Assembly: GCF_001698205.1 (NCBI RefSeq)
Contig: NZ_CP016591.1
Location: forward strand, 744,001 to 808,000
Length of the DNA: 64,000 nt
Direction of reading: 5' to 3'
DNA from: Tsuneonella dongtanensis
Lineage (GTDB): Bacteria > Pseudomonadota > Alphaproteobacteria > Sphingomonadales > Sphingomonadaceae
Shown here: positions 1 to 64,000 of the stretch, piece after piece
Numbering within the stretch: position 1 is the stretch's first letter
Layout: each line of letters begins with the position of its first letter
Position numbers and translations under genes: made by a program
Notes under the pieces: generated by a model
Databases searched by the model: none
What the model saw: the letters and a program-made list of their open reading frames with translations, nothing else
What the model was told of the DNA's origin: nothing

Positions 1-12
1 AGCCGGAACCGC

Positions 13-2772
13 TTGAACCAGCAACGCATCCCCCACCAGCGCGAGGTCATCGATCGCCGCGCGCTCGCCGATGACATCGCCGGGCTGGTCGCCGCGAAGG
101 GCGCCGGAGCTCGGCCCGAGATCGTCGCCGCGCTCAAGGCTGCGCTCGAGGCGGGCCGCGCCGAACTCGACCGACGGCTCGAGGAAAAGCCGAGCGCTGG
201 GCACGAGATCACCGGCGGGCACTCGTTCCTGATCGACCAGATCGTCCGCACGATCCACGACCACGTGATCGCCGACGTCTATCCGGCGATCAACCGGTCG
301 ACCGCCGAACGGCTGACGCTGGTCGCGGTCGGCGGCTACGGCCGCGCCGAGATGGCGCCGCATTCGGACGTCGACATCGCCTTCATCCACCCGACCCGGC
401 AGGCCCAGTGGTGCGAGCAGGTGATCGAGGCGATGCTCTATTATCTCTGGGACCTCGGCCTGAAGGTCGGCCATTCGAGCCGTTCGGTCGACGACACGAT
501 CCGCATGGCCAAGTCAGACCTTACGATCCGGACCGCCCTGCTCGAGGGGCGCTACATCTGGGGCGACCAGGACCTTTACGACGAGGTCAGCCGCCGTTTC
601 GCCGACGAGGTGGTCAAGGGCACCGAGAAGCAATTCGTCACCGACAAGCTGGAAGAGCGCAACGCGCGGCACAAGCGCATGGGCGACAGCCGCTACGTGG
701 TCGAGCCCAACGTGAAGGACGGCAAGGGGGGGCTGCGCGACCTTCAGACGCTCTACTGGATCGGGAAATACATCCACAAGGTGCGGGTTGCCGCGGACCT
801 CGTCGAGGTCGGGCTGTTCACCGCGGCCGAGTACCGCAGCTTCCGCCGCGCCGAGGGCTTCATGCTGGCGGTGCGCTGCCACCTCCACACGATCACCGGC
901 CGGGCCGAGGACCGCCTGACGTTCGACCTCCAGCGCGCGGTCGCCGCGCGGATGAATTTCGCCGACCGGCCTGGCAAGAGCGCGGTCGAGCGCTTCATGC
1001 AGTTCTACTTTCTCCAGGCGAAGCGCGTCGGTGCGCTGACTGGAGTGTTCCTCGCCCACATCGACGAGCAGTTCGCCAGGTCGCGGGCGCGCAAGGGCTT
1101 GCTCGCCAGCTTCACCCCGCGTGCGCGCGAACTGAAGGGGTACCGGGTCTACGGGGGGCGCATAGCCGCGCCCGGCGACGACTGGTTCGCGAAGGACCCG
1201 GTGCGCCTGATCGAGGTGTTCCAGCTCGCCGAGGCGAACGGGCTGGAAGTGCACCCGGAGACGATGCGGCAGGCGTCGCGCGATTCCGGGCTCATCCGCG
1301 GGGCCGTGCGCGACGATCCGCGCGCCAACGCCCTGTTCCTCGACCTTCTCGCGGGCCGCAACGATCCCGAGACGGTGCTGCGCTGGATGAACGAGGCGGG
1401 GGTCTTCGGCCGCTTCGTGCCCGACTTCGGGCGGGTCAACGCCCAGATGCAGTTCGACATGTACCACCACTACACGGTCGACGAGCACACGATCCGCGCG
1501 ATCGGCCTCCTGAGCCGGATCGAGAAGGGCGAACTGACCGCCGACCATCCCCGGTCCGCGCGGCTGATCCACGAGGTTGCGAGCCGGCGCGTCGCCTATG
1601 TCGCGGCGCTGCTCCACGACATCGCCAAGGGTCGCGGCGGCGATCACTCAGTGCTCGGCGGCGACGTGGCGGAGGAGCTGTGCCCGCGCTTCGGTCTTGA
1701 CGAGGGCGAGACGGCGCTCGTCGCGTGGCTCGTGCGCCAGCACCTGCTCATGAGCCGCACCGCCTTCAAGCGCGATTTGACCGACCCCAAGACGATCGAG
1801 GATTTCGTGTCCGAGGTCCAGGGCCTCGAGCGGCTGCGGCACCTGATGATCCTGACGGCGATCGACATCCGCGCGGTCGGTCCGGGGACGTGGAACTCGT
1901 GGAAGGGCCAGCTTCTCGGCGAGCTCTACGATTCCGCCGAGGAACGCCTGCGTCTCGGCCACATGAGCCACGGCCGCAAGGAACGGGTGGCGGCCAAGAA
2001 GGAGGCCGTGCGCGAGAAGCTGGGCGACAAGGCAGGGCTGCTCAAGTTGTACGGCGACCGGTTCGACGACAGTTACTGGATCGCCGAAGCCGAGGACATC
2101 GCCGCGCTCAACCTGGTGCATTATGGCCTGAGCCACGAGGAACAAGGCAACCTATCGGTCCACTGCGAGGTCTATCCATCGCGCGGGGCGACCCTGGTGA
2201 CGGTGATCGCCGCGGACCACCCCGGCCTGTTCTATCGCATCGCCGGGGGCATCCACCTTGCGGGCGGCAACATCATCGATGCGCGGATTCACACCACGCG
2301 AACCGGGTGGGCGGTCGACAACTTCCTCGTGCAGGACCCGCACGGCCGGCCTTTTGCCGAAGCCGCGCAGCTCGAACGGCTGAAGGCATCGATCGCCGAT
2401 GCGCTCGCCAACCGGACGGCCTTGGTGCCGCAACTGGCGAAGCGCCCGCTGCCCCACAGCCGGGCGAAGGCGTTCGACGTGCGGCCGGTCGTCTCGTTCG
2501 ACAACCAGGCCTCGGGCCGCTTCACGGTGATCGAGGTCAACGCCCGCGACCGGGCCGCGCTGCTCAACCGGCTGGCCCGGGCGCTGTTCGAAAACCGGCT
2601 GGTGGTCCACTCGGCGCACATCACCAACTACGGCGAGCGCGCTGCGGATACGTTCTACGTGACCGACCTGACCGGGGGCAAGGTGACCGGTTCGGCCCGG
2701 CTCAAGGCAATCGAGTTGGCCCTGCTCGCCGCGGCGAGCGACGAGCGCCAGGCCGAACTCGAAAACGCCTGA
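13..2772 (+). CDS. glnD: Bifunctional [PII] uridylyltransferase / uridylyl-removing enzyme GlnD
   Basis: GlnD senses glutamine and adds or removes UMP on PII proteins, so it controls nitrogen assimilation. The 919-residue reading has the family order: a nucleotidyltransferase domain with GGYGRAEMAPHSDVDIAF at about residues 107-124 (the paired aspartates bind metal), a PII-UTase linker domain, an HD hydrolase domain with HDIAKGRGGDHS near residue 537, and two C-terminal ACT domains (about 715-800 and 825-905). Length matches the usual 900-940 residues. The first start seen is a TTG at base 13 with no clear ribosome site. The frame is open to the left edge, so the true start could lie just outside the window. 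The stop abuts the next gene on the opposite strand. Confidence 0.96.
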   Translation: MNQQRIPHQREVIDRRALADDIAGLVAAKGAGARPEIVAALKAALEAGRAELDRRLEEKPSAGHEITGGHSFLIDQIVRTIHDHVIADVYPAINRSTAERLTLVAVGGYGRAEMAPHSDVDIAFIHPTRQAQWCEQVIEAMLYYLWDLGLKVGHSSRSVDDTIRMAKSDLTIRTALLEGRYIWGDQDLYDEVSRRFADEVVKGTEKQFVTDKLEERNARHKRMGDSRYVVEPNVKDGKGGLRDLQTLYWIGKYIHKVRVAADLVEVGLFTAAEYRSFRRAEGFMLAVRCHLHTITGRAEDRLTFDLQRAVAARMNFADRPGKSAVERFMQFYFLQAKRVGALTGVFLAHIDEQFARSRARKGLLASFTPRARELKGYRVYGGRIAAPGDDWFAKDPVRLIEVFQLAEANGLEVHPETMRQASRDSGLIRGAVRDDPRANALFLDLLAGRNDPETVLRWMNEAGVFGRFVPDFGRVNAQMQFDMYHHYTVDEHTIRAIGLLSRIEKGELTADHPRSARLIHEVASRRVAYVAALLHDIAKGRGGDHSVLGGDVAEELCPRFGLDEGETALVAWLVRQHLLMSRTAFKRDLTDPKTIEDFVSEVQGLERLRHLMILTAIDIRAVGPGTWNSWKGQLLGELYDSAEERLRLGHMSHGRKERVAAKKEAVREKLGDKAGLLKLYGDRFDDSYWIAEAEDIAALNLVHYGLSHEEQGNLSVHCEVYPSRGATLVTVIAADHPGLFYRIAGGIHLAGGNIIDARIHTTRTGWAVDNFLVQDPHGRPFAEAAQLERLKASIADALANRTALVPQLAKRPLPHSRAKAFDVRPVVSFDNQASGRFTVIEVNARDRAALLNRLARALFENRLVVHSAHITNYGERAADTFYVTDLTGGKVTGSARLKAIELALLAAASDERQAELENA

Positions 2773-3111
2773 TCAGCGCGAGCTGGCGACCCGCACCGTG
2801 CGGGCGTCGCCAAAGGACTCGCGGCCCCTGGCGATATCTGCTTCGGTCTCTTTCGCGGCAGCGTCCGCGTCGAGCCCGCGCGCAACCCGCAGACGCACGC
2901 CGCTTTCACGATAGGCGGTTTCCTGGACCAGGCACTTGCCGTCCAGCGACCCCGTGTACTCGTTTCCGGTGGCGGTGGCCGCAAGGCACGCGGTGAAGCT
3001 GCGCGCGGCGCGGGCGAAGGAGCGCTCGGCATCTGCACCGTCCTGCGCGAAGGCAGGCGCGGCAATAGCGAGCGCGGCGGTTGCGACACCGAAAAGGGCA
3101 AAGCGAGACAT
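2773..3111 (-). CDS. Small exported protein of unknown function
   Basis: A 112-residue protein I do not recognise. Residues 1-22 form a clear signal peptide (MSRF, a hydrophobic Ala/Val/Leu stretch, then APAFAQ), so it should be periplasmic. The mature part is Ala/Arg/Glu rich with two cysteines, at about positions 41 and 59, that could form a disulfide. The start at 3111 is chosen over an in-frame ATG 13 codons upstream because AGGAG lies at the right distance before it and because it opens directly into the signal peptide. It converges on glnD with no gap. Confidence 0.7.
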   Translation of the reverse strand: MSRFALFGVATAALAIAAPAFAQDGADAERSFARAARSFTACLAATATGNEYTGSLDGKCLVQETAYRESGVRLRVARGLDADAAAKETEADIARGRESFGDARTVRVASSR

Positions 3112-3177
3112 CGCGGACTCCTGTTCTGGAGCCACGACCCTATCGTTCACAGGTTAAAGCCCGGCAGGGAGATTTGC

Positions 3178-3849
3178 CTAACGCGGAGGCGCCGCGCGTT
3201 CACCAAACAGGGCGCTGCCGACACGAACGTGGGTTGCGCCGAGCATGATTGCCGTCTCGAAATCGCTGCTCATGCCCATGCTGAGGCTTCCAAGGCCGTT
3301 GTCCCGCGCGAGCTTGTCGAGGAAAGCGAAGAATGGCGCGGGCTCGAGATCGGCCGGGGGCACGCACATCAGGCCGATCAGCGGGATGCTCGCGTCGCGC
3401 GCCTGGGCGAGCAACGCGGGGAGATCGGCGACCGGACAGCCGCCCTTCTGCGGCTCCTCGCCGACATCGACCTGGACGAAGCACGGGATTTGCCGCCCGA
3501 TCTTGTCGAACGCCTTGGCGAGCGCGGTGACGAGGCTGGGGCGGTCGAGCGAGTGGATGCAGTCGAACAGCCGTGCGGCGTCCTCCGCCTTGTTCGACTG
3601 GAGTTGCCCGACGAGGTGGAGCTCGACGCCTTCGTAGCGCTCGCGCAGGTCGGGCCATTTGGCCGCGGCCTCCTGCACCCGGTTCTCGCCGAACACCCGG
3701 TGGCCGGCGTCGAGCAAGGGGGCGATGGCCTCGGGGCCGTGGGTCTTGCTGATGGCGATCAGCGATACTTCGGCGGGCTCGCGCCGCGCGATCTTGCAGG
3801 CGCGGGCGATACGATCGTGGATTTCGGTCAGGGCTAACGCTGCATTCAT
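3178..3849 (-). CDS. yggS: YggS/PLPHP family pyridoxal phosphate homeostasis protein
   Basis: This family binds pyridoxal 5'-phosphate without known catalysis and buffers cellular PLP and amino/keto-acid pools. The 223-residue protein has a single alanine-racemase-like TIM barrel. The PLP lysine is in LIAISKTHG near residue 35. FGENRVQEA, LHLVGQLQSNK and the C-terminal LSMGMSSDFETAI, which holds the phosphate-binding residues, are all present. Length is typical. It is transcribed away from the thiE-like gene, with only 25 bases between the two starts, so their promoters must overlap. Confidence 0.93.
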   Translation of the reverse strand: MNAALALTEIHDRIARACKIARREPAEVSLIAISKTHGPEAIAPLLDAGHRVFGENRVQEAAAKWPDLRERYEGVELHLVGQLQSNKAEDAARLFDCIHSLDRPSLVTALAKAFDKIGRQIPCFVQVDVGEEPQKGGCPVADLPALLAQARDASIPLIGLMCVPPADLEPAPFFAFLDKLARDNGLGSLSMGMSSDFETAIMLGATHVRVGSALFGERAAPPR

Positions 3850-3874
3850 CTCGGGGGTGCGCTATAGCGGGGTC

Positions 3875-4423
3875 ATGGGACAGCGCCAGCCACTCCCCGA
3901 TCTTTGGCTCCTTTCGGACGCTCGCAACGACGAATTGCTGCCGCGCGCATTGCGCGGCCTGCCGCGCGGCTCGGCGTTCGTCTATCGCCACTACCACCTC
4001 GACCCCCGAGCGCGGCGCGCGCGCTGGGACGAACTTCTGCCGCTCGTGCGCGAGGGCGGCCACCTGGCGGTCCTGTCCGGGAGCGACGACGAAGCGGTGC
4101 TTTGGGGCGCCAATGGTTCGTATGGCCCGCCCGAGGCGGTGGGTGATGCGCCCCAGCTGCTCCGCGTTGCCGCGGTCCACGACGGGCACGAGATCGCGCA
4201 CGCCAACGCCGCCGGGGCCGACGCCGCGATGCTCTCGCCGGTGTTCGAGACGCGGACCCACCCCAATGCCGTGCCGCTCGGCCCGGAAAAGTTCCACGCG
4301 CTCGCCGCGCTCGCCGAGATGCCGGTGATCGCGCTGGGGGGTATGACCTTCGAGCGGGCGAAGGAACTGGGCTGGATGCGCTGGGCTGCGATCGACGGTC
4401 TGGCACTGAAACAGGATTCCTAG
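3875..4423 (+). CDS. Short ThiE-like thiamine phosphate synthase family protein
   Basis: A 182-residue TIM-barrel protein that resembles thiamine phosphate synthase, which joins the thiazole and pyrimidine parts of thiamine. Visible features are LWLLSDARND at the start, the phosphate-site segment GADAAMLSPVFETRTHP and the late PVIALGGMTFERA strand. It is shorter than classical ThiE (about 210 residues) and the N-terminal pyrimidine-binding part is reduced, so thiamine synthesis itself is not assured; a TenI-like role is possible. The ATG at 3875 is the first start after the divergent yggS. The next gene, ftsK, is 68 bases away. Confidence 0.7.
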   Translation: MGQRQPLPDLWLLSDARNDELLPRALRGLPRGSAFVYRHYHLDPRARRARWDELLPLVREGGHLAVLSGSDDEAVLWGANGSYGPPEAVGDAPQLLRVAAVHDGHEIAHANAAGADAAMLSPVFETRTHPNAVPLGPEKFHALAALAEMPVIALGGMTFERAKELGWMRWAAIDGLALKQDS

Positions 4424-4432
4424 CCAGGATTC

Positions 4433-4462
4433 TTGACGCGGGAGTCCCGCGCCTGCGATAAA
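4433..4462 (+). promoter_or_regulatory. Possible ftsK promoter (TTGACG-N18-GATAAA)
   Basis: A -35-like TTGACG at 4433-4438 and a -10-like GATAAA at 4457-4462 are separated by 18 bases, about 30 bases before the ftsK ATG. The spacer contains the small inverted repeat CGGGA/TCCCG. This is a pattern match only. Confidence 0.4.
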
Positions 4463-4491
4463 GCGACCCTGACGGATCGAGGGGAGCAGCA

Positions 4492-6837
4492 ATGGCTACA
4501 CGCGCAATCGGACGCGCAGGCGCACGGGCGCCGGCGGCGGACTGGCGCGCGGCGTTTCGCCGGTCGCTGCGCCGCGCGCTCCAGGTCAGCGGTGCCGCCG
4601 GCCTCTTCGCCGCGATGCTGTTCCTTGGCCTTGCGCTTGCCAGCTATACCCAGACCGATCCCAGCGCATCGACCGCGGCGGCGGGTGATGACGTGCGCAA
4701 CTGGATGGGGCCAACGGGCGCCTGGGTCGCCGAGCGGGTCTATTTCCTGTTCGGCGTGACCGGCATTCTCCTGCTGCCGCTGCTGTATGTCTCCGCGCGC
4801 AAGCTGTGGCGCGACGTGGAGGAAGACGACCGCGACGAACGCACGCGCTGGTGGCGTCCACTGGGATTGCTGCTGTTCTCAATGGCGTTGATCGGGACGG
4901 TCCTGTCGCTGACATTCGATCGCCCGGGCGGCTCGCTGCCCGCATCGATGGGCGGGATATCGGGCCTGCTGGGTGCGGGCGCGATCGAGGCGGTCGCCGG
5001 GCGGCTGGGTGAAAGTGCCAGCGGCTGGGTGATCCTCGGGCTCGCGCTTGCCGCGCTCGCGGGCGGCGTGGCCGGGGTGACCAAGGTATTCGCGCTCGAC
5101 TGGGTCCAACTGCTTACCTTGCCGCGCTTCCTCAAGCGCGCACCCGCGCTTCCCGACATCGACCTGCCGTTCGTGCCGAAGCCAGCGCGCAGGAGCCGGC
5201 AGGCCGAGCCCGAGGAGCCGCCGCAGTTCGCGGAGCGCCGCGCGCCCGAAATCGCCGATCCCGCAGCTGCGCCGCGCGCTGCAAAGCCCGTGGGCAAGAA
5301 GGCGCAGAAGGATCTTTTTGCCAACTACCAGCTGCCGAGCCTCGACCTGCTCGAGGAGCCGCCGGTCCATGCCGCGCCCAAGCTCGACAAGCTGGCGCTC
5401 GAACGCAACGCCCGCCTGCTCGAGACCGTGCTCGACGATTTCAACGTGAAGGGCGAGATCACCGCGGTGCGTACCGGCCCGGTGGTGACGATGTACGAGC
5501 TCGAACCCGCGCCGGGCATCAAGGCGAGCCGCGTGATCGGCCTTGCCGAAGACATCGCCCGCAACATGAGCGCGATCAGCGCACGCGTGTCGTCGATTCC
5601 CGGCAAGACCGTGATGGGCATCGAGCTGCCCAACGCCGACCGGCAGATGGTGGCTCTGAAGGAACTGGCCGCCTGCGACGCCTTTGTGAACGCGCGCGGC
5701 AGCCTGCCGATCATCCTCGGCAAGGACATCGCCGGCGAGCCGATCGTGGCAGACCTTGCCGCGATGCCGCACCTTCTGGTCGCGGGCACCACCGGTTCGG
5801 GCAAGTCGGTCGGATTGAACTGCATCCTGCTCTCGCTGCTCTACAAGTTCACGCCCGACGAGTGCCGCCTGATCCTGATCGATCCCAAGGTGCTGGAGCT
5901 CAAGAGCTACGACGACATCCCGCACCTGCTTTCGCCGGTGGTGACCGAGCCGTCAAAGTCGGTCCGCGCCCTCAAGTGGGCGGTCGAGGAAATGGAACGC
6001 CGCTATCGCCAGATGTCGAGCATCGGCGCGCGCAACATCGCCGGCTTCAACGAGCGGGTGCGCACCGCCGCCGCCAAGGGCAAGCCGCTCGGCCGCAGGG
6101 TCCAGACCGGGTTCGATCCCGACACGGGCGAGGAGATCTTCGAGGAAGAGCAGCTCGATTACGCGCCGCTGCCGCAGATCGTGCTGATCGTCGACGAGCT
6201 GGCGGACCTCATGGTCACCGTCGGCAAGGAGATCGAGGTGCTGATCCAGCGCCTTTCGCAGAAGAGCCGCGCGGCGGGCATCCACCTGATCATGGCGACC
6301 CAGCGCCCCTCGGTCGACGTCATCACCGGCGTCATCAAGGCCAACCTGCCCACCCGCATCAGCTTCAACGTGACGAGCCGGATCGACAGCCGCACGATCC
6401 TCGGCGAACAGGGCGCCGAACAGCTGCTGGGCAAGGGCGACATGCTCTACAAGCCGAGCACGGGCGCTCTGGTGCGGGTCCACGGTCCGTTCGTGTCCGA
6501 CGAGGAAGTCGAGGCCATCGCCGAGCACTGGCGCGGGCAGGGCAAGCCCGACTACGTCGACGCCGTCACCGAGGAGCCCGAGGAAGGTTTTGGCTTCAGC
6601 TTCGACGACGAACTCACCGCGTCCGACAATCCCGAAGAGCGCAAGTATCGCCAGGCTTGCCAGATCGTCTTCGAGCACCAGAAGGCGTCCGGCTCATGGC
6701 TCCAGCGTCAGATGGGCGTGGGCTACAACACCGCGGCGAAATGGATCGAGAAGATGGAGGAAGACGGCCTCGTCGGCCCCGCCAACCACGTCGGCCGGCG
6801 CGACATCTATCGCGACAAGGACGGCAATCCCCTGTGA
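4492..6837 (+). CDS. ftsK: DNA translocase FtsK
   Basis: Septal DNA pump that clears and unlinks chromosome termini during division. The 781 residues begin with a basic cytoplasmic segment, then four predicted membrane helices (about 32-55, 80-103, 125-145 and 175-200), a short Pro/Ala-rich linker, and the alpha/beta motor. Walker A is GTTGSGKS near residue 431 and Walker B is LIVDELADLM near 564. The C-terminal gamma winged-helix that reads KOPS sites is present (TAAKWIEKMEEDGLVGPAN). The linker is much shorter than in E. coli, as usual in alphaproteobacteria. A good ribosome site (GAGGGGAG) precedes the ATG. Confidence 0.97.
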   Translation: MATRAIGRAGARAPAADWRAAFRRSLRRALQVSGAAGLFAAMLFLGLALASYTQTDPSASTAAAGDDVRNWMGPTGAWVAERVYFLFGVTGILLLPLLYVSARKLWRDVEEDDRDERTRWWRPLGLLLFSMALIGTVLSLTFDRPGGSLPASMGGISGLLGAGAIEAVAGRLGESASGWVILGLALAALAGGVAGVTKVFALDWVQLLTLPRFLKRAPALPDIDLPFVPKPARRSRQAEPEEPPQFAERRAPEIADPAAAPRAAKPVGKKAQKDLFANYQLPSLDLLEEPPVHAAPKLDKLALERNARLLETVLDDFNVKGEITAVRTGPVVTMYELEPAPGIKASRVIGLAEDIARNMSAISARVSSIPGKTVMGIELPNADRQMVALKELAACDAFVNARGSLPIILGKDIAGEPIVADLAAMPHLLVAGTTGSGKSVGLNCILLSLLYKFTPDECRLILIDPKVLELKSYDDIPHLLSPVVTEPSKSVRALKWAVEEMERRYRQMSSIGARNIAGFNERVRTAAAKGKPLGRRVQTGFDPDTGEEIFEEEQLDYAPLPQIVLIVDELADLMVTVGKEIEVLIQRLSQKSRAAGIHLIMATQRPSVDVITGVIKANLPTRISFNVTSRIDSRTILGEQGAEQLLGKGDMLYKPSTGALVRVHGPFVSDEEVEAIAEHWRGQGKPDYVDAVTEEPEEGFGFSFDDELTASDNPEERKYRQACQIVFEHQKASGSWLQRQMGVGYNTAAKWIEKMEEDGLVGPANHVGRRDIYRDKDGNPL

Positions 6838-6850
6838 AGTCGGGTGCGGA

Positions 6851-6870
6851 TGTGTTGCAAGGGCAACACA
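6851..6870 (+). terminator. Short hairpin 3' of ftsK
   Basis: A perfect 8-bp stem TGTGTTGC/GCAACACA with the 4-base loop AAGG starts 13 bases after the ftsK stop and is followed by TATGTTTATT. It is a weak intrinsic terminator at best, because the stem is short and the T tract is interrupted. It could also be a regulatory palindrome for the TonB receptor that starts 94 bases downstream. Confidence 0.4.
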
Positions 6871-6963
6871 TATGTTTATTCGGTTGGGCGTCCCTATTGC
6901 AATCTTGCGCCATTGCTATGGATTTGAGTAACTTCTCTGTCCTGGACTAGGGAGGTTCACTAC

Positions 6964-9651
6964 ATGATTGCTCGACGTCACCGGCTGCTCGCCGGAACCG
7001 CCGCCATATTCGCCGCCGCTGCTTCACAACCCGTTTTCGCCCAGGACTCCGGCAGCACGCCCGAGGCCGACGAAGGCACTTCGATCGTCGTTATCGGCAC
7101 CCGCCGTACCGACCGCTCGGTGACCGACTCCCCCTCGCCGATCGACGTCATCGGCGCGACCGAACTGGGTCAGCAGCCAGCGGCCGACATGCTCGAGACG
7201 GTGCGTAACATCGTGCCTTCGTTCTTCGTGCCGCAGAACACGATCTCCGACGCGTCGACCTTCGTCCGCCCGCCGTCGCTGCGCGGCCTCGGTGCCGACC
7301 AGATCCTCGTGATGGTCAACGGCAAGCGCTACAACCGTGCCGCGCTGGTGCAGGTCTACTCCGGCGCCGACACCGCGCTGTCCTATGGCTCGCAGGGCGC
7401 CGATATCTCGAACATCCCGGCGATTTCGGTCAAGAACCTGCAGATCCTGCGCGACGGCGCGACCGCGCAATACGGTTCGGACGCTATCGGCGGCGTCATC
7501 AACTACCAGATCCGCGACGATGCCGGGTTCGAGCTCCAGGGTCTCTGGGGCGAGACTTACGAAGGCGACGGCGAGCGCATCCAGGTCGGCGCCTACGCCG
7601 GCTTCAACTTCGCCGATTCGGGTTTCCTGACCCTGTCGGGCGAATGGTACGATGCCGACGGTACGAGCCGCGGCCGCACCCGCCCGACCGCGGTCAACTT
7701 CGCGACCGTCAATCCGTCGCTCGCCAATACCATTCCCAACTTCACCGAAGGTCTGCCCGCGCAGATCTGGGGTTCTTCTCCCGGTGATGGCCTCAAGCTG
7801 TTCGGCAACGCCGGTATCGACCTCGCCGGTGATTCCGCGCAGCTCTACCTGACGGTCAACTACGCCGAGAGCACCGCCAACCAGAGCTTCAACTACCGTC
7901 CCTCGCTCAGCGCGAACGGCCTGGTCGTCAACGACGGCTCGGGTACCCCGGCGACGCGCAACAACGGCCGCAACGGATCGTTCAACACGATCTTCCTGAC
8001 GCCGTGCCCCGCCAACAACGCAACCTGCCCTGCAGGCGGCTTTGTGCAGGACAGCAACGTCTTCCTGTTCAGCTCGATCTACCCGGGCGGCTTTACGCCG
8101 CGCTTCATCGGCGATGTCGAGCAGCTATACGGCACGGCCGGCGTCAAGGGTGAACTCGGAGGCGGGCTGACCTACGATTTGTCGGCGACGATGGCGCGCA
8201 ACTCGCTCTCGCTGTCGATGACCGACTCGCTCAGTCCTTCGTTCGGTCCGCAGAGCCAGACCGAGTTCTTCTTCGGCGACCTCATCCAGCGCGAGCAGAC
8301 CTACAACCTCGACCTGACCTATCCGCTCGAGGTCGGTTTCGCGAGCCCGATCACGCTGTCGGGCGGCGCCGAGTACCGGCGCGAGGAATACGAAAAGACC
8401 GTCGGCGATACCCAGTCGTATGCCGCCGGCCCATTTGCCCGCCAGCCTCTCTACTCGCTGGTCTCGCCGGGCGTATACGCACCAGTCCTCAACACGCCCA
8501 CCTGCCCGCGGTTCGATTCGGCTCAACCGGCCACCAACCAGTGCGTAGCCAGCCAGTCGCCCGCCGCGAGCGGCTACGGCGGCGTGAGCCCGGCCTTCGC
8601 CGGTGCGAGCAGCCAGAACAGCTACGGCTTCTACGTCGGCGCCGAGGCGGACATCACCGAGGCGTTCACGATGGGCGTCGCGGGCCGCTACGAGGACTAC
8701 AGCACCTTCGGCAGCGCTTTCGTGTGGAAGGCCAATGCGCTCGCCGAGCTGAGCCCGGCGTTCTCCGTCCGCGCAACCGTGGGCACGGGCTTCCACGCGC
8801 CGTCGCCGGGTCAGAACAACACCCAGATCGTCACCACCAACTTCCGCAGCGGCAACGCGGTCCAGACCGGCACCTATCCGGTGTCGAGCTCGATCGCGCA
8901 GTTCTACGGTGCGGAATCGCTGCGTCCGGAGCGGTCGAACAACTATGGCGCGGGGTTCATCCTCAAGCCGTTCGACGCCTTCACGCTGACGGTCGACGGC
9001 TACATCATCGACGTGCGCAACCGCATCGGCATCTCGCAGACGTTCACCGTGACGGCTGCCGACCTCGCTGCGCTGCCCGCACTGTCGATCGTGGGCGTCG
9101 GGGGTGACGTGAACTACTTCACCAACGGCTTCAACACCTCGACCAAGGGCATCGACGCGGTGGCGAGCTACCGTACGAACCTGGCCGGCGGTTCGCTCAA
9201 CGCGACGCTCGCCTACGCCCTCAACAAGAGCAAGGTGACTGAGTTCAACCCGTCGGTGATCAGCGCGGCGCAGCGGTTCAACATCGCCAACCTGCCTCCC
9301 AAGCACCGCCTGAACGCCTCGGCGAACTGGCAGATGGGCGATTTCCAGCTCAACAGCCGGGTGAATTACTTCAGCTCGTGGGCCAACCAGCTCGAGTATC
9401 CGGGCCAGCGGTTCAGCGGGAAGGCGACCGTCGACCTCGACGCGAGCTACACCTTCATGGACCACTTCACGCTGACGGTGGGCGCGAACAACCTGTTCGA
9501 CACCTACCCCGACCGCATCGCGCCGACGACCACCAACCCGATCTACGCGCTGACCGACAGCCTTGCCGACGGCCAGGTCTACCCGCGCTCGGGCGGTCCG
9601 TTCGGTATCAACGGAGGCTTCTACTACGTGCGCCTGCGCGTGAAGTACTGA
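6964..9651 (+). CDS. TonB-dependent outer membrane receptor
   Basis: An 895-residue outer membrane transporter driven by TonB. It has a signal peptide (about 1-26, ending VFAQ), a plug domain with a TonB-box-like TSIVVIGTRR segment, the conserved plug motif LRGLGADQILVMVNGKR and RDGATAQYGSDAIGGVINY, then a 22-strand barrel ending in FYYVRLRVKY, the aromatic-terminated last strand typical of barrel proteins. Ribosome site AGGGAGG precedes the start. No neighbouring enzyme indicates the substrate. A strong hairpin terminator follows the gene. Confidence 0.93.
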   Translation: MIARRHRLLAGTAAIFAAAASQPVFAQDSGSTPEADEGTSIVVIGTRRTDRSVTDSPSPIDVIGATELGQQPAADMLETVRNIVPSFFVPQNTISDASTFVRPPSLRGLGADQILVMVNGKRYNRAALVQVYSGADTALSYGSQGADISNIPAISVKNLQILRDGATAQYGSDAIGGVINYQIRDDAGFELQGLWGETYEGDGERIQVGAYAGFNFADSGFLTLSGEWYDADGTSRGRTRPTAVNFATVNPSLANTIPNFTEGLPAQIWGSSPGDGLKLFGNAGIDLAGDSAQLYLTVNYAESTANQSFNYRPSLSANGLVVNDGSGTPATRNNGRNGSFNTIFLTPCPANNATCPAGGFVQDSNVFLFSSIYPGGFTPRFIGDVEQLYGTAGVKGELGGGLTYDLSATMARNSLSLSMTDSLSPSFGPQSQTEFFFGDLIQREQTYNLDLTYPLEVGFASPITLSGGAEYRREEYEKTVGDTQSYAAGPFARQPLYSLVSPGVYAPVLNTPTCPRFDSAQPATNQCVASQSPAASGYGGVSPAFAGASSQNSYGFYVGAEADITEAFTMGVAGRYEDYSTFGSAFVWKANALAELSPAFSVRATVGTGFHAPSPGQNNTQIVTTNFRSGNAVQTGTYPVSSSIAQFYGAESLRPERSNNYGAGFILKPFDAFTLTVDGYIIDVRNRIGISQTFTVTAADLAALPALSIVGVGGDVNYFTNGFNTSTKGIDAVASYRTNLAGGSLNATLAYALNKSKVTEFNPSVISAAQRFNIANLPPKHRLNASANWQMGDFQLNSRVNYFSSWANQLEYPGQRFSGKATVDLDASYTFMDHFTLTVGANNLFDTYPDRIAPTTTNPIYALTDSLADGQVYPRSGGPFGINGGFYYVRLRVKY

Positions 9652-9677
9652 GCCTTACGCGCCACGCGCAAAAGAAA

Positions 9678-9707
9678 GGGCCCCGCCGGAGCGATCCGGC
9701 GGGGCCC
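9678..9707. terminator. Bidirectional intrinsic terminator
   Basis: A perfect 13-bp stem (GGGCCCCGCCGGA with its complement) closes a GCGA loop. Read on the + strand it is followed by TCCTCTTT; read on the - strand it is followed by CTTTCTTTT. It sits between the convergent TonB receptor and pstS and can serve both. Confidence 0.88.
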
Positions 9708-9735
9708 TCCTCTTTGGGGCCGGGAGGCCGAAGGC

Positions 9736-10785
9736 TTACTTGAGCCCGTCGGCGGTCATCCCGGTGCCGTCGGTCGCGGCCTTGGCGGCGGCGGCCTGGA
9801 CATCGTCCGGTGCGGCAACGAAGCCGATCTTGGCGAGCGGGCCGTCCTTGCCCCAGCTCTTGGTCCAGGTCGCGAGGAACTCGGCGAGGCCCGGGATCAC
9901 GCCGATGTGCGCCTTCTTGACGTAGACGTAGAGCGGGCGCGCGCCCGGGTAGCTGAAGTTCGAGATGTTCTCGTAGGTCGCCAGCACGCCGTTCATCGGC
10001 AGGTCCTGCAGCTTCTCGATGTTCTCCTCGAGGTACGAGTAGCCGAAGATGCCGACGGCCTTCGGGTTGCCCTCGATCTTCTGCACGATCAGGTTGTCCT
10101 GCTCGCCCTGGTCGACATAGGCGCCATCGGCGCGGACTTCGGTGCAGAGCTGCTCGTACTTGTCCTTGTCGCTGTCTTTCATCGCCTTCATCGCCGGGTC
10201 GCTCTCGCAGCCCTTCTGGAGGACCAGTTCCTTGAGCGCGTCGCGCGTGCCCGAAGTGGACGGCGGGCCGTAGACGAGGATCGGGTCGGCGGGGAGCGAG
10301 GGGTCGACGTCCTTCCAGGTCTTGGCGGTCTGCTCCTTGCCGAACGGCTTGGCGGCGAGCGCCTTGTAGACGATCTCGGGGCTGAGGTTCATCGTGATCC
10401 CGCCCTTGGCCGAAGCGAAGGCGATCCCGTCGAGCCCGACCTGGATCTCCACCACGTCGGTTACGCCGTTCTTCTGGCAATCTTCGAACTCGCTCGCCTT
10501 CAGGCGGCGGCTGGCATTGACCATGTCGGGGTGCTGCGCACCGACGCCGGCGCAGAACAGCTTGATGCCGCCGCCGGTGCCGGTCGATTCGATCAGCGGG
10601 CTCTTCATGCCCGGGTTCGCCGCGACGAACTCTTCGGCGACCTTCTTGGCGAAGGGATAGACGGTCGACGAGCCGACCGCGCGAATCGAATCGCGGCTGC
10701 CCGAGGCGCCGCCGCCGCTGCCGCCGCACGCGGCCAGCGCGACGGTGGAAAGTGTGACGAACGCGATGGTCTTGAACTTGGTCAT
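9736..10785 (-). CDS. pstS: Phosphate ABC transporter substrate-binding protein PstS
   Basis: Binds inorganic phosphate in the periplasm for the high-affinity Pst transporter. The 349-residue protein begins with a lipoprotein-type signal (LSTVALAACGG), so it is probably membrane anchored. It then shows the family landmarks AVGSSTVYPF, ESTGTGGGIKLFC and STSGTRDALKE, whose Ser/Thr/Arg/Asp side chains contact phosphate. The pstC, pstA and pstB genes are not in the window. A PHO box lies about 50 bases upstream of the start, and AGAGGG precedes the ATG. It is downstream of, and co-oriented with, the phosphate porin gene. Confidence 0.94.
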   Translation of the reverse strand: MTKFKTIAFVTLSTVALAACGGSGGGASGSRDSIRAVGSSTVYPFAKKVAEEFVAANPGMKSPLIESTGTGGGIKLFCAGVGAQHPDMVNASRRLKASEFEDCQKNGVTDVVEIQVGLDGIAFASAKGGITMNLSPEIVYKALAAKPFGKEQTAKTWKDVDPSLPADPILVYGPPSTSGTRDALKELVLQKGCESDPAMKAMKDSDKDKYEQLCTEVRADGAYVDQGEQDNLIVQKIEGNPKAVGIFGYSYLEENIEKLQDLPMNGVLATYENISNFSYPGARPLYVYVKKAHIGVIPGLAEFLATWTKSWGKDGPLAKIGFVAAPDDVQAAAAKAATDGTGMTADGLK

Positions 10786-10834
10786 TTCGAAGTATGCCCT
10801 CTGTTTAGGTCGTGTGCGCCGCTAGCGGCGCGAT

Positions 10835-10852
10835 GTGACACGGGAATGACAG
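10835..10852 (-). promoter_or_regulatory. PHO box upstream of pstS
   Basis: On the - strand the site reads CTGTCAT-TCCC-GTGTCAC: two 7-bp half sites 11 bases apart, matching the PhoB-binding consensus CTGTCAY-N4-CTGTCAY at 13 of 14 positions. It ends 49 bases before the pstS ATG, the normal place for PhoB activation. It also lies between the porin stop and pstS, giving pstS its own phosphate-starvation promoter. Confidence 0.85.
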
Positions 10853-10865
10853 GTTTGTTGCGTTA

Positions 10866-12251
10866 TCAGAAATCGATCTGGGCGCGCATACCGACCACAT
10901 CGACGCCGTACGAGCGATCGCCGCCTGCCGCCGCATAGAACGCGTCGGTATACTGCATGCGGCCGTAGTTGAGCAAAAGCTTGGTGTAATCGGTCAGAGT
11001 CCAGACGATGCTGCCCTGGTATCCGGCCTGCTTGCCGCCGACGATTCCGGCATCAATCAGGTCGAGGTGATCGTAGCGCAGGTTGACCTGGACGGCGCCG
11101 AAACCGCCCTTCCCGACCGGGTTCTTCGGCTTTACGCGATCGAACGTGCCGCCCTTGTACCCGCGGGTGTCGCCCTTGGTGAGGAACAAGCCGATCTCGG
11201 CATAGCCGCCGAAGAATGTGGGATCGGCGAGAGCGCCGGGGCGGTCGACGCGCTGCCAGAACGCCTCTCCGGCGACGTGCAGCGGCCCGCCGATGTAGGC
11301 CGCCTCGAGCCCGTAGCCGCGCTCTCCCTTGGCCGTCATGTTGCCGGTGTTGATGAACCGCTCGGCGGTGAAGGCGACCAGCGGACGCTGGCGGTAGCGC
11401 ACGGTCGAGCCGGCATTGTCGATCGAATAGTGGTGGACCGAGCCGCCGAGGTGGAGCTGGCCCTTGCCCACTTTCGGCGCAAACACGATCCGCCCGTCAA
11501 GCCCGACGTTGCCGGTGGGCAGCGCGCTGTTGTTGTCGGTGAAGACGCCGCCTTGGAGCAGCAGGTCGCCCTTGGCGATCTCCGCCGACAGGCCTAGCCG
11601 GCGCTCGAAACCGAACGCGTCGGTGAAGGCCGCGCGCTCGATGAAAGAGGTGTGGAGGCTGCTGGTCAGTTCTTCGAGCGACTGGAAGCTGTTGTGCTGG
11701 CCCGCGGTCACCGTCAGCGCGCCGTCCTTGTACGTCAGGAAAGCGTCTGTCAGCGTTACCGTGTCGCCAGCGAAATCGACCTCGAACTTGTAGCCGAAGC
11801 CGCCGGGGATATCGCCCTGCATGCCCAGGCGCGCGCGCCGCAACGTGCTGCCGAATCCATCGGGCCGGCCGGTGCTGTCGGGCGCGTCGACGAAGCCGGT
11901 GTCCATCTGCAGCCGACCGCGGGGCTTGAAGCTCCAGCCGCCCTTGGCGGTGATTTCGGGCGCGCCCTTGAAGGCAATCTTCGTGGCGGATTCGGCCTTG
12001 GTCGCTTCGGTTGCCGCGGCCGCGCTGGCGGTCGCCGCGCTTGCTGCGGTGGTGGCCGCCTGCGCCTCGGCCTTGGCGGCCTGGAGCTGGGCCTCCAGCG
12101 TGTCGATGCGGCTGGCCATCGCGGCCATCTGCGCGCGCATCTGGGCCAGTTCCTGCGCCACCGCGGCTGCGTCCTGCGCCGCGGCGGGGACCGCCCATCC
12201 CGCGGCCACTGCCACGGCGAGTGTCGAGATCGTCAGGCGGGTCTTGGTCAC
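10866..12251 (-). CDS. OprO/OprP family (phosphate-selective) porin
   Basis: A 461-residue outer membrane porin for anion, probably phosphate or polyphosphate, uptake. After a signal peptide (to VPAAAQ, residue 25) there is an Ala/Gln-rich coiled coil (about 30-85, heptads such as AQMRAQMAAMASRIDTLEAQ) that likely trimerises in the periplasm. A 16-strand barrel follows and ends GVDVVGMRAQIDF with a terminal Phe. The start is GTG. The PHO box 59 bases upstream and the adjacent pstS support the phosphate assignment; selectivity itself cannot be read from sequence. Confidence 0.87.
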   Translation of the reverse strand: MTKTRLTISTLAVAVAAGWAVPAAAQDAAAVAQELAQMRAQMAAMASRIDTLEAQLQAAKAEAQAATTAASAATASAAAATEATKAESATKIAFKGAPEITAKGGWSFKPRGRLQMDTGFVDAPDSTGRPDGFGSTLRRARLGMQGDIPGGFGYKFEVDFAGDTVTLTDAFLTYKDGALTVTAGQHNSFQSLEELTSSLHTSFIERAAFTDAFGFERRLGLSAEIAKGDLLLQGGVFTDNNSALPTGNVGLDGRIVFAPKVGKGQLHLGGSVHHYSIDNAGSTVRYRQRPLVAFTAERFINTGNMTAKGERGYGLEAAYIGGPLHVAGEAFWQRVDRPGALADPTFFGGYAEIGLFLTKGDTRGYKGGTFDRVKPKNPVGKGGFGAVQVNLRYDHLDLIDAGIVGGKQAGYQGSIVWTLTDYTKLLLNYGRMQYTDAFYAAAGGDRSYGVDVVGMRAQIDF

Positions 12252-12309
12252 TTCTTTCGTCCCTCATGAAATCAGCGTTACGCTTTCAAGGCGCCCCTAT
12301 GAGCGTTGT

Positions 12310-12327
12310 GTGACGCCTGTGTGACTG
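12310..12327 (-). promoter_or_regulatory. PHO box upstream of the porin gene
   Basis: On the - strand it reads CAGTCAC-ACAG-GCGTCAC. The two half sites share GTCAC and are 11 bases apart, matching CTGTCAC-N4-CTGTCAC at 11 of 14 positions. It lies 58 bases before the GTG start, like the pstS site, so PhoB control of both genes is likely. Confidence 0.75.
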
Positions 12328-12354
12328 TTTCCACAGCCGGCGTTCATGCCTCTC

Positions 12355-12372
12355 GCAAGCGTTCGCGCTTGC
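12355..12372. other. UUCG-capped hairpin before ald
   Basis: GCAAGCG-TTCG-CGCTTGC forms a perfect 7-bp stem with an exceptionally stable UUCG tetraloop on the + strand. It lies 46 bases before the ald start in the divergent porin/ald region. No T tract follows it within a few bases, so it is more likely a leader structure than a terminator. Confidence 0.5.
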
Positions 12373-12418
12373 CCGCAAATGGTTGCAACTGTAACTGCGC
12401 CGCCGAAGGAGAGCCCTA

Positions 12419-13534
12419 ATGCGCATCGGCTGCCCCAAGGAAATCAAGAATCACGAATATCGCGTCGGGCTGACCCCCGAGAGCGTCCGCGAATTGACCG
12501 CCAACGGGCACGAGGTCTGGGTCGAAACCGGCGCGGGTCTCGGCATCGGGTCGACCGACGCAGATTACCGGGCGTGCGGCGCGACGATCCAGCCCGACGC
12601 GAAGACGGTATTCGACGGCTGCGAGATGATCGTGAAGGTCAAGGAGCCGCAGGCGGTCGAGCGCGCGATGCTGCGCGAGGGGCAGGTCCTCTATACGTAC
12701 CTCCACCTCGCTCCCGATCCCGAGCAGACCGCCGACCTCGTCAAGTCGGGCGTAACCGCGATCGCCTATGAGACGGTGACCGGTCCCGGCGGTTCGCTGC
12801 CGCTCCTCAAGCCGATGAGCCAGGTCGCCGGGCGGATGAGCATTCAGGCCGGCGCAACCGCGCTCGAAAAGGCCAACGGCGGGCGCGGGGTGCTGCTCGG
12901 CGGCGTTCCGGGCGTGCTTCCGGGCCGGGTCATGGTCATCGGCGGCGGCGTGGTGGGCTTCAATGCCGCGCAGATGGCCGTCGGCCTGGGTGCCGACGTG
13001 ACCATCCTCGATCGCGATCCCGAAGTTCTTGAGCGCCTCGGCGTGCATTTCGAAAGCAGGGCCAAGACGCGGTTCTCCAACCAGGCCAACATCGAGCAGA
13101 TGATCTGCGAGGCGGAGCTTGTGATCGGCGCGGTCCTGATCCCCGGCGCGGCGGCGCCCAAGCTCGTCACGCGCGACATGCTCAAGTGCATGAAGCCGGG
13201 CGCGGTGCTGGTCGATGTCGCAATCGACCAGGGCGGCTGCTTCGAGACCAGCCGGCCGACGACCCATGCCGAGCCGACCTACGTGGTGGACGAGGTGGTG
13301 CATTACTGCGTCGCCAACATGCCCGGCGCGGTCGCGCGCACGAGCACCTATGCGCTCAATAACGTCACCCTGCCGCATGCTCTGCGGATGGCGAACTTGG
13401 GCTGGAAGGCCGCGCTCAAGGCCAACGCCCATCTCGCGGAAGGGCTCAACGTCCACGCCGGGAAGGTGACCTACAAGGCGGTCGCCGACGAGCTGGGCTA
13501 CGATTACCTGCCGGTCGCCGAGGCGGTGAACTGA
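12419..13534 (+). CDS. ald: Alanine dehydrogenase
   Basis: NAD-dependent interconversion of L-alanine with pyruvate and ammonia. The 371-residue protein starts [20 protein letters not shown]. It carries the substrate-site Lys in [10 protein letters not shown] (about residue 74), the catalytic His in YTYLHLAPD (about 95) and the NAD-binding Rossmann motif [15 protein letters not shown] at about 172. Length is exactly that of the family. GGAGAG precedes the ATG. It converges on the zinc-ribbon gene with a 4-base gap. No Lrp/AldR-type regulator gene is adjacent. Confidence 0.96.
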
Positions 13535-13538
13535 AAGG

Positions 13539-14375
13539 TCAGTCGGGCTTCCAGCCGATCGCGACGTAGCGCGCGGACTTGGGGATGTCGGTGACGGCTT
13601 CGTTGATCGTCACCGTCTCGCCGGGGGCGAGTGCCGGCTTGGGCGAGGCGATCTCCCAGGAATAGACGATCCGGTCGCGCGCATCGCTGAGGACGATCAG
13701 GATCGAGGGGACCTTGCGCGTTTCGCGGCCCACGTTCTTCACCGTGCCGCTGGCGCCGAAATATTCGGTCCCGTTCGGCAGGGTGCGGCGCTCCTGCTGC
13801 GCCTTCGGGAAGTCCATCACCAGGTCGGGCTGCTCGAGCGCGAAAGTCGGACGGCTGATCGGCACCCAGTCGGGCAGACCCCAGTAGCTGACCGCCCCGA
13901 CGGTACCCAGCGCCAGCACCGCGAAGGCGCCGGCCGCGATGGTCCAGACCTTCATCATGTTGCGTCGCGGGCGGAACGGCGGCTCGTAGTCGAACTGGGA
14001 GACTTCTTCGCCGTAAACCTCGGGCTCGCTCACCTGCGGTGCGGGTGCGGTCTCGACGACCGTCGGCGGCGGCGGCTCGTCGTACACCGGCGGAGCGGCA
14101 AAATTCTCTTCGGGCTCTTGCGCATCGGATTCCACGCGCGGCGCGGGATCGTCGGACGCCGACGGTGCAGGCACTGCCTCTTGCATGGGCTCGGCGGCTG
14201 ACCGCGGCGCGGGGGGCGACACCGGGGCTTCGGCCGGTTCGGGCGGAGCAAGCGCCGGTCCGTCCTGGAACCAGCTGTGGCGGCATTTCGCGCAGCGCAC
14301 GGTCCTGCCTTCCGCGCCGATGGCGCTGTCCGGCACGACGTAGCGCGTCGCGCAGGCGGGGCAGGCGATGATCAT
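13539..14375 (-). CDS. MJ0042 zinc-ribbon / DUF3426 membrane protein
   Basis: A 278-residue protein with an N-terminal zinc ribbon (CPAC at 5-8, CAKC at 28-31), a long Pro/Ala/Glu-rich low-complexity region (about 42-130), one membrane helix (about 150-172, [20 protein letters not shown]) and a C-terminal DUF3426 beta domain ([18 protein letters not shown]). The layout suggests a cytoplasmic zinc ribbon linked to a periplasmic beta domain. Function is unknown. It is divergent from ftsE, a neighbour arrangement common in alphaproteobacteria, which hints at cell envelope work but does not show it. Confidence 0.85.
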
Positions 14376-14528
14376 CGCGGGCGAATCTGGCCTATGCCGC
14401 GATGCCGCACAAGAGTCGCAACCGACAAGTCGCGCGGCTCATGGCTTTTTTCCACATGGAAGCACGGCTATAGCCCGCGCGCCGATGCCGTTAGCCTCCC
14501 GCCTGACCCGTTACCCGAGCGCCATGCC

Positions 14529-15272
14529 ATGACCGGCGAGGGGGGCGAAGTGGTGACGTTCGACAACGTGGGTCTGCGCTACGGGGCGGACCGCGAGATC
14601 CTGAGCGACGTTTCTTTCACGCTGCACCCGGGCGGCTTCTATTTCCTCACCGGCGCGAGTGGCGCGGGCAAGACCTCGATGCTCAAGCTACTGTACCTCG
14701 CCCAGCGGCCTTCGCGCGGCGCGATCCGGATGTTCGGCACCGACGTCATCACGCTCCCGCGCGAGCGCCTGCCGCTGTTCCGCCGGCGGCTGGGGGTCGT
14801 GTTCCAGGACTTCCGGCTGGTTTCGCACCTTTCGGCCTTCGACAACGTCGCGCTGCCGCTTCGGGTATCGGGCGTGCGCGAGAGCGAACTGCGCCAGCCG
14901 GTGACCGACATGCTCGAATGGGTCGGCCTCGCCCACCGCATCGATGCGCGTCCCGCGACGCTTTCCGGCGGCGAGCAACAGCGCGTGGCGATCGCGCGCG
15001 CCGTGATCGGGCGGCCCGACATGCTGGTCGCCGACGAGCCGACCGGCAACGTCGATCCCGACATGGCATTGAAGCTGCTGCGGCTGTTCGAGGCGCTCAA
15101 CCGGCTGGGCACAACCGTGGTCGTGGCGACCCACGACGTCCATTTGCTGCGCAAGGTACCGGATTCGCTCATCATGCGGCTCGACAAGGGGCGGTTGTCG
15201 GACCCGACCGGCGCGCTGCGCTTCCCGCCCCGCCGCGAGGCCCGCCGGTTGAGCGAGGAGGATTTCGCGTGA
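14529..15272 (+). CDS. ftsE: Cell division ATP-binding protein FtsE
   Basis: ATPase subunit of the FtsEX complex, which gates periplasmic peptidoglycan hydrolases at the septum. The 247-residue protein has Walker A GASGAGKT (about 41-48), the Q-loop VFQDFRLV, the ABC signature LSGGEQQRVAIARA and Walker B MLVADEPTGNVD. The start at ATG 14529 gives the usual length, with about ten extra N-terminal residues. Its TGA overlaps the GTG start of ftsX by four bases, so the two are translationally coupled. Confidence 0.95.
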   Translation: MTGEGGEVVTFDNVGLRYGADREILSDVSFTLHPGGFYFLTGASGAGKTSMLKLLYLAQRPSRGAIRMFGTDVITLPRERLPLFRRRLGVVFQDFRLVSHLSAFDNVALPLRVSGVRESELRQPVTDMLEWVGLAHRIDARPATLSGGEQQRVAIARAVIGRPDMLVADEPTGNVDPDMALKLLRLFEALNRLGTTVVVATHDVHLLRKVPDSLIMRLDKGRLSDPTGALRFPPRREARRLSEEDFA

Positions 15273-16204
15273 AGCGCCCTCCCGTTCTCGCCCGCGCCGT
15301 CGCGCGCAGCCTGGTTCCGTTCGGCGGCAGCCGCGCGGCGCAACTGGTCCCGCAGGCACGGCTCGCCGGGCCAATGCCGTGGGTCATCGCGATCATGGTC
15401 GCGTTGACCACCGTGGCCGCAGCCGGCGGCCTGGCGCTGAGCAACCTCGCCCAGAGCGCGCGCGGCGAGCTTTCGGGTGCGGCGACCGTGCAGGTCGTCG
15501 AGCCGCTGAAAGCCGAGCGCGATCGCCAAGCGCGGGCGGCTGAAACCGCGCTGGCCGCGCTGCCGGAAGTCGCGAGCATCCGCCTTGTGCCCGAAGGGGA
15601 ACTCGACTCGCTGCTTGAGCCCTGGCTGGGGTCCGAGGCCGACGGTACCGTGGCGGTTCCGGTGCCTGCCTTGATCGACGTCGAACTGCACGGCCCGGCA
15701 GACGGGGCGCGGCTTGCCAAGCTGCGCACCGCGCTTTCGGGGGTCGCTCCCGCAGCACGGGTCGATGCGCAGTCGACCTGGCTCAGGCCCGTCTTTTCAG
15801 CCATCCGGTCGCTCCAATACCTGGCGATAGCGCTCGTGGTCCTGTTGGCATTGACGAGCGCGGCGGCGGTGTTGCTGGCCGCGCGCAGCGCGCTTGGCAG
15901 CAACCGTGGCACCATCGAGATCGTTCACCTGCTCGGCGGTACCGATGCCCAAATCGCGCGGATTTTCCAGCGCTCGATCGCCTTCGACGCAGCCGCAGGC
16001 GGGGCGGTCGGCCTGGCGCTCGGCATGGGCGCGATATTCGTGCTCGGCGGGCAGTTCGCCGCGCTGGGTTCGGGTATGGTCGCGGGCGGGGGGCTGGGCC
16101 CGGTCGACTGGTTCCTGATCGCCGCGATCCCGCTTGCCGGAGTGGCCATTGCGATGCTTACCGCGCGGCTGACCGTGCTCGGCGCGCTGAGGAAGATGTT
16201 ATGA
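15269..16204 (+). CDS. ftsX: Cell division permease-like protein FtsX
   Basis: Membrane partner of FtsE. The 311 residues carry one N-terminal helix (about 35-57), a periplasmic loop of about 110 residues that would contact a hydrolase activator, and three C-terminal helices (about 180-202, 240-262 and 280-303), the standard FtsX topology. The GTG start overlaps ftsE. The stop overlaps the ATG of the next gene by four bases, so ftsE, ftsX, the ydcF-like gene and plsC form one tightly coupled operon. Confidence 0.9.
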   Translation: MKRPPVLARAVARSLVPFGGSRAAQLVPQARLAGPMPWVIAIMVALTTVAAAGGLALSNLAQSARGELSGAATVQVVEPLKAERDRQARAAETALAALPEVASIRLVPEGELDSLLEPWLGSEADGTVAVPVPALIDVELHGPADGARLAKLRTALSGVAPAARVDAQSTWLRPVFSAIRSLQYLAIALVVLLALTSAAAVLLAARSALGSNRGTIEIVHLLGGTDAQIARIFQRSIAFDAAAGGAVGLALGMGAIFVLGGQFAALGSGMVAGGGLGPVDWFLIAAIPLAGVAIAMLTARLTVLGALRKML

Positions 16205-16731
16205 TCGCGCGCGTAGGTGCTTTCGTCCTCCTGCTCTACCTGCTGGGATTCCTGTGGTTCGCCGCCGCCTTGCCGCAGCCGGTCGCGGGCGGGAAGACCG
16301 ACGCGGTGGTGGTCCCCACCGGCGGACCAGGCCGTATCGATCGCGGGCTGGCCGTGCTGCGCGACCGCGATGCGCGTGAGATGCTCGTCACGGGAGTCGA
16401 CCGCGAGGTCAAGCCGAGGGAGTTCGCGGAGGAATACCGGGTGTCGGCCGCGACTATGCGCTGCTGCATCACCCTTGGCTTCGCGGCGGTGGACACCCGG
16501 ACCAATGCCTCCGAGACCGCCGCATGGGTGGAGAAGCGGAACTACAAGTCGCTGCGCCTTGTCACCACCGACTGGCACATGCGGCGGGCGGCGCGCGAGC
16601 TGGCGCGCACCTTGCCCGATAACGTGACGATCCTGCGCGACGCGGTGCCCTCGCGCCCGCGGCTCGGCGTGCTGTTCCTCGAATACAACAAGCTGCTCGC
16701 CTCGACGCTGGCGCAGTTCCTTCCGGAGTGA
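16201..16731 (+). CDS. YdcF/SanA-like DUF218 envelope protein
   Basis: A 176-residue protein with one N-terminal membrane helix (about 4-24) and a DUF218 domain. Key segments are DAVVVPTGGPGRIDRGLAVL, LVTGVD, the Thr/Asn/Ser cluster DTRTNASETAAW and LVTTDWHMRRA. Relatives (SanA, ElyC, YdcF) affect envelope integrity and lipid-carrier metabolism; the biochemical activity is not established. It overlaps ftsX at its start and plsC at its end by four bases each, which supports an envelope or division role. Confidence 0.83.
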   Translation: MIARVGAFVLLLYLLGFLWFAAALPQPVAGGKTDAVVVPTGGPGRIDRGLAVLRDRDAREMLVTGVDREVKPREFAEEYRVSAATMRCCITLGFAAVDTRTNASETAAWVEKRNYKSLRLVTTDWHMRRAARELARTLPDNVTILRDAVPSRPRLGVLFLEYNKLLASTLAQFLPE

Positions 16732-17453
16732 CGGTGATGGCCGTCGTGCGCAGCATCGTCTTTTACATCGTGTTCTACCTGGGCTCGCTCGCGTACACGA
16801 GCGCTTCGCTGGCCGTGCTGCCGTTCGATCGAGCGGCATTCCGCCGCGTCGTGCGGGGCTGGGCACGCTTCCAGCGGCGGTGCGTGACCGGGATCCTCGG
16901 CATGACCATCCGCGAGGAAGGCGAGCGGCCTCCGCCGGGTCCGGTACTCTATGCGATCAAGCACGAGAGCTTCTTCGAAGCGATCGACCTGCCCGCGCTG
17001 CTCGATGAGCCTGCCGTCTTCGCCAAGGAGGAGCTTTTCCGCATTCCGCTGTGGGGCGCTTCGGCTCGTGCGTTCGGCATCGTGCCGGTGGCGCGGGACC
17101 AGGGGGCGAGGGCGCTGCGCGCGATGATCGCCGCTGCGAAGATGCACTCGGAAGCCGGGAGGCCGCTGGCTATCTTCCCGGAAGGGACGCGGGTGCCGCA
17201 CGGCACGCGGCCGCAACTGCAGTCGGGCTTTGCCGGGCTTTACAAGATGCTCGGGCTCCCGGTTATCCCCGTCGCGGTGGACAGCGGCCCGCTCTACCAC
17301 CGACCGTGGAAGCGCAAGGGAACCATCACCTATCGCTTCGGCGAGCCGATCCCGCCCGGCCTCCCGCGCGACGAAGCCGAGGCGCGCGTTCACGCGGCGA
17401 TGAACGCGCTCAATTCGCCTGCATCCGCAGGCGGCAGCAACTCAGTGGTCTGA
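16728..17453 (+). CDS. plsC: 1-acyl-sn-glycerol-3-phosphate acyltransferase
   Basis: Transfers the second acyl chain in phosphatidic acid synthesis. The 241-residue protein has an N-terminal hydrophobic segment, the catalytic motif as HESFFE near residue 79 (the H-X4-E form seen in many proteobacterial PlsC) and the acceptor-binding FPEGTR at about 149, then VPVAVDSGPLY. The GTG at 16728 overlaps the previous stop; GTG 16734 or ATG 16737 would shorten it by two or three residues only. It converges on tyrC with a 12-base overlap of coding ends. Confidence 0.92.
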   Translation: MTVMAVVRSIVFYIVFYLGSLAYTSASLAVLPFDRAAFRRVVRGWARFQRRCVTGILGMTIREEGERPPPGPVLYAIKHESFFEAIDLPALLDEPAVFAKEELFRIPLWGASARAFGIVPVARDQGARALRAMIAAAKMHSEAGRPLAIFPEGTRVPHGTRPQLQSGFAGLYKMLGLPVIPVAVDSGPLYHRPWKRKGTITYRFGEPIPPGLPRDEAEARVHAAMNALNSPASAGGSNSVV

Positions 17454-18347
17454 GCGACCGAAGTCGGGCCTGGCGTCGTCCTGGCCCTGCTCGACGATCG
17501 ACCGGCGGATCTCGCGGGTCCGGGCGAAAAGGTCGAACAGCGCCTCGCCGTCACCGCGCCGGATCGCCCGCTGGAGCGCGGTCAGGTCTTCGGTGAAGCG
17601 CCCGAGCATTTCGAGCACCGCGTCGCGATTGGTCAGGAACACGTCGCGCCACATCACCGGGTCGCTCGCGGCGATCCGGGTGAAATCGCGAAAGCCGCCC
17701 GCCGAGTACTTGATCACTTCGCCGCGGGTCACTTCCTCGAGATCGGATGCGGTTCCGACGATCGTGTAGGCGATCAGGTGGGGGATATGGCTCGTCACGG
17801 CGAGCACGAGGTCGTGGTGCGCGGCGTCCATGATCTCGACGTTCGCGCCGAGCGCACGCCAGAATTCGGACAGCTTCGCGACCGCTTCGGGGTCGGCGTC
17901 GGCCGGCGGGGTGAGGATGCACCAGCGATGGCGGAACAGGTGCGCGAAGCCGGCGTCGGGCCCGCTTCGTTCGGTACCCGCGACGGGATGCGCCGGGATC
18001 ACGGTTGCGCCAGGCAGCGCGCCGCGCAGCGCTTCGCCGACCGCAGCCTTGGAAGAGCCAACATCGCTGACGATCGCATCGGCGGGGAGCGCATCGGCGA
18101 TCTCGACGGCAGCGGCTGCCATCGCGCCTACGGGCACGCAGAAGACGATCAGGTCGGCCCCGGCGACCGCTTCGGCGGCAGTGGCGCAGACCGTGCCGAC
18201 AAGGCCCCGCTCGGCAGCCCGGCGGCGCACGTCGGGATCGGCATCGTATCCGGTCGTGGCACAGTCCGGCAGACTCTCGGCGATGGCCAGGCCGACCGAA
18301 CCGCCGAGCAGCCCCAGCCCGATCACCGCTACCCGCGAAAAGCTCAT
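17442..18347 (-). CDS. tyrC: Prephenate/arogenate (cyclohexadienyl) dehydrogenase
   Basis: NAD(P)-dependent oxidative decarboxylation that leads to tyrosine. The 301-residue protein has the Rossmann motif [14 protein letters not shown] at 8-21, IVSDVGSSK, the conserved [12 protein letters not shown] segment and [12 protein letters not shown] with the active-site His. There is no chorismate mutase or ACT domain, so it is the short cyclohexadienyl-type enzyme. It overlaps hisC by four bases. In alphaproteobacteria HisC commonly also transaminates aromatic precursors, which explains the pairing. Confidence 0.92.
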
Positions 18348-19444
18348 CCGGCGCGCTCCGCAGCCCCGCGGATCGCCGAAGCTACCGCGTCCACCTGTGC
18401 GGCTGTGCCGATGGTGATCCGCAGGCCGTGGCCAAGTCCCTGCCCCGGCAGGTGACGCACCGCGTATCCTGCCTGGGCCAGCGCATCGAGTGCCGCCTTG
18501 GCGGTCAGCGCACCTTCGAACAGTACGAGGACGAAGTTGCCCTCGCTCGGCAGCGGGCGGATCCCGTGGTTGCTCAGCCCCGACAGGGCTTCGACCAGCC
18601 GCGCGCGGTTGGTTGCGTTCTCGGTCCGGCTGCGTTCGACGAAAGCGTCGTCCTCCAGCGCCGCGACGGCAGCCGCCTGCCCGGAGACGGTGACATTGAA
18701 GGGCCCGCGGATCCGGTTCAGCGCATCGACCAGGTGCGGCGCGCCCGTCGCCCAGCCGATCCGCTCTCCGGCAAGCCCGTGGATCTTCGAGAACGTCCGC
18801 GTAACCAGGACATTGGCGCGGGTGGCGGACAGTGCGAGCCCGCCGTCGTCCTCTCCCGGCGCGAGGTACTCGGCATAAGCCTGGTCGAGCACGAACAACA
18901 CGTCATCGGGCAAACCCGCGTGCAGCCGCGCGACTTCGGCGGCATCCAAATAGCTGCCCGTGGGATTGTTGGGGTTGGCGAGATAGACCACGCGGGTGGA
19001 CGGCGTGACGGCGGACAGGAGTGCGTCGACGTCGCAGCCGTAATCGGCATCCGGTGCCTCGACCGGCGTCGCCCCGCAGCGCCGCGCGGCGATATCGTAG
19101 ACGATGAAGCTGTAGCGCGGGAAAAGCACCTCGTCGCCGGGCCCGGCGAAGGCATTGGCGGCGATCTGGAGCAGTTCGTCCGAGCCGGTGCCGCAAACGA
19201 TCAGCGCGGGGTCGATCCCGAACTTAGCGCCGATCGCCCTGCGCAGCGCCGTGCTGTCGGGATCGGGATAGGCGCTCGGTCCCGCCGCCTCTGCACGGGC
19301 GGCCAGCGCGGCAGACGAGGTGCCGAGCGGATTCTCGTTGGCCGACAGCTTGACGAGCGGCTTGCCGTCCGCGCCGGCGGACTTGCCGGGAACGTAGGCG
19401 TGAATGCCCTCGATCCAAGGCTTCAGGGTGGGACGACTGGCCAT
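18344..19444 (-). CDS. hisC: Histidinol-phosphate aminotransferase
   Basis: PLP enzyme of histidine synthesis that probably also acts on aromatic amino-acid precursors. The 366 residues begin [14 protein letters not shown] and show [40 protein letters not shown] and the Schiff-base lysine in [17 protein letters not shown]. The ATG at 19444 is preferred to an in-frame start 41 codons upstream, because the extra stretch is Cys-rich and not part of the family. First gene of the hisC-tyrC pair; divergent from metX. Confidence 0.94.
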
Positions 19445-19544
19445 CGAGGGGGCGCATAGCCGCTGGCACCGGGCTTGCGAACAAAATCCTCCTTCGCACG
19501 GGGCGTTTGCTGCTTTGGCGAGACTTGTTGACAGCACGCGGTCG

Positions 19545-20663
19545 ATGCCGCCAAGCCGCGCCGCCATGGCCCCCGCGCTTCCATCCCGGACCTACACGCT
19601 CCCTGCGCCGCTACAGCTCGATGGCGGACAGGTGCTCGAGGGCGCCTCCATCGCCTTCGAGACCTATGGCGAGCTGGCGGCAGACAAGGGCAATGCAATC
19701 CTCATCTGCCACGCGCTGACCGGCGACCAGTATGTTGCGAGCGATCATCCGGTCACCGGCAAGCCAGGATGGTGGGAGCGGACGGTGGGGCCGGGCAAAC
19801 CGATCGACACGGATCGCTTCCACGTCATTTGCGCCAACGTGATCGGCGGGTGCATGGGCTCGACCGGACCGGCGAGCATCGCGGGAGACGGCCAGCCCTA
19901 TGCCATGCGCTTCCCGGTCATCACCATTCGGGACATGGTCCGCGCGCAAGTCGCCTTGCTCGATGGCCTCGGGATCGAGCGTCTGCATGCTGTCGTCGGA
20001 GGGTCGATGGGCGGAATGCAGGCGCTGAGCCTTGCGGCCAACTTCCCAGGCCGGTGCGATCGCGTGCTCGCGATTGCGACGACCGCGCGCCATTCCGCGC
20101 AGAACATCGCGTTCCACGAGGTGGGGCGGCAGGCGGTGATGGCGGACCCCGACTGGCAGGGCGGCAATTACTATGGTTCGGGCCGCGCACCCGACAAGGG
20201 GCTGAGCGTGGCGCGAATGGCCGCCCACATCACATACCTCAGCGAATCCGGCCTCACCGAAAAATTCGGCAGGAACCTCCAGGACCGGGACGCCAAGACG
20301 TTCGGCTTCGATGCGGATTTTCAGGTGGAAAGCTACCTGCGGTATCAGGGCAGCGGCTTTACCCAGCGGTTCGACGCCAACAGCTACCTCTATATCACCC
20401 GCGCGATGGACTATTTCGACCTTGCAGAAGAACACGGCGGCAAGCTCGCGGAAGCTTTCGCGGCGAGCACGGCGCGGTTCTGCCTCGTCAGCTTCGACAG
20501 CGATTGGCTCTATCCGACCGCCGAAAGCCGCCACATAGTCCACGCGCTCAACGCGGCGGGCGCAGCGGTGAGTTTCGTCGAGCTTTCCGCACCGCACGGA
20601 CACGACAGCTTCCTGCTCGACGTCTCCGCGCTCGACCGGGTGATGAAGGGTTTCGTCGGGTGA
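19545..20663 (+). CDS. metX: Homoserine O-acyltransferase MetX
   Basis: Activates homoserine for methionine synthesis. The 372-residue alpha/beta hydrolase carries the nucleophile Ser in GGSMGGMQ near residue 155, the acid Asp in SFDSDWLYP and the His in [11 protein letters not shown] near the end, plus the conserved [11 protein letters not shown]. Family work shows that MetX proteins can use acetyl- or succinyl-CoA, so the acyl donor is left open. The start is ATG 19545 or ATG 19566; neither has a good ribosome site. The stop overlaps the metW GTG by four bases. Confidence 0.93.
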
Positions 20664-21244
20664 GCCTGCGGCCCGACCTCGCGGTGATCGCCGACCACGT
20701 GCGTCCATCGACGCGCGCTCTCGACATCGGCTGCGGCGACGGCGCGCTGATGGCAGCGCTGGTGGCCAAAGGATGCGATGCGCGCGGGATGGAGATCGAT
20801 CCCGAACTCGTCGAGCGGTGCGTCGCGCGGGGCCTCAGCGTGGTGCAAGGCGATGCCGACCGCGACTTGGCCGATTATCCCGACAAGGCGTTCGACTATG
20901 CGATCCTGTCGCAGACCCTCCAGACCGCCGCACGGCCCGACCGGATGCTCGACGAACTGCTGCGCGTCGGGCGGCAGGCGTTCGTCTCGTTCCCCAACTT
21001 CGCCCACTGGCGGATGCGCGCCGCACTGGCGCTGGGGGGGCGGATGCCGGTCACCCGGCACCTGCCGGTGAGCTGGTATGAAACGCAGAACATCCACCAC
21101 GTCACGGTGGCCGATTTCCGCGACCTGATCGCCGCGATGGGCGTGAAGTGCGAGCGCGCGTGGTTTTTCTCCGGAAACCGCGCCATCGGTCCGGCCGCGG
21201 CCAACCTGCGTGCCGAACACGCGGTATTCGAGCTTTCCCGATGA
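20660..21244 (+). CDS. metW: Methionine biosynthesis protein MetW
   Basis: A 194-residue class I SAM-methyltransferase-fold protein that in many proteobacteria partners MetX. Motif I is [11 protein letters not shown] at about 17-27, followed by [23 protein letters not shown] and [16 protein letters not shown]. The GTG start overlaps the metX stop and its TGA overlaps the gltX ATG, so metX-metW-gltX is a coupled unit. MetW is thought to aid the MetX reaction; catalysis by MetW itself has not been inferred here. Confidence 0.93.
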
Positions 21245-22596
21245 CCATAGTCACCCGCTTCGCCCCCTCGCCCACCGGGCTGCTCCATGTGGGCAACATA
21301 CGTACTGCGCTCCACGCGTGGTTGCTCGCGTGCAAGCACGGCGGGCGGTTCCTGCTGCGGATCGACGACACCGATGCCGAGCGCAGCCGCGAGGAATACG
21401 TGGATGCCATCCGCGCCGACCTCGAGTGGCTGGGGCTGGCGCCCGACGGCGAGGAAAGGCAGTCGGAACGGCTCGCGATCTACGAGGATGCCTTCGAGAA
21501 GCTACGCGAAGCCGGCCGCGTCTATCGTTGCTACGAGACCGCGCAGGAACTCGACCTCAAGCGCAAGGTGCTGCTCGGGCGCGGCCTGCCGCCGATCTAC
21601 GACCGGGCGGGGCTCGCGCTGACCGATGCGGACCATGCCCGGTTTGCGGGCGAAGGCACGGCACCGCACTGGCGCTTCCGGCTCAACCACGATGCGCCGA
21701 TCGAGTGGCTCGACGGCGTGCGCGGGCCGCAGCATTTCGACCCCGCGCAACTGTCCGACCCGGTCATCCGCCGCGCCGACGGTTCGTGGCTCTACATGCT
21801 GCCGAGCGCGATCGACGACGCCGAAATGGGCGTGACCGACGTGCTCCGCGGCGAAGACCACGTCAGCAATACTGCCGTGCAAATCCAGATGTTTACCGCG
21901 CTTTTTGCTGCAGGTTTCGGTGCAGCAAATTCGCTGCCCCGGTTCGCGCACGAGGCGCTGCTGGTCGGGCGCGAAGGCAAGCTTTCGAAGCGCCTCGGCT
22001 CACTGTCCGCGAGCGCGCTGCGCGACAGCGGGATCGAGCCCGAGGCGCTCGTGGCACTGCTCGCGCGCCTCGGCACGAGTCTGCCGGTCGAGCCGATCGC
22101 CGACCGGGGGAGGCTGATCGAAAGCTTCGACCTCGCCACCTTCGGCCGCGCACCGGCTCGGTTCGACGAGACCGAGCTCGAGCGGCTCAACCATGCGATC
22201 GTGCATCAGCTCCCGTATGCGTCCGTTGCTCCCCGCTTGCCCGATGGCATGGACGATCGCGCATGGCTGGCGATCAGGCCGAACCTGGAAAAGGTCGCCG
22301 ATGCGGCGGATTGGTGGCGGATCGTGACCGGACCGATCGCCGCGCCTGTCCTCGAGCCGGAGGACCGCGCCTTCGTCGCCGAGGCTGCCGCGCACCTCAC
22401 CTGGTCCGACGACCCGTGGACCGGGCTGACCGGCGTGCTCAAGGAAGCGACCGGCCGCAAGGGCAAGGCGCTGTTCCTGCCGCTGCGCCGCGCACTCACC
22501 GGTCTCGATCACGGCCCCGACATGCATGCGCTGCTTCCGCTGATCGGAGAGAACGAGGCGCGTGCCCGGCTCGAGCGTGCGGCGAGGGGCGATTGA
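21241..22596 (+). CDS. gltX: Glutamyl-tRNA synthetase
   Basis: Charges tRNA-Glu. In bacteria lacking GlnRS the enzyme may also mischarge tRNA-Gln. The 451-residue class I synthetase has the HIGH-type motif as HVGN in PSPTGLLHVGNIR (residues 8-20) and the KMSKS-type loop as KLSKR near 247, with an anticodon-binding all-helical C-terminus. Alphaproteobacteria often carry two gltX genes; this may be one of two. ATG 21241 overlaps the metW stop (ATGA). Confidence 0.93.
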   Translation: MTIVTRFAPSPTGLLHVGNIRTALHAWLLACKHGGRFLLRIDDTDAERSREEYVDAIRADLEWLGLAPDGEERQSERLAIYEDAFEKLREAGRVYRCYETAQELDLKRKVLLGRGLPPIYDRAGLALTDADHARFAGEGTAPHWRFRLNHDAPIEWLDGVRGPQHFDPAQLSDPVIRRADGSWLYMLPSAIDDAEMGVTDVLRGEDHVSNTAVQIQMFTALFAAGFGAANSLPRFAHEALLVGREGKLSKRLGSLSASALRDSGIEPEALVALLARLGTSLPVEPIADRGRLIESFDLATFGRAPARFDETELERLNHAIVHQLPYASVAPRLPDGMDDRAWLAIRPNLEKVADAADWWRIVTGPIAAPVLEPEDRAFVAEAAAHLTWSDDPWTGLTGVLKEATGRKGKALFLPLRRALTGLDHGPDMHALLPLIGENEARARLERAARGD

Positions 22597-22615
22597 TCCA
22601 GCCGACAGGGCCGGC

Positions 22616-22644
22616 TTGCCTTCGCCTTGCGCGCTTCGCATAAG
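22616..22644 (+). promoter_or_regulatory. Promoter of dgoR1, predicted leaderless transcript
   Basis: TTGCCT at 22616-22621 and CATAAG at 22639-22644 are 17 bases apart. Only six bases separate the -10 from the ATG at 22651, so transcription should begin at or next to the start codon. No Shine-Dalgarno sequence is present. The same hexamers, spacing and distance recur before the paralogous gene at 58134. An inverted repeat GCGCGCTT-CGCAT-AAGCGCGC (22630-22650) covers the -10 and could be an operator. Confidence 0.65.
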
Positions 22645-22650
22645 CGCGCG

Positions 22651-23442
22651 ATGGCCTCGAAATCCCGCTTCATGTCCACGCCTGGCGAGCAGTCGCTCGG
22701 CCGGCTGACCCAGCGGATTGCGGACGAGATCGGCGAATCGATCGTAACCGGCAAGCTCGAGCCGGGCGATCGCCTGCCGGTCGAGGCCGATCTTGTCGCG
22801 AAGCACGGTGCAAGCCGCAGCGTCCTGCGCGAAGCGGTCAAGGTGCTCAACGCCAAGGGGCTGGTTACTGCCAAACCGCGCCGCGGGACCACGGTTACGC
22901 CGCAGTCGGAATGGAACGTGTTCGATCCCGATGTGCTGCGGTGGACCCTGGCCGGTCGCTTCTCGCTCGACCTGCTGATCCAGTTCACCCAGATCCGCAT
23001 CGGCATCGAGCCACAGGCCGCCGCACTCGCCTGCATCGCGGCGAGCGAGCGCGATATCGCCCGGATCGGCGAAGGCTATCGCCGCATGGTCGATGCGGAC
23101 AAGGGGCGCGACGACCCTCTCGCGGCGGATATCAGCTTCCACCTCGCGATCCTCGATGCCACGCACAACCTGTTCTTCGCGCGGCTGAAGCCGCTCGTCG
23201 AAACCGCGCTGCACTTCTCGATCCGCTACACCGATTCGATCGTGCGTGACGAAAGCGAGAAGCTGGGTGTCCACGAGGATGTCTTTCTCGCGATCGCGGC
23301 GCGGGACGCGGAGGCGGCGAGTGCGCACGCCCTCAAACTGCTGACCGATGCCCTGGAATTGATGCGGCAGGGCCAGGCGAGCGGATCAGCTCACCCGGGC
23401 AAACGCAAGGGCCAGGCCGCGACGCGCGCAGTCGCCCCCTGA
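22651..23442 (+). CDS. dgoR: GntR/FadR-family regulator of the galactonate cluster
   Basis: A 263-residue repressor-type protein. The N-terminal winged helix (about 10-80) contains LPVEADLVAKHGASRSVLRE and the wing GLVTAKPRRGTTV. The C-terminal FCD ligand domain (about 100-240) has metal/ligand residues in DISFHLAILDATHN and HEDVFLAI. Neighbouring dgoK and dgoA make control of galactonate catabolism by 2-keto-3-deoxygalactonate or galactonate likely. Its paralog at 58134 is about three-quarters identical by eye. Alignment of the two (MASKSRF with MPQNTRF) supports this ATG. Its last 57 bases overlap the end of dgoK on the other strand. Confidence 0.87.
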   Translation: MASKSRFMSTPGEQSLGRLTQRIADEIGESIVTGKLEPGDRLPVEADLVAKHGASRSVLREAVKVLNAKGLVTAKPRRGTTVTPQSEWNVFDPDVLRWTLAGRFSLDLLIQFTQIRIGIEPQAAALACIAASERDIARIGEGYRRMVDADKGRDDPLAADISFHLAILDATHNLFFARLKPLVETALHFSIRYTDSIVRDESEKLGVHEDVFLAIAARDAEAASAHALKLLTDALELMRQGQASGSAHPGKRKGQAATRAVAP

Positions 23443-24348
23443 CAGCGCGCGCGATGCGCGGCCGGCTAGCTCCAGCGCGCGGCCGTAGCTCGCTGCGAGT
23501 GCGTCGGAACAGATCAGATTGACCGGTGCGTCATCGGAGAACTGCGGCAGGGCGCCGGCGACATCCGCACCTACGATCAGCCCGCTGAGAAAGCTCGCGC
23601 CATCCTCTCGCGCCAGCGTCTTTTCGACCTGCCTGACCCTGCTCGCGAACAGGAGCCCGAGTAGGTTGTTGGCGCCGTGGCGCAGCGAAAGGCGGACGCC
23701 TTCGTCGAACGCCTTGCCCGGATGCGGCGGTGCGCTGTCCGGCGCGACGAGGACGGAATTCTTCGAGAGCGCCGCAAAGAGCTCGCCGCTGATCGCCGTG
23801 TGGAAGGACGCGAGGCGCCCATCCTCGACGCGGATCCACTTGTTGTGCGTACCGGGGAGGGCGAACAGTCCGTCCCGCATTCCCTCGATCGCGCAGCCTC
23901 CCGCGATCTGGGTCTCCTCACCCCGCATCACGTCGCGTTCACCGTAGGGATTGACGCAGCGCATGCCCGGAAGGATCGAAACGGTCCGACCCGCGTGTTC
24001 GAACCGGACCGCGCCGCGCCCCAGATCGGAGACCGGCAGCGGCGCACCGACGTACCCTGCCTCGCGCCAGCCGATATTGCCGCCGATCATGCCGCACAGC
24101 ATCGCCGGAACCGTCGGCCAGCCATCGGTGACGCGGTCGAATGCGGCGGCGCAGGCCTCCTGCCCGCCGCCGAGCGTGGCCACCCCGGCCCCCTCGCGCG
24201 CATCCAGCGCATTGCCCTCTTCGTCGCACAACCAGAACCGCGCGGCGGTCGTGCCCCAGTCGCCGGCGACGAACCGCGCTCCCTGCAGGCTTTCGGGCAT
24301 CCCGCCCTCTGTCACCCCGAGCGAAGTCTCACTCAATTCGAATGCCAT
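23386..24348 (-). CDS. dgoK: 2-dehydro-3-deoxygalactonokinase
   Basis: Phosphorylates 2-keto-3-deoxygalactonate at C6. The 320-residue protein has the ASKHA-type phosphate loop FVAGDWGTTAARFWL, LCGMIGGNIGWREAGY, LPGTHNKWI (substrate/ATP site), SFHTAISGELFAAL and LSGLIVGADVAGAL. ATG 24348 is chosen because the decayed paralog at 59812 also starts about 25 residues before FVAGDW; ATG 24300 is an alternative. It converges on and overlaps dgoR by 57 bases, and diverges from dgoA. Confidence 0.92.
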   Translation of the reverse strand: MAFELSETSLGVTEGGMPESLQGARFVAGDWGTTAARFWLCDEEGNALDAREGAGVATLGGGQEACAAAFDRVTDGWPTVPAMLCGMIGGNIGWREAGYVGAPLPVSDLGRGAVRFEHAGRTVSILPGMRCVNPYGERDVMRGEETQIAGGCAIEGMRDGLFALPGTHNKWIRVEDGRLASFHTAISGELFAALSKNSVLVAPDSAPPHPGKAFDEGVRLSLRHGANNLLGLLFASRVRQVEKTLAREDGASFLSGLIVGADVAGALPQFSDDAPVNLICSDALAASYGRALELAGRASRALSGGDCARRGLALAFARVS

Positions 24349-24436
24349 CACCCTGGTCCCGCCCCCAAGCGCCTTTGCGACAATCGACCCGGGCCCTGTA
24401 TCGAAAGGCACGCGACAATCGCCATTGCCATTCCCA

Positions 24437-24452
24437 AATAAAGCATATAAAT
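24437..24452. promoter_or_regulatory. AT-rich 16-bp box in the dgoK/dgoA divergent region
   Basis: AATAAAGCATATAAAT lies 41 bases before the dgoA start, in the dgoK/dgoA intergenic region. The identical 16-mer occurs at 61840-61855 between the GH43-like and GH5-like genes. In DNA this GC-rich an exact 16-base AT-rich match beside two divergent sugar operons suggests an operator, probably for the DgoR proteins. On the - strand it contains the -10-like TATGCT. Confidence 0.6.
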
Positions 24453-24477
24453 AAGTTTGTATAGCCCTTGGAGCGTC

Positions 24478-25104
24478 ATGCCCGACCTGCAGCAAACCCT
24501 TGAGAGCATGCCTGTCGTCGCGATTATCCGCGGCGTGCGTCCGGATGAGGCCGAGGGTGTGGCCGAGGCGATCCTGGGCGCAGGGATTGGCGCGATCGAA
24601 GTGCCTCTCAATTCCCCCGATCCTTTCGCCAGCATCGACAAGCTCGCCTCGCGATTCGGCGACCAGGCGATCATCGGTGCGGGAACGGTGCTTTCGGCCG
24701 ACGATGTGCGCCGACTTGCCGATGCAGGCGGCCGAATCGCTGTCGCACCCAACACGGACGCAGCCGTCATCGCCGCCTGCCTCTCCAGCGGGATCGAGCC
24801 GATGCCCGGTTTCGTGACGCCGACCGAAGCGTTCGCCGCCTATGCGGCAGGCGCGCGGTGGCTCAAGCTGTTTCCAGCGGGCACGCTCGGTCCAGCCTAT
24901 CTCAAGGCGATGAAGGCCGTGCTGCCCTGGGACGCCCGCGTGCTGGCGGTCGGCGGCGTCGGCGCCGCGAACCTCGCGGACTGGGAAGGGGCCGGCCTGG
25001 CGGGTTTCGGAATCGGCACGGACATTTACGCACCTGGCGATTCGCCCGACATGGTCGGGGCCAAGGCGAGAAGGCTGGCGGCTGCCGTGAGGGCAATCGA
25101 CTAG
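24478..25104 (+). CDS. dgoA: 2-dehydro-3-deoxy-6-phosphogalactonate aldolase
   Basis: Splits 2-keto-3-deoxy-6-phosphogalactonate into pyruvate and glyceraldehyde 3-phosphate. The 208-residue class I aldolase has the base Glu in GAIEVPLNSP near residue 40, IIGAGTVL, and the Schiff-base Lys in ARWLKLFPAGTLGP near 125. The N-terminal segment PVVAIIRGVRP and PLNSP favour the galactonate over the gluconate enzyme. ATG 24478 has GGAG upstream; an in-frame start seven codons earlier lacks one. First gene of a sugar operon with the symporter and dehydrogenase downstream. Confidence 0.9.
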   Translation: MPDLQQTLESMPVVAIIRGVRPDEAEGVAEAILGAGIGAIEVPLNSPDPFASIDKLASRFGDQAIIGAGTVLSADDVRRLADAGGRIAVAPNTDAAVIAACLSSGIEPMPGFVTPTEAFAAYAAGARWLKLFPAGTLGPAYLKAMKAVLPWDARVLAVGGVGAANLADWEGAGLAGFGIGTDIYAPGDSPDMVGAKARRLAAAVRAID

Positions 25105-25165
25105 CCAGCATATTCACAAAGCGCGTACGGCAACGACCGGCGCGCACTCGGGGGAGTTCGGACGG

Positions 25166-26824
25166 ATGAATCTTACGACGCTCGACGTCACGGTCATCGT
25201 GATCTACGCGATCTTCATCTTCGGCCTGGCGCAGTACGTAAGCCGGGAAAAAGGCGGGAAGGCGAAGGACAGCTCGGACTATTTCCTGGCGTCCAAGAAC
25301 CTGCCGTGGTGGGCAATCGGCGCGTCGCTGATCGCGGCCAACATCTCTGCCGAGCAGATCGTCGGCATGTCCGGCTCTGGATACGCGATCGGGCTTGCGA
25401 TCGCCTCCTACGAATGGATGGCGGCGCTCACCCTGCTGATCGTCGGCAAGTACTTCCTGCCGATCTTCCTCAAGAACCACATCTACACGATGCCGCAGTT
25501 CCTCGAACAGCGGTACGGCACGACGATCCGCACGATCATGGCGGTATTCTGGCTCGCGCTCTACGTCTTCGTGAACCTGACCTCGATCGTCTGGCTCGGC
25601 TCGATCGCGGTGACCACGGTCGCGGGCGTCGATCAAGACGTCGCGCTTTGGGCGCTGGGCGGTTTCGCGCTGCTCTACCAGGTCTACGGCGGCCTCAAGG
25701 CGGTCGCGCTGACCGACATCGTGCAGGTGACGCTGCTGGTGCTGGGCGGGCTTCTCATCAGCTTCATCACCCTGAGCGAAATCGGCGGAGAGGCCGGCTT
25801 CATCGGCGGGTTCAGCCGCCTGACGACCGAGCTGCCGGGCCACTTCGACATGATCCTCAGCCCCGACAACCCGTTCTACAAGGACCTGCCGGGCCTTTCG
25901 GTGCTGATCGGCGGCATGTGGATCGCCAACCTCAGCTACTGGGGGTTCAACCAGTATATCATCCAGCGCGCCCTTGCGGCGAAGAGCCTGGCAGAAGCGC
26001 AGAAGGGCGTGGTCTTCGCGGCCTTCCTCAAGCTGCTGATGCCGGTGATCGTGGTCCTGCCGGGGATCGCAGCGGTCGTCCTCGCGCCTGGGCTCGCCAA
26101 GCCGGACCAGGCCTATCCGACGATGATGGGCCTGCTCCCGGCCGGTATCCTGGGCCTCGTGTTCGCGGCGCTGATGGCGGCGGTGGTCGCTTCGACCGCG
26201 TCCAAGATCAACTCGATCGCGACGATCTTCACGCTGGACCTCTACGCCAAGTACCGCGGCATCGGCAGCGTTGCCGAGGAAGGCGTGGCGGGCGAAGGCA
26301 ATGCACCGGGGGCGGCTTCTGTGGGTGCGCCGCAAGCTCCGCCCACCGGCGGGCTGGCCGCCAACGAACGGCACCTCGTGCTCGTCGGGCGCATCACCGC
26401 CGCGGTGGCGACCCTGCTCGCCCTGCTCACGGCGCGCCCGCTGCTGGGCAATTCGGACCAGGCGTTCCAGTTCATCCAGGAATTCTCGGGCTTCTTCACA
26501 CCGGGCATCACGGTCATCTTCCTCCTCGGCCTGTTCTGGAAGAAGGCCAGCGAAGCAGGCGCGATCGGGGCTGCGGTGGCTTCGGTGGTGCTAAGCTACC
26601 TGTTCAAGGTCCTTCTGCCCGAACTTCCCTTCATGGACCGCATGGGCATCGTCTTCCTCGCCTCGCTTGCCCTTGCGGTGGTGCTCTCGATCGTGTTCCC
26701 GGCAAGCGCCGGACGCGACCGCATCACGACCGACGGGATCAGCTATGCGACCACGAAGGGCTTCAACGTGGCGGCGTTGCTCGTCGTCCTGATCCTCGTT
26801 GCGCTTTACGCGACCTGGTGGTGA
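25166..26824 (+). CDS. Sodium:solute symporter, SSS/SGLT family
   Basis: A 552-residue transporter with about 14 membrane helices. It shows the SSS hallmarks DYFLASKNLPWWAIGASLIAA, ISAEQIVGMSGSGYA, AALMAAVVASTASKINSIATIFTLDLY and YWGFNQYIIQRALAAKS, close to the sugar branch (vSGLT-like). A Gly/Ala/Pro-rich loop at about 370-395 is a species-specific insert. Between dgoA and galactose dehydrogenase, it most likely imports galactose or a galactoside with sodium. GGGGGAG precedes the ATG. Confidence 0.9.
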   Translation: MNLTTLDVTVIVIYAIFIFGLAQYVSREKGGKAKDSSDYFLASKNLPWWAIGASLIAANISAEQIVGMSGSGYAIGLAIASYEWMAALTLLIVGKYFLPIFLKNHIYTMPQFLEQRYGTTIRTIMAVFWLALYVFVNLTSIVWLGSIAVTTVAGVDQDVALWALGGFALLYQVYGGLKAVALTDIVQVTLLVLGGLLISFITLSEIGGEAGFIGGFSRLTTELPGHFDMILSPDNPFYKDLPGLSVLIGGMWIANLSYWGFNQYIIQRALAAKSLAEAQKGVVFAAFLKLLMPVIVVLPGIAAVVLAPGLAKPDQAYPTMMGLLPAGILGLVFAALMAAVVASTASKINSIATIFTLDLYAKYRGIGSVAEEGVAGEGNAPGAASVGAPQAPPTGGLAANERHLVLVGRITAAVATLLALLTARPLLGNSDQAFQFIQEFSGFFTPGITVIFLLGLFWKKASEAGAIGAAVASVVLSYLFKVLLPELPFMDRMGIVFLASLALAVVLSIVFPASAGRDRITTDGISYATTKGFNVAALLVVLILVALYATWW

Positions 26825-26828
26825 TCAA

Positions 26829-27764
26829 GTGACCGGCCCCATCCGCATCGCCCTGGTCGGCTTCGGCAAAATAGCGCGCGACCAGCACGTCGCCGCGATC
26901 GCGGCGACCGAGGGGATCGAACTGGTCGCCGTCTGCTCCGAACACGGCGCGGCGCCGGAGGGAATCCCGCAATTCGCCAGCCTGGACGCAATGGCCGCCT
27001 CGGGCATAGCTGTCGACGCGACGTCCCACTGCAACACGCCCGCCGCGCGCTTCGCCACGGCGCGGCGCAGTCTCGAGCTTGGCTATGCGACCCTGCTCGA
27101 GAAGCCCCCGTTCGCCACGCTGAGCCAGTGCCGCGAGATCGAGGAACTGGCCGAGGCGCGCGGTCTCGTCCTGGCCACCAGCTGGCACTCGCAGCACAAT
27201 GCCGCGGTCGACGCGGCGAAGGCATGGCTTGCCGACAAGACCATCCGTAGGTTTCGCCTCGCGTGGATCGAAAGCGCGCGCAAGTGGCACCCGGGGCAGG
27301 AGTGGATCTGGCAGGCCGGCGGATTCGGGGTGTTCGATCCCGGCATCAACGGCTTCTCGGTGATGACGAAGATCATGCCCTTTCCCGTCCACGTCGCCGC
27401 GGCGCGGTTCGAGGTGCCGGGCAATTATCCCATGCCGATCGCCGCCGAACTCGACATCGCCGCCCCGGTGGACGGCTTCGATGGCAAGGCGGTGCTCGAT
27501 TTTCGCGGCGGCGACAGCGAGCAATGGGACATCGCGGTCGAATGCGACGAGGGGACGCTCGAACTGTTCTCGGGCGGCCGCAGGCTCTTGATCGACGGCG
27601 AGACCCGCGCCGACCACGGCAACGCCGAATACCGGGGCATCTATGCCGATTTCGTCGCGGCCGTTCGGGCCGGAACCAGCGCGGTCGACCTCGCGCCGCT
27701 GCGCTTCGTCGCCGATGCCTTCATGCTTGCCGAGCGTACGACCGTCGAGGACTACCAGCCCTAG
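26829..27764 (+). CDS. gal: D-galactose 1-dehydrogenase, Gfo/Idh/MocA family
   Basis: Oxidises D-galactose (often also L-arabinose or D-fucose) to the lactone with NAD(P). The 311-residue protein begins with the nucleotide motif IALVGFGKIARDQHVAAI, has the LLEKPPFATL signature (the EKP Lys is catalytic) and a C-terminal beta-sheet domain with WIWQAGGFGVFDPGINGFS. Start GTG 26829 lies four bases after the symporter stop, indicating one operon. It ends in a 4-base convergent overlap with the lactonase gene. Assignment to galactose rests on family and on dgoK/dgoA nearby. Confidence 0.85.
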   Translation: MTGPIRIALVGFGKIARDQHVAAIAATEGIELVAVCSEHGAAPEGIPQFASLDAMAASGIAVDATSHCNTPAARFATARRSLELGYATLLEKPPFATLSQCREIEELAEARGLVLATSWHSQHNAAVDAAKAWLADKTIRRFRLAWIESARKWHPGQEWIWQAGGFGVFDPGINGFSVMTKIMPFPVHVAAARFEVPGNYPMPIAAELDIAAPVDGFDGKAVLDFRGGDSEQWDIAVECDEGTLELFSGGRRLLIDGETRADHGNAEYRGIYADFVAAVRAGTSAVDLAPLRFVADAFMLAERTTVEDYQP

Positions 27765-28645
27765 CCCAACGATACGCGCATCTCGGGCAATCCGCGTGCG
27801 CCGGGATGCGCAAGGAACATGTCGCCGGCGTGGGGGTCTGCTTCCTCGGGGCTTCTCGCCAGGTCCGACCAGGCGCTGGTGATCGCAAGGACATCGAGAT
27901 CGGGCCCGCCGAATGCCGGACAGGTCGGTTGCAGTGCGGGCAGGGCTACATTCTGCGTCTCGCGGCCGGTCGCGGGGTCGAGGCAGATCACCCGGCTTCC
28001 ACCCCACAGCGCGACCCAGATGTTGCCCGCGGCATCGACACAGGCCCCGTCGGGCCACCCTTCCTCTGCGGTAAACTGCCGTACGACCCGATGGAACTCC
28101 GCTCGTTCACCATAGCGATAGGCGTTGAGCGTGCCGGTCGTGGTGTCGGTGTGGTACATGGTCGCACCGTCGGGGGACCAGCACAGCGCGTTGGTGATGG
28201 CGATGTTCTCGACCAGCGGCGTCAGCGACCTGTCGCGTTCGAGCCGCCACAGCGTGCCCAGGTGCGACCCACCCGCGGCTGCGGCGTCCTCGACCATGGT
28301 GCCAGCGACGAATCGGCCCTCGCGATCGACCCGCCCGTCGTTGAACCGCACGCCGGGGACCGCCTCGGGCTGCGCGAGCCATTCGAGCGCACCGCTGGCG
28401 ATTTCGTACCGGGCGAAGCCTTGCGAGAATGCGCCGACGATCACCCCTGCCTCTTCGGTCAGTGCAAGCGATCCGAGCCGGTGCGGCAATGCGTGCTGGT
28501 GGAGCGCGTGCTCCTTCCACTCCAGCCGGTAGAGCAGGCGGGCGTGGATGTCGGTCCAGATGAATTCCTGCGCCCGGTCGTCCCACACCACGCCTTCGCC
28601 AAGGCAATTGGCGACCGCGATCGGCTCTACGGTATGCTCAGACAT
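27761..28645 (-). CDS. SMP-30/gluconolactonase family lactonase (probable galactonolactonase)
   Basis: A 294-residue six-bladed propeller that hydrolyses aldonolactones. Metal ligands are visible: Glu in CLGEGVVWDD (about 16), Asn in VRFNDGRVD (about 102), and Asn/Asp in ITNALCWSPDGATMYHTDT. Next to the galactose dehydrogenase it should open D-galactono-lactone to galactonate, the second step of the oxidative route. It lies 38 bases downstream of pyruvate kinase on the same strand; a 14-bp palindrome (28660-28673) lies between them. Confidence 0.87.
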   Translation of the reverse strand: MSEHTVEPIAVANCLGEGVVWDDRAQEFIWTDIHARLLYRLEWKEHALHQHALPHRLGSLALTEEAGVIVGAFSQGFARYEIASGALEWLAQPEAVPGVRFNDGRVDREGRFVAGTMVEDAAAAGGSHLGTLWRLERDRSLTPLVENIAITNALCWSPDGATMYHTDTTTGTLNAYRYGERAEFHRVVRQFTAEEGWPDGACVDAAGNIWVALWGGSRVICLDPATGRETQNVALPALQPTCPAFGGPDLDVLAITSAWSDLARSPEEADPHAGDMFLAHPGARGLPEMRVSLG

Positions 28646-28683
28646 GGGCCGACCCTAGCGCCACGCGCGTGGCGGGCAAGCGG

Positions 28684-30138
28684 TCAGTCTTTGTGCCGCG
28701 ACAGTTCGTCGCCGGTCAGGGTGACGACGTGCAGCAGGTTGGTACTGCCGGGGGTCCCGAAGGGCACGCCCGCAAGCGCGATCAGCTTGCTGCCCGCTAC
28801 GCCGAAGCCGTGGCGCAGCGCCATGCGCTTGCCCTTGGCGATCATCTCTTCGAAGGACCCGATGTCCTTGGTCGCAACCGCGTGCGCGCCCCACAGCAAG
28901 CCGACGCGACGCGCTGTCTTCACCGAAGGGGTAAGGACCAGCATCGGCACGCTCGGACGTTCGCGCGCAACGCGGCGGGCGGTGCTGCCCGACCCTGTGA
29001 ACACGATGATTCCGCTGACCGCGACGGTATCGGCGATCGTCATGCAGGCATGGCTCAGCGCGTCGGCGGTGGTCCGGTCGGGCGGCGTGTCGAGCAGGCG
29101 CACGCGCTCGAGGTAGGCATCGTCGCGTTCGACCTGGGTGGCGATCCGGTCCATGATCGTGACCGCTTCCTCGGGCCATTCGCCGGCCGCGGTTTCCGCG
29201 CTCAGCATGACCGCGTCGGCGCCGTCGTAGACTGCGTTGGCGACGTCGGAGACTTCGGCCCGGGTCGGACTGGGGCTCTCGATCATCGATTCGAGCATCT
29301 GCGTCGCGACGATCACCGGCTTGCCGGCACCGCGTGCGGCATTGACGATCTTCTTCTGAAGAGGCGGCACTTCCCATGGTTCGAGCTCGACCCCCAGGTC
29401 GCCGCGCGCGACCATAATCCCGTCGGCCAGTTCGAGCAGTTCGGGAAGCCGCCGCACCGCGCTCGGCTTCTCGATCTTGGCGCAGAGGGCGCCATAGCCG
29501 CCCATGAGTTTGCGCGCTTCGGCAAGGTCTTCCGGGCGCTGGACGAAGGACAGGCCGATCCAGTCGACGCCCTGTCCGACCGCGAAGGCCAGGTCCTTGC
29601 GATCCTTCTCCGTCAGCGCCGGAATCGGCACCTCGGCATCGGGCACGTTCACTCCCTTGCGGTCGGAGATGACCCCGCCGACCTCGACCGAGCACAGGAT
29701 GCTGTCGGCTTCGGCCTTGATCACCTTCAGGCGGATCTTGCCGTCGTTGATCAGCAGCCGCTGGCCTTTCTGGAGCACCGCGAACAATTCAGGGTGGGGC
29801 AGCTCGACGCGGGTCTCGTCGCCCGGCGCGGGATTGCGGTCGAGCGTGAAATGGCCCGAGTGGCGGATCACCGCCTGCCCGTCCTTGAAGCACCCGACGC
29901 GCAGCTTGGGCCCTTGGAGGTCGGCGAGGATCGCGATCGGCCGCCCGCTCGATTTCTCGAGCTCGCGGATCGCCTTGATCGTCGCCGCGTGATCCTCGTG
30001 CGCGCCGTGGCTCATATTGACACGAAACGAGTCGGCGCCGGCCTTGAGAAGCTTCGCGAGCATTTCGGGGGATCGGCTCGCGGGGCCGATCGTGGCGAGG
30101 ACCTTGACCTTGCGGCTGCGCGGTTCGAGCTTCTGCAT
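28684..30138 (-). CDS. pyk: Pyruvate kinase
   Basis: Final ATP-forming step of glycolysis and of the lower branch fed by the KDPGal aldolase. The 484-residue protein starts MQKLEPRSRKVKVLATIGPA and shows FRVNMSHG, ILADLQGPKLRVG, the catalytic-lysine segment LCAKIEKPSA and VATQMLESM with the adjoining PTRAEVSDVANAV. The A, B and C domains are all complete. Divergent from the DUF1244 gene, with a 51-base promoter region. Confidence 0.96.
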   Translation of the reverse strand: MQKLEPRSRKVKVLATIGPASRSPEMLAKLLKAGADSFRVNMSHGAHEDHAATIKAIRELEKSSGRPIAILADLQGPKLRVGCFKDGQAVIRHSGHFTLDRNPAPGDETRVELPHPELFAVLQKGQRLLINDGKIRLKVIKAEADSILCSVEVGGVISDRKGVNVPDAEVPIPALTEKDRKDLAFAVGQGVDWIGLSFVQRPEDLAEARKLMGGYGALCAKIEKPSAVRRLPELLELADGIMVARGDLGVELEPWEVPPLQKKIVNAARGAGKPVIVATQMLESMIESPSPTRAEVSDVANAVYDGADAVMLSAETAAGEWPEEAVTIMDRIATQVERDDAYLERVRLLDTPPDRTTADALSHACMTIADTVAVSGIIVFTGSGSTARRVARERPSVPMLVLTPSVKTARRVGLLWGAHAVATKDIGSFEEMIAKGKRMALRHGFGVAGSKLIALAGVPFGTPGSTNLLHVVTLTGDELSRHKD

Positions 30139-30189
30139 CCTCGCCGCCTATGGCAAGGCGCGTGCGCAACACAAGATAAGTTAGGACCG

Positions 30190-30501
30190 ATGGATACGAA
30201 TTCCGATCTGCTCGACTCGCTGCCCGACGAGCAGGCCGCGGCGGCATTCCGCCGCCTCGTCCGCCACCTGCGGCATCGGAGCGATGCCCAGAACATCGAC
30301 CTGATGGGGCTCGCGGGGTTCTGCCGCAACTGCCTTGCCGACTGGATTCGCGACGCCGGCTATCCGGGCGACAAGGCCGAAGCGCGCGAAGTGATCCACG
30401 GAATGCCCGCCGACGAATGGAAATCGAAGCACCAGTCGCCTGCCACGCAGGAGCAGATCGACCGGATGGACGCGAGCCTGAAGCGCAACGCGGCGGAATA
30501 G
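30190..30501 (+). CDS. DUF1244 family protein
   Basis: A conserved 103-residue protein with the family core [20 protein letters not shown] and [15 protein letters not shown], followed by a charged tail ending ASLKRNAAE. The two Cys in FCRNC are a conserved feature of this family. All-helical fold; biochemical function unknown. ATG 30190 has AGGA upstream. It is the first gene rightward from the pyk promoter region, and is followed 96 bases later by another small conserved gene. Confidence 0.85.
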
Positions 30502-30596
30502 TTTTCCACGCACTGCCGGACCGGGCTTCAAAGGCCTCGGTCGGCTGGCTATCGGACCGCCAACCGATTCTGTTTCACCGGAGCTTTGACAAGAAA

Positions 30597-30833
30597 ATGG
30601 CCGACGCCACCGACGACCGCCTGCGCCTGCTGATCGAGCGCATCGAACGCCTCGAGGAAGAGAAGAAGGGCATCGCGGACGACATTCGCGACGTGTACGC
30701 AGAGGCCAAGGCGGTCGGCTACGACGCCAAGATCATGCGCCAGATCGTCCGCCTGAGGAAGATGAAGCCCGACGACCGCGCCGAGATGGAAATGGTGCTC
30801 GACACCTACAAGGCGGCACTCGGTCTCGGCTGA
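30597..30833 (+). CDS. DUF2312 (UPF0335) family protein
   Basis: A 78-residue protein conserved across alphaproteobacteria: [22 protein letters not shown] forms an N-terminal coiled coil, followed by [25 protein letters not shown]. The second half resembles small DNA-binding helical domains (GapR-like proteins belong to DUF2312), so nucleoid association is a reasonable guess. A GGAG lies 12 bases before ATG 30597, slightly far. Confidence 0.88.
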
Positions 30834-30874
30834 CGCCTGCGACCGCTGGTAAGGCGGCACCCGGGCTCGGCTGA

Positions 30875-31618
30875 TCAGCCGGCTCCCGCGAGCACCAGCG
30901 AAATGAACAGTGAGTTGTGGAGCATGTGCAGCAGGACGCTGCTCCACAGCCCGTGTTTGACCCGCAGGTAACCGAGCAGCAGCGCAAGTGCGAATTGCGG
31001 AAGGATCATCGGGAGCAGTGCGGCGCCGCCAGCGGCAAAGTTGCTCAGGTGGATCGCCGCGAAAGCGATCGCGCTGCCCCAGAAGAACCAGCCGAAGCGG
31101 CGCTGGAACCATGCGACCGCGGGGCGCTTGCGGAATACCGCCAGCGCCAGAATCGCCAGCATCGCGGCCAGCGCCCCTGCGCCGAGAAGCGGCAGGGCCG
31201 ATCCACTGCCCGCGTTGAACGCAGCTCCTGCGCCGAGGAACGTGAGCAGGGCGACGATGGTCAGCGGGGTCGCGATCAGGTGCCCGGGCCGCCCGGACAG
31301 CCAGCCGCGGAAAAGGATTTCCTCTCCGATCGGGGCGCCGATCACGATGAAGCCGATCATGCCGGGGGTCAGGTCGATCTCGCCGAGCAGGTGCTCGGGC
31401 ATTTCGAAGCCTAGCTGGAGCGCCAGTCCGATCGAGCCGAGCAGCACCGCCATGATCGCGAGGTCGAGCGCGAACAGCGGCAGCAGCGCCTTGAGTCCCC
31501 TCGCAAGACCAGGGTCCGCGCGGTCCGGCAATGCCGGGCTGCGAAGGAAGGCGGACCATGCGCGCCAGCTTGCCGGGGCGGGCAAAGCCCACCGGCCTCT
31601 TGTCGGTTGCCCGCTCAT
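30875..31618 (-). CDS. CPBP family intramembrane protease
   Basis: A 247-residue membrane protein with about seven helices. The CPBP motifs are present: IGEEILFRGWLSG (EEXXXR, catalytic Glu pair) near residue 110, and later FAAIHLSNFAAGG and WSSVLLHMLHNSLF with the His residues of motifs 2 and 3. Relatives of Rce1 cleave prenylated or other membrane-bound substrates; the substrate here is unknown. ATG 31618 is preferred; an in-frame start at 31651 adds 11 polar residues and lies 15 bases from the divergent yebC start. Confidence 0.83.
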   Translation of the reverse strand: MSGQPTRGRWALPAPASWRAWSAFLRSPALPDRADPGLARGLKALLPLFALDLAIMAVLLGSIGLALQLGFEMPEHLLGEIDLTPGMIGFIVIGAPIGEEILFRGWLSGRPGHLIATPLTIVALLTFLGAGAAFNAGSGSALPLLGAGALAAMLAILALAVFRKRPAVAWFQRRFGWFFWGSAIAFAAIHLSNFAAGGAALLPMILPQFALALLLGYLRVKHGLWSSVLLHMLHNSLFISLVLAGAG

Positions 31619-31665
31619 GCGGCTAATGCGCCCCCGTTCCGAAATCGTCATCCAAGAACGGACCC

Positions 31666-32409
31666 ATGGCAGGCCATTCCAAATTCAAAAATATTATGCA
31701 CCGCAAGGGCGCGCAGGACAAGAAGCGCTCGGCGATGTTCTCCAAGCTCAGCCGCGAGATCACCGTCGCCGCCAAGATGGGCGCGCCCGATCCCGACATG
31801 AACCCGCGACTGCGGCTGGCGATCAACAACGCCAAGGCGCAGTCGATGCCCAAGGACAACATCCAGCGCGCGATCGACAAGGCCGCGGCGGCCGGCGGCG
31901 AGGACTACGAGGAAATCCGCTACGAGGGCTACGGCCCCGGCGGCGTGGCCCTCATCGTCGAGGCGCTGACCGATAATCGCAACCGCACCGCGACCAACGT
32001 GCGCACCGCGTTCAGCAAGAACGGCGGTAACCTCGGCGCGAGCGGCGCGGTGAGCCACGGGTTCGAGCGAAAGGGACTGATCGAATACGGCCCCGGCGCT
32101 GGCGACGAGGACAAGGTCCTTGAAGCCGCGATCGAGGCGGGCGCGGACGATGTCGAGAGCGGCGAGGACGGCCACACTATCTGGACCGATATGGAAGCGC
32201 TGCACGAGGTCGCCGGTGCGCTCGAGAAGACGCTCGGGGAGGCAGAATCGGTCAAGCTGGCGTGGAAGCCCAACATCACCGTGGCGCTCGACGAGAGCAA
32301 TGCCGCTACCCTCCTCAAGCTCGTCGACACGCTCGACGACGACGATGACGTCCAGACCGTCTGGGGCAACTACGAAGTCAGCGACGAGATCATGGAAAAG
32401 CTTTCCTGA
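31666..32409 (+). CDS. yebC: YebC/PmpR family protein
   Basis: A 247-residue member of the TACO1/YebC family, linked both to transcription control and to rescue of ribosomes at difficult motifs. Starts [21 protein letters not shown], followed by [20 protein letters not shown] and [23 protein letters not shown]. An acidic C-terminal half completes the three-domain protein. It heads a rightward run containing ruvC, the usual partner of yebC. Confidence 0.95.
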
Positions 32410-32440
32410 TGGCCGCCACGATAAACGTGGCGGTGGGCTG

Positions 32441-32794
32441 ATGAGTTGGGCGGTCATCGCCAAGGCGCTTCTTGCCGGGGCAATGATCGCCGCCATTTCG
32501 GAGATCGGCCGGCGACTTCCCGCGACCGCGGCGATCGTCGCGTCGCTACCGCTGGTCTCGGTGCTCGGCATGGTGTTCCTGTGGCAGGCGAAACCCGATG
32601 CCGAGAACATGGCGATCCATTCGGCGGCGACCTTCTGGTACGTGCTGCCGAGCCTGCCGATGTTCCTCGCGATCCCGGTGATGCTTCGCTCGGGCATGAA
32701 CTTCTATCTCGCCCTGGCGCTCGGCTGCGCGCTGACCGTGGTGCTTTACCTCGCCATGATGCAGGTCGGCCCGCGATTCGGGCTCAGGCTGTGA
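32441..32794 (+). CDS. DUF3147 family small membrane protein
   Basis: A 117-residue integral membrane protein with about four helices (2-22, 30-50, 62-84, 88-110). The segment ATAAIVASLPLVSVLGMVFLWQ and the LPSLPMFLAIPVMLRSGMNF stretch match the DUF3147 family. Function unknown. It lies between yebC and ruvC, an insertion into an otherwise common pair. No clear ribosome site precedes ATG 32441. Confidence 0.8.
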   Translation: MSWAVIAKALLAGAMIAAISEIGRRLPATAAIVASLPLVSVLGMVFLWQAKPDAENMAIHSAATFWYVLPSLPMFLAIPVMLRSGMNFYLALALGCALTVVLYLAMMQVGPRFGLRL

Positions 32795-32818
32795 CGATGC
32801 GCCCGTGATCATGCGCCC

Positions 32819-33289
32819 ATGATCATTCTGGGCCTCGACCCATCGCTCTCGTGCACCGGGTGGGGAGTCATCCGGGTCGAGGGATCGCGCACGACCCACC
32901 TCGCCAACGGGCAGGTGCCGACCGATACCAAGGCCGCGATGCCCGAGCGGCTGCATCACCTGCACGATGCCATCGCGGCGATTCTTGCCACCCATGCGCC
33001 CGACCGGGTGGCGGTGGAGGAGGTTTTCGCCAACAAGAACCCGCAATCGACCCTGAAGCTGGCGCAGGCGCGCGGTGCGGTGCTCGCCGCGTGCGGGCGC
33101 GCCGGCGTGCCGGTGCGTGAACACGCCGCCCGGCTGGTCAAGAAGGCCGTGGTCGGCACCGGCGGCGCGGAAAAGGCGCAGGTCCAGGCAATGCTCAAGG
33201 TGCTGCTGCCCGGTGTGGCGGTGGCCGGGGCTGACGCCGCCGATGCACTCGCCGTCGCGATCGCAGACGCGCATCTGGGAGAGCGCTGA
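32819..33289 (+). CDS. ruvC: Holliday junction resolvase RuvC
   Basis: Endonuclease that cuts four-way junctions made in recombination repair. The 156-residue protein starts [16 protein letters not shown] with the first catalytic Asp at 7, has [23 protein letters not shown] with the second acid, and ends with the third and fourth in [15 protein letters not shown]. Full family length. ruvA and ruvB are not in the window. The stop overlaps the next ATG by one base. Confidence 0.96.
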
Positions 33290-33597
33290 TGTTCCTAGTC
33301 GTCTTCCGCAACCGCAAGCGCGCCGATATCGACGCCGCCACCTATGCCGCCGACGCGGAAGCGATGGAAACCCAGGCCGCCACGCAGCCCGGCTACCTCA
33401 GCTTCAAGTCGTTCACCGCCGACGACGGCGAAGTCGTGGCGATCAGCGAATGGGAGGACGAAGCATCCGCCCGGGCCTGGGGGCGGCTTGCCGAACACCG
33501 CGCGGTCCAGCACAAGGGGCGGCAGGAATACTACGCGGAGTACACGCTGCTGGCTTGCGCCGACCCGCGCGTGCACCGCTTCGACGGACCGAAATAG
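33289..33597 (+). CDS. Antibiotic biosynthesis monooxygenase (ABM) domain protein
   Basis: A 102-residue ferredoxin-like-fold protein of the ABM family. Landmarks are the N-terminal FLVVFRNR strand, QPGYLSFKSFTADDGEVVAISEWEDEASARAW and HRAVQHKGRQEYYAEYTL. Members include quinol and heme monooxygenases, but many are uncharacterised; no specific substrate can be proposed. It overlaps ruvC by one base and precedes the ArsC-like gene by 13 bases. Confidence 0.8.
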   Translation: MFLVVFRNRKRADIDAATYAADAEAMETQAATQPGYLSFKSFTADDGEVVAISEWEDEASARAWGRLAEHRAVQHKGRQEYYAEYTLLACADPRVHRFDGPK

Positions 33598-33610
33598 CGG
33601 AGATCGGGAC

Positions 33611-33958
33611 ATGACCATCCACTTCTATGGCATCCCCAACTGCGACACGGTGAAGAAGGCGCGCGGCTGGCTCGATACGCAGGGCCACGCCTACACCTTC
33701 CACGACTACAAGAAGGAAGGCGCCGATCCGGACCTCGTCCGGAGCTGGGTCCACGCGGTCGGCTGGGAGCGCGTGCTCAACCGCCAGGGCACCACGTTCC
33801 GCAAGCTCGAGGCGGCGCAGAAGGAAAACCTCGACCAGGAACGCGCGATCCGGCTGATGGTCGCGCAGCCTTCCTGCATCAGGCGGCCCGTGCTCGACCA
33901 CCCGGGCGGATTGCTGGTCGGGTTCGACGCCGCCGAATGGGAAGCCGCCCTAGCGTGA
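33611..33958 (+). CDS. ArsC/Spx-like (YffB) thioredoxin-fold protein
   Basis: A 115-residue protein of the ArsC-like superfamily: MTIHFYGIPNCDTVKKARGW has the single active-type Cys at 11 (NCDTVKKA, as in YffB), followed by YTFHDYKKEGAD and the cis-Pro region SCIRRPVLDHPGGLLVGF. Unlike true arsenate reductases it lacks the Arg triad pattern, so glutathione-dependent redox chemistry is more likely than arsenate detoxification. Its TGA overlaps the pnuC GTG. Confidence 0.85.
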   Translation: MTIHFYGIPNCDTVKKARGWLDTQGHAYTFHDYKKEGADPDLVRSWVHAVGWERVLNRQGTTFRKLEAAQKENLDQERAIRLMVAQPSCIRRPVLDHPGGLLVGFDAAEWEAALA

Positions 33959-34521
33959 GCCCGCTGGAAATCGCCGGGACGGTCCTCGGCCTCATCAACA
34001 TCGTCCTGCTGATCCGCCGGTCGGTGTGGAACTTCCCCGTCGCGATGGCGATGGTGAGCTGCATCGGCGTGGTCCTGTTCGGCGCCCGGCTCTATGCCGA
34101 GGCAGGATTGCAGGTCTTCTTCTTCGTCGTGAACGCCTGGGGCTGGTGGATGTGGAGCCGCGCGAAGGGCCGGGGGGACACGGTACCGGTGCGCTGGCTC
34201 GACTGGCCTTCGCGGATCGGGTGGGCAGCCGGGGCGGCAATTTTCAGCGTGCTGCTCGGCCTTGCCCTGGCGCGCTGGACCGACGCGGCGCTGCCGATGG
34301 CCGACAGCGCGGTCGCGGGGATGAGCGTCGTCGCGCAGATCCTCCTCGGCCTGCGCCGGATCGAGAACTGGGTGCTGTGGATCGTCATCGACGTCGTCTC
34401 GATCGCGCTTTACCTCGATCGCGGGCTCAACCTGCTCGCGGCGCTATACTTCGCCTTCCTCGTGCTGTCGGTTGTCGGACTGCGCGAATGGACCCGTTCG
34501 ACACGCATGGAGACGGCATGA
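33955..34521 (+). CDS. pnuC: PnuC-family nicotinamide riboside transporter
   Basis: A 188-residue membrane protein with about seven helices and the PnuC motifs NAWGWWMWSRAKG and RRIENWVLWIVIDVVSIALY, whose aromatic and Asn residues bind nicotinamide riboside. Start GTG 33955 overlaps the previous stop by four bases. An ATG six codons earlier is possible but would overlap more. The next gene is a riboside kinase-like ATPase that overlaps by four bases, which makes nicotinamide riboside the likely cargo. Confidence 0.92.
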   Translation: MSPLEIAGTVLGLINIVLLIRRSVWNFPVAMAMVSCIGVVLFGARLYAEAGLQVFFFVVNAWGWWMWSRAKGRGDTVPVRWLDWPSRIGWAAGAAIFSVLLGLALARWTDAALPMADSAVAGMSVVAQILLGLRRIENWVLWIVIDVVSIALYLDRGLNLLAALYFAFLVLSVVGLREWTRSTRMETA

Positions 34522-35027
34522 TCCGCGTTTGCTTTCACGGCGCCGAGAGTACCGGCAAGACCTCGCTTGCCCAAGTTCTGGCAGAAGAGTGGAACTGTAC
34601 CCTGGTGCCCGAATACGGGCGCATCCACGCGGAAACCAAGGGCACGGACTTCACGCTCGAGGATCTCAAGGACATCGCCCGCGAGCAGGACCGGCTGATG
34701 CAGGCGGCTTGCGAATCCGCGCCGCCGCTCGTCCTGCTCGACACCGATCCGCTGATGACCGCCGCCTGGGCCCAGATGCTGTTCGGGAAGATACCGCCTG
34801 AGTTGCTCGCCTATGACAAGGCCGACCTCTACCTTCTGTTCGCGCCCGACGTGCCGTGGGAGTTTGACGGCACGCGGTTCTTCGGTTTGCCTGAAGCGCG
34901 CGCGGATTTCGCTGCGCTGGCCGAAGACCTGCTGGTCCGCAGCGGCGTCCGGTTTCAGGTGATCGAGGGCACCTGGGACGAGCGGGAGGCTGAAGCCCGC
35001 GCCGCGATCGCCGGCGCGCTCGGATGA
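34518..35027 (+). CDS. NadR-like nicotinamide riboside kinase domain protein
   Basis: A 169-residue P-loop kinase that matches the C-terminal ribosylnicotinamide kinase half of NadR. Walker A is HGAESTGKTSLAQ at residues 7-19, then VPEYGRIHAE (substrate site), LLDTDPLMTAAW and LYLLFAPDVPWEFDGTR. The adenylyltransferase and HTH parts of NadR are absent. Coupled to pnuC, it should trap imported riboside as NMN. Confidence 0.87.
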   Translation: MIRVCFHGAESTGKTSLAQVLAEEWNCTLVPEYGRIHAETKGTDFTLEDLKDIAREQDRLMQAACESAPPLVLLDTDPLMTAAWAQMLFGKIPPELLAYDKADLYLLFAPDVPWEFDGTRFFGLPEARADFAALAEDLLVRSGVRFQVIEGTWDEREAEARAAIAGALG

Positions 35028-35059
35028 GGTTCAGCTTTGCCGGGGCAAGAGGCGCTCCC

Positions 35060-36082
35060 ATGCGAACGCTGATCATCCTCGCCGCTCTCCTCGCTGCCGT
35101 CCCCGCGCAGGCGCAGCTCGTCATCGCCCACCGCGGCGCAAGCGGAGAGCGGCCCGAGCACACGCTCGCCGCCTACGAGCGTGCGATCGACGCAGGCGCC
35201 GATTTCATCGAGCCCGACCTGGTGGTGACCAAGGACCTCGTCCTTGTCGCGCGGCACGAGAACGAGCTGTCCGACACCACCGACGTCGCGAGTCGCGAGG
35301 AGTTCGCTGCTCGCCGCAAGACTGCCGAGATCGACGGCCAGTTGATTACGGGATGGTTTGCCGAGGACTTCACCCTCGCCGAATTGCGCACTTTGCGCGC
35401 GAAGGAGCGGCTACCCGGCTTGCGCCGCGCGAACGCACGCTACGACGGACTGTACCAGGTGCCGACTTTCGCCGAGATCGTGTCGCTGGTGCGCGCCAAA
35501 TCGGCCGAAAGCGGACGGACCGTGGGCCTATATCCCGAGCTCAAACACCCGACCTTCCTGCTCCAGCAGGGCATCGACAGCGTCGACCTGTTTGTCTCCG
35601 CGCTGAAGAAGGAGGGGCTCGATGGGAAGGCCATCCCGCTTTTCGTCCAGTGTTTCGAGGTCGCGCCGTTGCAGCGGCTCGACCGGTTGACCGACCTGCG
35701 GCTTGTCCAGCTTGTCGCTGCCGAAGGCGGCCCGGCGGACGAACCGGCGGTCTCCTATGCCGAGATGCTGTCCCTGAGCGGTCTCGCGCGGGTCAAGGAA
35801 TACGCCGACGCGATCGGGGCGAGCGCGTCGCTCGTGGTCGGGGTCGACGGCAAGCCGACCGCGCTCGTCGCCACGGCGAAGGCGGCGGGCCTCCCGGTGC
35901 ACGCGTGGACTTTGCGCAAGGAAAACGCCTACCTGCCACCGGCGTTGCGCAACGGCACCGACGAAGCCGCGACGGGCAACTACGCCGCTGCTTGGACCCT
36001 GCTGGCGGCAGCCGGAGTCGAAGCGATCTTCACCGACGACCCCGCGCTGGCGACCGCGCTCAGGCGCTCCGCGTCGCGGTGA
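35060..36082 (+). CDS. glpQ: Glycerophosphodiester phosphodiesterase, periplasmic
   Basis: Hydrolyses deacylated phospholipids to glycerol 3-phosphate and an alcohol. The 340-residue GDPD barrel begins after a signal peptide (MRTLIILAALLAAVPAQAQ). LVIAHRGASGERPEHTLAAY carries the catalytic His and metal ligands, FIEPDLVVTKD the metal Glu and Asp, and ARHENELSDTTD the second His. ATG 35060 opens directly into the signal peptide and has AGAGG upstream; ATG 35024, overlapping the previous stop, would add 12 residues. The end overlaps ubiG by 23 bases, convergently. Confidence 0.92.
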   Translation: MRTLIILAALLAAVPAQAQLVIAHRGASGERPEHTLAAYERAIDAGADFIEPDLVVTKDLVLVARHENELSDTTDVASREEFAARRKTAEIDGQLITGWFAEDFTLAELRTLRAKERLPGLRRANARYDGLYQVPTFAEIVSLVRAKSAESGRTVGLYPELKHPTFLLQQGIDSVDLFVSALKKEGLDGKAIPLFVQCFEVAPLQRLDRLTDLRLVQLVAAEGGPADEPAVSYAEMLSLSGLARVKEYADAIGASASLVVGVDGKPTALVATAKAAGLPVHAWTLRKENAYLPPALRNGTDEAATGNYAAAWTLLAAAGVEAIFTDDPALATALRRSASR

Positions 36083-36833
36083 CGATGTAGTTCAGCGCCA
36101 AGTCGGCGGAGAGGTGCAGGCCCTTCGTCGGCGAGAAGGCGATGCCCCGGGGTTCTCCCATCGTAAGCCCTGCCGCGGCAAGCAGGCTCGCGAGTTCGTC
36201 GGGGGTGACGAAATCGTCCCAATGATGCGTGCCCCTCGGCACCAGCCCCACCGCTTCCGCGGCGCCGACCAGCAGCAGGCGCGACTGCGCGGTGCGGTTG
36301 GGGGTGGAGAGCACCATCAGCCCGCCGGGTGAGAGGCGCGCGGCGAGGTCGGTGACGAACGCGGGCTTGTCGGCGACGTGCTCGATCACCTCCATGCTGG
36401 TGACGAGGTCGAAGGTCCCGATGTCGAGCGCGCCGACTTCCCCCGCCATGTAGCGCACGTCGATGCCCGCACCCTCGGCGTGCGCCGCGGCCGCGGCCAC
36501 GTTCTCGGGTGCCGCGTCGATCCCCGTGACCTGCGCGCCGAGGCGGGCGAGCGGCTCGCACAGCAGCCCCGCGCCGCAACCGACGTCGAGCGCGGCCTTG
36601 CCCGCGAGCGGCCGTACGCTGCCGTTCGTGCCCCAGTGCGCGTCCACCGCGTCGCGAATGAAGCCCAGGCGCACCGGGTTCAGCCGGTGGAGCATCGCCG
36701 ACGAACCCTTCGGATCCCACCACTCCGCCGCCAGCTTGCCGAAGTGCGCCGCCTCGCCGGGCCGTATGGTAACGGGGCGGATCGTTTGGCCGCCAGAAGT
36801 TTTGGTATCGGCGGGCGTGGTTGCATCGCTCAT
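36060..36833 (-). CDS. ubiG: Ubiquinone biosynthesis O-methyltransferase UbiG
   Basis: Performs both O-methylations in ubiquinone synthesis. The 257-residue protein has HFGKLAAEWWDPKGSSAMLH, SAM motif I ALDVGCGAGLLCEPLARLGA near residue 70, YMAGEVGAL and MEVIEHVADKPAFV, all typical. Divergent from lysC, whose start is 51 bases away. Confidence 0.95.
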   Translation of the reverse strand: MSDATTPADTKTSGGQTIRPVTIRPGEAAHFGKLAAEWWDPKGSSAMLHRLNPVRLGFIRDAVDAHWGTNGSVRPLAGKAALDVGCGAGLLCEPLARLGAQVTGIDAAPENVAAAAAHAEGAGIDVRYMAGEVGALDIGTFDLVTSMEVIEHVADKPAFVTDLAARLSPGGLMVLSTPNRTAQSRLLLVGAAEAVGLVPRGTHHWDDFVTPDELASLLAAAGLTMGEPRGIAFSPTKGLHLSADLALNYIVTATRSA

Positions 36834-36884
36834 GCCTCGCCCCTAACAGCGCGAGCGATAGTCATCCAGCAGGAGCTTGGCAGC

Positions 36885-38177
36885 TTGGCCCGGATCGTGA
36901 TGAAATTCGGCGGCACATCGATGGCCGGCACCGAGCGCATCCGGCGCGTGGCGAACATCGTGCGCAAGCAGGCCGCGGGCGGCAACGAGGTCGCCGTGGT
37001 CGTCTCCGCGATGGCGGGCGAGACCGATCGGCTGGTCAACTTCTGCCGCGAGGCGAACCCGCTCTACGACCCGGCCGAATACGACGTGGTCGTCGCCAGC
37101 GGCGAGCAGGTGACCAGCGGGCTCCTCGCGCTCACCCTCCAGGCGCTCGGCTGCAAGGCAAGGTCGTGGCTCGGCTGGCAGCTGCCCGTCCACACGATGG
37201 AAGCGCACGCGAAGGCGCGCATCTCCTCGATCGATTCGGATGAACTGCTGGCGAGCATGGCGGCCGGCGAGATCGCGGTGATCCCGGGCTTCCAGGGCCT
37301 GTCCGAGGACAATCGCGTGACGACGCTGGGGCGGGGCGGCTCGGACACCTCGGCGGTCGCCGTGGCCGCGGCAATCGGGGCGGACCGCTGCGACATCTAC
37401 ACCGACGTCGACGGGGTCTACACCACCGACCCGCGGATCGTCGCCAAGGCGCACAAGCTGAAGGCGGTGACCTACGAGGAAATGCTTGAGCTGGCCTCGG
37501 TCGGCGCCAAGGTGCTGCAGACCCGCTCGGTCGGCCTCGCCATGAAGGCGGGCGTGCGGGTGCAGGTCCTGTCGAGCTTCATCGGCGACGATGCGGTCCC
37601 CGCCGACGAGTTGCCCGGCACGATGATCGTCTCCGAAGAGGAGATGGAAGAGCTATTGGAGAGAGGCGAAATGGAACGCCAATTGGTCACCGGCATCGCG
37701 CACGACAAGAACGAGGCGAAGATCATCCTGACCCGCGTGCCCGACAAGCCGGGCGCCGTGGCGCACATCTTCGAGCCGCTTGCCGCCGCCTCGATCAACG
37801 TCGACATGATCATCCAGAACGTCGGCCGCGACAAGGGCGAGACCGACGTGACCTTCACCGTCCCGCAGGCCGACCTCGCGCGGGCGCAGGCGCTGCTCGA
37901 GGACCGGCGCGGAGAGATCGGCTACAACCGCATCATCACCGACAGCAAGATCGCCAAGATCAGCGTCGTCGGCGTCGGCATGAAGAGCCACGCCGGCGTC
38001 GCCAGCACGATGTTCAAAGCGCTCGCCGAGCGCGGCATCAACATTCAGGCGATCTCGACGTCGGAGATCAAGGTCAGCGTGCTCATCGACGAGGACGAGA
38101 CCGAGCTCGCGGTGCGCGTGCTCCACACCGCCTACGGCCTCGATGCGCCGGACAACGTAGGCGACGAAGCGGCCTGA
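36885..38177 (+). CDS. lysC: Aspartate kinase
   Basis: First step of the lysine, threonine and methionine branch. The 430-residue protein reads ARIVMKFGGTSMAG at the start, has VVVASGEQVTSGLLAL, TTLGRGGSDTSAVAVAAAIG and YTDVDGVYTTDPR in the kinase domain, and two C-terminal ACT domains (about 275-345 and 355-420) for feedback control. The start chosen is TTG 36885, because AGGAG lies nine bases before it and the resulting N-terminus is the family standard. An ATG five codons later lies within the conserved core. Confidence 0.94.
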   Translation: MARIVMKFGGTSMAGTERIRRVANIVRKQAAGGNEVAVVVSAMAGETDRLVNFCREANPLYDPAEYDVVVASGEQVTSGLLALTLQALGCKARSWLGWQLPVHTMEAHAKARISSIDSDELLASMAAGEIAVIPGFQGLSEDNRVTTLGRGGSDTSAVAVAAAIGADRCDIYTDVDGVYTTDPRIVAKAHKLKAVTYEEMLELASVGAKVLQTRSVGLAMKAGVRVQVLSSFIGDDAVPADELPGTMIVSEEEMEELLERGEMERQLVTGIAHDKNEAKIILTRVPDKPGAVAHIFEPLAAASINVDMIIQNVGRDKGETDVTFTVPQADLARAQALLEDRRGEIGYNRIITDSKIAKISVVGVGMKSHAGVASTMFKALAERGINIQAISTSEIKVSVLIDEDETELAVRVLHTAYGLDAPDNVGDEAA

Positions 38178-38459
38178 GCGTCCGCGACCCCGCACACGGA
38201 GTCGTCCCGGGGGGGCGGGGCCATTCGCGCTCCGCATCGGCGGGCGAGCGCGAAAGGCGACACAAAGTATACACCCGGATCCAACACGGGCGAAGCGCGG
38301 AGCCGCGGCGCGGGATCGACGGTGAGAAGGAGCCGCGAAGGCGCTAGCACGGCGCGCAGGCTGTAGGAAAACGCTTCGTACGCCGGTTGCCTGCGTCGAC
38401 CGCCGTCCGTAGACGATCAGCATCACCATGCTAACCGGACGGAGGGGAAAGCGGCCAAA
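38178..38459. other. Intergenic leader region before purT, no gene recognised
   Basis: The lysC-purT gap is 329 bases, the longest in the first 52 kb. I see no conserved coding frame on either strand before the tiny upstream ORF at its right end. A run CCCGGGGGGGCGGGGCC at about 38207-38223 may terminate lysC, but no T tract follows. The stretch is long enough for a structured leader or small RNA; I could not match it to a known riboswitch. Confidence 0.4.
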
Positions 38460-38510
38460 ATGATGCGGACGAACACCTTCCGGCGGTTTCGGGCGGCCAT
38501 CGGCGGATGA
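38460..38510 (+). CDS. Possible 16-codon leader peptide coupled to purT
   Basis: ATG 38460 opens a 16-codon frame (MMRTNTFRRFRAAIGG) whose TGA overlaps the purT ATG as ATGA. GGAGGGG lies upstream of it at a longish spacing, whereas purT itself has only a weak GGCGG. Translational coupling of purT to this basic peptide is plausible, but conservation is unknown. Confidence 0.35.
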   Translation: MMRTNTFRRFRAAIGG

Positions 38511-39682
38511 GCCACATCGCCACGATCCTCCTGCTCGGTTCGGGCGAACTCGGCCGCGAATTCGTCATTTCCGCCAAGCGTCTTGGCGCACGGGTGATTG
38601 CCTGCGATGCCTATGACGACGCACCGGCGATGCAGCTGGCCGACGCGCGCGAGGTGTTCTCGATGCTCGATGCCGAGGCGCTGCGCGCGGTCGCGCTGAA
38701 GCACCGCCCCGACTTGATCGTGCCCGAGATCGAGGCGATCCGCACCGAGGTCCTGGCCGAACTCGAGGACGAGGGGTTCGCCGTCGTGCCCTCCGCCCGT
38801 GCCGCACAGCTCACGATGAATCGCGACGCGATCCGCGATCTCGCGGCGGGCGAGCTCGGTGTGCCGACCTCGCGCTATCGCTATGCGGAGACGCTCGACG
38901 AGGTGCGCGAGGCTGCCTCCTTCACCGGGTTCCCCTGCGTCATCAAGCCGGTCATGTCGTCGAGCGGCAAGGGCCAGTCGACCGTGCAGGGCGTCGACGG
39001 CCTCGATGCGGCATGGGACTATGCCGTGGCCGGGATGCGCGGCGACCGCACCCGGGTGATCGTCGAGGCCTTCGTCGAATTCGATTACGAGATCACCCTG
39101 CTTACCGTCAGCCACGCGGGCGGCATTTCGTTCTGTCCGCCGATCGGCCACCGGCAGGAGCGCGGCGATTACCAGGAAAGCTGGCAGCCCACGCCGATGT
39201 CGGACGCCGCGATCGCCAGCGCGCAGGCGATGGCGCGCACGGTGGTCGAGGCATTGAAGGGCAAGGGACGGGGCTGGGGCCTTTATGGGGTGGAATTCTT
39301 CGTGAAGGGCGACGAGGTGATCTTCTCCGAACTGAGCCCGCGGCCGCACGATACCGGGATGGTTACGCTGGCCAGTCAGAACCTGTCCGAATTCGACCTC
39401 CATGCGCGGGCGATAATGGGCCTGCCGGTCCCGGCGACGATCCGCGCACGACCCGCGGCCTCGGCTGTGATCCTCGCCGACCGCGATTGCGCGGACCTGT
39501 CCTATTCGGGTCTGGCCGAAGCGCTCGCCGAGGAAGGCACGGACGTGCGCATCTTCGGCAAGCCGACCAGCCGCCCCTACCGGCGCATGGGCGTCGCGCT
39601 CGCAACCGCCGCCGACGTCGACGAGGCCCGCCGCAAGGCAAGCGAGGCGTCGGGCAGGGTGTGCATCGGCTACGGCGCGTGA
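38507..39682 (+). CDS. purT: Formate-dependent phosphoribosylglycinamide formyltransferase
   Basis: ATP-grasp enzyme that formylates GAR with free formate in purine synthesis. The 391-residue protein starts ILLLGSGELGREFVISAKRLG and has PEIEAIRTEVLAELE, the ATP-binding FPCVIKPVMSSSGKGQS, FVEFDYEITLL and YGVEFFVKGDEVIFSELSPRPHDTGMVTL. Full family length (about 390). It is independent of folate, complementing or replacing PurN. Confidence 0.95.
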   Translation: MSHIATILLLGSGELGREFVISAKRLGARVIACDAYDDAPAMQLADAREVFSMLDAEALRAVALKHRPDLIVPEIEAIRTEVLAELEDEGFAVVPSARAAQLTMNRDAIRDLAAGELGVPTSRYRYAETLDEVREAASFTGFPCVIKPVMSSSGKGQSTVQGVDGLDAAWDYAVAGMRGDRTRVIVEAFVEFDYEITLLTVSHAGGISFCPPIGHRQERGDYQESWQPTPMSDAAIASAQAMARTVVEALKGKGRGWGLYGVEFFVKGDEVIFSELSPRPHDTGMVTLASQNLSEFDLHARAIMGLPVPATIRARPAASAVILADRDCADLSYSGLAEALAEEGTDVRIFGKPTSRPYRRMGVALATAADVDEARRKASEASGRVCIGYGA

Positions 39683-39721
39683 CGCTTGCCCGCGCCCTCG
39701 CCGCCGCCTAACGCGCCCGCG

Positions 39722-40732
39722 ATGACCAGCTATCCCAAGACCACCACGCTCATGGAGCGCGGCCGCGCCTTTCTCGGCACCGATTACGCGATCCTGTGCG
39801 GCGCGATGAGCTGGGTTTCGGAGCGCAATCTCGTATCCGCGATCAGCAACGCGGGCGGGTTCGGCGTGATTGCATGCGGCGCGATGACGCCCGAACTGCT
39901 CGACGCCGAAATCGCCGCGACGCGCGCGATGACGGACAGGCCCTTCGGTGTGAACCTCATCACGATGCACCCGCAGCTGTTCGACCTGATCGAGGTCTGC
40001 GCGCGGCACCAGGTGGGCCATGTCGTGCTGGCCGGGGGCATCCCGCCCAAGGGCAGCGTCGAGGCGATCAAGGCGTTCGACGCGAAGGTCATCGTCTTCG
40101 CTCCCACTCTGGCGCTCGCGAAGAAGCTGCTCCGCTCGGGCGGAGACGCGCTGGTGATCGAGGGGATGGAGGCGGGCGGCCACATCGGGCCCGTTTCGAC
40201 CAGCGTGCTGGCGCAGGAATTCCTGCCTGAGCTCAGCGCCGACCACCTGGTCTTCGTCGCGGGCGGCATCGGCCGCGGCGAGGCGATCGCGGGCTATCTC
40301 GAGATGGGTGCGGTCGGAGTCCAGCTCGGCACCCGCTTCGCCTGCGCGACCGAGAGCATCGCCCACCCCAACTTCAAGGCCGCTTTCTTCCGCGCCAACG
40401 CGCGCGACGCGGTGGCGAGCGTGCAGGTCGATCCGCGCCTGCCGGTGATCCCGGTCCGCGCGCTCAAGAACAAGGGCACCGAGGCGTTCACCGCCAAGCA
40501 GATCGAGGTTGCCCGCGCGCTCGACGAGGACGGCATCGCGATGGACGAAGCCCAGCTCCAGATCGAGCACTACTGGGCGGGCGCGCTGCGCCGCGCGGTG
40601 ATCGACGGCGACGTCGAGAGCGGCAGCCTGATGGCCGGACAGTCGGTGGGGATGGTCAAGGCCGAAGAGCCGGTGGCGGACATTATCGCCCAGCTGATGG
40701 CCGAGAGCGAGGCCGCGCTCAGCCGGCGCTGA
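39722..40732 (+). CDS. Nitronate monooxygenase-like FMN flavoprotein
   Basis: A 336-residue TIM barrel of the nitronate monooxygenase/enoyl reductase (FabK-like) family. Visible are the N-terminal ILCGAMSWVSERNLVSAISN and FGVIACGAM (FMN site), VVLAGGIPPK, the catalytic-type His in EGMEAGGHIGP, and VFVAGGIGRGEAI followed by MGAVGVQLGTRFACATES for the FMN phosphate. Nitroalkane oxidation is possible but not proven; many relatives have other substrates. Confidence 0.87.
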   Translation: MTSYPKTTTLMERGRAFLGTDYAILCGAMSWVSERNLVSAISNAGGFGVIACGAMTPELLDAEIAATRAMTDRPFGVNLITMHPQLFDLIEVCARHQVGHVVLAGGIPPKGSVEAIKAFDAKVIVFAPTLALAKKLLRSGGDALVIEGMEAGGHIGPVSTSVLAQEFLPELSADHLVFVAGGIGRGEAIAGYLEMGAVGVQLGTRFACATESIAHPNFKAAFFRANARDAVASVQVDPRLPVIPVRALKNKGTEAFTAKQIEVARALDEDGIAMDEAQLQIEHYWAGALRRAVIDGDVESGSLMAGQSVGMVKAEEPVADIIAQLMAESEAALSRR

Positions 40733-40750
40733 CCGCTACGTCATCGGCCA

Positions 40751-41134
40751 TTATCGCATGGGTCGGGGCTGCCACAGCTCTACCTTGCGTCCGTCGCAGT
40801 CCATGACATGGGCGAAATCGCCGTTCATTTCGCCGAACATGGTCATCGTGGGCTCGACGCCGTGCTCGGCGCAGCGCGCGAGCATTGCCGTCAGGTCGTC
40901 GACCATCAGGTTGAACATGAATCGCTCTTCCGACGGCGCGAAATAGTCCGTTTCGGCCTTGAACGGGCTGAACACCGTTCCCGCACCAGGATGCGCCGCA
41001 GCGGTTTCGGGCAGAAATACAGTCCCGCCCCAGTCCTGAAACTCGATGCCGAGCACGCGGGCGTACCATTCGCAGGTCGCTGCGGTATCGGCGGACTTGA
41101 AAAACAATCCGCCCAGCCCGATCACTCTTGCCAT
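40751..41134 (-). CDS. VOC (glyoxalase/dioxygenase) family protein
   Basis: A 127-residue single-chain VOC protein with two beta-alpha-beta-beta-beta modules: VIGLGGLFFKSADTAATCEWYARVLGI and FMFNLMVDDLTAMLARCAEHGVE, ending DFAHVMDCDGRKVELWQP, where the terminal Glu is the usual metal ligand. Substrate not deducible. Starts 13 bases after the stop of the 82-residue gene on the same strand, so they may be cotranscribed. Confidence 0.85.
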   Translation of the reverse strand: MARVIGLGGLFFKSADTAATCEWYARVLGIEFQDWGGTVFLPETAAAHPGAGTVFSPFKAETDYFAPSEERFMFNLMVDDLTAMLARCAEHGVEPTMTMFGEMNGDFAHVMDCDGRKVELWQPRPMR

Positions 41135-41147
41135 TGCCCCGCTCCCG

Positions 41148-41396
41148 TCACCGGAACCAGCGGAAGCGCCGCTTCGCCTGAGGCAGCCTGCCGGACAGCG
41201 TGAACAGGTAGTTCGCCAGCACCGCCGCCTGGTTCTTGGTCATGATGTAATGGAATTCGTCGACCGGATCGGACGGCGCGCCGCCGGAGGAATGCTTGCT
41301 CTGCATGCAGACCACGACCCTGTCGCCCAGGTCCTGGTGCTTCCAGCCGACCAGCGCGCCGAAGTTGTCGACCGTATTCCCTGTTGGCTCATTCAT
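41148..41396 (-). CDS. Small uncharacterised protein (82 aa)
   Basis: I do not recognise this protein. It has no signal peptide or membrane helix. The middle reads WKHQDLGDRVVVCMQSKHSS followed by PVDEFHYIMTKNQAAVLANYLF, suggesting a small alpha/beta fold, and the tail is strongly basic (PQAKRRFRWFR). A good ribosome site (GGGAGG) seven to nine bases before the ATG supports it as real. It lies between an aldehyde dehydrogenase gene and the VOC gene on the same strand. Confidence 0.65.
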   Translation of the reverse strand: MNEPTGNTVDNFGALVGWKHQDLGDRVVVCMQSKHSSGGAPSDPVDEFHYIMTKNQAAVLANYLFTLSGRLPQAKRRFRWFR

Positions 41397-41482
41397 TTGC
41401 AGGCCCTCCCGCCTGCCGGGATAGCGCCGTCAGCCGCGATTGTTAACGCGTTTGATGCGGCGGTATCGCGGCGGGGCGGGCC

Positions 41483-42907
41483 TTACGCGAACGCATCCTT
41501 CTTGACCGTGATGACCTGCGCGTAGGTGAACTCCTTGAGGCCATCGAGGCCGTACTCGGAGCCGAAGCCAGATTGCTTGTGTCCGCCGAACGGCGCGAAC
41601 GGGCTGATGTGCAGGAACTCGTTGACCCATACCGTCCCGGTTTCGAGCTGTTCCGCGATCTCGACACCCTTGTCCGGGTCCGCGGTCCACACCGCCCCGG
41701 CGAGCCCGTAGTCCGAAGCGTTCGCACGCGCGATCACTTCCTCGGTGGTCGAGAACTTCATCAGAGGCATGACGGGCCCGAACTGCTCTTCGGCCACGAT
41801 GCGCGCATCCTCCGGCGGATTGTCGAGGATCGTGATCGGCACGTAGTAGCCCGATCCCGACGGATCGACGTCTCCTCCGACGAGGAACTTGTAACCGGAG
41901 TCCTTGGCGTCTTGGATCAGTTCGCACACGCGGTCGAACTGCTTCTTGTTCTGGATCGGGCCCACGCCCGTGCCCTGCTCGCTGCCGTCGCCGACCTTCA
42001 CGGTCTTGGCGTATTCGGCGATCGCGGCCGACAGTTCGTCGTAGATGTCCTCGTGGATGTAGATGCGCTTGGCCGCGACGCAGATCTGCCCGGCGTTCGA
42101 GAAGCTCGACCAGAAGAGCTGCTCGGCCACCTTCGACACATCCGCGTCGGGCAGCACGATCGAAGCGTCGTTGCCGCCGAGTTCGAGCGTGATGCGCTTG
42201 AGGTCCTTCGAGGCGCCTTCCATGATCCGCTTGCCGGTGGCGGTGGAGCCGGTGAAGGTGATCTTGTCGATGTCCGGATGCTCGGTGATGAGCGGGCCGA
42301 GGCTGTCCTCGCCGGTGATGATGTTGACCGTACCGGCGGGCACCACGTCCTTGATCAGCTCGGCGATGCGCAGCGTCGTGAGCGGGGTGAAGGGCGAAGG
42401 CTTCAGCACGATCGTGCAGCCCGACATCAGCGCGGGGACGATCTTCTGGATCGCCATCATCACCGGGAAGTTCCACGGCACGATCCCGCCGACCACGCCC
42501 ACCGGGACCCGGCGGGTGCGCGACAGGCGGGTGTCGTCGTCCTGGTTGACGACCTCGTCGAGCTTGAGCGTCGATTGCGCGGCGGCGAGGCCCGCGGCCC
42601 CGAAGATCTCCGACTGCGCCTGGTGATGCGGCTTGCCCTGTTCGGTGGTGAGCAGGCGGAACAGCTCGTCGCCGTTGGCCTTGATCGCCGCGGCGATGCC
42701 CTGGACGACCTTCTGGCGTTCCTCGAACGAAGTCTTGCGCCAGGTCTTGAATGCGCGGCGCGCGGCAGCGACCGCCCGGTCGAGCTCGTCCTTGCCGCAC
42801 GAAGGGACAAGTCCGACCACCTGCTCGTTGGCGGGGTTGAGCACCTCGAGCGTGGCATCGGTGGTGACGAGTTCGCCGTCGATCAGGCAGGGATAGGTCT
42901 GGGCCAT
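41483..42907 (-). CDS. NAD(P)-dependent aldehyde dehydrogenase
   Basis: Oxidises an aldehyde to the acid. The 474-residue protein has VPWNFPVMMAIQKIVPALMSG, LKPSPFTPLTTLRIAELI, the cofactor/turn motif FTGSTATGKRI, the base Glu in LELGGNDASIV near residue 245 and the catalytic Cys in NAGQICVAAKR near 278. ATG 42907 has GGAGAGAG upstream; an in-frame start 26 codons earlier has no support. Downstream of the PQQ alcohol dehydrogenase on the same strand, it could oxidise that enzyme's product. Confidence 0.93.
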   Translation of the reverse strand: MAQTYPCLIDGELVTTDATLEVLNPANEQVVGLVPSCGKDELDRAVAAARRAFKTWRKTSFEERQKVVQGIAAAIKANGDELFRLLTTEQGKPHHQAQSEIFGAAGLAAAQSTLKLDEVVNQDDDTRLSRTRRVPVGVVGGIVPWNFPVMMAIQKIVPALMSGCTIVLKPSPFTPLTTLRIAELIKDVVPAGTVNIITGEDSLGPLITEHPDIDKITFTGSTATGKRIMEGASKDLKRITLELGGNDASIVLPDADVSKVAEQLFWSSFSNAGQICVAAKRIYIHEDIYDELSAAIAEYAKTVKVGDGSEQGTGVGPIQNKKQFDRVCELIQDAKDSGYKFLVGGDVDPSGSGYYVPITILDNPPEDARIVAEEQFGPVMPLMKFSTTEEVIARANASDYGLAGAVWTADPDKGVEIAEQLETGTVWVNEFLHISPFAPFGGHKQSGFGSEYGLDGLKEFTYAQVITVKKDAFA

Positions 42908-43008
42908 TGTCTCTCTCCGCGAAAGGGAATCGGTCTTGCGATTGGTTTCGTAGGGCAACCTAACAGGCGCGCGGGCGGCGCCCAAGGGCTATCGCCGCGC
43001 GCATTGCA

Positions 43009-45147
43009 CTATCTGCCCTTTTCGAGCGCCTTGTCCTCGTTCGCCCGCTTGATCACGTAGTGCCGGATCGCTTCGGCATCGGCCGGGCGCAACGCCTTGG
43101 CGAAGCTGACCATGCCGTTGTGCGAGAGCGCTCCGTCGATGACGATCGCCTTCATCGTCTCCGGGCTGCCGAGAGCCCCCGAGTGCCTGAGGTCTGGCAC
43201 GAGCGCGCCGGCCACCACCGCATCGCCGTGGCATACCATGCAATACCGGCCGTAGAGATCCGCCCCGCGGGCGACCTGCGCCGGCTTCCCGGTAAACGGC
43301 GGCGGGTCGAGGACCTGCTCGGCCATCGGCGGAACCGCAGGCAGCTTGCCCGTCGCGCCGAGCTTGAACACCAGCAGGCGGCTGATGTTGCGCATCGGAC
43401 CGGACTTGTCGGCGACTGCCCCGGCGACGAGATCGAAGGCGCCGCCCCATCCGACCAGGATCGCGACGTACTGTTCCCCGGCGATCGAATAGGTCATGGG
43501 CGCAGCGATCACGCCGGTCTGGGTCGGGAACGACCACAGCTTGCCGCCGCTCTTTGCCTCGTATGCGATGAACTGGCCTCCCGCCGTGCCCTGGAACACC
43601 AGCCCGCCCGCGGTGGCCAGCGTGCCCCCGTTCCATGGGCCCGGGTAGTCAACCCGCCAGGCCTCGGCCTGTTTCACCGGATCCCACGCGACAAGTGCGC
43701 CGGTGGTTGCGGCCCGCGCCTGTGCGCGCACGGCCTTGTCGGCGGGCAGCGCGCTCGCCCCGATGTCGAGCCCGATCTGGTAGCCTATGCCCGTTTCCTT
43801 CCAGTCCTTCTGCGCGACATAGGCGGCGCCGACCTGGTTCGTGGGAATGTAGACGAGGCCCGTTGCATCGCTCCGGCTCATCGGGTGCCAGGAATGTGCG
43901 CCCATCGAAGAGGGGAGCGAGATGAACGGTTTGCCCGTCTGCTCGTAACGGGCTTCCGGACTGATTGCTGCCTTTCCTGTCCTGGGATCGATGCCCGTCG
44001 TCCAGTTCTGCATCGCGAACGGCTTTCCGCCCAGGAACTGACCGGTTTCGGCATCGAGGATGTAGAAATATCCGTTCTTGGGCGCGTGCAGCGCGACATG
44101 GCGGAGCTTCCCGTCGATCTCCAGGTCGGCGAGCATGATGGGGGCGTTGCTGTCGAAGTCCCAGCGGTCTTCGGGCGTTTCCTGGAAGTGCCAGCGATAG
44201 GCCCCGGTGTTCGCATCGACCGCGACGATCGAGCCGGTGTAGAGCGCGTCGCCCGTGCCGCGGTCCAGCGCCGCGGGGTTCCACGGTTCCGCGTTGCCGG
44301 TGCCGAACAGCACGAGGTCGGTCTTGGGATCATAGACGATCGAATCCCACACCGTCCCGCCGCCGCCCAGGGTCCACCACTCGCCGGCCCAGGTTCCTGC
44401 CGCGTCTTCCATCGCCTTCGCGTTGACGCCCTCGGCCTCGAAACCGTCCTTGGGATTGCCGGGCACGACGTTGAAGCGCCAGACCTCGTCGCCGGTCGCC
44501 CAGTCGTAGGCGGACAGGTATCCGCGCGCCTTGTACTCGGCGCCGCCGCTGCCGATGAGGATCAGGCCCTTGGCCGCGCGGGGAGCGCCGGTGATCGTGT
44601 AGCTTTCCTGATCGGGCACCGCGAGCTTCGACCAGGCGACCTTGCCGGTCTTCGCGTCGAGTGCGACGAGGCGTCCGTCGAGTGTGCCGACGTAGACCTT
44701 GTCGCCATAAAGCGCGACGCCGCGGTTCACCGCGTCGCAGCAGGCGCGGACCAGCGTCTCGCGCGGGACTTTAGGATCGTAGGCCCAGAGCTGCTTTCCG
44801 GTCGCGGCGTCATGGGCATAGACCTTGCTCCACGCGCTCGTGAAATAGAGCACCCCGTCGTGCATCAGCGGGGTCGCCTCCTGCCCGCGCGCGGTATCGA
44901 GGTCTGCGAACCAGGCGAGGCCGAGCTGGCCGACGTTGCCCGTGTCGACCAGGTCGAGCGGGGAGAAGCGCTGCTCGGAATAGTCGCGGCCATAGGTCAG
45001 CCACTCGCCGCCGTCGGCCGCGGCGATCATCGCGTCGGTCACGCCTTCGGTCGGCGGGGAGACGCCGCTTCCGTCCGCCTCCCGATCGCCCGACAGGCTG
45101 CACGCGCCAAGCGCCAGTGCCGCGATCCAAACCGCCATCTTTCGCAT
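43009..45147 (-). CDS. PQQ-dependent quinohemoprotein alcohol dehydrogenase
   Basis: Periplasmic oxidation of alcohols with electrons passed through PQQ to an attached cytochrome c. The 712-residue protein starts with a lipoprotein-like signal (LALGACS), then an eight-bladed propeller with W-motif repeats such as DAATGKQLWAYDPKV and DAKTGKVAWSKL, the vicinal disulfide Cys pair in RACCDAVNRG, and a C-terminal cytochrome c domain with CMVCH. AGGAGA precedes ATG 45147. The frame stays open for about 295 further codons upstream, but this is antisense to the next gene and is not coding. No PQQ synthesis genes are in the window. Confidence 0.93.
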   Translation of the reverse strand: MRKMAVWIAALALGACSLSGDREADGSGVSPPTEGVTDAMIAAADGGEWLTYGRDYSEQRFSPLDLVDTGNVGQLGLAWFADLDTARGQEATPLMHDGVLYFTSAWSKVYAHDAATGKQLWAYDPKVPRETLVRACCDAVNRGVALYGDKVYVGTLDGRLVALDAKTGKVAWSKLAVPDQESYTITGAPRAAKGLILIGSGGAEYKARGYLSAYDWATGDEVWRFNVVPGNPKDGFEAEGVNAKAMEDAAGTWAGEWWTLGGGGTVWDSIVYDPKTDLVLFGTGNAEPWNPAALDRGTGDALYTGSIVAVDANTGAYRWHFQETPEDRWDFDSNAPIMLADLEIDGKLRHVALHAPKNGYFYILDAETGQFLGGKPFAMQNWTTGIDPRTGKAAISPEARYEQTGKPFISLPSSMGAHSWHPMSRSDATGLVYIPTNQVGAAYVAQKDWKETGIGYQIGLDIGASALPADKAVRAQARAATTGALVAWDPVKQAEAWRVDYPGPWNGGTLATAGGLVFQGTAGGQFIAYEAKSGGKLWSFPTQTGVIAAPMTYSIAGEQYVAILVGWGGAFDLVAGAVADKSGPMRNISRLLVFKLGATGKLPAVPPMAEQVLDPPPFTGKPAQVARGADLYGRYCMVCHGDAVVAGALVPDLRHSGALGSPETMKAIVIDGALSHNGMVSFAKALRPADAEAIRHYVIKRANEDKALEKGR

Positions 45148-45264
45148 GGCTTCTCCTCTCGAGCAGGGTTGTGGCGACAAGCGTTGCGACTGGCAACGGT
45201 CCCGCTGGACGAGTCGGGCGCGGGTGCTAGAGTCGCCGCGACGGGACACTGAGGAGACCTGACG

Positions 45265-46122
45265 ATGTGCGACGAAGCCGACCTTGCAGCGTTCGAGAAG
45301 AAGGGTCTCGCCCGGCGCGAATTCGCCGCTGTCGGAGCGCTTGTCGGGCTGGCCGCATGCACTTCGATGAGCGGGGATGAAGGTTCCGCCGGGCTCACTG
45401 AAAGCGCAGTCGCGGTCAAGACTCCGGACGGGACGATGGACGGCTTCTTCGTCCACCCCGCCAAGGCGGCTCCGGGCGTCATCCTGTGGCCCGACATCGC
45501 GGGCCTGCGCGAAGCGAAGCGGGCGATGGCACGGCGGCTTGCCGCGAGCGGCTACGCGGTGCTGGTGCCCAACCCCTATTATCGCGACGTCGTGGGCGAG
45601 CAGTTCGCCGACTTCGCGACCTTCGCCGCGCAGAAGGGCTTCGAGAAAGTCGGCCCATGGCGGGCCAAGGCGACTGATCCGCAGGCGATCGCGCGCGACG
45701 CGACGGCGCTGGCGGCCTGGCTCGATTCCCAGCGCGCGGTCGACCGCAAGCGCGGGATCGGCAACCAGGGCTACTGCATGGGCGGCCCATACACGATCCA
45801 CGCGGCAGCATCGGTCCCGTCGCGTATCAAGGCGGCTGCGAGCTTCCATGGCGGGGGCCTTGTGACGGACGCTCCGACCAGCCCGCACAAGCGACTGCAA
45901 AGCGGGGCGCGCTACCTCATTGCGATCGCACGGAACGACGATGCGAAGCAGCCCGCAGCCAAGACGATCCTGCGCGAGACGGCCGATGCGCAGGAAGTGT
46001 CCGCGGAGATCGAGGTCTATGCCGCCGACCACGGGTGGTGTGTGCCCGACAGCCCGGCCTACAACGCCGCCGAGGCCGACAGGGCATGGGGCCGCCTGCT
46101 GGCGCTATACGCGCAGCTCTAG
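45265..46122 (+). CDS. Dienelactone hydrolase family protein, exported
   Basis: A 285-residue alpha/beta hydrolase. ARREFAAVGALVGLAACTS at about 16-34 looks like a twin-arginine or lipoprotein-type export signal. The catalytic residues are visible: nucleophile Cys in NQGYCMGGPYT near residue 171, an Asp in ARNDD, and His in AADHGWCVPDS. Cys nucleophile and length fit dienelactone hydrolase. GAGGAG precedes the ATG. Divergent from the PQQ dehydrogenase; convergent on the aldo/keto reductase with a 4-base overlap. Confidence 0.86.
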   Translation: MCDEADLAAFEKKGLARREFAAVGALVGLAACTSMSGDEGSAGLTESAVAVKTPDGTMDGFFVHPAKAAPGVILWPDIAGLREAKRAMARRLAASGYAVLVPNPYYRDVVGEQFADFATFAAQKGFEKVGPWRAKATDPQAIARDATALAAWLDSQRAVDRKRGIGNQGYCMGGPYTIHAAASVPSRIKAAASFHGGGLVTDAPTSPHKRLQSGARYLIAIARNDDAKQPAAKTILRETADAQEVSAEIEVYAADHGWCVPDSPAYNAAEADRAWGRLLALYAQL

Positions 46123-47114
46123 GCGAAATCCTCGGTATCGATCGAGGCCTGCATCGCCGGGCTGTAGCGCGGCCCGCTGACGGTGGCCTGATTGATCAGG
46201 TCGTCCGCGGCGGCGATGGTCGCGGGCGCGATGTCGAGCGAAAGCGTCGCAAAGTTCTCTTCGAGATGCGCGATGCTGGTCGTCCCGGGGATGGCGTGAA
46301 CGTGGGGGCCCTGTGCCAACACCCATGCCAGGGCGAGCTGCGCCGGGGCGATCCCCGCCTCGGCGGCCAGCGCTTCGAAGCGGGCGATGAGCGCTCGGTT
46401 GGCGGGCCAGTGCTCTTCTGCGAAGCGCGGCATGCCCTTGCGGATGTCGCGGTCGCCGAACGCCGGATCATCGCCGAGTTCGCCGCCGAGCGCGCCCCGC
46501 GCCACCGGGGAGAACGCCACGAAGGCGATACCGAGTTCGCGCGTCGTCTCGAGCACCGCGATTTCGGGCTGGCGCGTCCACAACGAGTACTCGGTCTGCA
46601 CCGCCGCCATCGGGTGGACCGCGTGCGCCTCGCGGACATGCGCGGCGCTCCATTCGGATACGCCGTACGCGCCGATCTTGCCCGCCTCGATCGCGCGGGC
46701 CAGGGCGCCGACCATGTCGGGTATCGGCACCGTGCGATCGAGCCGGTGCATGTAGAACAGGTCGATATGGTCGGTCTTCAATCGCGCGAGGCTCTCGTCG
46801 ATCGAGCGTGCCATGGCTTGCGGAGAGCAGTCGATCCCGCGCGCTCCACCGTCCTTCACGACGATGCCGGTCTTGCTCGCCAGCAGGTAGTCGCCGCGTC
46901 GGTCGGCCAGCGCCTCGCCGATCAGGCTCTCGTTGCGGCCCAGCCCGTAGATGTTGGAGGTGTCGAGGTGGTCGTAACCCAGCTCGATCGCCCGCTCGAG
47001 AAGCCGGACTTTCTCGTCGTGTGGCGGCGGATCGCCGTAGGCCCACGACAGGTTCATGCAGCCAAGACCGATGGGCGCGACCATCCGGCCGGCGAGAGCG
47101 CGTTCAGGGATCAT
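46119..47114 (-). CDS. Aldo/keto reductase
   Basis: A 331-residue NADPH-dependent oxidoreductase barrel. Landmarks are IGLGCMNLSWAYGDPPP, the catalytic Tyr in DTSNIYGLGRNESLIGEAL, the Lys in LLASKTGI, the His-containing DLFYMHRLDRTVPI, and the C-terminal cofactor loop AIPGTTSIAHLEENF. Closest to the YghZ/AKR11-13 kind. Substrate unknown. It is 29 bases downstream of the TonB receptor gene on the same strand. Confidence 0.92.
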   Translation of the reverse strand: MIPERALAGRMVAPIGLGCMNLSWAYGDPPPHDEKVRLLERAIELGYDHLDTSNIYGLGRNESLIGEALADRRGDYLLASKTGIVVKDGGARGIDCSPQAMARSIDESLARLKTDHIDLFYMHRLDRTVPIPDMVGALARAIEAGKIGAYGVSEWSAAHVREAHAVHPMAAVQTEYSLWTRQPEIAVLETTRELGIAFVAFSPVARGALGGELGDDPAFGDRDIRKGMPRFAEEHWPANRALIARFEALAAEAGIAPAQLALAWVLAQGPHVHAIPGTTSIAHLEENFATLSLDIAPATIAAADDLINQATVSGPRYSPAMQASIDTEDFA

Positions 47115-47143
47115 GCGGCCACGCTATTGCGTGAGCGCAGCTT

Positions 47144-49237
47144 TTAGAAGTTGCCGCGGACCGAAAGCGAGAAAATCGGACCGATCAGCCGATCACGCGA
47201 TTCGGTGAAGGCTATCGGTGTCGCGCCGCGCAGTCCGGTGTAGACTGTGCGCTCCCGGCGTTGACGCGCGTTCGTCAGATTGAACGCATCCGCCCTCACC
47301 GTCAGGCCGAAAACGTCCTTGTGCTCGACGAACAGCCCGACGAACCAAGGACCCTCCCAGTTTCGGTCGATCTCGGTCCTGCGGTATCGAGGCAGGACAT
47401 GATTGTGGTTTGCTTCCCCGCCCCAAGCCCAGTCGCTGCCTGGAATGTCGTGCCGCAAGACAAAGTTGGCCTGGCGATTGACGAAGCCGCGCCACTGTCG
47501 CTTCTCGCCGGTGAAGGGATCGCGCACGGACGAAGTCTGGAGTACCACCGTCCCGTCTAGCTTGACCCCAGCCAAGCCCAGGGGATCGAACTTGATCGTA
47601 CTGGTGGACACGATCGCGGCCGCCCAGGCCTTGTCGATGTTGCCAGTCGATTCGCCCCCCGGGACGGGGATCACGTCGACATAATCCGAGACATTGCGGT
47701 AGACGAGCTGGAACTGCTGACTGCCCCAGTCGCCCAGCTTCTTGTTTATTTCGCCCTCGAAGCTCCAGTCCTGCTGCGGTCTGAGTTCGACGTTCCCTGC
47801 ATTTGCGACCCCGTCGTTGAGGAAGGCTCGGGCAAGAAAATCGTAAAACGACAGCTGCAGCACGCGCCGCCGGATCTTGAGCGATGCGTCGAGCGTGTCG
47901 CTGGGCGTCCACGACAACGTGAAAGTGCCTTTCGGGCGAAAAAAGCTCCTCGTGAGCCCTTGTCCTCCGGTCTGTTCGATTGTCGAGTGCTCTGCGCCGC
48001 CCACGATCTGGAACGATAGCTTGGACGTGATCGACCGGCCGAAACTCAGCAGGGTCTCGTACCGGTTTTCGGTCACGCCCCCGGTGCCAGAGGGAAAGGG
48101 AACATAAACGAATTCACCCGCCGCATCGAGCGTGCCCAGGCTGGCGACGTTGTCGAGAGTGTTGAATGCGGCCTCGCTTGAAAGCTGCCAGTCGCCGCCG
48201 AGCATTTTCCACGAGTATTCTGCCCGCGCGATCGTCTCGCCAATGTCGCCGACCTGGGCGAAGGCCTCACCAATCGGAGGGCCCAGATCGGCGGGACGGA
48301 TGACGACCTCGGTACCGAAAGGTTCATGACTGAAGCGGCGGAGCCCGATCATCTTGAGTCGTCCGGGTCCGACCGCGAACTCGTAATCTCCTCCCACTTC
48401 GAAATTCCAGGTGTCGTTCCTGTCGCGAACCGTCCGTAAGCGGTCGGGCATGCCAGGCGACCGACGCACACCGTCCTCGTCGTAGCGGAAAAACGTTTGC
48501 TGATAGTGCCCGTTGAGATGGCCGATATTGCCGTTGGGCTGGGTCAACGTCAGCTTGGCCGAAGCCTTGGGCTGATCCCGGTTGGCAGTCAGAACGTCGT
48601 CGCGCAACTCGGTCGGCGTTCCGGCGGCGTCGGCGATCGTGGTGATTCCACCCGCTGCTCCGCGCGAGGCCTGGTTGTTGTCGAGCCCAAATTCGTACTC
48701 GAGACTGCCGCTCCTGCCGCTCACCGACATCGCCCCGCGGGTGTACAAAGGGTCTGCAAAATGCGCGCGCGCCTGGCCTTCCCACGAAAACTGGCCTGAT
48801 AGGCCCTTGGAAGCTGTATAGACGACGTTCGCCACCTGGCCCGAAAGACCGGGTATGTCGACGGTTGCACCATCGAGGATCTCGATCCGTTCGACCGTCG
48901 AGGCAGGGATACGCGACAGCAAAGTACGCAGATCGTCGGACTTTGTCGAAGGGCGCTGGCCATTAAATAGGACGTTTCCGGTCGCCTGGCCCAGGCCACG
49001 CAGGTTTTCGTTGTCGCGGATCTGGAAGCCGGGAATCTGCTGAATCATGTCTGCAGCGTTCTTGGGAGAGAACTGCGCGAAATCGGTCGGTGTGAAGACT
49101 TGCCTGCCAGCGTCCGCGGCAGTCGGAACACTACCTGAAGAACCCGGTGCGCTTTCATCGTCGGATGGGGTCCCCGCGATGGCTGGAGTGACGAGACCGA
49201 TGGACATCAGCAGCGATGGGGTGACGACATGTCTCAT
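47144..49237 (-). CDS. TonB-dependent receptor with plug domain
   Basis: A 697-residue outer membrane receptor with signal peptide (to PAIAG, about 22), plug domain carrying NAADMIQQIPGFQIRDNENLRG and STVERIEILDGATVDIPGLSG, and a barrel ending IGPIFSLSVRGNF with a terminal Phe. This belongs to the group in which the plug motif reads GLGQATGNVLFNGQRPSTKSD, common in sphingomonads. Substrate unknown; it lies before the island and need not serve it. Confidence 0.9.
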   Translation of the reverse strand: MRHVVTPSLLMSIGLVTPAIAGTPSDDESAPGSSGSVPTAADAGRQVFTPTDFAQFSPKNAADMIQQIPGFQIRDNENLRGLGQATGNVLFNGQRPSTKSDDLRTLLSRIPASTVERIEILDGATVDIPGLSGQVANVVYTASKGLSGQFSWEGQARAHFADPLYTRGAMSVSGRSGSLEYEFGLDNNQASRGAAGGITTIADAAGTPTELRDDVLTANRDQPKASAKLTLTQPNGNIGHLNGHYQQTFFRYDEDGVRRSPGMPDRLRTVRDRNDTWNFEVGGDYEFAVGPGRLKMIGLRRFSHEPFGTEVVIRPADLGPPIGEAFAQVGDIGETIARAEYSWKMLGGDWQLSSEAAFNTLDNVASLGTLDAAGEFVYVPFPSGTGGVTENRYETLLSFGRSITSKLSFQIVGGAEHSTIEQTGGQGLTRSFFRPKGTFTLSWTPSDTLDASLKIRRRVLQLSFYDFLARAFLNDGVANAGNVELRPQQDWSFEGEINKKLGDWGSQQFQLVYRNVSDYVDVIPVPGGESTGNIDKAWAAAIVSTSTIKFDPLGLAGVKLDGTVVLQTSSVRDPFTGEKRQWRGFVNRQANFVLRHDIPGSDWAWGGEANHNHVLPRYRRTEIDRNWEGPWFVGLFVEHKDVFGLTVRADAFNLTNARQRRERTVYTGLRGATPIAFTESRDRLIGPIFSLSVRGNF

Positions 49238-49489
49238 CGTGTACTCCAGTCGCCCTCGACCTCTCCTTCGATGGCTCTAATCGAGCGGCGACATGAAAGG
49301 ATCAGGGCGCTCGACGAGTGCAAGCGGGGATTCGATGGAAGGCCCGGCGACGGATGAAGCGCCGACCAAAGCGGACGAACGGCGCGGCGGACGCAATAGC
49401 CGTCTCCGGAATTCGGTACCTAACCGTCCGGTTTTCCTTGCCCGCCGCTCGCCCGACTCTACGATACCGCGGACTATAGGAGGTTCGAA

Positions 49490-50497
49490 ATGGGTCCGCT
49501 GATTACGCTCGCACTCGTCGTCGCGGTGCTGTTCATTTTCGTCATGTCGGCGATCAAGGTCGTGCGCCAGGGCTACGTCTATACGATCGAGCGCTTCGGC
49601 AAGTTCACCAAGGCGGCCGACCCCGGCATGCATGTCATCATCCCCTTCGTCGACCGGGTCGGCCAGAAGGTGAACATGATGGAGCAGGTACTCGACATCC
49701 CCGGACAGGAGATCATCACTCGCGACAACGCGATGGTCGGGGTGGATGCGGTGGTGTTCTTCCAGGTGCTGGACGCCGGCAAGGCGGCCTACGAGGTGCA
49801 CAACCTCTACGGCGCGATCATGGCGATCACGACGACCAACCTGCGCACCGTGATGGGCTCGATGGACCTCGACGAGACGCTGTCGAAGCGCGACGAGATC
49901 AACGCCCGCCTGCTGGGCGTGGTCGATCACGCGACGAGCCCGTGGGGCGTGAAGATCACCCGCGTCGAGATCAAGGATATCCGCCCGCCGATGGACATCT
50001 CGGAAGCGATGGCACGTCAGATGAAGGCCGAGCGCCTCAAGCGCGCCGAGATCCTCGAGGCCGAGGGCGAGCGGGCGAGCCGCATCCTGCGCGCTGAGGG
50101 TGAGAAGCAGTCCGCGATCCTCTCCGCCGAAGGCAAGAAGGAAGCCGCCTTCCGCGACGCCGAAGCCCGCGAGCGCGCCGCCGAGGCCGAAGCGCAAGCG
50201 ACCCGCGCGGTGTCCGATGCGATCGCGCAGAGCGGCAGCCAGGCAATCAACTACTTCATCGCGCAGGAATACACCAAGGCGGTGGCGAAGTTCGCGACCA
50301 GCCCCAACGCCAAGACAATCCTGTTCCCGGTCGAGGCGACCCAGTTGATCGGCTCGCTCGGCGGTATCGGAGAACTGGTCCGCGATGTGGTCAAGCCGGG
50401 CGACGTAACGACGCCTGCACCCGATCAGTCGGGCGTCGCGCTGCCGTCGCAGCGCCAGCGGAGCGCGGTGCCGCGGACCGGCGGCGGGGAAGGCTAG
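49490..50497 (+). CDS. SPFH/band-7 (stomatin-like, QmcA) membrane protein
   Basis: A 335-residue protein with one N-terminal membrane helix (about 2-22), then a band-7 domain with [42 protein letters not shown] and [19 protein letters not shown], and a long Ala/Glu/Arg coiled coil (about 165-245) used for ring assembly. The tail is Pro/Gln rich. TAGGAGG is an ideal ribosome site. The nfeD gene follows at 10 bases; the SPFH-NfeD pair is a standard membrane-quality unit. Confidence 0.93.
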
Positions 50498-50507
50498 AAC
50501 GCAGGCG

Positions 50508-50996
50508 ATGGACTGGATCGGCGACTTCGACGCGTACTGGGCATGGTTCGCGCTCGGCCTGGTGCTGGCCGGCCTCGAGATGGTCGTGCCCGGGGTCTAC
50601 CTGATCTGGCTGGCGCTTGCGGCGCTGGCGACCGGGGCGCTGGTTTTCGCCTTCGATCCGGGCATTCCGCTGCAGATCGTCAACTTCGTTTTCCTGTCGC
50701 TGATCATCGTGTTCACCGCGCGACGTGTGCTTGCGGAGCAGCCGATCGCGAGCACCGACCCCTTGCTCAACAACCGCATGGGGCGGCTCGTCGGGCAGAC
50801 CGGCACCGTCGCGGTGGCGATCGAGCACGGCGAGGGGCGAGTGCGGCAGGGCGACAGCGAATGGTCGGCACGCGGACCCGAGCTCGAGGCGGGCACGCGC
50901 GTGCGCATCACCGGTTTCGACGGAGGTACGCTGATCGTCGAGCCGCTCAGGCTCCTTTCCGACGAAGGGACCCAGCCTCCGACTGGGGAAGGCTAG
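50508..50996 (+). CDS. NfeD family membrane protein
   Basis: A 162-residue short NfeD protein without the protease domain. It has two or three membrane helices (about 12-30, 32-50, 55-72) and a C-terminal OB-fold barrel with GRLVGQTGTVAVAIEHGEGR and VRITGFDGGTLIVEPL. It partners the upstream band-7 protein. Its last four bases overlap the end of the opposing gene. Confidence 0.9.
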   Translation: MDWIGDFDAYWAWFALGLVLAGLEMVVPGVYLIWLALAALATGALVFAFDPGIPLQIVNFVFLSLIIVFTARRVLAEQPIASTDPLLNNRMGRLVGQTGTVAVAIEHGEGRVRQGDSEWSARGPELEAGTRVRITGFDGGTLIVEPLRLLSDEGTQPPTGEG

Positions 50997-51937
50997 CCCG
51001 CCAGCTTCTCGTTGAAGCGCCCGTGCTTGCGGTGGCGGACCATCCAGCGGTCGAGGAAGAGGCCCAGCGGGCGTGGCGCGATGCCGAACGCCTCGATTCC
51101 GGGAAACTTGCCCGAGGGCCGGTTGCCGGCCTTGAGCAGCGTCCACTGGTCGGAATTCATCGGCGTTCCGGGCAGCATCGCGAAGAACGCGGAGATGCCA
51201 TCCGGCATGTCGATGAAAACGCGATTTCGGTTCTGCGCCGCGGCAATGCGGTCGTTGAGGGCGCGCATCGTGATCGCTTCCGGCCCGGCGATCTCGTAGG
51301 TCTTTCCGCCGTGCGTCGCAGGGTCGGACAGCGTCGACACGACTGCCTCCGCGGCATCGTCGATATGCAGCGGCTGGACCGGTGCATCGGGCGCGAACAC
51401 CGGCAGGACCGGCATCATGGCGATGAGGCCGGCGAACATCTGGATGAAATTGTCGTCTTCGCCGAACAGGATCGAGGGGCGGAGGATCGTGGCCTTGGGA
51501 AAGGCCTCGAGGACCGCAACCTCGCTCGCCGCCTTGGCGCGCGCGTAGCCGGCGGTAGAGTCCGCATCCGCTCCGATCGCCGAAACGTGCACCAGCGCGC
51601 CGCAGCCCGCGTCCGCCGCGGCCTGCGCGACATTGGCCGCGCTTCCCGCGATGGTCTTCATCAGGTCGCCTTCGAAGCTTCCGACAAGGTTGACCACCGC
51701 ATCGGCCCCGGCGACGGCCGCGGCAACCAGGTCCGCCCGGGTCGCATCGACTCGCGCGAACTGCAGCTGGCCGAGCTGGGCGAGCGGCTTCAGGTTCCAG
51801 GCCTTTTCGGGGTGGCGACTGGCAATCCGCACCCGCGCGCCTTTCGACAGCAGCGCCTGCGCGACGTGGTCGCCAAGGAAGCCGCTGCCGCCGATTACCG
51901 TCACCAGCTTGCCGTTCAAGGGATGCGTCTTGGCCAT
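50993..51937 (-). CDS. NDUFA9-like NAD(P)-binding protein associated with complex I
   Basis: A 314-residue atypical short-chain dehydrogenase. VTVIGGSGFLGDHVAQALL at about 13-31 is the dinucleotide motif, DAVVNLVGSFEGDL and VHVSAIGADADSTAGYARAKAASE replace the usual YxxxK site, and ILRPSILFGEDDNFIQMFAG is characteristic of the family, which in alphaproteobacteria and mitochondria binds NADPH in respiratory complex I. ATG 51937 has AGGAC upstream; an earlier in-frame start would add 18 residues. Confidence 0.88.
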   Translation of the reverse strand: MAKTHPLNGKLVTVIGGSGFLGDHVAQALLSKGARVRIASRHPEKAWNLKPLAQLGQLQFARVDATRADLVAAAVAGADAVVNLVGSFEGDLMKTIAGSAANVAQAAADAGCGALVHVSAIGADADSTAGYARAKAASEVAVLEAFPKATILRPSILFGEDDNFIQMFAGLIAMMPVLPVFAPDAPVQPLHIDDAAEAVVSTLSDPATHGGKTYEIAGPEAITMRALNDRIAAAQNRNRVFIDMPDGISAFFAMLPGTPMNSDQWTLLKAGNRPSGKFPGIEAFGIAPRPLGLFLDRWMVRHRKHGRFNEKLAG

Positions 51938-52086
51938 AGTGTCCTGTCCGAATTGCCGGTTCGCCCTGCCGCAAACGGCGCCCCGCCGCAACGGGCAAGC
52001 TTTGCCACGTTGACAAGTCCGCAGCCCCTTCGTATCGGCGCGCCCCTACCCGCAGGGCGGCTTCGACGTTCGCCTTCGCATCCGGT

Positions 52087-52173
52087 GCCCAGATGGCGGA
52101 ATTGGTAGACGCACCGTCTTCAGGTGGCGGCGCTCGCAAGGGCGTGGAGGTTCGAGTCCTCTTCTGGGCACCA
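52087..52173 (+). tRNA. tRNA-Leu (CAG)
   Basis: The 87-base gene folds fully: acceptor GCCCAGA with TCTGGGC, a D arm with GCG/CGC, anticodon stem CCGTC/GGCGG with loop TTCAGGT (anticodon CAG), the long variable arm CGCTCGCAAGGGCG typical of leucine tRNAs, T arm GAGG-TTCGAGT-CCTC and an encoded CCA. It reads CTG, the main leucine codon of this GC-rich genome. An integrase remnant starts 166 bases downstream, so its 3' end was probably used as an attachment site. Confidence 0.97.
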
Positions 52174-52290
52174 TTTGTTCTTCTCACGTTCTCCCAAATA
52201 AGCTATAAAACCCGCAGAAATCCTAGGGATTTGGCCCTGGGATCGTTCCGGATCGTCCCGCCTGTTCTCGGGGGTTCCAGACACTTTTGT

Positions 52291-52320
52291 GGGCCTTTTG
52301 AGGCCGTTTCGCAAAGGCCC
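52291..52320. repeat. Inverted repeat before the integrase
   Basis: GGGCCTTT and AAAGGCCC form an 8-bp inverted repeat around a 14-base loop, 18 bases before the integrase ATG. It may be an integrase or arm-type binding site near the old attachment region, or a transcription stop. A direct repeat GGATCGT also occurs twice at about 52239-52257. Confidence 0.4.
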
Positions 52321-52338
52321 AGATGAAAAGGCCCCCAC

Positions 52339-52947
52339 ATGCCGCTGACAGAAACTCGCCTCCGCGCACTCAAGCCCAAGGATAAGCCGTACAAGGTAAC
52401 CGATGAGCGCGGCCTATATGTTGAGGTCACGCCGACCGGCGGCAAACTTTGGCGATTCCGATACCGGATCGGCGGCGCGCAAAAGAAGCTCTGCATCGGC
52501 AGCTATCCAGACATCAGTCTCAAGCAAGCGCGAGACGAAGCCTACGAGGCACGACGAGCTGTTGCTTCAGGGGGCGACCCGGCCTTTGAGAAGCGGAAGC
52601 GGAAAATCCGCGCCGAGTTCCTTTCTGCACAGACGTTCGAGGCAGTCGCACGTGAGTATATTGAACAGATGATGGTTCAGAATGACCGTGCCGATGGCAC
52701 GATCGTCAAGGCCAATTATTTCCTCGACAAGCTTGCGCCTGCCATCGGGAACCGACCCATCAACGAGATCGAGCCGTTCGAAGTCCTGGCTCCCCTCAAA
52801 CGGCTGGAAGCCACCGGTAAGCACGAGACTGCGAAGAAATGCCGCTCGTTTGCAGGCCGCGTGTTTCGCTACGGTGTTGCTACCACCCGCTGCAAATCCG
52901 ATCCGACCAGTATGCTGAAGGGCGCTCTCGTAACGCCTGCTCGGTGA
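52339..52947 (+). pseudogene. int: Tyrosine integrase (P4/DUF4102 type), truncated
   Basis: The 202 residues hold the N-terminal Arm-binding domain (MPLTETRLRALKPKDKPYKV, LYVEVTPTGGKLWRFRYR, LCIGSYPDISLKQARDEA) and the SAM-like core-binding domain (FEAVAREYIEQMM, AKKCRSFAGRVFRYGVATTR). Full-length relatives have about 400 residues. The catalytic domain with the R-H-R-Y tetrad is missing. Homology stops at GALVTP (about base 52938) and the frame ends two codons later, where otnK-like sequence begins. It cannot be an active recombinase. Confidence 0.9.
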
Positions 52948-53200
52948 CGTCGCCGCAATCGCACGGGCTGAGGGCATCGATCGTTTCGTCGTCGCTGGAG
53001 GCGAGACTTCCGGAGCGGTGATCTGCGCACTCGGAGTCGGCGCGTTGTCGATCGGTCCCGAAATAGCGCCGGGCGTGCCGTGGACCTTGGGGACCGACGA
53101 TCCGGCGCGCCCGCTCTGGCTCGCACTCAAGAGCGGCAATTTCGGCGGTCGCGACTTTTTCATGGATGCGATCGCCGCGCTGGAAGGCCTGCCAGCGTGA
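52939..53200 (+). pseudogene. otnK: 3'-end remnant of otnK (four-carbon acid sugar kinase, DUF1537)
   Basis: Only the last ~85 codons survive: IARAEGIDRFVVAGGETSGA, LSIGPEIAPGVPWTLG and LALKSGNFGGRDFFMDAIAA match the C-terminal ATP-binding half of 3-oxo-tetronate 4-kinases, normally about 420 residues. The frame begins inside the integrase tail at about 52939, and its TGA overlaps the GTG of otnC, as in an intact otnK-otnC operon. A deletion joined it to the integrase. Confidence 0.87.
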
Positions 53201-53835
53201 GCCCGGCCGAAATCCGGGCCCGCGAAGCGATTGCCGATGCCGGTCGCATGCTGGCGGACAGAGGTCTTGCGCACGGCACCGCCGGCAATATCAGCATCCG
53301 CCTTGACGATGGGCTGCTGGTGACGCCTACCAACAGCGCGCTCGGATCGCTCGACCCCTCCCGCATCGCGAAGATCGACTTCGAAGGCGTGCATCTGGGC
53401 GGCGACCCGCCATCGAAGGAAGGCTTCATGCACATCGCCTCCTATGCGCGACGAGTGCAGGACGCTGCGGTGGTGCACCTGCATTGCGCGCACAGCGTGG
53501 CAGTCAGCTGCCTCGATGGGCTGGATCCGCAAGCGCCGATCCCGCCGATCACGGCCTATTATGCGATGAAAGTCGGCGGATTGACCCTGTTGCCCTATTT
53601 CCGCCCGGGCGATCCCGCGCTGGCCGATGCGGTGGCTGCGGTCGATCCGGCCCGCCACGCGATCCTGCTCGCCAACCACGGGCCGATCGTGTCGGGCAAA
53701 TCGCTCGATGCAGCGGTCGGCGCGATCGAGGAACTGGAGGAAACCGCGCGAATATTTCTCCTTTTGGGCGGACGTGCGGTGCGTGCGCTGACGCCCGACC
53801 AGCTTGCCGATCTCGCGGCCGCTTTCCCTTCGTGA
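53197..53835 (+). CDS. otnC: 3-oxo-tetronate 4-phosphate decarboxylase-like class II aldolase
   Basis: A 212-residue class II aldolase/adducin-fold enzyme that would decarboxylate the product of OtnK to dihydroxyacetone phosphate. It has HGTAGNISIRLDDGLLVTPTN, the acid Glu in PSKEGFMHIASY (about 74), and metal His residues in VVHLHCAHSVAVS (about 92 and 94) and ANHGPIVSG (about 156). GTG 53197 overlaps the otnK remnant. The gene is intact, but its upstream partner is lost, so the pathway cannot run unless the kinase is encoded elsewhere. Confidence 0.88.
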   Translation: MSPAEIRAREAIADAGRMLADRGLAHGTAGNISIRLDDGLLVTPTNSALGSLDPSRIAKIDFEGVHLGGDPPSKEGFMHIASYARRVQDAAVVHLHCAHSVAVSCLDGLDPQAPIPPITAYYAMKVGGLTLLPYFRPGDPALADAVAAVDPARHAILLANHGPIVSGKSLDAAVGAIEELEETARIFLLLGGRAVRALTPDQLADLAAAFPS

Positions 53836-53846
53836 AGGACAGAAAC

Positions 53847-54136
53847 ATGTACGTCGTTACCGTCGAATTCGATGTCGCGCCCGAAAGTCGCGAAGAATTC
53901 CTCGCCGCCGTGCGTCGCCAGGCGCAGGATTCGCTGGAGAAAGAAGCGGACTGCCATCGCTTCGACGTATGCAAGATCGTCCGCGACGGCCGCGAGGTCT
54001 TCTACCTGTACGAACTCTACCCGATCGCGCCGCGTTCGACGCGCATCTCGCTTCGGATCACTTCGCCTCTTTCAACGCGCGCGTAACCCCGTGGACGCGC
54101 GAGAAGATCGTCGGCACCGGAGACCTGCTGTCGTGA
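53847..54136 (+). pseudogene. ABM/YgiN-like monooxygenase gene with a one-base deletion
   Basis: The frame opens well (MYVVTVEFDVAPESREEF, then CHRFDVCKIVRDGREVFYLY) after AAGGAC. At about 54023, in TACCC-GATCGC, one base is missing. Beyond that point the family-like continuation (DRAAFDAHLASDHFASFNAR, ending GTGDLLS) is in the next frame and stops at 54136, exactly overlapping the next start. As read, translation would end at 54086 with an unrelated tail. Restoring one base gives a normal ~97-residue ABM protein. Confidence 0.85.
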
Positions 54137-55221
54137 CCCGCACCTTATCGGTCGCCGTACTCGCGGGCGACGGCATCGGGCCCGAGATCATCCCGCCGAC
54201 GCTGGACATCCTCGACCGGGCAGCGCGCCTCGCGGGCGCGCCGTCGCTGGAATGGCATCATGTCGACGCGGGCGCCGCCCACTACGCGCGAACCGGGGAA
54301 TCGCTTCCGGTAGCGGGAATGGACATCGCGCGCGGAGCGGATGCGATCCTGCTCGCGGCCATGGGGCTGCCGTCGGTACGCTACCCCGACGGCACGGAGA
54401 TCGCCCCGCAACTCGAGCTGCGCGAGGCGTTCGACCTCTATGCCGGGGTGCGCCCGATCCGCACAGTGCCTGGCGTCCCGCTGCCGCTCGCCGATTCGCG
54501 CGGGGCATCACTCGATGCGGTGCTGATCCGCGAATCGACCGAAGGATTGTTTTACTGTCGCGGTCGCACGAAAATTGCCGAGGACGACAGTTTCGCCAGC
54601 GACGAAATGCGCTTGACGCGTCATACGAGCGAGCGCCTGTTTGCCTTCGCGTTCGATCTGGCCCGCCAGCGCAAGGCCGCGGGCAAACCGGGGCGGGTGA
54701 CGCTAATCGACAAGGCGAACGTCATCGGCAGCTTCGCATGGCTCCGCCGGATCTTCCTCGAAACTGCGGAGCGCTATCCTGATATCGAGACCGAGTGCGC
54801 CTACGTCGATGCCATGGCGCTCAATCTCGTGCGGCGGCCTTGGGACTACGACGTCATGGTCACGGAGAACATGTTCGGCGACATCCTGTCCGATCTCGGC
54901 GCGGCATTGATGGGCGGGCTCGGCATGGCGCCGTCGGCCGACATCGGCGACAGCCACGCGGTGTTCCAGCCGTGCCATGGGAGCGCGCCCGACATCGCCG
55001 GTGAGGGCAAGGCGAATCCGACCGCGATGATCCTGTCGGGCGCGATGATGCTGGAATGGCTGGGGCATCGGCACGACGCGCCCACCGCGGTCGATGCCGC
55101 GCGCATGGTCGAGCATGCGGTGTCCGCTGCCTTTGCTGACGGTGCGCTGCTGCCCGGCGAGTTCGGCGGGTCCGCCGGCACCGCCGCCGTGGGGCAGGCG
55201 GTGCTCGAACGGCTGGGCTAG
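54133..55221 (+). CDS. Isocitrate/isopropylmalate/tartrate dehydrogenase family enzyme
   Basis: A 362-residue beta-decarboxylating dehydrogenase. Features are LAGDGIGPEIIPPTLDIL, LREAFDLYAGVRPIRT, the substrate motif LIRESTEGLFYCRG, the catalytic Lys in LIDKANVIGS, metal Asp residues in VTENMFGDILSDLGAALMGG and the cofactor loop CHGSAPDIAGEGKANPTA. Context with otnK and otnC suggests it oxidises a four-carbon hydroxy acid (tetronate, tartrate or a malate analogue), not leucine or TCA intermediates. GTG 54133 overlaps the previous stop by four bases. Confidence 0.87.
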   Translation: MTRTLSVAVLAGDGIGPEIIPPTLDILDRAARLAGAPSLEWHHVDAGAAHYARTGESLPVAGMDIARGADAILLAAMGLPSVRYPDGTEIAPQLELREAFDLYAGVRPIRTVPGVPLPLADSRGASLDAVLIRESTEGLFYCRGRTKIAEDDSFASDEMRLTRHTSERLFAFAFDLARQRKAAGKPGRVTLIDKANVIGSFAWLRRIFLETAERYPDIETECAYVDAMALNLVRRPWDYDVMVTENMFGDILSDLGAALMGGLGMAPSADIGDSHAVFQPCHGSAPDIAGEGKANPTAMILSGAMMLEWLGHRHDAPTAVDAARMVEHAVSAAFADGALLPGEFGGSAGTAAVGQAVLERLG

Positions 55222-55227
55222 CGTCCG

Positions 55228-56865
55228 CTACTCTTCGTCCGATCCGCCCTTCTTCGCGGCACGTTTCGCCTTCTGGAATGCTTCCTTCTTGTAGATCGAG
55301 GCCGGCGGGGGCAACGCATCGATGTAGGCATCGAGCCGCTTGACGGTAGCTGGATCGCTCTTGGCGAGGTTGCGATGTTCGCCGGGGTCGGCGACGAGAT
55401 CGTTAAGCTCGTAGTCGCGCGCCTTCGTCCTCTGCTGGGTCCAGCGCACCAGGCGATAACGCTCGGTGCGGATCGCCTGGCCGAGACGGTCGGGGCGATT
55501 GAACACGTGGTAGGCGTAAGGACGTACGCGCGCCGCGGGATCGGCGAATACCGGCGACAGGTCGAGTCCGTCGATGGGTTGCGGTCCGGTCGGATGCGAC
55601 AGCCCGGCGAGCGAGGCCAGCGTGGTATAGATGTCGACCGTCTCAGCCGGCTGCCCGGTCGAGCGCCCGCCGGCGCCGACGCCCGGTCCCGCGAAGATCA
55701 GCGGAATGCGCGTCGCCTGTTCGTAGTTCGTGTGCTTGGTCCACAGGCCGTGATCGCCCAGGTGGAAACCGTGATCTCCCCAGAGAACGACGATGGTATC
55801 GTCGCGCAGGCCTAACCGGTCGAGTTCGGCGAGAACCTTGCCGACCTGCGCATCGGTGTAGCTGACACCGGCATAGTATCCCTGGACCATCGTGCGCACG
55901 AGGTCGCGGGGATATTCCTTGCCAGTCACCTTTCCGGGTACGGGGAAGTAGTTCGCGACCTCGCCGCCGACCTTTCCGGCAAACGCCGGAGCGCCCTCGG
56001 GCATGTCCTCGAATTCCGGCATCGGCATCTTTGCCGGATCGTACATGTCCCAATATTTCTTCGGCACCGAGAATGGCATGTGCGGACGCGCGAAGCCCAC
56101 CGCCATGAAGAACGGCTGCTTCGATCCCTTGAGCGCCTCGAGGCGCTGGATCGCGTAAGCGGCAGTGCGGCCATCGGCGTATGTCTCATCCGAAACGTCC
56201 GGGGATTCGTACGCCGCGCCCTTGGGCAGTTCGAGGATGGCCCCTTCGTGCGGCTTCTCGTTAAAGTAGGCTTCCTCGCGCGTGACCGCTCCGCCCGGGG
56301 TGCTGGCGGGACCGTGGTACTCGATCACGTGATCCTTGTGGTGCGGGACCGACCAGCTCGCTTCGTCGCCATAGGTGCCGTGGCCGAAGTGGAAAACCTT
56401 GCCCATGCTTTCGGTGTGATAGCCCGCGCGCATGAACCACTGCGGCATCGTCACCGTGTCGGGATAGTAGTCCCGCATGTTCATCCCGAAATTGTAGATG
56501 CCGGTCGAGGACGAACGCGATCCCATCATCAGATTGAACTGCGACGGAGCGCAGACCGCCTGGTTGGCGTAGGCGGTGTCGAAGCGCATGCCCCGCGCGC
56601 GAGGGAGGGCGGACCGGCGCAGCGTCGTAGAACCGCGTCATCAGCAGGCCCTCGTTGGCTAGCCGGTCGAGATTGGGTGTGGCAAGCTGGGTGCTTTCGG
56701 TGACCGACAGGTCGGCAAATCCCATATCGTCGATCAGGATGAAAACGACGTTCGGACGCTGGTCGCTGCAGACCCCTTGTCAGCGATCCGCGCCGGAGTA
56801 ATTGCGCAGCCCAGAAGCGTCAGCGCCGTACAGAACAGCGCGATGCCGCGAAATGTGCCGATCAT
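55228..56865 (-). pseudogene. Sulfatase pseudogene, apparent fusion of two sulfatases
   Basis: From 56865 leftward the gene begins with a lipoprotein signal (LTLLGCAITPARIADKGS), then a frameshift at about 56750-56780. Next is the start of one sulfatase (RPNVVFILIDDMGFADLSV, TPNLDRLANEGLLMTRFYD) up to its active-site region, which reads VRPPSRAG where VCxPSRAG is expected. At 56591-56601 (GC-only microhomology) the frame changes into a second sulfatase, GMRFDTAYANQAVCAPSQFN, which runs intact to 55228 with VVLWGDHGFHLGDHG (metal site). The right-hand piece is iduronate-2-sulfatase-like. The full reading cannot yield a normal enzyme. Confidence 0.83.
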
Positions 56866-56930
56866 TGCATCACTCACTTGTCGTGGGCTGGACTGCCGGT
56901 TAAATCATACTTTTTACGGGAGAGAACAAG

Positions 56931-58085
56931 ATGCGCAAGCTCGTTATCGGTGCGGCCATGGCTCTGGCACTCGCAGCCTGCGACCAAGCGGCCACGCAGC
57001 CGGAGGGAACTACCGAGGAGGGAGCGATGACGGGCACGCCGTTCGAAAAATTGGCCGACGGACGCGAGGTAACCAAGTGGGATCTACGCGGGGCCGATGG
57101 GTCGGGCCCGATCATCATGGACCTCGGTGCGACGATTCTTTCGCTGCAGGCTCCCGACATGGCGGGCGAAATGGCCGACGTGACGTTCGGTTTCGACACT
57201 GCTGCGCCGTACCTTACCGACAGTCCCTATTTCGGTGCGGTGGTCGGCCGCTACGCGAACCGGATCAAGGAGGGCAAGTTCTCGCTCGACGGCAAGGACT
57301 ACACGCTCGCGATTAATAACGAACCCAACACACTTCACGGCGGCAAGGTCGGGTTCGACAAGCGCGTCTGGAAGGGCGAGCCCGTCACGACAGCCGATGG
57401 CAAGGGTGTGAAATTTACCCTCGTCAGCCCCGACGGCGAAGAAGGTTATCCGGGTGAAGTGACCGTCTCGACCACCTACGTCTGGACGGCCGATCACAAG
57501 CTGATCGTCGATTTCGACGCAACGACGACCGCGAACACCCCATTCAATATCGCCCAGCATTCCTACTGGAACCTCGCCGGAGCCAACACCGCCAAGACCG
57601 TGCTCGACCATACGCTGCAGATCAACGCGGACAAATATACCCCCGTGACGAAGAACCTGATCCCGACGGGCGAACTTCCGCCGGTGGAAGGTACGCCGTT
57701 CGATTTCCGGACCGCGAAGCCGATCGGGCGCGATATCGGCCAGTCGAACGAGCAACTGACGTTCGGCGGTGGTTTCGATCACAACTGGGTGCTGAACGGA
57801 TCGGGGATGCGGGTCGCGGCGGTGCTCGTCGATCCGACGTCGGGCCGCAGGATGACGGTTTCGACCGATCAGCCAGGGCTCCAGTTCTATTCGGGCAATT
57901 TTCTCGACGGGAAAGTAACCGGCAAGGGTGGCAATGCCTATCCCTACCGTTCGGCGGTGGCGCTGGAAACGCAATACTTCCCGGATTCGCCCAACCAGAC
58001 CGGTTTTCCCGATGCCACGCTTCGGCCGGGAAAGCCGTTCCACAGTCGGACGATCTACGCTTTCGATACTGTCGCTACGAACTGA
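56931..58085 (+). CDS. galM: Aldose 1-epimerase (galactose mutarotase), lipoprotein
   Basis: Interconverts alpha and beta anomers of galactose. The 384-residue protein starts with a lipobox signal (MALALAACDQ), so it acts in the periplasm, unlike most cytosolic GalM. Catalytic residues are visible: His in NEPNTLHGGKVGFDKRVW, His in NIAQHSYWNLAG and the general base Glu in AVALETQYFPDSPNQ. It is intact, with GGGAGAG before the ATG. It would condition galactose released outside for the symporter and for galactose dehydrogenase. Divergent from the sulfatase pseudogene. Confidence 0.92.
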   Translation: MRKLVIGAAMALALAACDQAATQPEGTTEEGAMTGTPFEKLADGREVTKWDLRGADGSGPIIMDLGATILSLQAPDMAGEMADVTFGFDTAAPYLTDSPYFGAVVGRYANRIKEGKFSLDGKDYTLAINNEPNTLHGGKVGFDKRVWKGEPVTTADGKGVKFTLVSPDGEEGYPGEVTVSTTYVWTADHKLIVDFDATTTANTPFNIAQHSYWNLAGANTAKTVLDHTLQINADKYTPVTKNLIPTGELPPVEGTPFDFRTAKPIGRDIGQSNEQLTFGGGFDHNWVLNGSGMRVAAVLVDPTSGRRMTVSTDQPGLQFYSGNFLDGKVTGKGGNAYPYRSAVALETQYFPDSPNQTGFPDATLRPGKPFHSRTIYAFDTVATN

Positions 58086-58098
58086 CTTCGGGCCGGGC

Positions 58099-58127
58099 TT
58101 GCCTTGCCGGGGCCACATTCGCATAAG
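58099..58127 (+). promoter_or_regulatory. Promoter of dgoR2, predicted leaderless transcript
   Basis: TTGCCT at 58099-58104, a 17-base spacer and CATAAG at 58122-58127, six bases before the ATG at 58134. Hexamers, spacing and distance match the dgoR1 promoter exactly, and 13 bases (TTCGCATAAGCGC) are identical across the -10 region, while the spacer has diverged. The large inverted repeat at dgoR1 is only partly kept here. Confidence 0.65.
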
Positions 58128-58133
58128 CGCATC

Positions 58134-58928
58134 ATGCCGCAGAACACTCGCTTCGTGTCGGACCCGCCCGAGCAAACTCTCGGGCGGTTGACGCAACGCG
58201 TCACCGACGAGATCGGTGAAGCGATCGTCACCGGGAATCTCGCGCAGGGAGAGCTGCTTCCGGTCGAAGCGGATCGGGTCGCTCGGTACGGGGCGAGCAG
58301 GAGCGTTTTGCGCGAGGCGATCAAGGTGCTGAACGCGAAAGGGCTGGTGACCGCTAAGCCCCGTCGCGGGACCACCGTGACCAAGCAGTCATCCTGGAAC
58401 GTGTTCGATCCCGATGTCTTGCGATGGACCTTGGCGCGCAATTTTTCGCTCGAGCTGCTGACCCAGTTCACCGAGATCCGCATCGCGATCGAGCCGCACG
58501 CCTCTGCACTGGCATGCGACGCGGCGAGCGAAGAGGACATCGCGCGTATCGGTCAGGGTTTCGAACGCATGGTCGAGGCAGACCGCGGGCCCGATGATCC
58601 GCTTGCGGCGGACATCAGCTTCCACCTCGCGATTCTAGACGCCAGCCACAACATCTTCTTAGCTCGATTGAAGGCGCTGGTCGAGACCGCGCTGCATTTC
58701 TCGATCCGGTACACGGGTTCGATTGCACGAGACGAAAGCGAAAAACTGGGCATTCACGAGCAGGTCTATCGGGCGATCGAGGCACGCGACGCGCGGGCTG
58801 CACGGCACGCGGCACTCAAACTGCTGACGGATGCCCTGGACCTGATGAATCAGGGTGCGCCGCCGGCTTCAGAAAACGGCGCCGAACGCCCGCGCAAGGC
58901 CCCGGCGGGCGCAACCACCACCGGATAA
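58134..58928 (+). CDS. GntR/FadR-family regulator, paralog of dgoR
   Basis: A 264-residue paralog of the regulator at 22651. The winged helix has LPVEADRVARYGASRSVLRE and GLVTAKPRRGTTV; the FCD domain has DISFHLAILDASHN and FSIRYTGSIARDESEKLGIH. The reading frame is intact, in contrast to its partner dgoK2. Nearly all FCD metal/ligand residues are shared, so the two probably sense the same or a similar acid, while changes at the N-terminus and in the recognition-helix flank may alter operator choice. It overlaps the end of the dgoK2 pseudogene by 60 bases. Confidence 0.86.
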   Translation: MPQNTRFVSDPPEQTLGRLTQRVTDEIGEAIVTGNLAQGELLPVEADRVARYGASRSVLREAIKVLNAKGLVTAKPRRGTTVTKQSSWNVFDPDVLRWTLARNFSLELLTQFTEIRIAIEPHASALACDAASEEDIARIGQGFERMVEADRGPDDPLAADISFHLAILDASHNIFLARLKALVETALHFSIRYTGSIARDESEKLGIHEQVYRAIEARDARAARHAALKLLTDALDLMNQGAPPASENGAERPRKAPAGATTTG

Positions 58929-59812
58929 CTGGATCGACTGGAATCCTGCCAGTTCGAGTGCACGACCGAAGCTGCGTGAAAGGCTTTCGAACAGATCAGC
59001 CGGATTGGCTCGATGCTTTTTTCGAGAGCCGGCAAGGCTCCCGCGACGTCGGCGCCCACGATGAGCCCGCTCAGGAAACTGGCGGCATCGCGAACCGGCA
59101 CCGACCCGGACGCGTTGCGTGTACGCGCGGCGAACAAGATACCCATTAGATTGCCCCCGCCGTGCTGCAGGGCGAGGCGGACGCCCTCGTCGAATGCTTC
59201 GCCGGGATGCGGCGGATCGCTCTCCGGCGGAATGAGGATCGAATTTTCTTGCAGGGCCGCGAAGAGTTCCCCGCTCATGGCGGTATGGAACCCGGCGAGG
59301 ATATCTTCGCTGACCTTGACCCACTTGTTGTGCGTTTCCGGGAGCGCGAAAACCCGTCGCAAACTTCGCCTGGATTGCAAGCCCCGACGATCTGGGTTTC
59401 CTCCCCGCGCATCAAGTCGAGTTCGCCGAAAGGATTGGTACAGCGAACTCCAGGCATGATCGCGACTTCACATCCGGCGTGATCGAACCGAATTGCCCGC
59501 GCCCCGATCTCCGCCAGCGGCAACGGAGCGTCTGCATAGCCCGCCTCGTGCCAACCCATGTTGCTTCCGATCATGCCGCACAAAACGACCGATACACTGG
59601 GCCACCCCTCGGTCACGCGATCGAACGCGCTACCGAACGACCTTTCGGCTGCCAGCGCTGCAACCCCCCGGGCCTTCGCGCTTTTCGATTTCGTTGCCCT
59701 GTGCGTCGCACAACCAGAATCGCGCCGCAGTTGTCCTCCAGTCGCCAGCGACAAAGGCAGCTTCCATCGACGGAGCGTCGACCCGCTCCTCTCGCTTGTT
59801 CGAAACTTCCAT
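58869..59812 (-). pseudogene. dgoK: 2-dehydro-3-deoxygalactonokinase paralog with three frameshifts
   Basis: Begins FVAGDWRTTAARFWLCD after a ~20-residue lead, like the intact dgoK. One extra G in the G6 run at about 59663-59668 shifts the frame; the second block reads VLCGMIGSNMGWHEAGYADA to RGEETQIVGAC. A one-base loss near 59350 shifts to the third block, ALPETHNKWVKVSEDILAGF to LSGLIVGADVAGALPAL. A third shift near 58965 leads to FGRALELAGF and the stop at 58869. Each block aligns with the intact copy, so the gene was once functional. Confidence 0.88.
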
Positions 59813-59917
59813 CCCCCTCTTCGATCCCAGTTCGCCGCGATATATTCAATCGGCCGCTGGCTGCGAAAATTCAATCTTCGGATTCAAGTTAACGCGCTCG
59901 GCGTCCGTGACCGCATC

Positions 59918-61834
59918 TCAATGCCCAGTCGCCGCGTTATGCTGTGGCGTGGCTTCCAGCGGCAACGTTCTGATCGACATCGCATCGCCGATCTCGATCG
60001 GAACCAGCGCGAAATGCATGCGCCACGGCGCAGTCGGATCGTTGCCGAACATCGTGTACCAATACCGGCCTTCGGTGTCGCGGAACGGCGTTCCGTGCCC
60101 CCCGTGCGGCGCACCCAGGCGGCGGCGCGTATACGGTCCGGCGATCGACTGGGACGCGGCATACATCATGTCGTAGGTGCCATGCGTGCGCAGCGGTCCG
60201 TGCCATTCGGCGCCCGTCACGAAATAGGTGTCGCCTACCTTGATGATCCCGTTGCCTTCGTAGCCGATATGATCGCCAGCCGTGTCCACCAACTGTGTCG
60301 GCTTGTCGACAAATCCGCTGCGATCAGCGTTCAGCTTGGCCAGCCGTCCACCGCCCCAAAGGAAATAGAGGTCCTTACCCTCGGGGTAGAGGAAACCGTC
60401 GATTCCCTTGACGAGGTAACTGCTGCCGGTGTTCTCGTACGGGCCCTGCGCCTTGCCACTGGTGGAGCGGAACAGCCAGGTCTTGCCGCCGACGCCGCGC
60501 TCCATGATCGAAAAGGCAAGGTAGAAGGTACTCTCCGCCGGAACCCAGCGAATTTCAGGGGCCCAGAGTTCGGCGATATTGCCGAACTCGTAACTCAATC
60601 CTGTCCACTGCCAGGCAAAACCCAGATCCGTCCAGTTCTCGAGATCGGTCGAACGCCAGACCTTTATGCCGCCGTCGGGAAACTGGTAACCGTACCCGTC
60701 CAGAGTACCGACGAGATAATAGGCGCCGTCGCCACCCACGGTAACGGACGGGTCTCGCATCGTCTTGCTGGTGACCAGAGCATGCCGCCCGGCAACCGCG
60801 CTGTCTTCTGTCAGGATCCTGCCCGCCTGACGCAGCCGGCCGTCGGGCACGGCCTCGAGCGGGACGATGCCGATCCGGTGGCAGAAAAAGGCGAAGTCGT
60901 CCTCGCACACCGGATCGTAACTTGCGGCAAGTGTACCGTCGGGCATGCTCGCGACCGAACTCTCACCGGCATGAGGAACTGCAAGCATTCTGCGGGAGAA
61001 TGGCCCGTAAGGTGTCTTTCCTTCCGCGAGGAACAGGTCGGTCGTCGCCGTGCGCAGCCGACCCGTCTGTTCGGATGACCCGAGCCAGTATTTCCCACCA
61101 TGCTTGACCATGAAGGCGCCATCGGTGCCGATTCGTGTGCGAACGGGCCAGTCCTTGCCTGCCGGGAAGGTCTCGGCAAAGTTTGCCGCGTCCGGCTTCA
61201 GAAAGCGCGGCGCCTCGGCCAACTTCGCGAAACCGGGTGCAAGCCTGGCGATCCATCCACCGCCCCACAGCAGATAGCCTAACCCGTCGTCATCGACGAA
61301 CAGGGAAGGAGACGGGGCATCGGGCGCAAGGCAGGCGCTGGCGGCCATATCGGCGCCCGGACGCGCGACATCTCCCGTCGCAATCCGCGCGCATCCCTGG
61401 TCGTCTGCGAAAGCGATGAACAGCTTATCAGCCACGATGGTGAGATGAGGAGCGGTCCAGCGAACAGCCGGGTTGGTGGCATCGAGGTCGGGACCGATCA
61501 CCCGAGGCGCAAACCGCTCCCACTGGTTTTCGCCCTTGCGCCCCCAGAACTGCAGACCGTGGCGCGGCGTCGAATCGAGTGGGGTTCCGGTGACGAACAA
61601 TCGGCCGTCGGACGCGTAGGCGATCGAGGCTTGTGAAAGCGGTCGCTCGACGAACTCCGCCACTACCGGTTTTGCACCTGCCACCGGCATGACGGTGGCG
61701 TTCTTGTCCATCGAAGGATGGTCGGCAAACACACTGTCTGCGGGTGTTTTCTGCGCGATCGCCGGCACGGAGTGAACGACCGAAAGCAGTCCCGCCGCAA
61801 GCGCTGTCGATCGAAATATATGCGGCATTGTCAT
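59918..61834 (-). CDS. GH43-like glycoside hydrolase with two five-bladed propellers
   Basis: A 638-residue exported protein (signal peptide to PAIAQ). Two halves each look like a five-bladed propeller. The second half carries the GH43 landmarks: the base Asp in TMRDPSVTVGGDGAYYLVGT, LWAPEIRWVPAESTFYLAFS, and the acid Glu in IGYEGNGIIKVGDTYFVTGA, plus PHGGHGTPFRDTEGRYWY. The first half is weaker and may bind carbohydrate. Family GH43 or a related clan (GH117-like) is likely; the substrate is unknown. The start is ATG 61834 or 61828. Intact, unlike its divergent neighbours. Confidence 0.8.
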   Translation of the reverse strand: MTMPHIFRSTALAAGLLSVVHSVPAIAQKTPADSVFADHPSMDKNATVMPVAGAKPVVAEFVERPLSQASIAYASDGRLFVTGTPLDSTPRHGLQFWGRKGENQWERFAPRVIGPDLDATNPAVRWTAPHLTIVADKLFIAFADDQGCARIATGDVARPGADMAASACLAPDAPSPSLFVDDDGLGYLLWGGGWIARLAPGFAKLAEAPRFLKPDAANFAETFPAGKDWPVRTRIGTDGAFMVKHGGKYWLGSSEQTGRLRTATTDLFLAEGKTPYGPFSRRMLAVPHAGESSVASMPDGTLAASYDPVCEDDFAFFCHRIGIVPLEAVPDGRLRQAGRILTEDSAVAGRHALVTSKTMRDPSVTVGGDGAYYLVGTLDGYGYQFPDGGIKVWRSTDLENWTDLGFAWQWTGLSYEFGNIAELWAPEIRWVPAESTFYLAFSIMERGVGGKTWLFRSTSGKAQGPYENTGSSYLVKGIDGFLYPEGKDLYFLWGGGRLAKLNADRSGFVDKPTQLVDTAGDHIGYEGNGIIKVGDTYFVTGAEWHGPLRTHGTYDMMYAASQSIAGPYTRRRLGAPHGGHGTPFRDTEGRYWYTMFGNDPTAPWRMHFALVPIEIGDAMSIRTLPLEATPQHNAATGH

Positions 61835-61839
61835 ATCGC

Positions 61840-61855
61840 AATAAAGCATATAAAT
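61840..61855. promoter_or_regulatory. Second copy of the 16-bp AT-rich box
   Basis: AATAAAGCATATAAAT, identical to 24437-24452, six bases before the GH43-like start. It overlaps a promoter reading on the - strand: TTGACT (61867-61872), 16-base spacer, TATGCT (61845-61850). The transcript would start within a few bases of the ATG. A regulator bound to the box would block this promoter. Confidence 0.6.
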
Positions 61856-61966
61856 TTTTTCAGGCAAGTCAACGGAGCGACCTGCAGATTGCACCGGAGC
61901 GCTCTACGACGCACATGCCGACGTCATCGTCACAACCGGTGCACGGCTTATCTTGGGAGCTTTTCG

Positions 61967-63079
61967 ATGATTGCCCGCCTCCTGCTTGTCTGTTCGCTCT
62001 TCTTGGCCGGATTGGCCAATCCGGCGAATGCGCGCGACCGATGGACCGAGCAGAAGGCTAACGAATGGTACGCGACCCAACCCTGGTTGGTGGGGGCGAA
62101 TTACGTGCCATCGAGCGCCATAAATCAACTCGAGATGTGGCAGGACGAGACTTGGGACCCCAAGCGCATTCACGAGGAATTCGGCTGAGCGCGAGCAATA
62201 GGCATGAACACGATGCGAGTGTTCCTGCACGACCAGTTGTGGACCGCCGATCCGGTCGGGTACCGCAAACGCATCGACGAATTCCTGACGATCGCGGAGC
62301 GACACGAGATCCGGCCGATGTTCGTGCTGTTCGACAGCTGCTGGGATCCCGATCCGAAGCTAGGACCGCAGCATCCGCCGATCCCCGGCGTGCATAATTC
62401 GGGCTGGGTGCAGGGGCCTGGCGTACCAGGATTGCGAGACAAGTCCCGGTATCCCGCATACCGCGAATATGTCCAAGGCGTGGTGAAGGCTTTCGGCAAG
62501 GACGACCGCGTACTTGCGTGGGACATTTGGAACGAGCCCGATAATTTTGCTCTCCAGTACAAGGGTCAGGAAGGCAAGATCGCCCTGGTCGAGGGAATGC
62601 TGCCACAGGCTTTCGAATGGGCTCGCGCCGCCAATCCGAGCCAGCCGATCACATCGGGTGTGTGGCTGGGGCCGGATTGGTCGCCGGCGGCCAAGAAGCT
62701 CAACAAAACTCAAACGATACAGCTTGAGATGTCGGACGTGATCTCATTTCACGATTACGGTTGGCCAGAGCAGTTCGAAGCGCGGATTGCGCAGTTGAGG
62801 CCATACGGGCGACCGTTGCTGTGCACGGAGTACATGGCGCGCGGCAACGGCTCCACATTCGACACAATCCTGCCGATCGGAAAACGCGAAAAGGTGGCCA
62901 TGATGAATTGGGGCCTCGTCGACGGGCGGACCCAGACGCGCCTGCCGTGGGACAGTTGGGACAAACCGTACACGCAAAAAGAGCCGACGATCTGGTTTCA
63001 TGAGATTTTCCACACCGATGGTCGACCGTACCGGAAAGCGGAAACGGATCTTTTCACCACTTTGACTAAAGGGAACTGA
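61967..63079 (+). pseudogene. Clan-A (GH5-like) glycosidase interrupted by an in-frame TGA
   Basis: The gene starts at ATG 61967 with GGGAG upstream and a signal peptide (LLLVCSLFLAGLANPANA). After residue 73 (WDPKRIHEEFG) a TGA at 62186-62188 replaces an expected Trp (EFGWARAIGMNTMRVF in relatives); the frame then continues unbroken for 297 codons. The catalytic pair is present: acid/base Glu in WDIWNEPDN and nucleophile Glu in LLCTEYMARG. One G-to-A change would explain the stop. An ATG at 62204 could restart translation, but without the signal peptide and first strand. Confidence 0.85.
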
Positions 63080-63081
63080 CC

Positions 63082-64000
63082 GTGACCTTTTCGCTTACGA
63101 TTCCGCGCACCATTTGGGTCGTCCTTGCCCTCACATTGTCTTCTGTGGGTTGGTAGGCGACGGCGAAGGACAAGCCCGTGGCCAATGGTGCTCTTGGTGC
63201 AAATTTCAACGAGAATTTTGAAGATTACAACCCGCGCGAACTCGACGCGGCCGGGTCGCGATGGGTGCGCATGTTCGTGGCTTTGCCGCAGATCGACAAA
63301 CTGGGTTCGGAGACGGGGGCAATCCCCACCATTCTCAACGCGGACGCTGCGGGTTATGGCACGATACTATCGGTGAAGTTCCGCTACATGCGGACTGCAC
63401 TGCCCACGCAGGGTAATACCGAATGGGCGCGTGCTGAAAAGCGGCTCGATACCGTTCTGGCCGCCACGATGGGCAAGATCGATATGCTCGTGATAGGGAA
63501 CGAGCCGTTTATCGAAACGCGGGAGGAGGATCGCGGGGCGGCGCTCAACGCTTTTTATGAAGCGATGGCGCGGCGCGCCATCGATTATCGGGCGACGCAC
63601 TGCTCCAGTCCGTGCCGCACGCAGATCTTCATGGGATCACTGACCAGGCTCGACCTGCCCAAGAATCGGACCGAGACCACTGCTCGGTGGCTCGAATTCG
63701 TGCGCGAAACGCCGGAGATCGCGGGGGTCGACATTCATCCACACCTACCCGCCATCGAGGCTTCGCAGCAATTCCTCGACTATGTCCTGCCCAGGATGCG
63801 CCCGGATCAGAAATTCCTCGTCACCGAATTCTCGCTGGTCTGGCATTGGCAGTCCCACATGAAAGATTCGGTCTCGGAACCCTTCGCCAAGGCGAACAAC
63901 ATGAAGCGAAACGTGCAGGTCTGGCAGGTCATCGATGCGTCCTTGAAGACCCCGTTCCCGCAACCGCTGTGGGACTCGTTCTTGTCCAATGAACCATGGT
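63082..64000 (+). pseudogene. Second clan-A glycosidase, TAG in its signal peptide, cut by window edge
   Basis: GTG 63082 follows the previous stop by two bases. The signal peptide (TIWVVLALTLSSVGW) is interrupted by TAG at 63154-63156, codon 25, where a C-to-T change from CAG is the simplest origin. The same frame then runs open to the window end, about 281 codons: NGALGANFNENFEDYNPREL, the acid/base Glu in LVIGNEPFIETREE, HPHLPAI and the nucleophile Glu in FLVTEFSLVWHW. NEP and TEF fit clan A glycosidases; the family cannot be fixed here. Confidence 0.78.

Follow-up and report, generated by a model that had tools for sequence, protein, structure and literature searches.

Escherichia coli DgoR is a GntR/FadR regulator of the D-galactonate pathway that carries an Asp-His-His metal site, and its dgo operator IR1 (CTAAATTGTAGTACAACAATAT) is described as an inverted repeat with arms TTGT/ACAA and a 3-nt centre that overlaps the promoter (PMC12288454). 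The ligands of the metal are D146, H150 and H195; the abstract of the corresponding report is worded as if D-galactonate promoted binding, while a passage in the same report has D-galactonate with metal weakening the complex, and this second reading is followed here (PMC7674646). For the FadR subfamily as a whole, the operator consensus is given as TKGT-N3-ACMA (PMC4494728). In Halomonas, the passages on a DgoR regulon obtained by genomic reconstruction list the dgo enzymes, a COG3386 lactonase (DgoL) and an SSS-family sodium symporter (PMC5507952). We found no description in the open-access literature of the operator motif presented below for alphaproteobacterial DgoR-like regulators.

We analysed a window of 64,000 nucleotides (bases 744001-808000 of a single contig of 3,009,495 bp), in which a 16-bp box, AATAAAGCATATAAAT, is present at 24437-24452 and again, letter for letter, at 61840-61855, both on the plus strand, exactly as a previous sequence-only reading had claimed. 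We consider it about 80% probable, from sequence comparison, that the box is an operator of DgoR1/DgoR2-like GntR/FadR (FCD) regulators that overlaps the -10 regions of dgoA and a GH5-like gene (predicted 15-bp operator cores at 24438-24452 and 61841-61855). More broadly, it is very probably a binding site for a family of repressors that sense sugar acids, of the kind that stands before galactose and polysaccharide genes in related bacteria.

Site 1 was claimed to lie between dgoK and dgoA, and profile searches upheld both names: dgoK1 (23386-24348, minus strand) encodes a 2-keto-3-deoxygalactonokinase (Pfam DGOK, 1.4e-74) and dgoA (24478-25104, plus strand) a 2-dehydro-3-deoxy-6-phosphogalactonate aldolase (NCBIfam NF006600, 254.5 bits for a cut-off of 207). 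The two genes diverge around the box, and dgoK1 converges with the gene for DgoR1 (22672-23442, plus strand; Pfam GntR and FCD; the start was chosen, the longest ORF running from 22627). Downstream of dgoA follow an SSF sodium:solute symporter (25166-26824, plus strand; Pfam SSF), a Gfo/Idh/MocA oxidoreductase (26799-27764, plus strand) and an SMP-30/gluconolactonase-like lactonase (27761-28645, minus strand). Five other genomes carry relatives of the symporter (70-77% identity) close to DgoR homologues. Genes similar to dgoA (E <= 1e-20) were present in just one of the ten other genomes of the genus, at 47% identity; the dgo1 locus is therefore accessory, and its description as core, set against an island at site 2, was not confirmed.

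The gene labels on which the placement of site 2 depended, GH43-like and GH5-like, also proved correct. The order is an aldose 1-epimerase (56931-58085, plus strand) upstream of dgoR2, then DgoR2 itself (58134-58928, plus strand; start chosen, longest ORF from 58104), a frameshifted dgoK2 pseudogene converging with dgoR2 (58850-59812 with approximate ends, minus strand), a GH43 glycosidase (59918-61834, minus strand; start at 61828 or 61834, longest ORF from 61894), the box, and the GH5-like glycosidase (61967-63079, plus strand). The dgoK2 remnant aligns with dgoK1 at 57-65% identity, broken into three pieces whose frames are shifted (59761-58970). The GH5 gene has an in-frame TGA at 62186-62188, a point where coding continues in a 64% identical relative, so that the TGA reflects either gene decay or a sequence error. 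These two breaks suggest that site 2 may belong to a stretch in decay and make its use today doubtful. The island reaches past the window to about 861 kb and contains sulfatase relatives, further GH43 proteins, an alpha-galactosidase, TonB receptors, symporters and dehydratases, together with two more GntR/FCD regulators that are paralogues of DgoR1 and DgoR2 (at about 850824-851561 and 860656-861357 of the contig). It also holds a second SMP-30 lactonase (L056 13548-14429), 68% identical to the one at 27761-28645, which makes another gene pair common to the dgo locus and the island. A TonB-receptor gene in the island (L055 2963-4306; contig 810963-812306) codes for 447 aa with a Plug domain, is possibly truncated, and has a predicted operator ahead of it.

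DgoR1 and DgoR2 are 73-74% identical, and both combine a GntR winged helix with an FCD domain. With DgoR1 as the query, the closest solved relative was E. coli DgoR (7C7E, E 1e-29; the better of two PDB sequences at E <= 1e-10). None of the NCBIfam regulator models reached its cut-off for either protein, the best of them, LldR, giving 75 bits for DgoR1 and 85.5 for DgoR2 out of 311. D153, H157 and H201 align with D146, H150 and H195 of E. coli DgoR and were invariant in all nine aligned homologues; a sugar acid would fit as the effector, since the Asp-His-His metal site is conserved. Homologues of DgoR1 (E <= 1e-45) were detected in 29 of the 249 genomes searched, its own included, and the named homologues of highest identity among the matches listed (51-57%) were on Novosphingobium plasmids. 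A profile scan of genome contigs with the DgoR1/DgoR2 alignment recovered five loci (26-41% identical).

The motif was learned by expectation-maximisation, under free and palindromic models, from non-coding DNA within 1.5 kb of 28 DgoR homologues in other genomes, the window being left out. The free model converged on ATTTATctGATntAT and the palindromic model on ATTtATCnGATaAAT, the four best end points of the latter being one motif, dyad-symmetric, 15 bp long and ATTTAT-N3-ATAAAT-like. The runner-up of the free model was GC-rich and coding-like (likelihood 106.7 versus 108.9). When 28 pieces from arbitrary loci in those genomes served as a control, every motif that emerged was GC-rich and had a lower likelihood (48 versus 95 at the DgoR loci for the palindromic model, 72 versus 108 for the free model). 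Only 14 of the 28 training loci carried a site at >=17. The training loci are partly dependent, genus g5 giving two of the 28, g60 four, g58 three, g43 two and g86 two, and two pairs exceed 85% DNA identity.

Both boxes scored 21.7 with the free matrix (minus strand, ATTTATATGCTTTAT), a score surpassed at 2 of the 315,972 positions in 158 kb on both strands; the other leading sites (849723, 810703, 827421 and 858092) were all in the island. We scrambled the matrices by permuting columns and swapping letters: of 2000 scrambled free matrices, 5 did as well as the true one at site 1, 4 did so at site 2 and none at both, and the palindromic model was less specific (15 and 26 of 2000, with 6 at both). 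In 340 background stretches, each of 135 bp, scores peaked at 10.7. Across the island (800-865 kb) 10 positions scored >=15, strands counted apart, whereas 300 scrambled matrices averaged 1.2 and reached 5 at most; no position at >=15 was found in 89 kb of flank with dgo1 left out, and no site in another 100 kb of the genome. The island site at 811887 falls inside a gene, genes having been called with a heuristic based on GC by codon position and not with a gene finder. A plain consensus allowing 3 mismatches was not useful genome-wide (50 sites, versus 43 for the reversed control). Directly upstream of dgoR1 and dgoR2 there was no site (best scores -1.9 and 1.9), and the promoter between the epimerase and dgoR2 scored just 8.9. 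A palindrome, TCATACTTGTATGA, stands at contig positions 832051-832064 (L109) before an island gene for a TonB receptor of 1008 aa; it is the only exact match in the genome to the pattern TCATACNNGTATGA, and it is probably a variant site and not a separate motif.

The dyad of the box itself is imperfect: it departs from a perfect palindrome at 3 positions, with one arm full and the other, the left one, about half symmetric. The boxes are without GT or AC and do not fit the canonical TKGT-N3-ACMA consensus; a site scan listed no such site in the window, and direct reading found none at the boxes. The earlier proposal of a shared FadR-type operator linking polysaccharide and galactose genes was partly supported, through the motif comparison; the box is not of the canonical GT-N3-AC kind. 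BioR concerns biotin, not sugar. It offers a precedent from the FadR subfamily: its AT-type operator, TTATMKATAA, departs from the usual consensus and has a centre of 2 nt instead of the 3 nt seen here (PMC4494728). Compared with the FadR consensus as stated there, the AT-rich dyad and the 3-nt centre are alike, whereas the G and C of the GT/AC core become A and T in the boxes (PMC4494728). The likeness to E. coli covers the type of regulator, its metal site, and an inverted repeat with a 3-nt centre overlapping a promoter; the arms differ, being TTAT/ATAA-like here instead of TTGT/ACAA, and, unlike in the E. coli system as described, sites are here also predicted at glycosidase, TonB-receptor and symporter promoters (PMC12288454). 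The Halomonas regulon likewise brings together dgo enzymes, a lactonase and a sodium symporter, but it belongs to the Gammaproteobacteria and the passages describing it mention no polysaccharide island (PMC5507952). Classical TTGT-N3-ACAA sites do occur in the island, at 845390 (L056 17390) before a TonB-receptor gene and at 857820 by the gene of an aldehyde dehydrogenase, both near the two other GntR/FCD paralogues. These sites suggest that those two paralogues may prefer the classical core; some of the island sites predicted with the learned motif could also be theirs.

We then compared loci in relatives. Twelve 18-kb DgoR loci contained 18 sites at >=17, ten of them outside the training stretches and eight inside, while twelve equal stretches from the same genomes contained 2 (215 kb each). 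General AT-richness was rejected as the cause, given these 2 sites in 215 kb of arbitrary loci and none in 100 kb of the own genome. As a held-out set we used seven alphaproteobacterial plasmid loci (four from Novosphingobium and one each from Polymorphobacter, Niveispirillum and Asticcacaulis), part of eight plasmid loci taken from 45 matching records and no more than about 79% identical in DNA to the training loci among the matches listed. All seven carried at least one site at >=17 (12 sites in total; mean 0.6 and maximum 5 for 300 scrambled matrices), and in four of them such a site stood just before the regulator match, a fifth scoring 16.5 there. The Pseudoalteromonas locus L158 (GC 0.39) was omitted from the permutation count because its composition differs; it had at least 5 sites at >=20, as expected of AT-rich DNA. 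The annotated neighbours at one plasmid locus included a 2-dehydro-3-deoxy-6-phosphogalactonate aldolase and a sugar kinase, and at another GH43, an epimerase and a TonB receptor. Relatives of GH5 were found in 2 of 13 DgoR loci (L100, 64%; L105, 60%), in both cases after an epimerase gene and behind a site. The two GH43 relatives of 62-63% identity had no promoter site at 17, and the most distant one (52-54%, L058) had two.

The TATAAAT within the box (24446-24452 and 61849-61855) is -10-like and points to the plus-strand genes dgoA and GH5, whose starts follow at distances of 25 nt and 111 nt. On this reading the second box would cover the -10 of GH5 and not, as suggested earlier, that of the GH43 promoter; GH43, whose start is 6 or 12 nt from the other side of the box, is probably affected as well. 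In relatives, TATAAAT was directed toward the symporter or dgoK gene in 7 of the 7 promoters inspected before such a gene, although at least two copies (L104 12406 and L105 5025) were not directed toward the nearest gene. The same orientation would be expected if the two sites shared no more than a core promoter, TTGYCA-N15-TATAAA, read by the same sigma factor and reached by convergence with no specific regulator involved. At both sites a candidate -35 element does stand 15 nt before TATAAA (TTGCCA at 24425-24430 and TTGTCA at 61828-61833, plus strand), and the likeness of the sites extends upstream only: 26 of 32 positions match between 24421-24452 and 61824-61855, and in the alignment the similarity is not continued downstream of the boxes. 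This explanation is nonetheless unlikely. A 15-nt spacer is short, the motif is dyad-symmetric, unlike a -10 element, and TATAAT was about as dense at DgoR loci as elsewhere (22 versus 19), whereas the motif counted 18 versus 2 (TATAAAT, 12 versus 2). An operator and a -10 element can also overlap, so that the core promoter and the operator reading are partly one story.

For the operator reading, we infer binding, repression, effector, promoter positions and the pairing of regulators with sites. A dimer of DgoR1, DgoR2 or both would cover the -10 region at the predicted 15-bp operator and would block RNA polymerase at the divergent dgoA/dgoK and GH5/GH43 promoters. The dimer would come off when it binds a sugar acid derived from galactose, either D-galactonate or an intermediate further down the pathway, and polysaccharide breakdown would then be co-induced with the catabolism of the galactose it yields. 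One signal could switch both gene sets on because the predicted operator stands before both. For the wider proposal, that two paralogous regulators read one operator as a single regulon over promoters 37-90 kb apart and that an AT/AT core replaced the GT/AC core in an alphaproteobacterial GntR/FadR clade, we regard the odds as evenly balanced; if it is true, a galactose-derived sugar acid from either pathway would switch on the galactonate pathway together with sulfatases, glycosidases and import across the outer membrane. The regulators themselves are of a familiar type, and the departure from the GT/AC core is the point of specialist interest. The practical outcome is a concrete and transferable candidate operator motif for DgoR-like regulators in alphaproteobacteria, from which one can predict the TonB receptors, sulfatases, glycosidases and symporters whose expression would be coupled to galactose/galactonate catabolism.

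The box might instead be a relic of descent, 16 bp left over from the duplication of a dgoR-dgoK-promoter module, with site 2 now functionless. DgoR2 and dgoK2 are indeed paralogous to DgoR1 and dgoK1, with order and orientation alike in the two pairs, the 16 nt upstream of the box match at 10 of 16 positions, and the frameshifts of dgoK2 and the TGA of GH5 would suit a locus out of use. However, the paralogues have diverged to 73-74% (DgoR) and 57-65% (dgoK) identity, and 16 of 16 neutral bases would hardly have survived over that divergence, which makes this account very improbable; descent and function are, moreover, not exclusive.

The whole genome of 3,009,495 bp contains 2 exact copies of AATAAAGCATATAAAT, in one strand orientation, and none at 1-2 mismatches; many copies in unrelated places, which had been named beforehand as evidence against a regulatory role, were thus not what we found. 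At 3 mismatches there were 6 sites genome-wide, versus 1 for the reversed pattern. In the window, no third copy was detected at <=3 mismatches, and 100 shuffles gave none either. We judged the supply of AT-rich 16-mers to be a better null than shuffling of the window. In the 158 kb around the box 235 distinct 16-mers recur, the box among them, so that a 16-nt repeat alone would mean little; the recurring 16-mers have 50-94% GC among the matches listed (60 of 235). What sets the box apart is its AT-richness: just 342 16-mer positions in the 158 kb have <=26% GC, and no other AT-rich repeat with copies separated by more than 200 bp was found at a length of 13, 14, 15 or 16 nt. The earlier argument that chance identity is unlikely in such DNA therefore failed for repeated 16-mers in general, which are common, and held for the AT-rich repeat, which is unique. 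The possibility that two AT-rich promoter stretches became identical by chance, for which the 235 recurring 16-mers and the shared composition of such promoters might speak, was rejected as strongly disfavoured, given the 342 AT-rich positions with no other AT-rich repeat of 13-16 nt, the lack of further genome copies at 0-2 mismatches and the independent match of the boxes to the DgoR motif.

A search for the 16-mer itself in 40 genomes, the own genome included, is not informative: at <=2 mismatches 12 of the 40 had a match; besides the own genome these were one genome from its family and ten from its order, and the ten other genomes of the genus had none. Finally, the short palindromes GGACAAGTCC, AGACAAGTCT and GACATGTC, which were not seen at the two boxes of the window, stand about 10-20 nt upstream of the predicted operator in several relatives (L105, L097 and L102), where they are possibly a -35 element or the site of a second factor.
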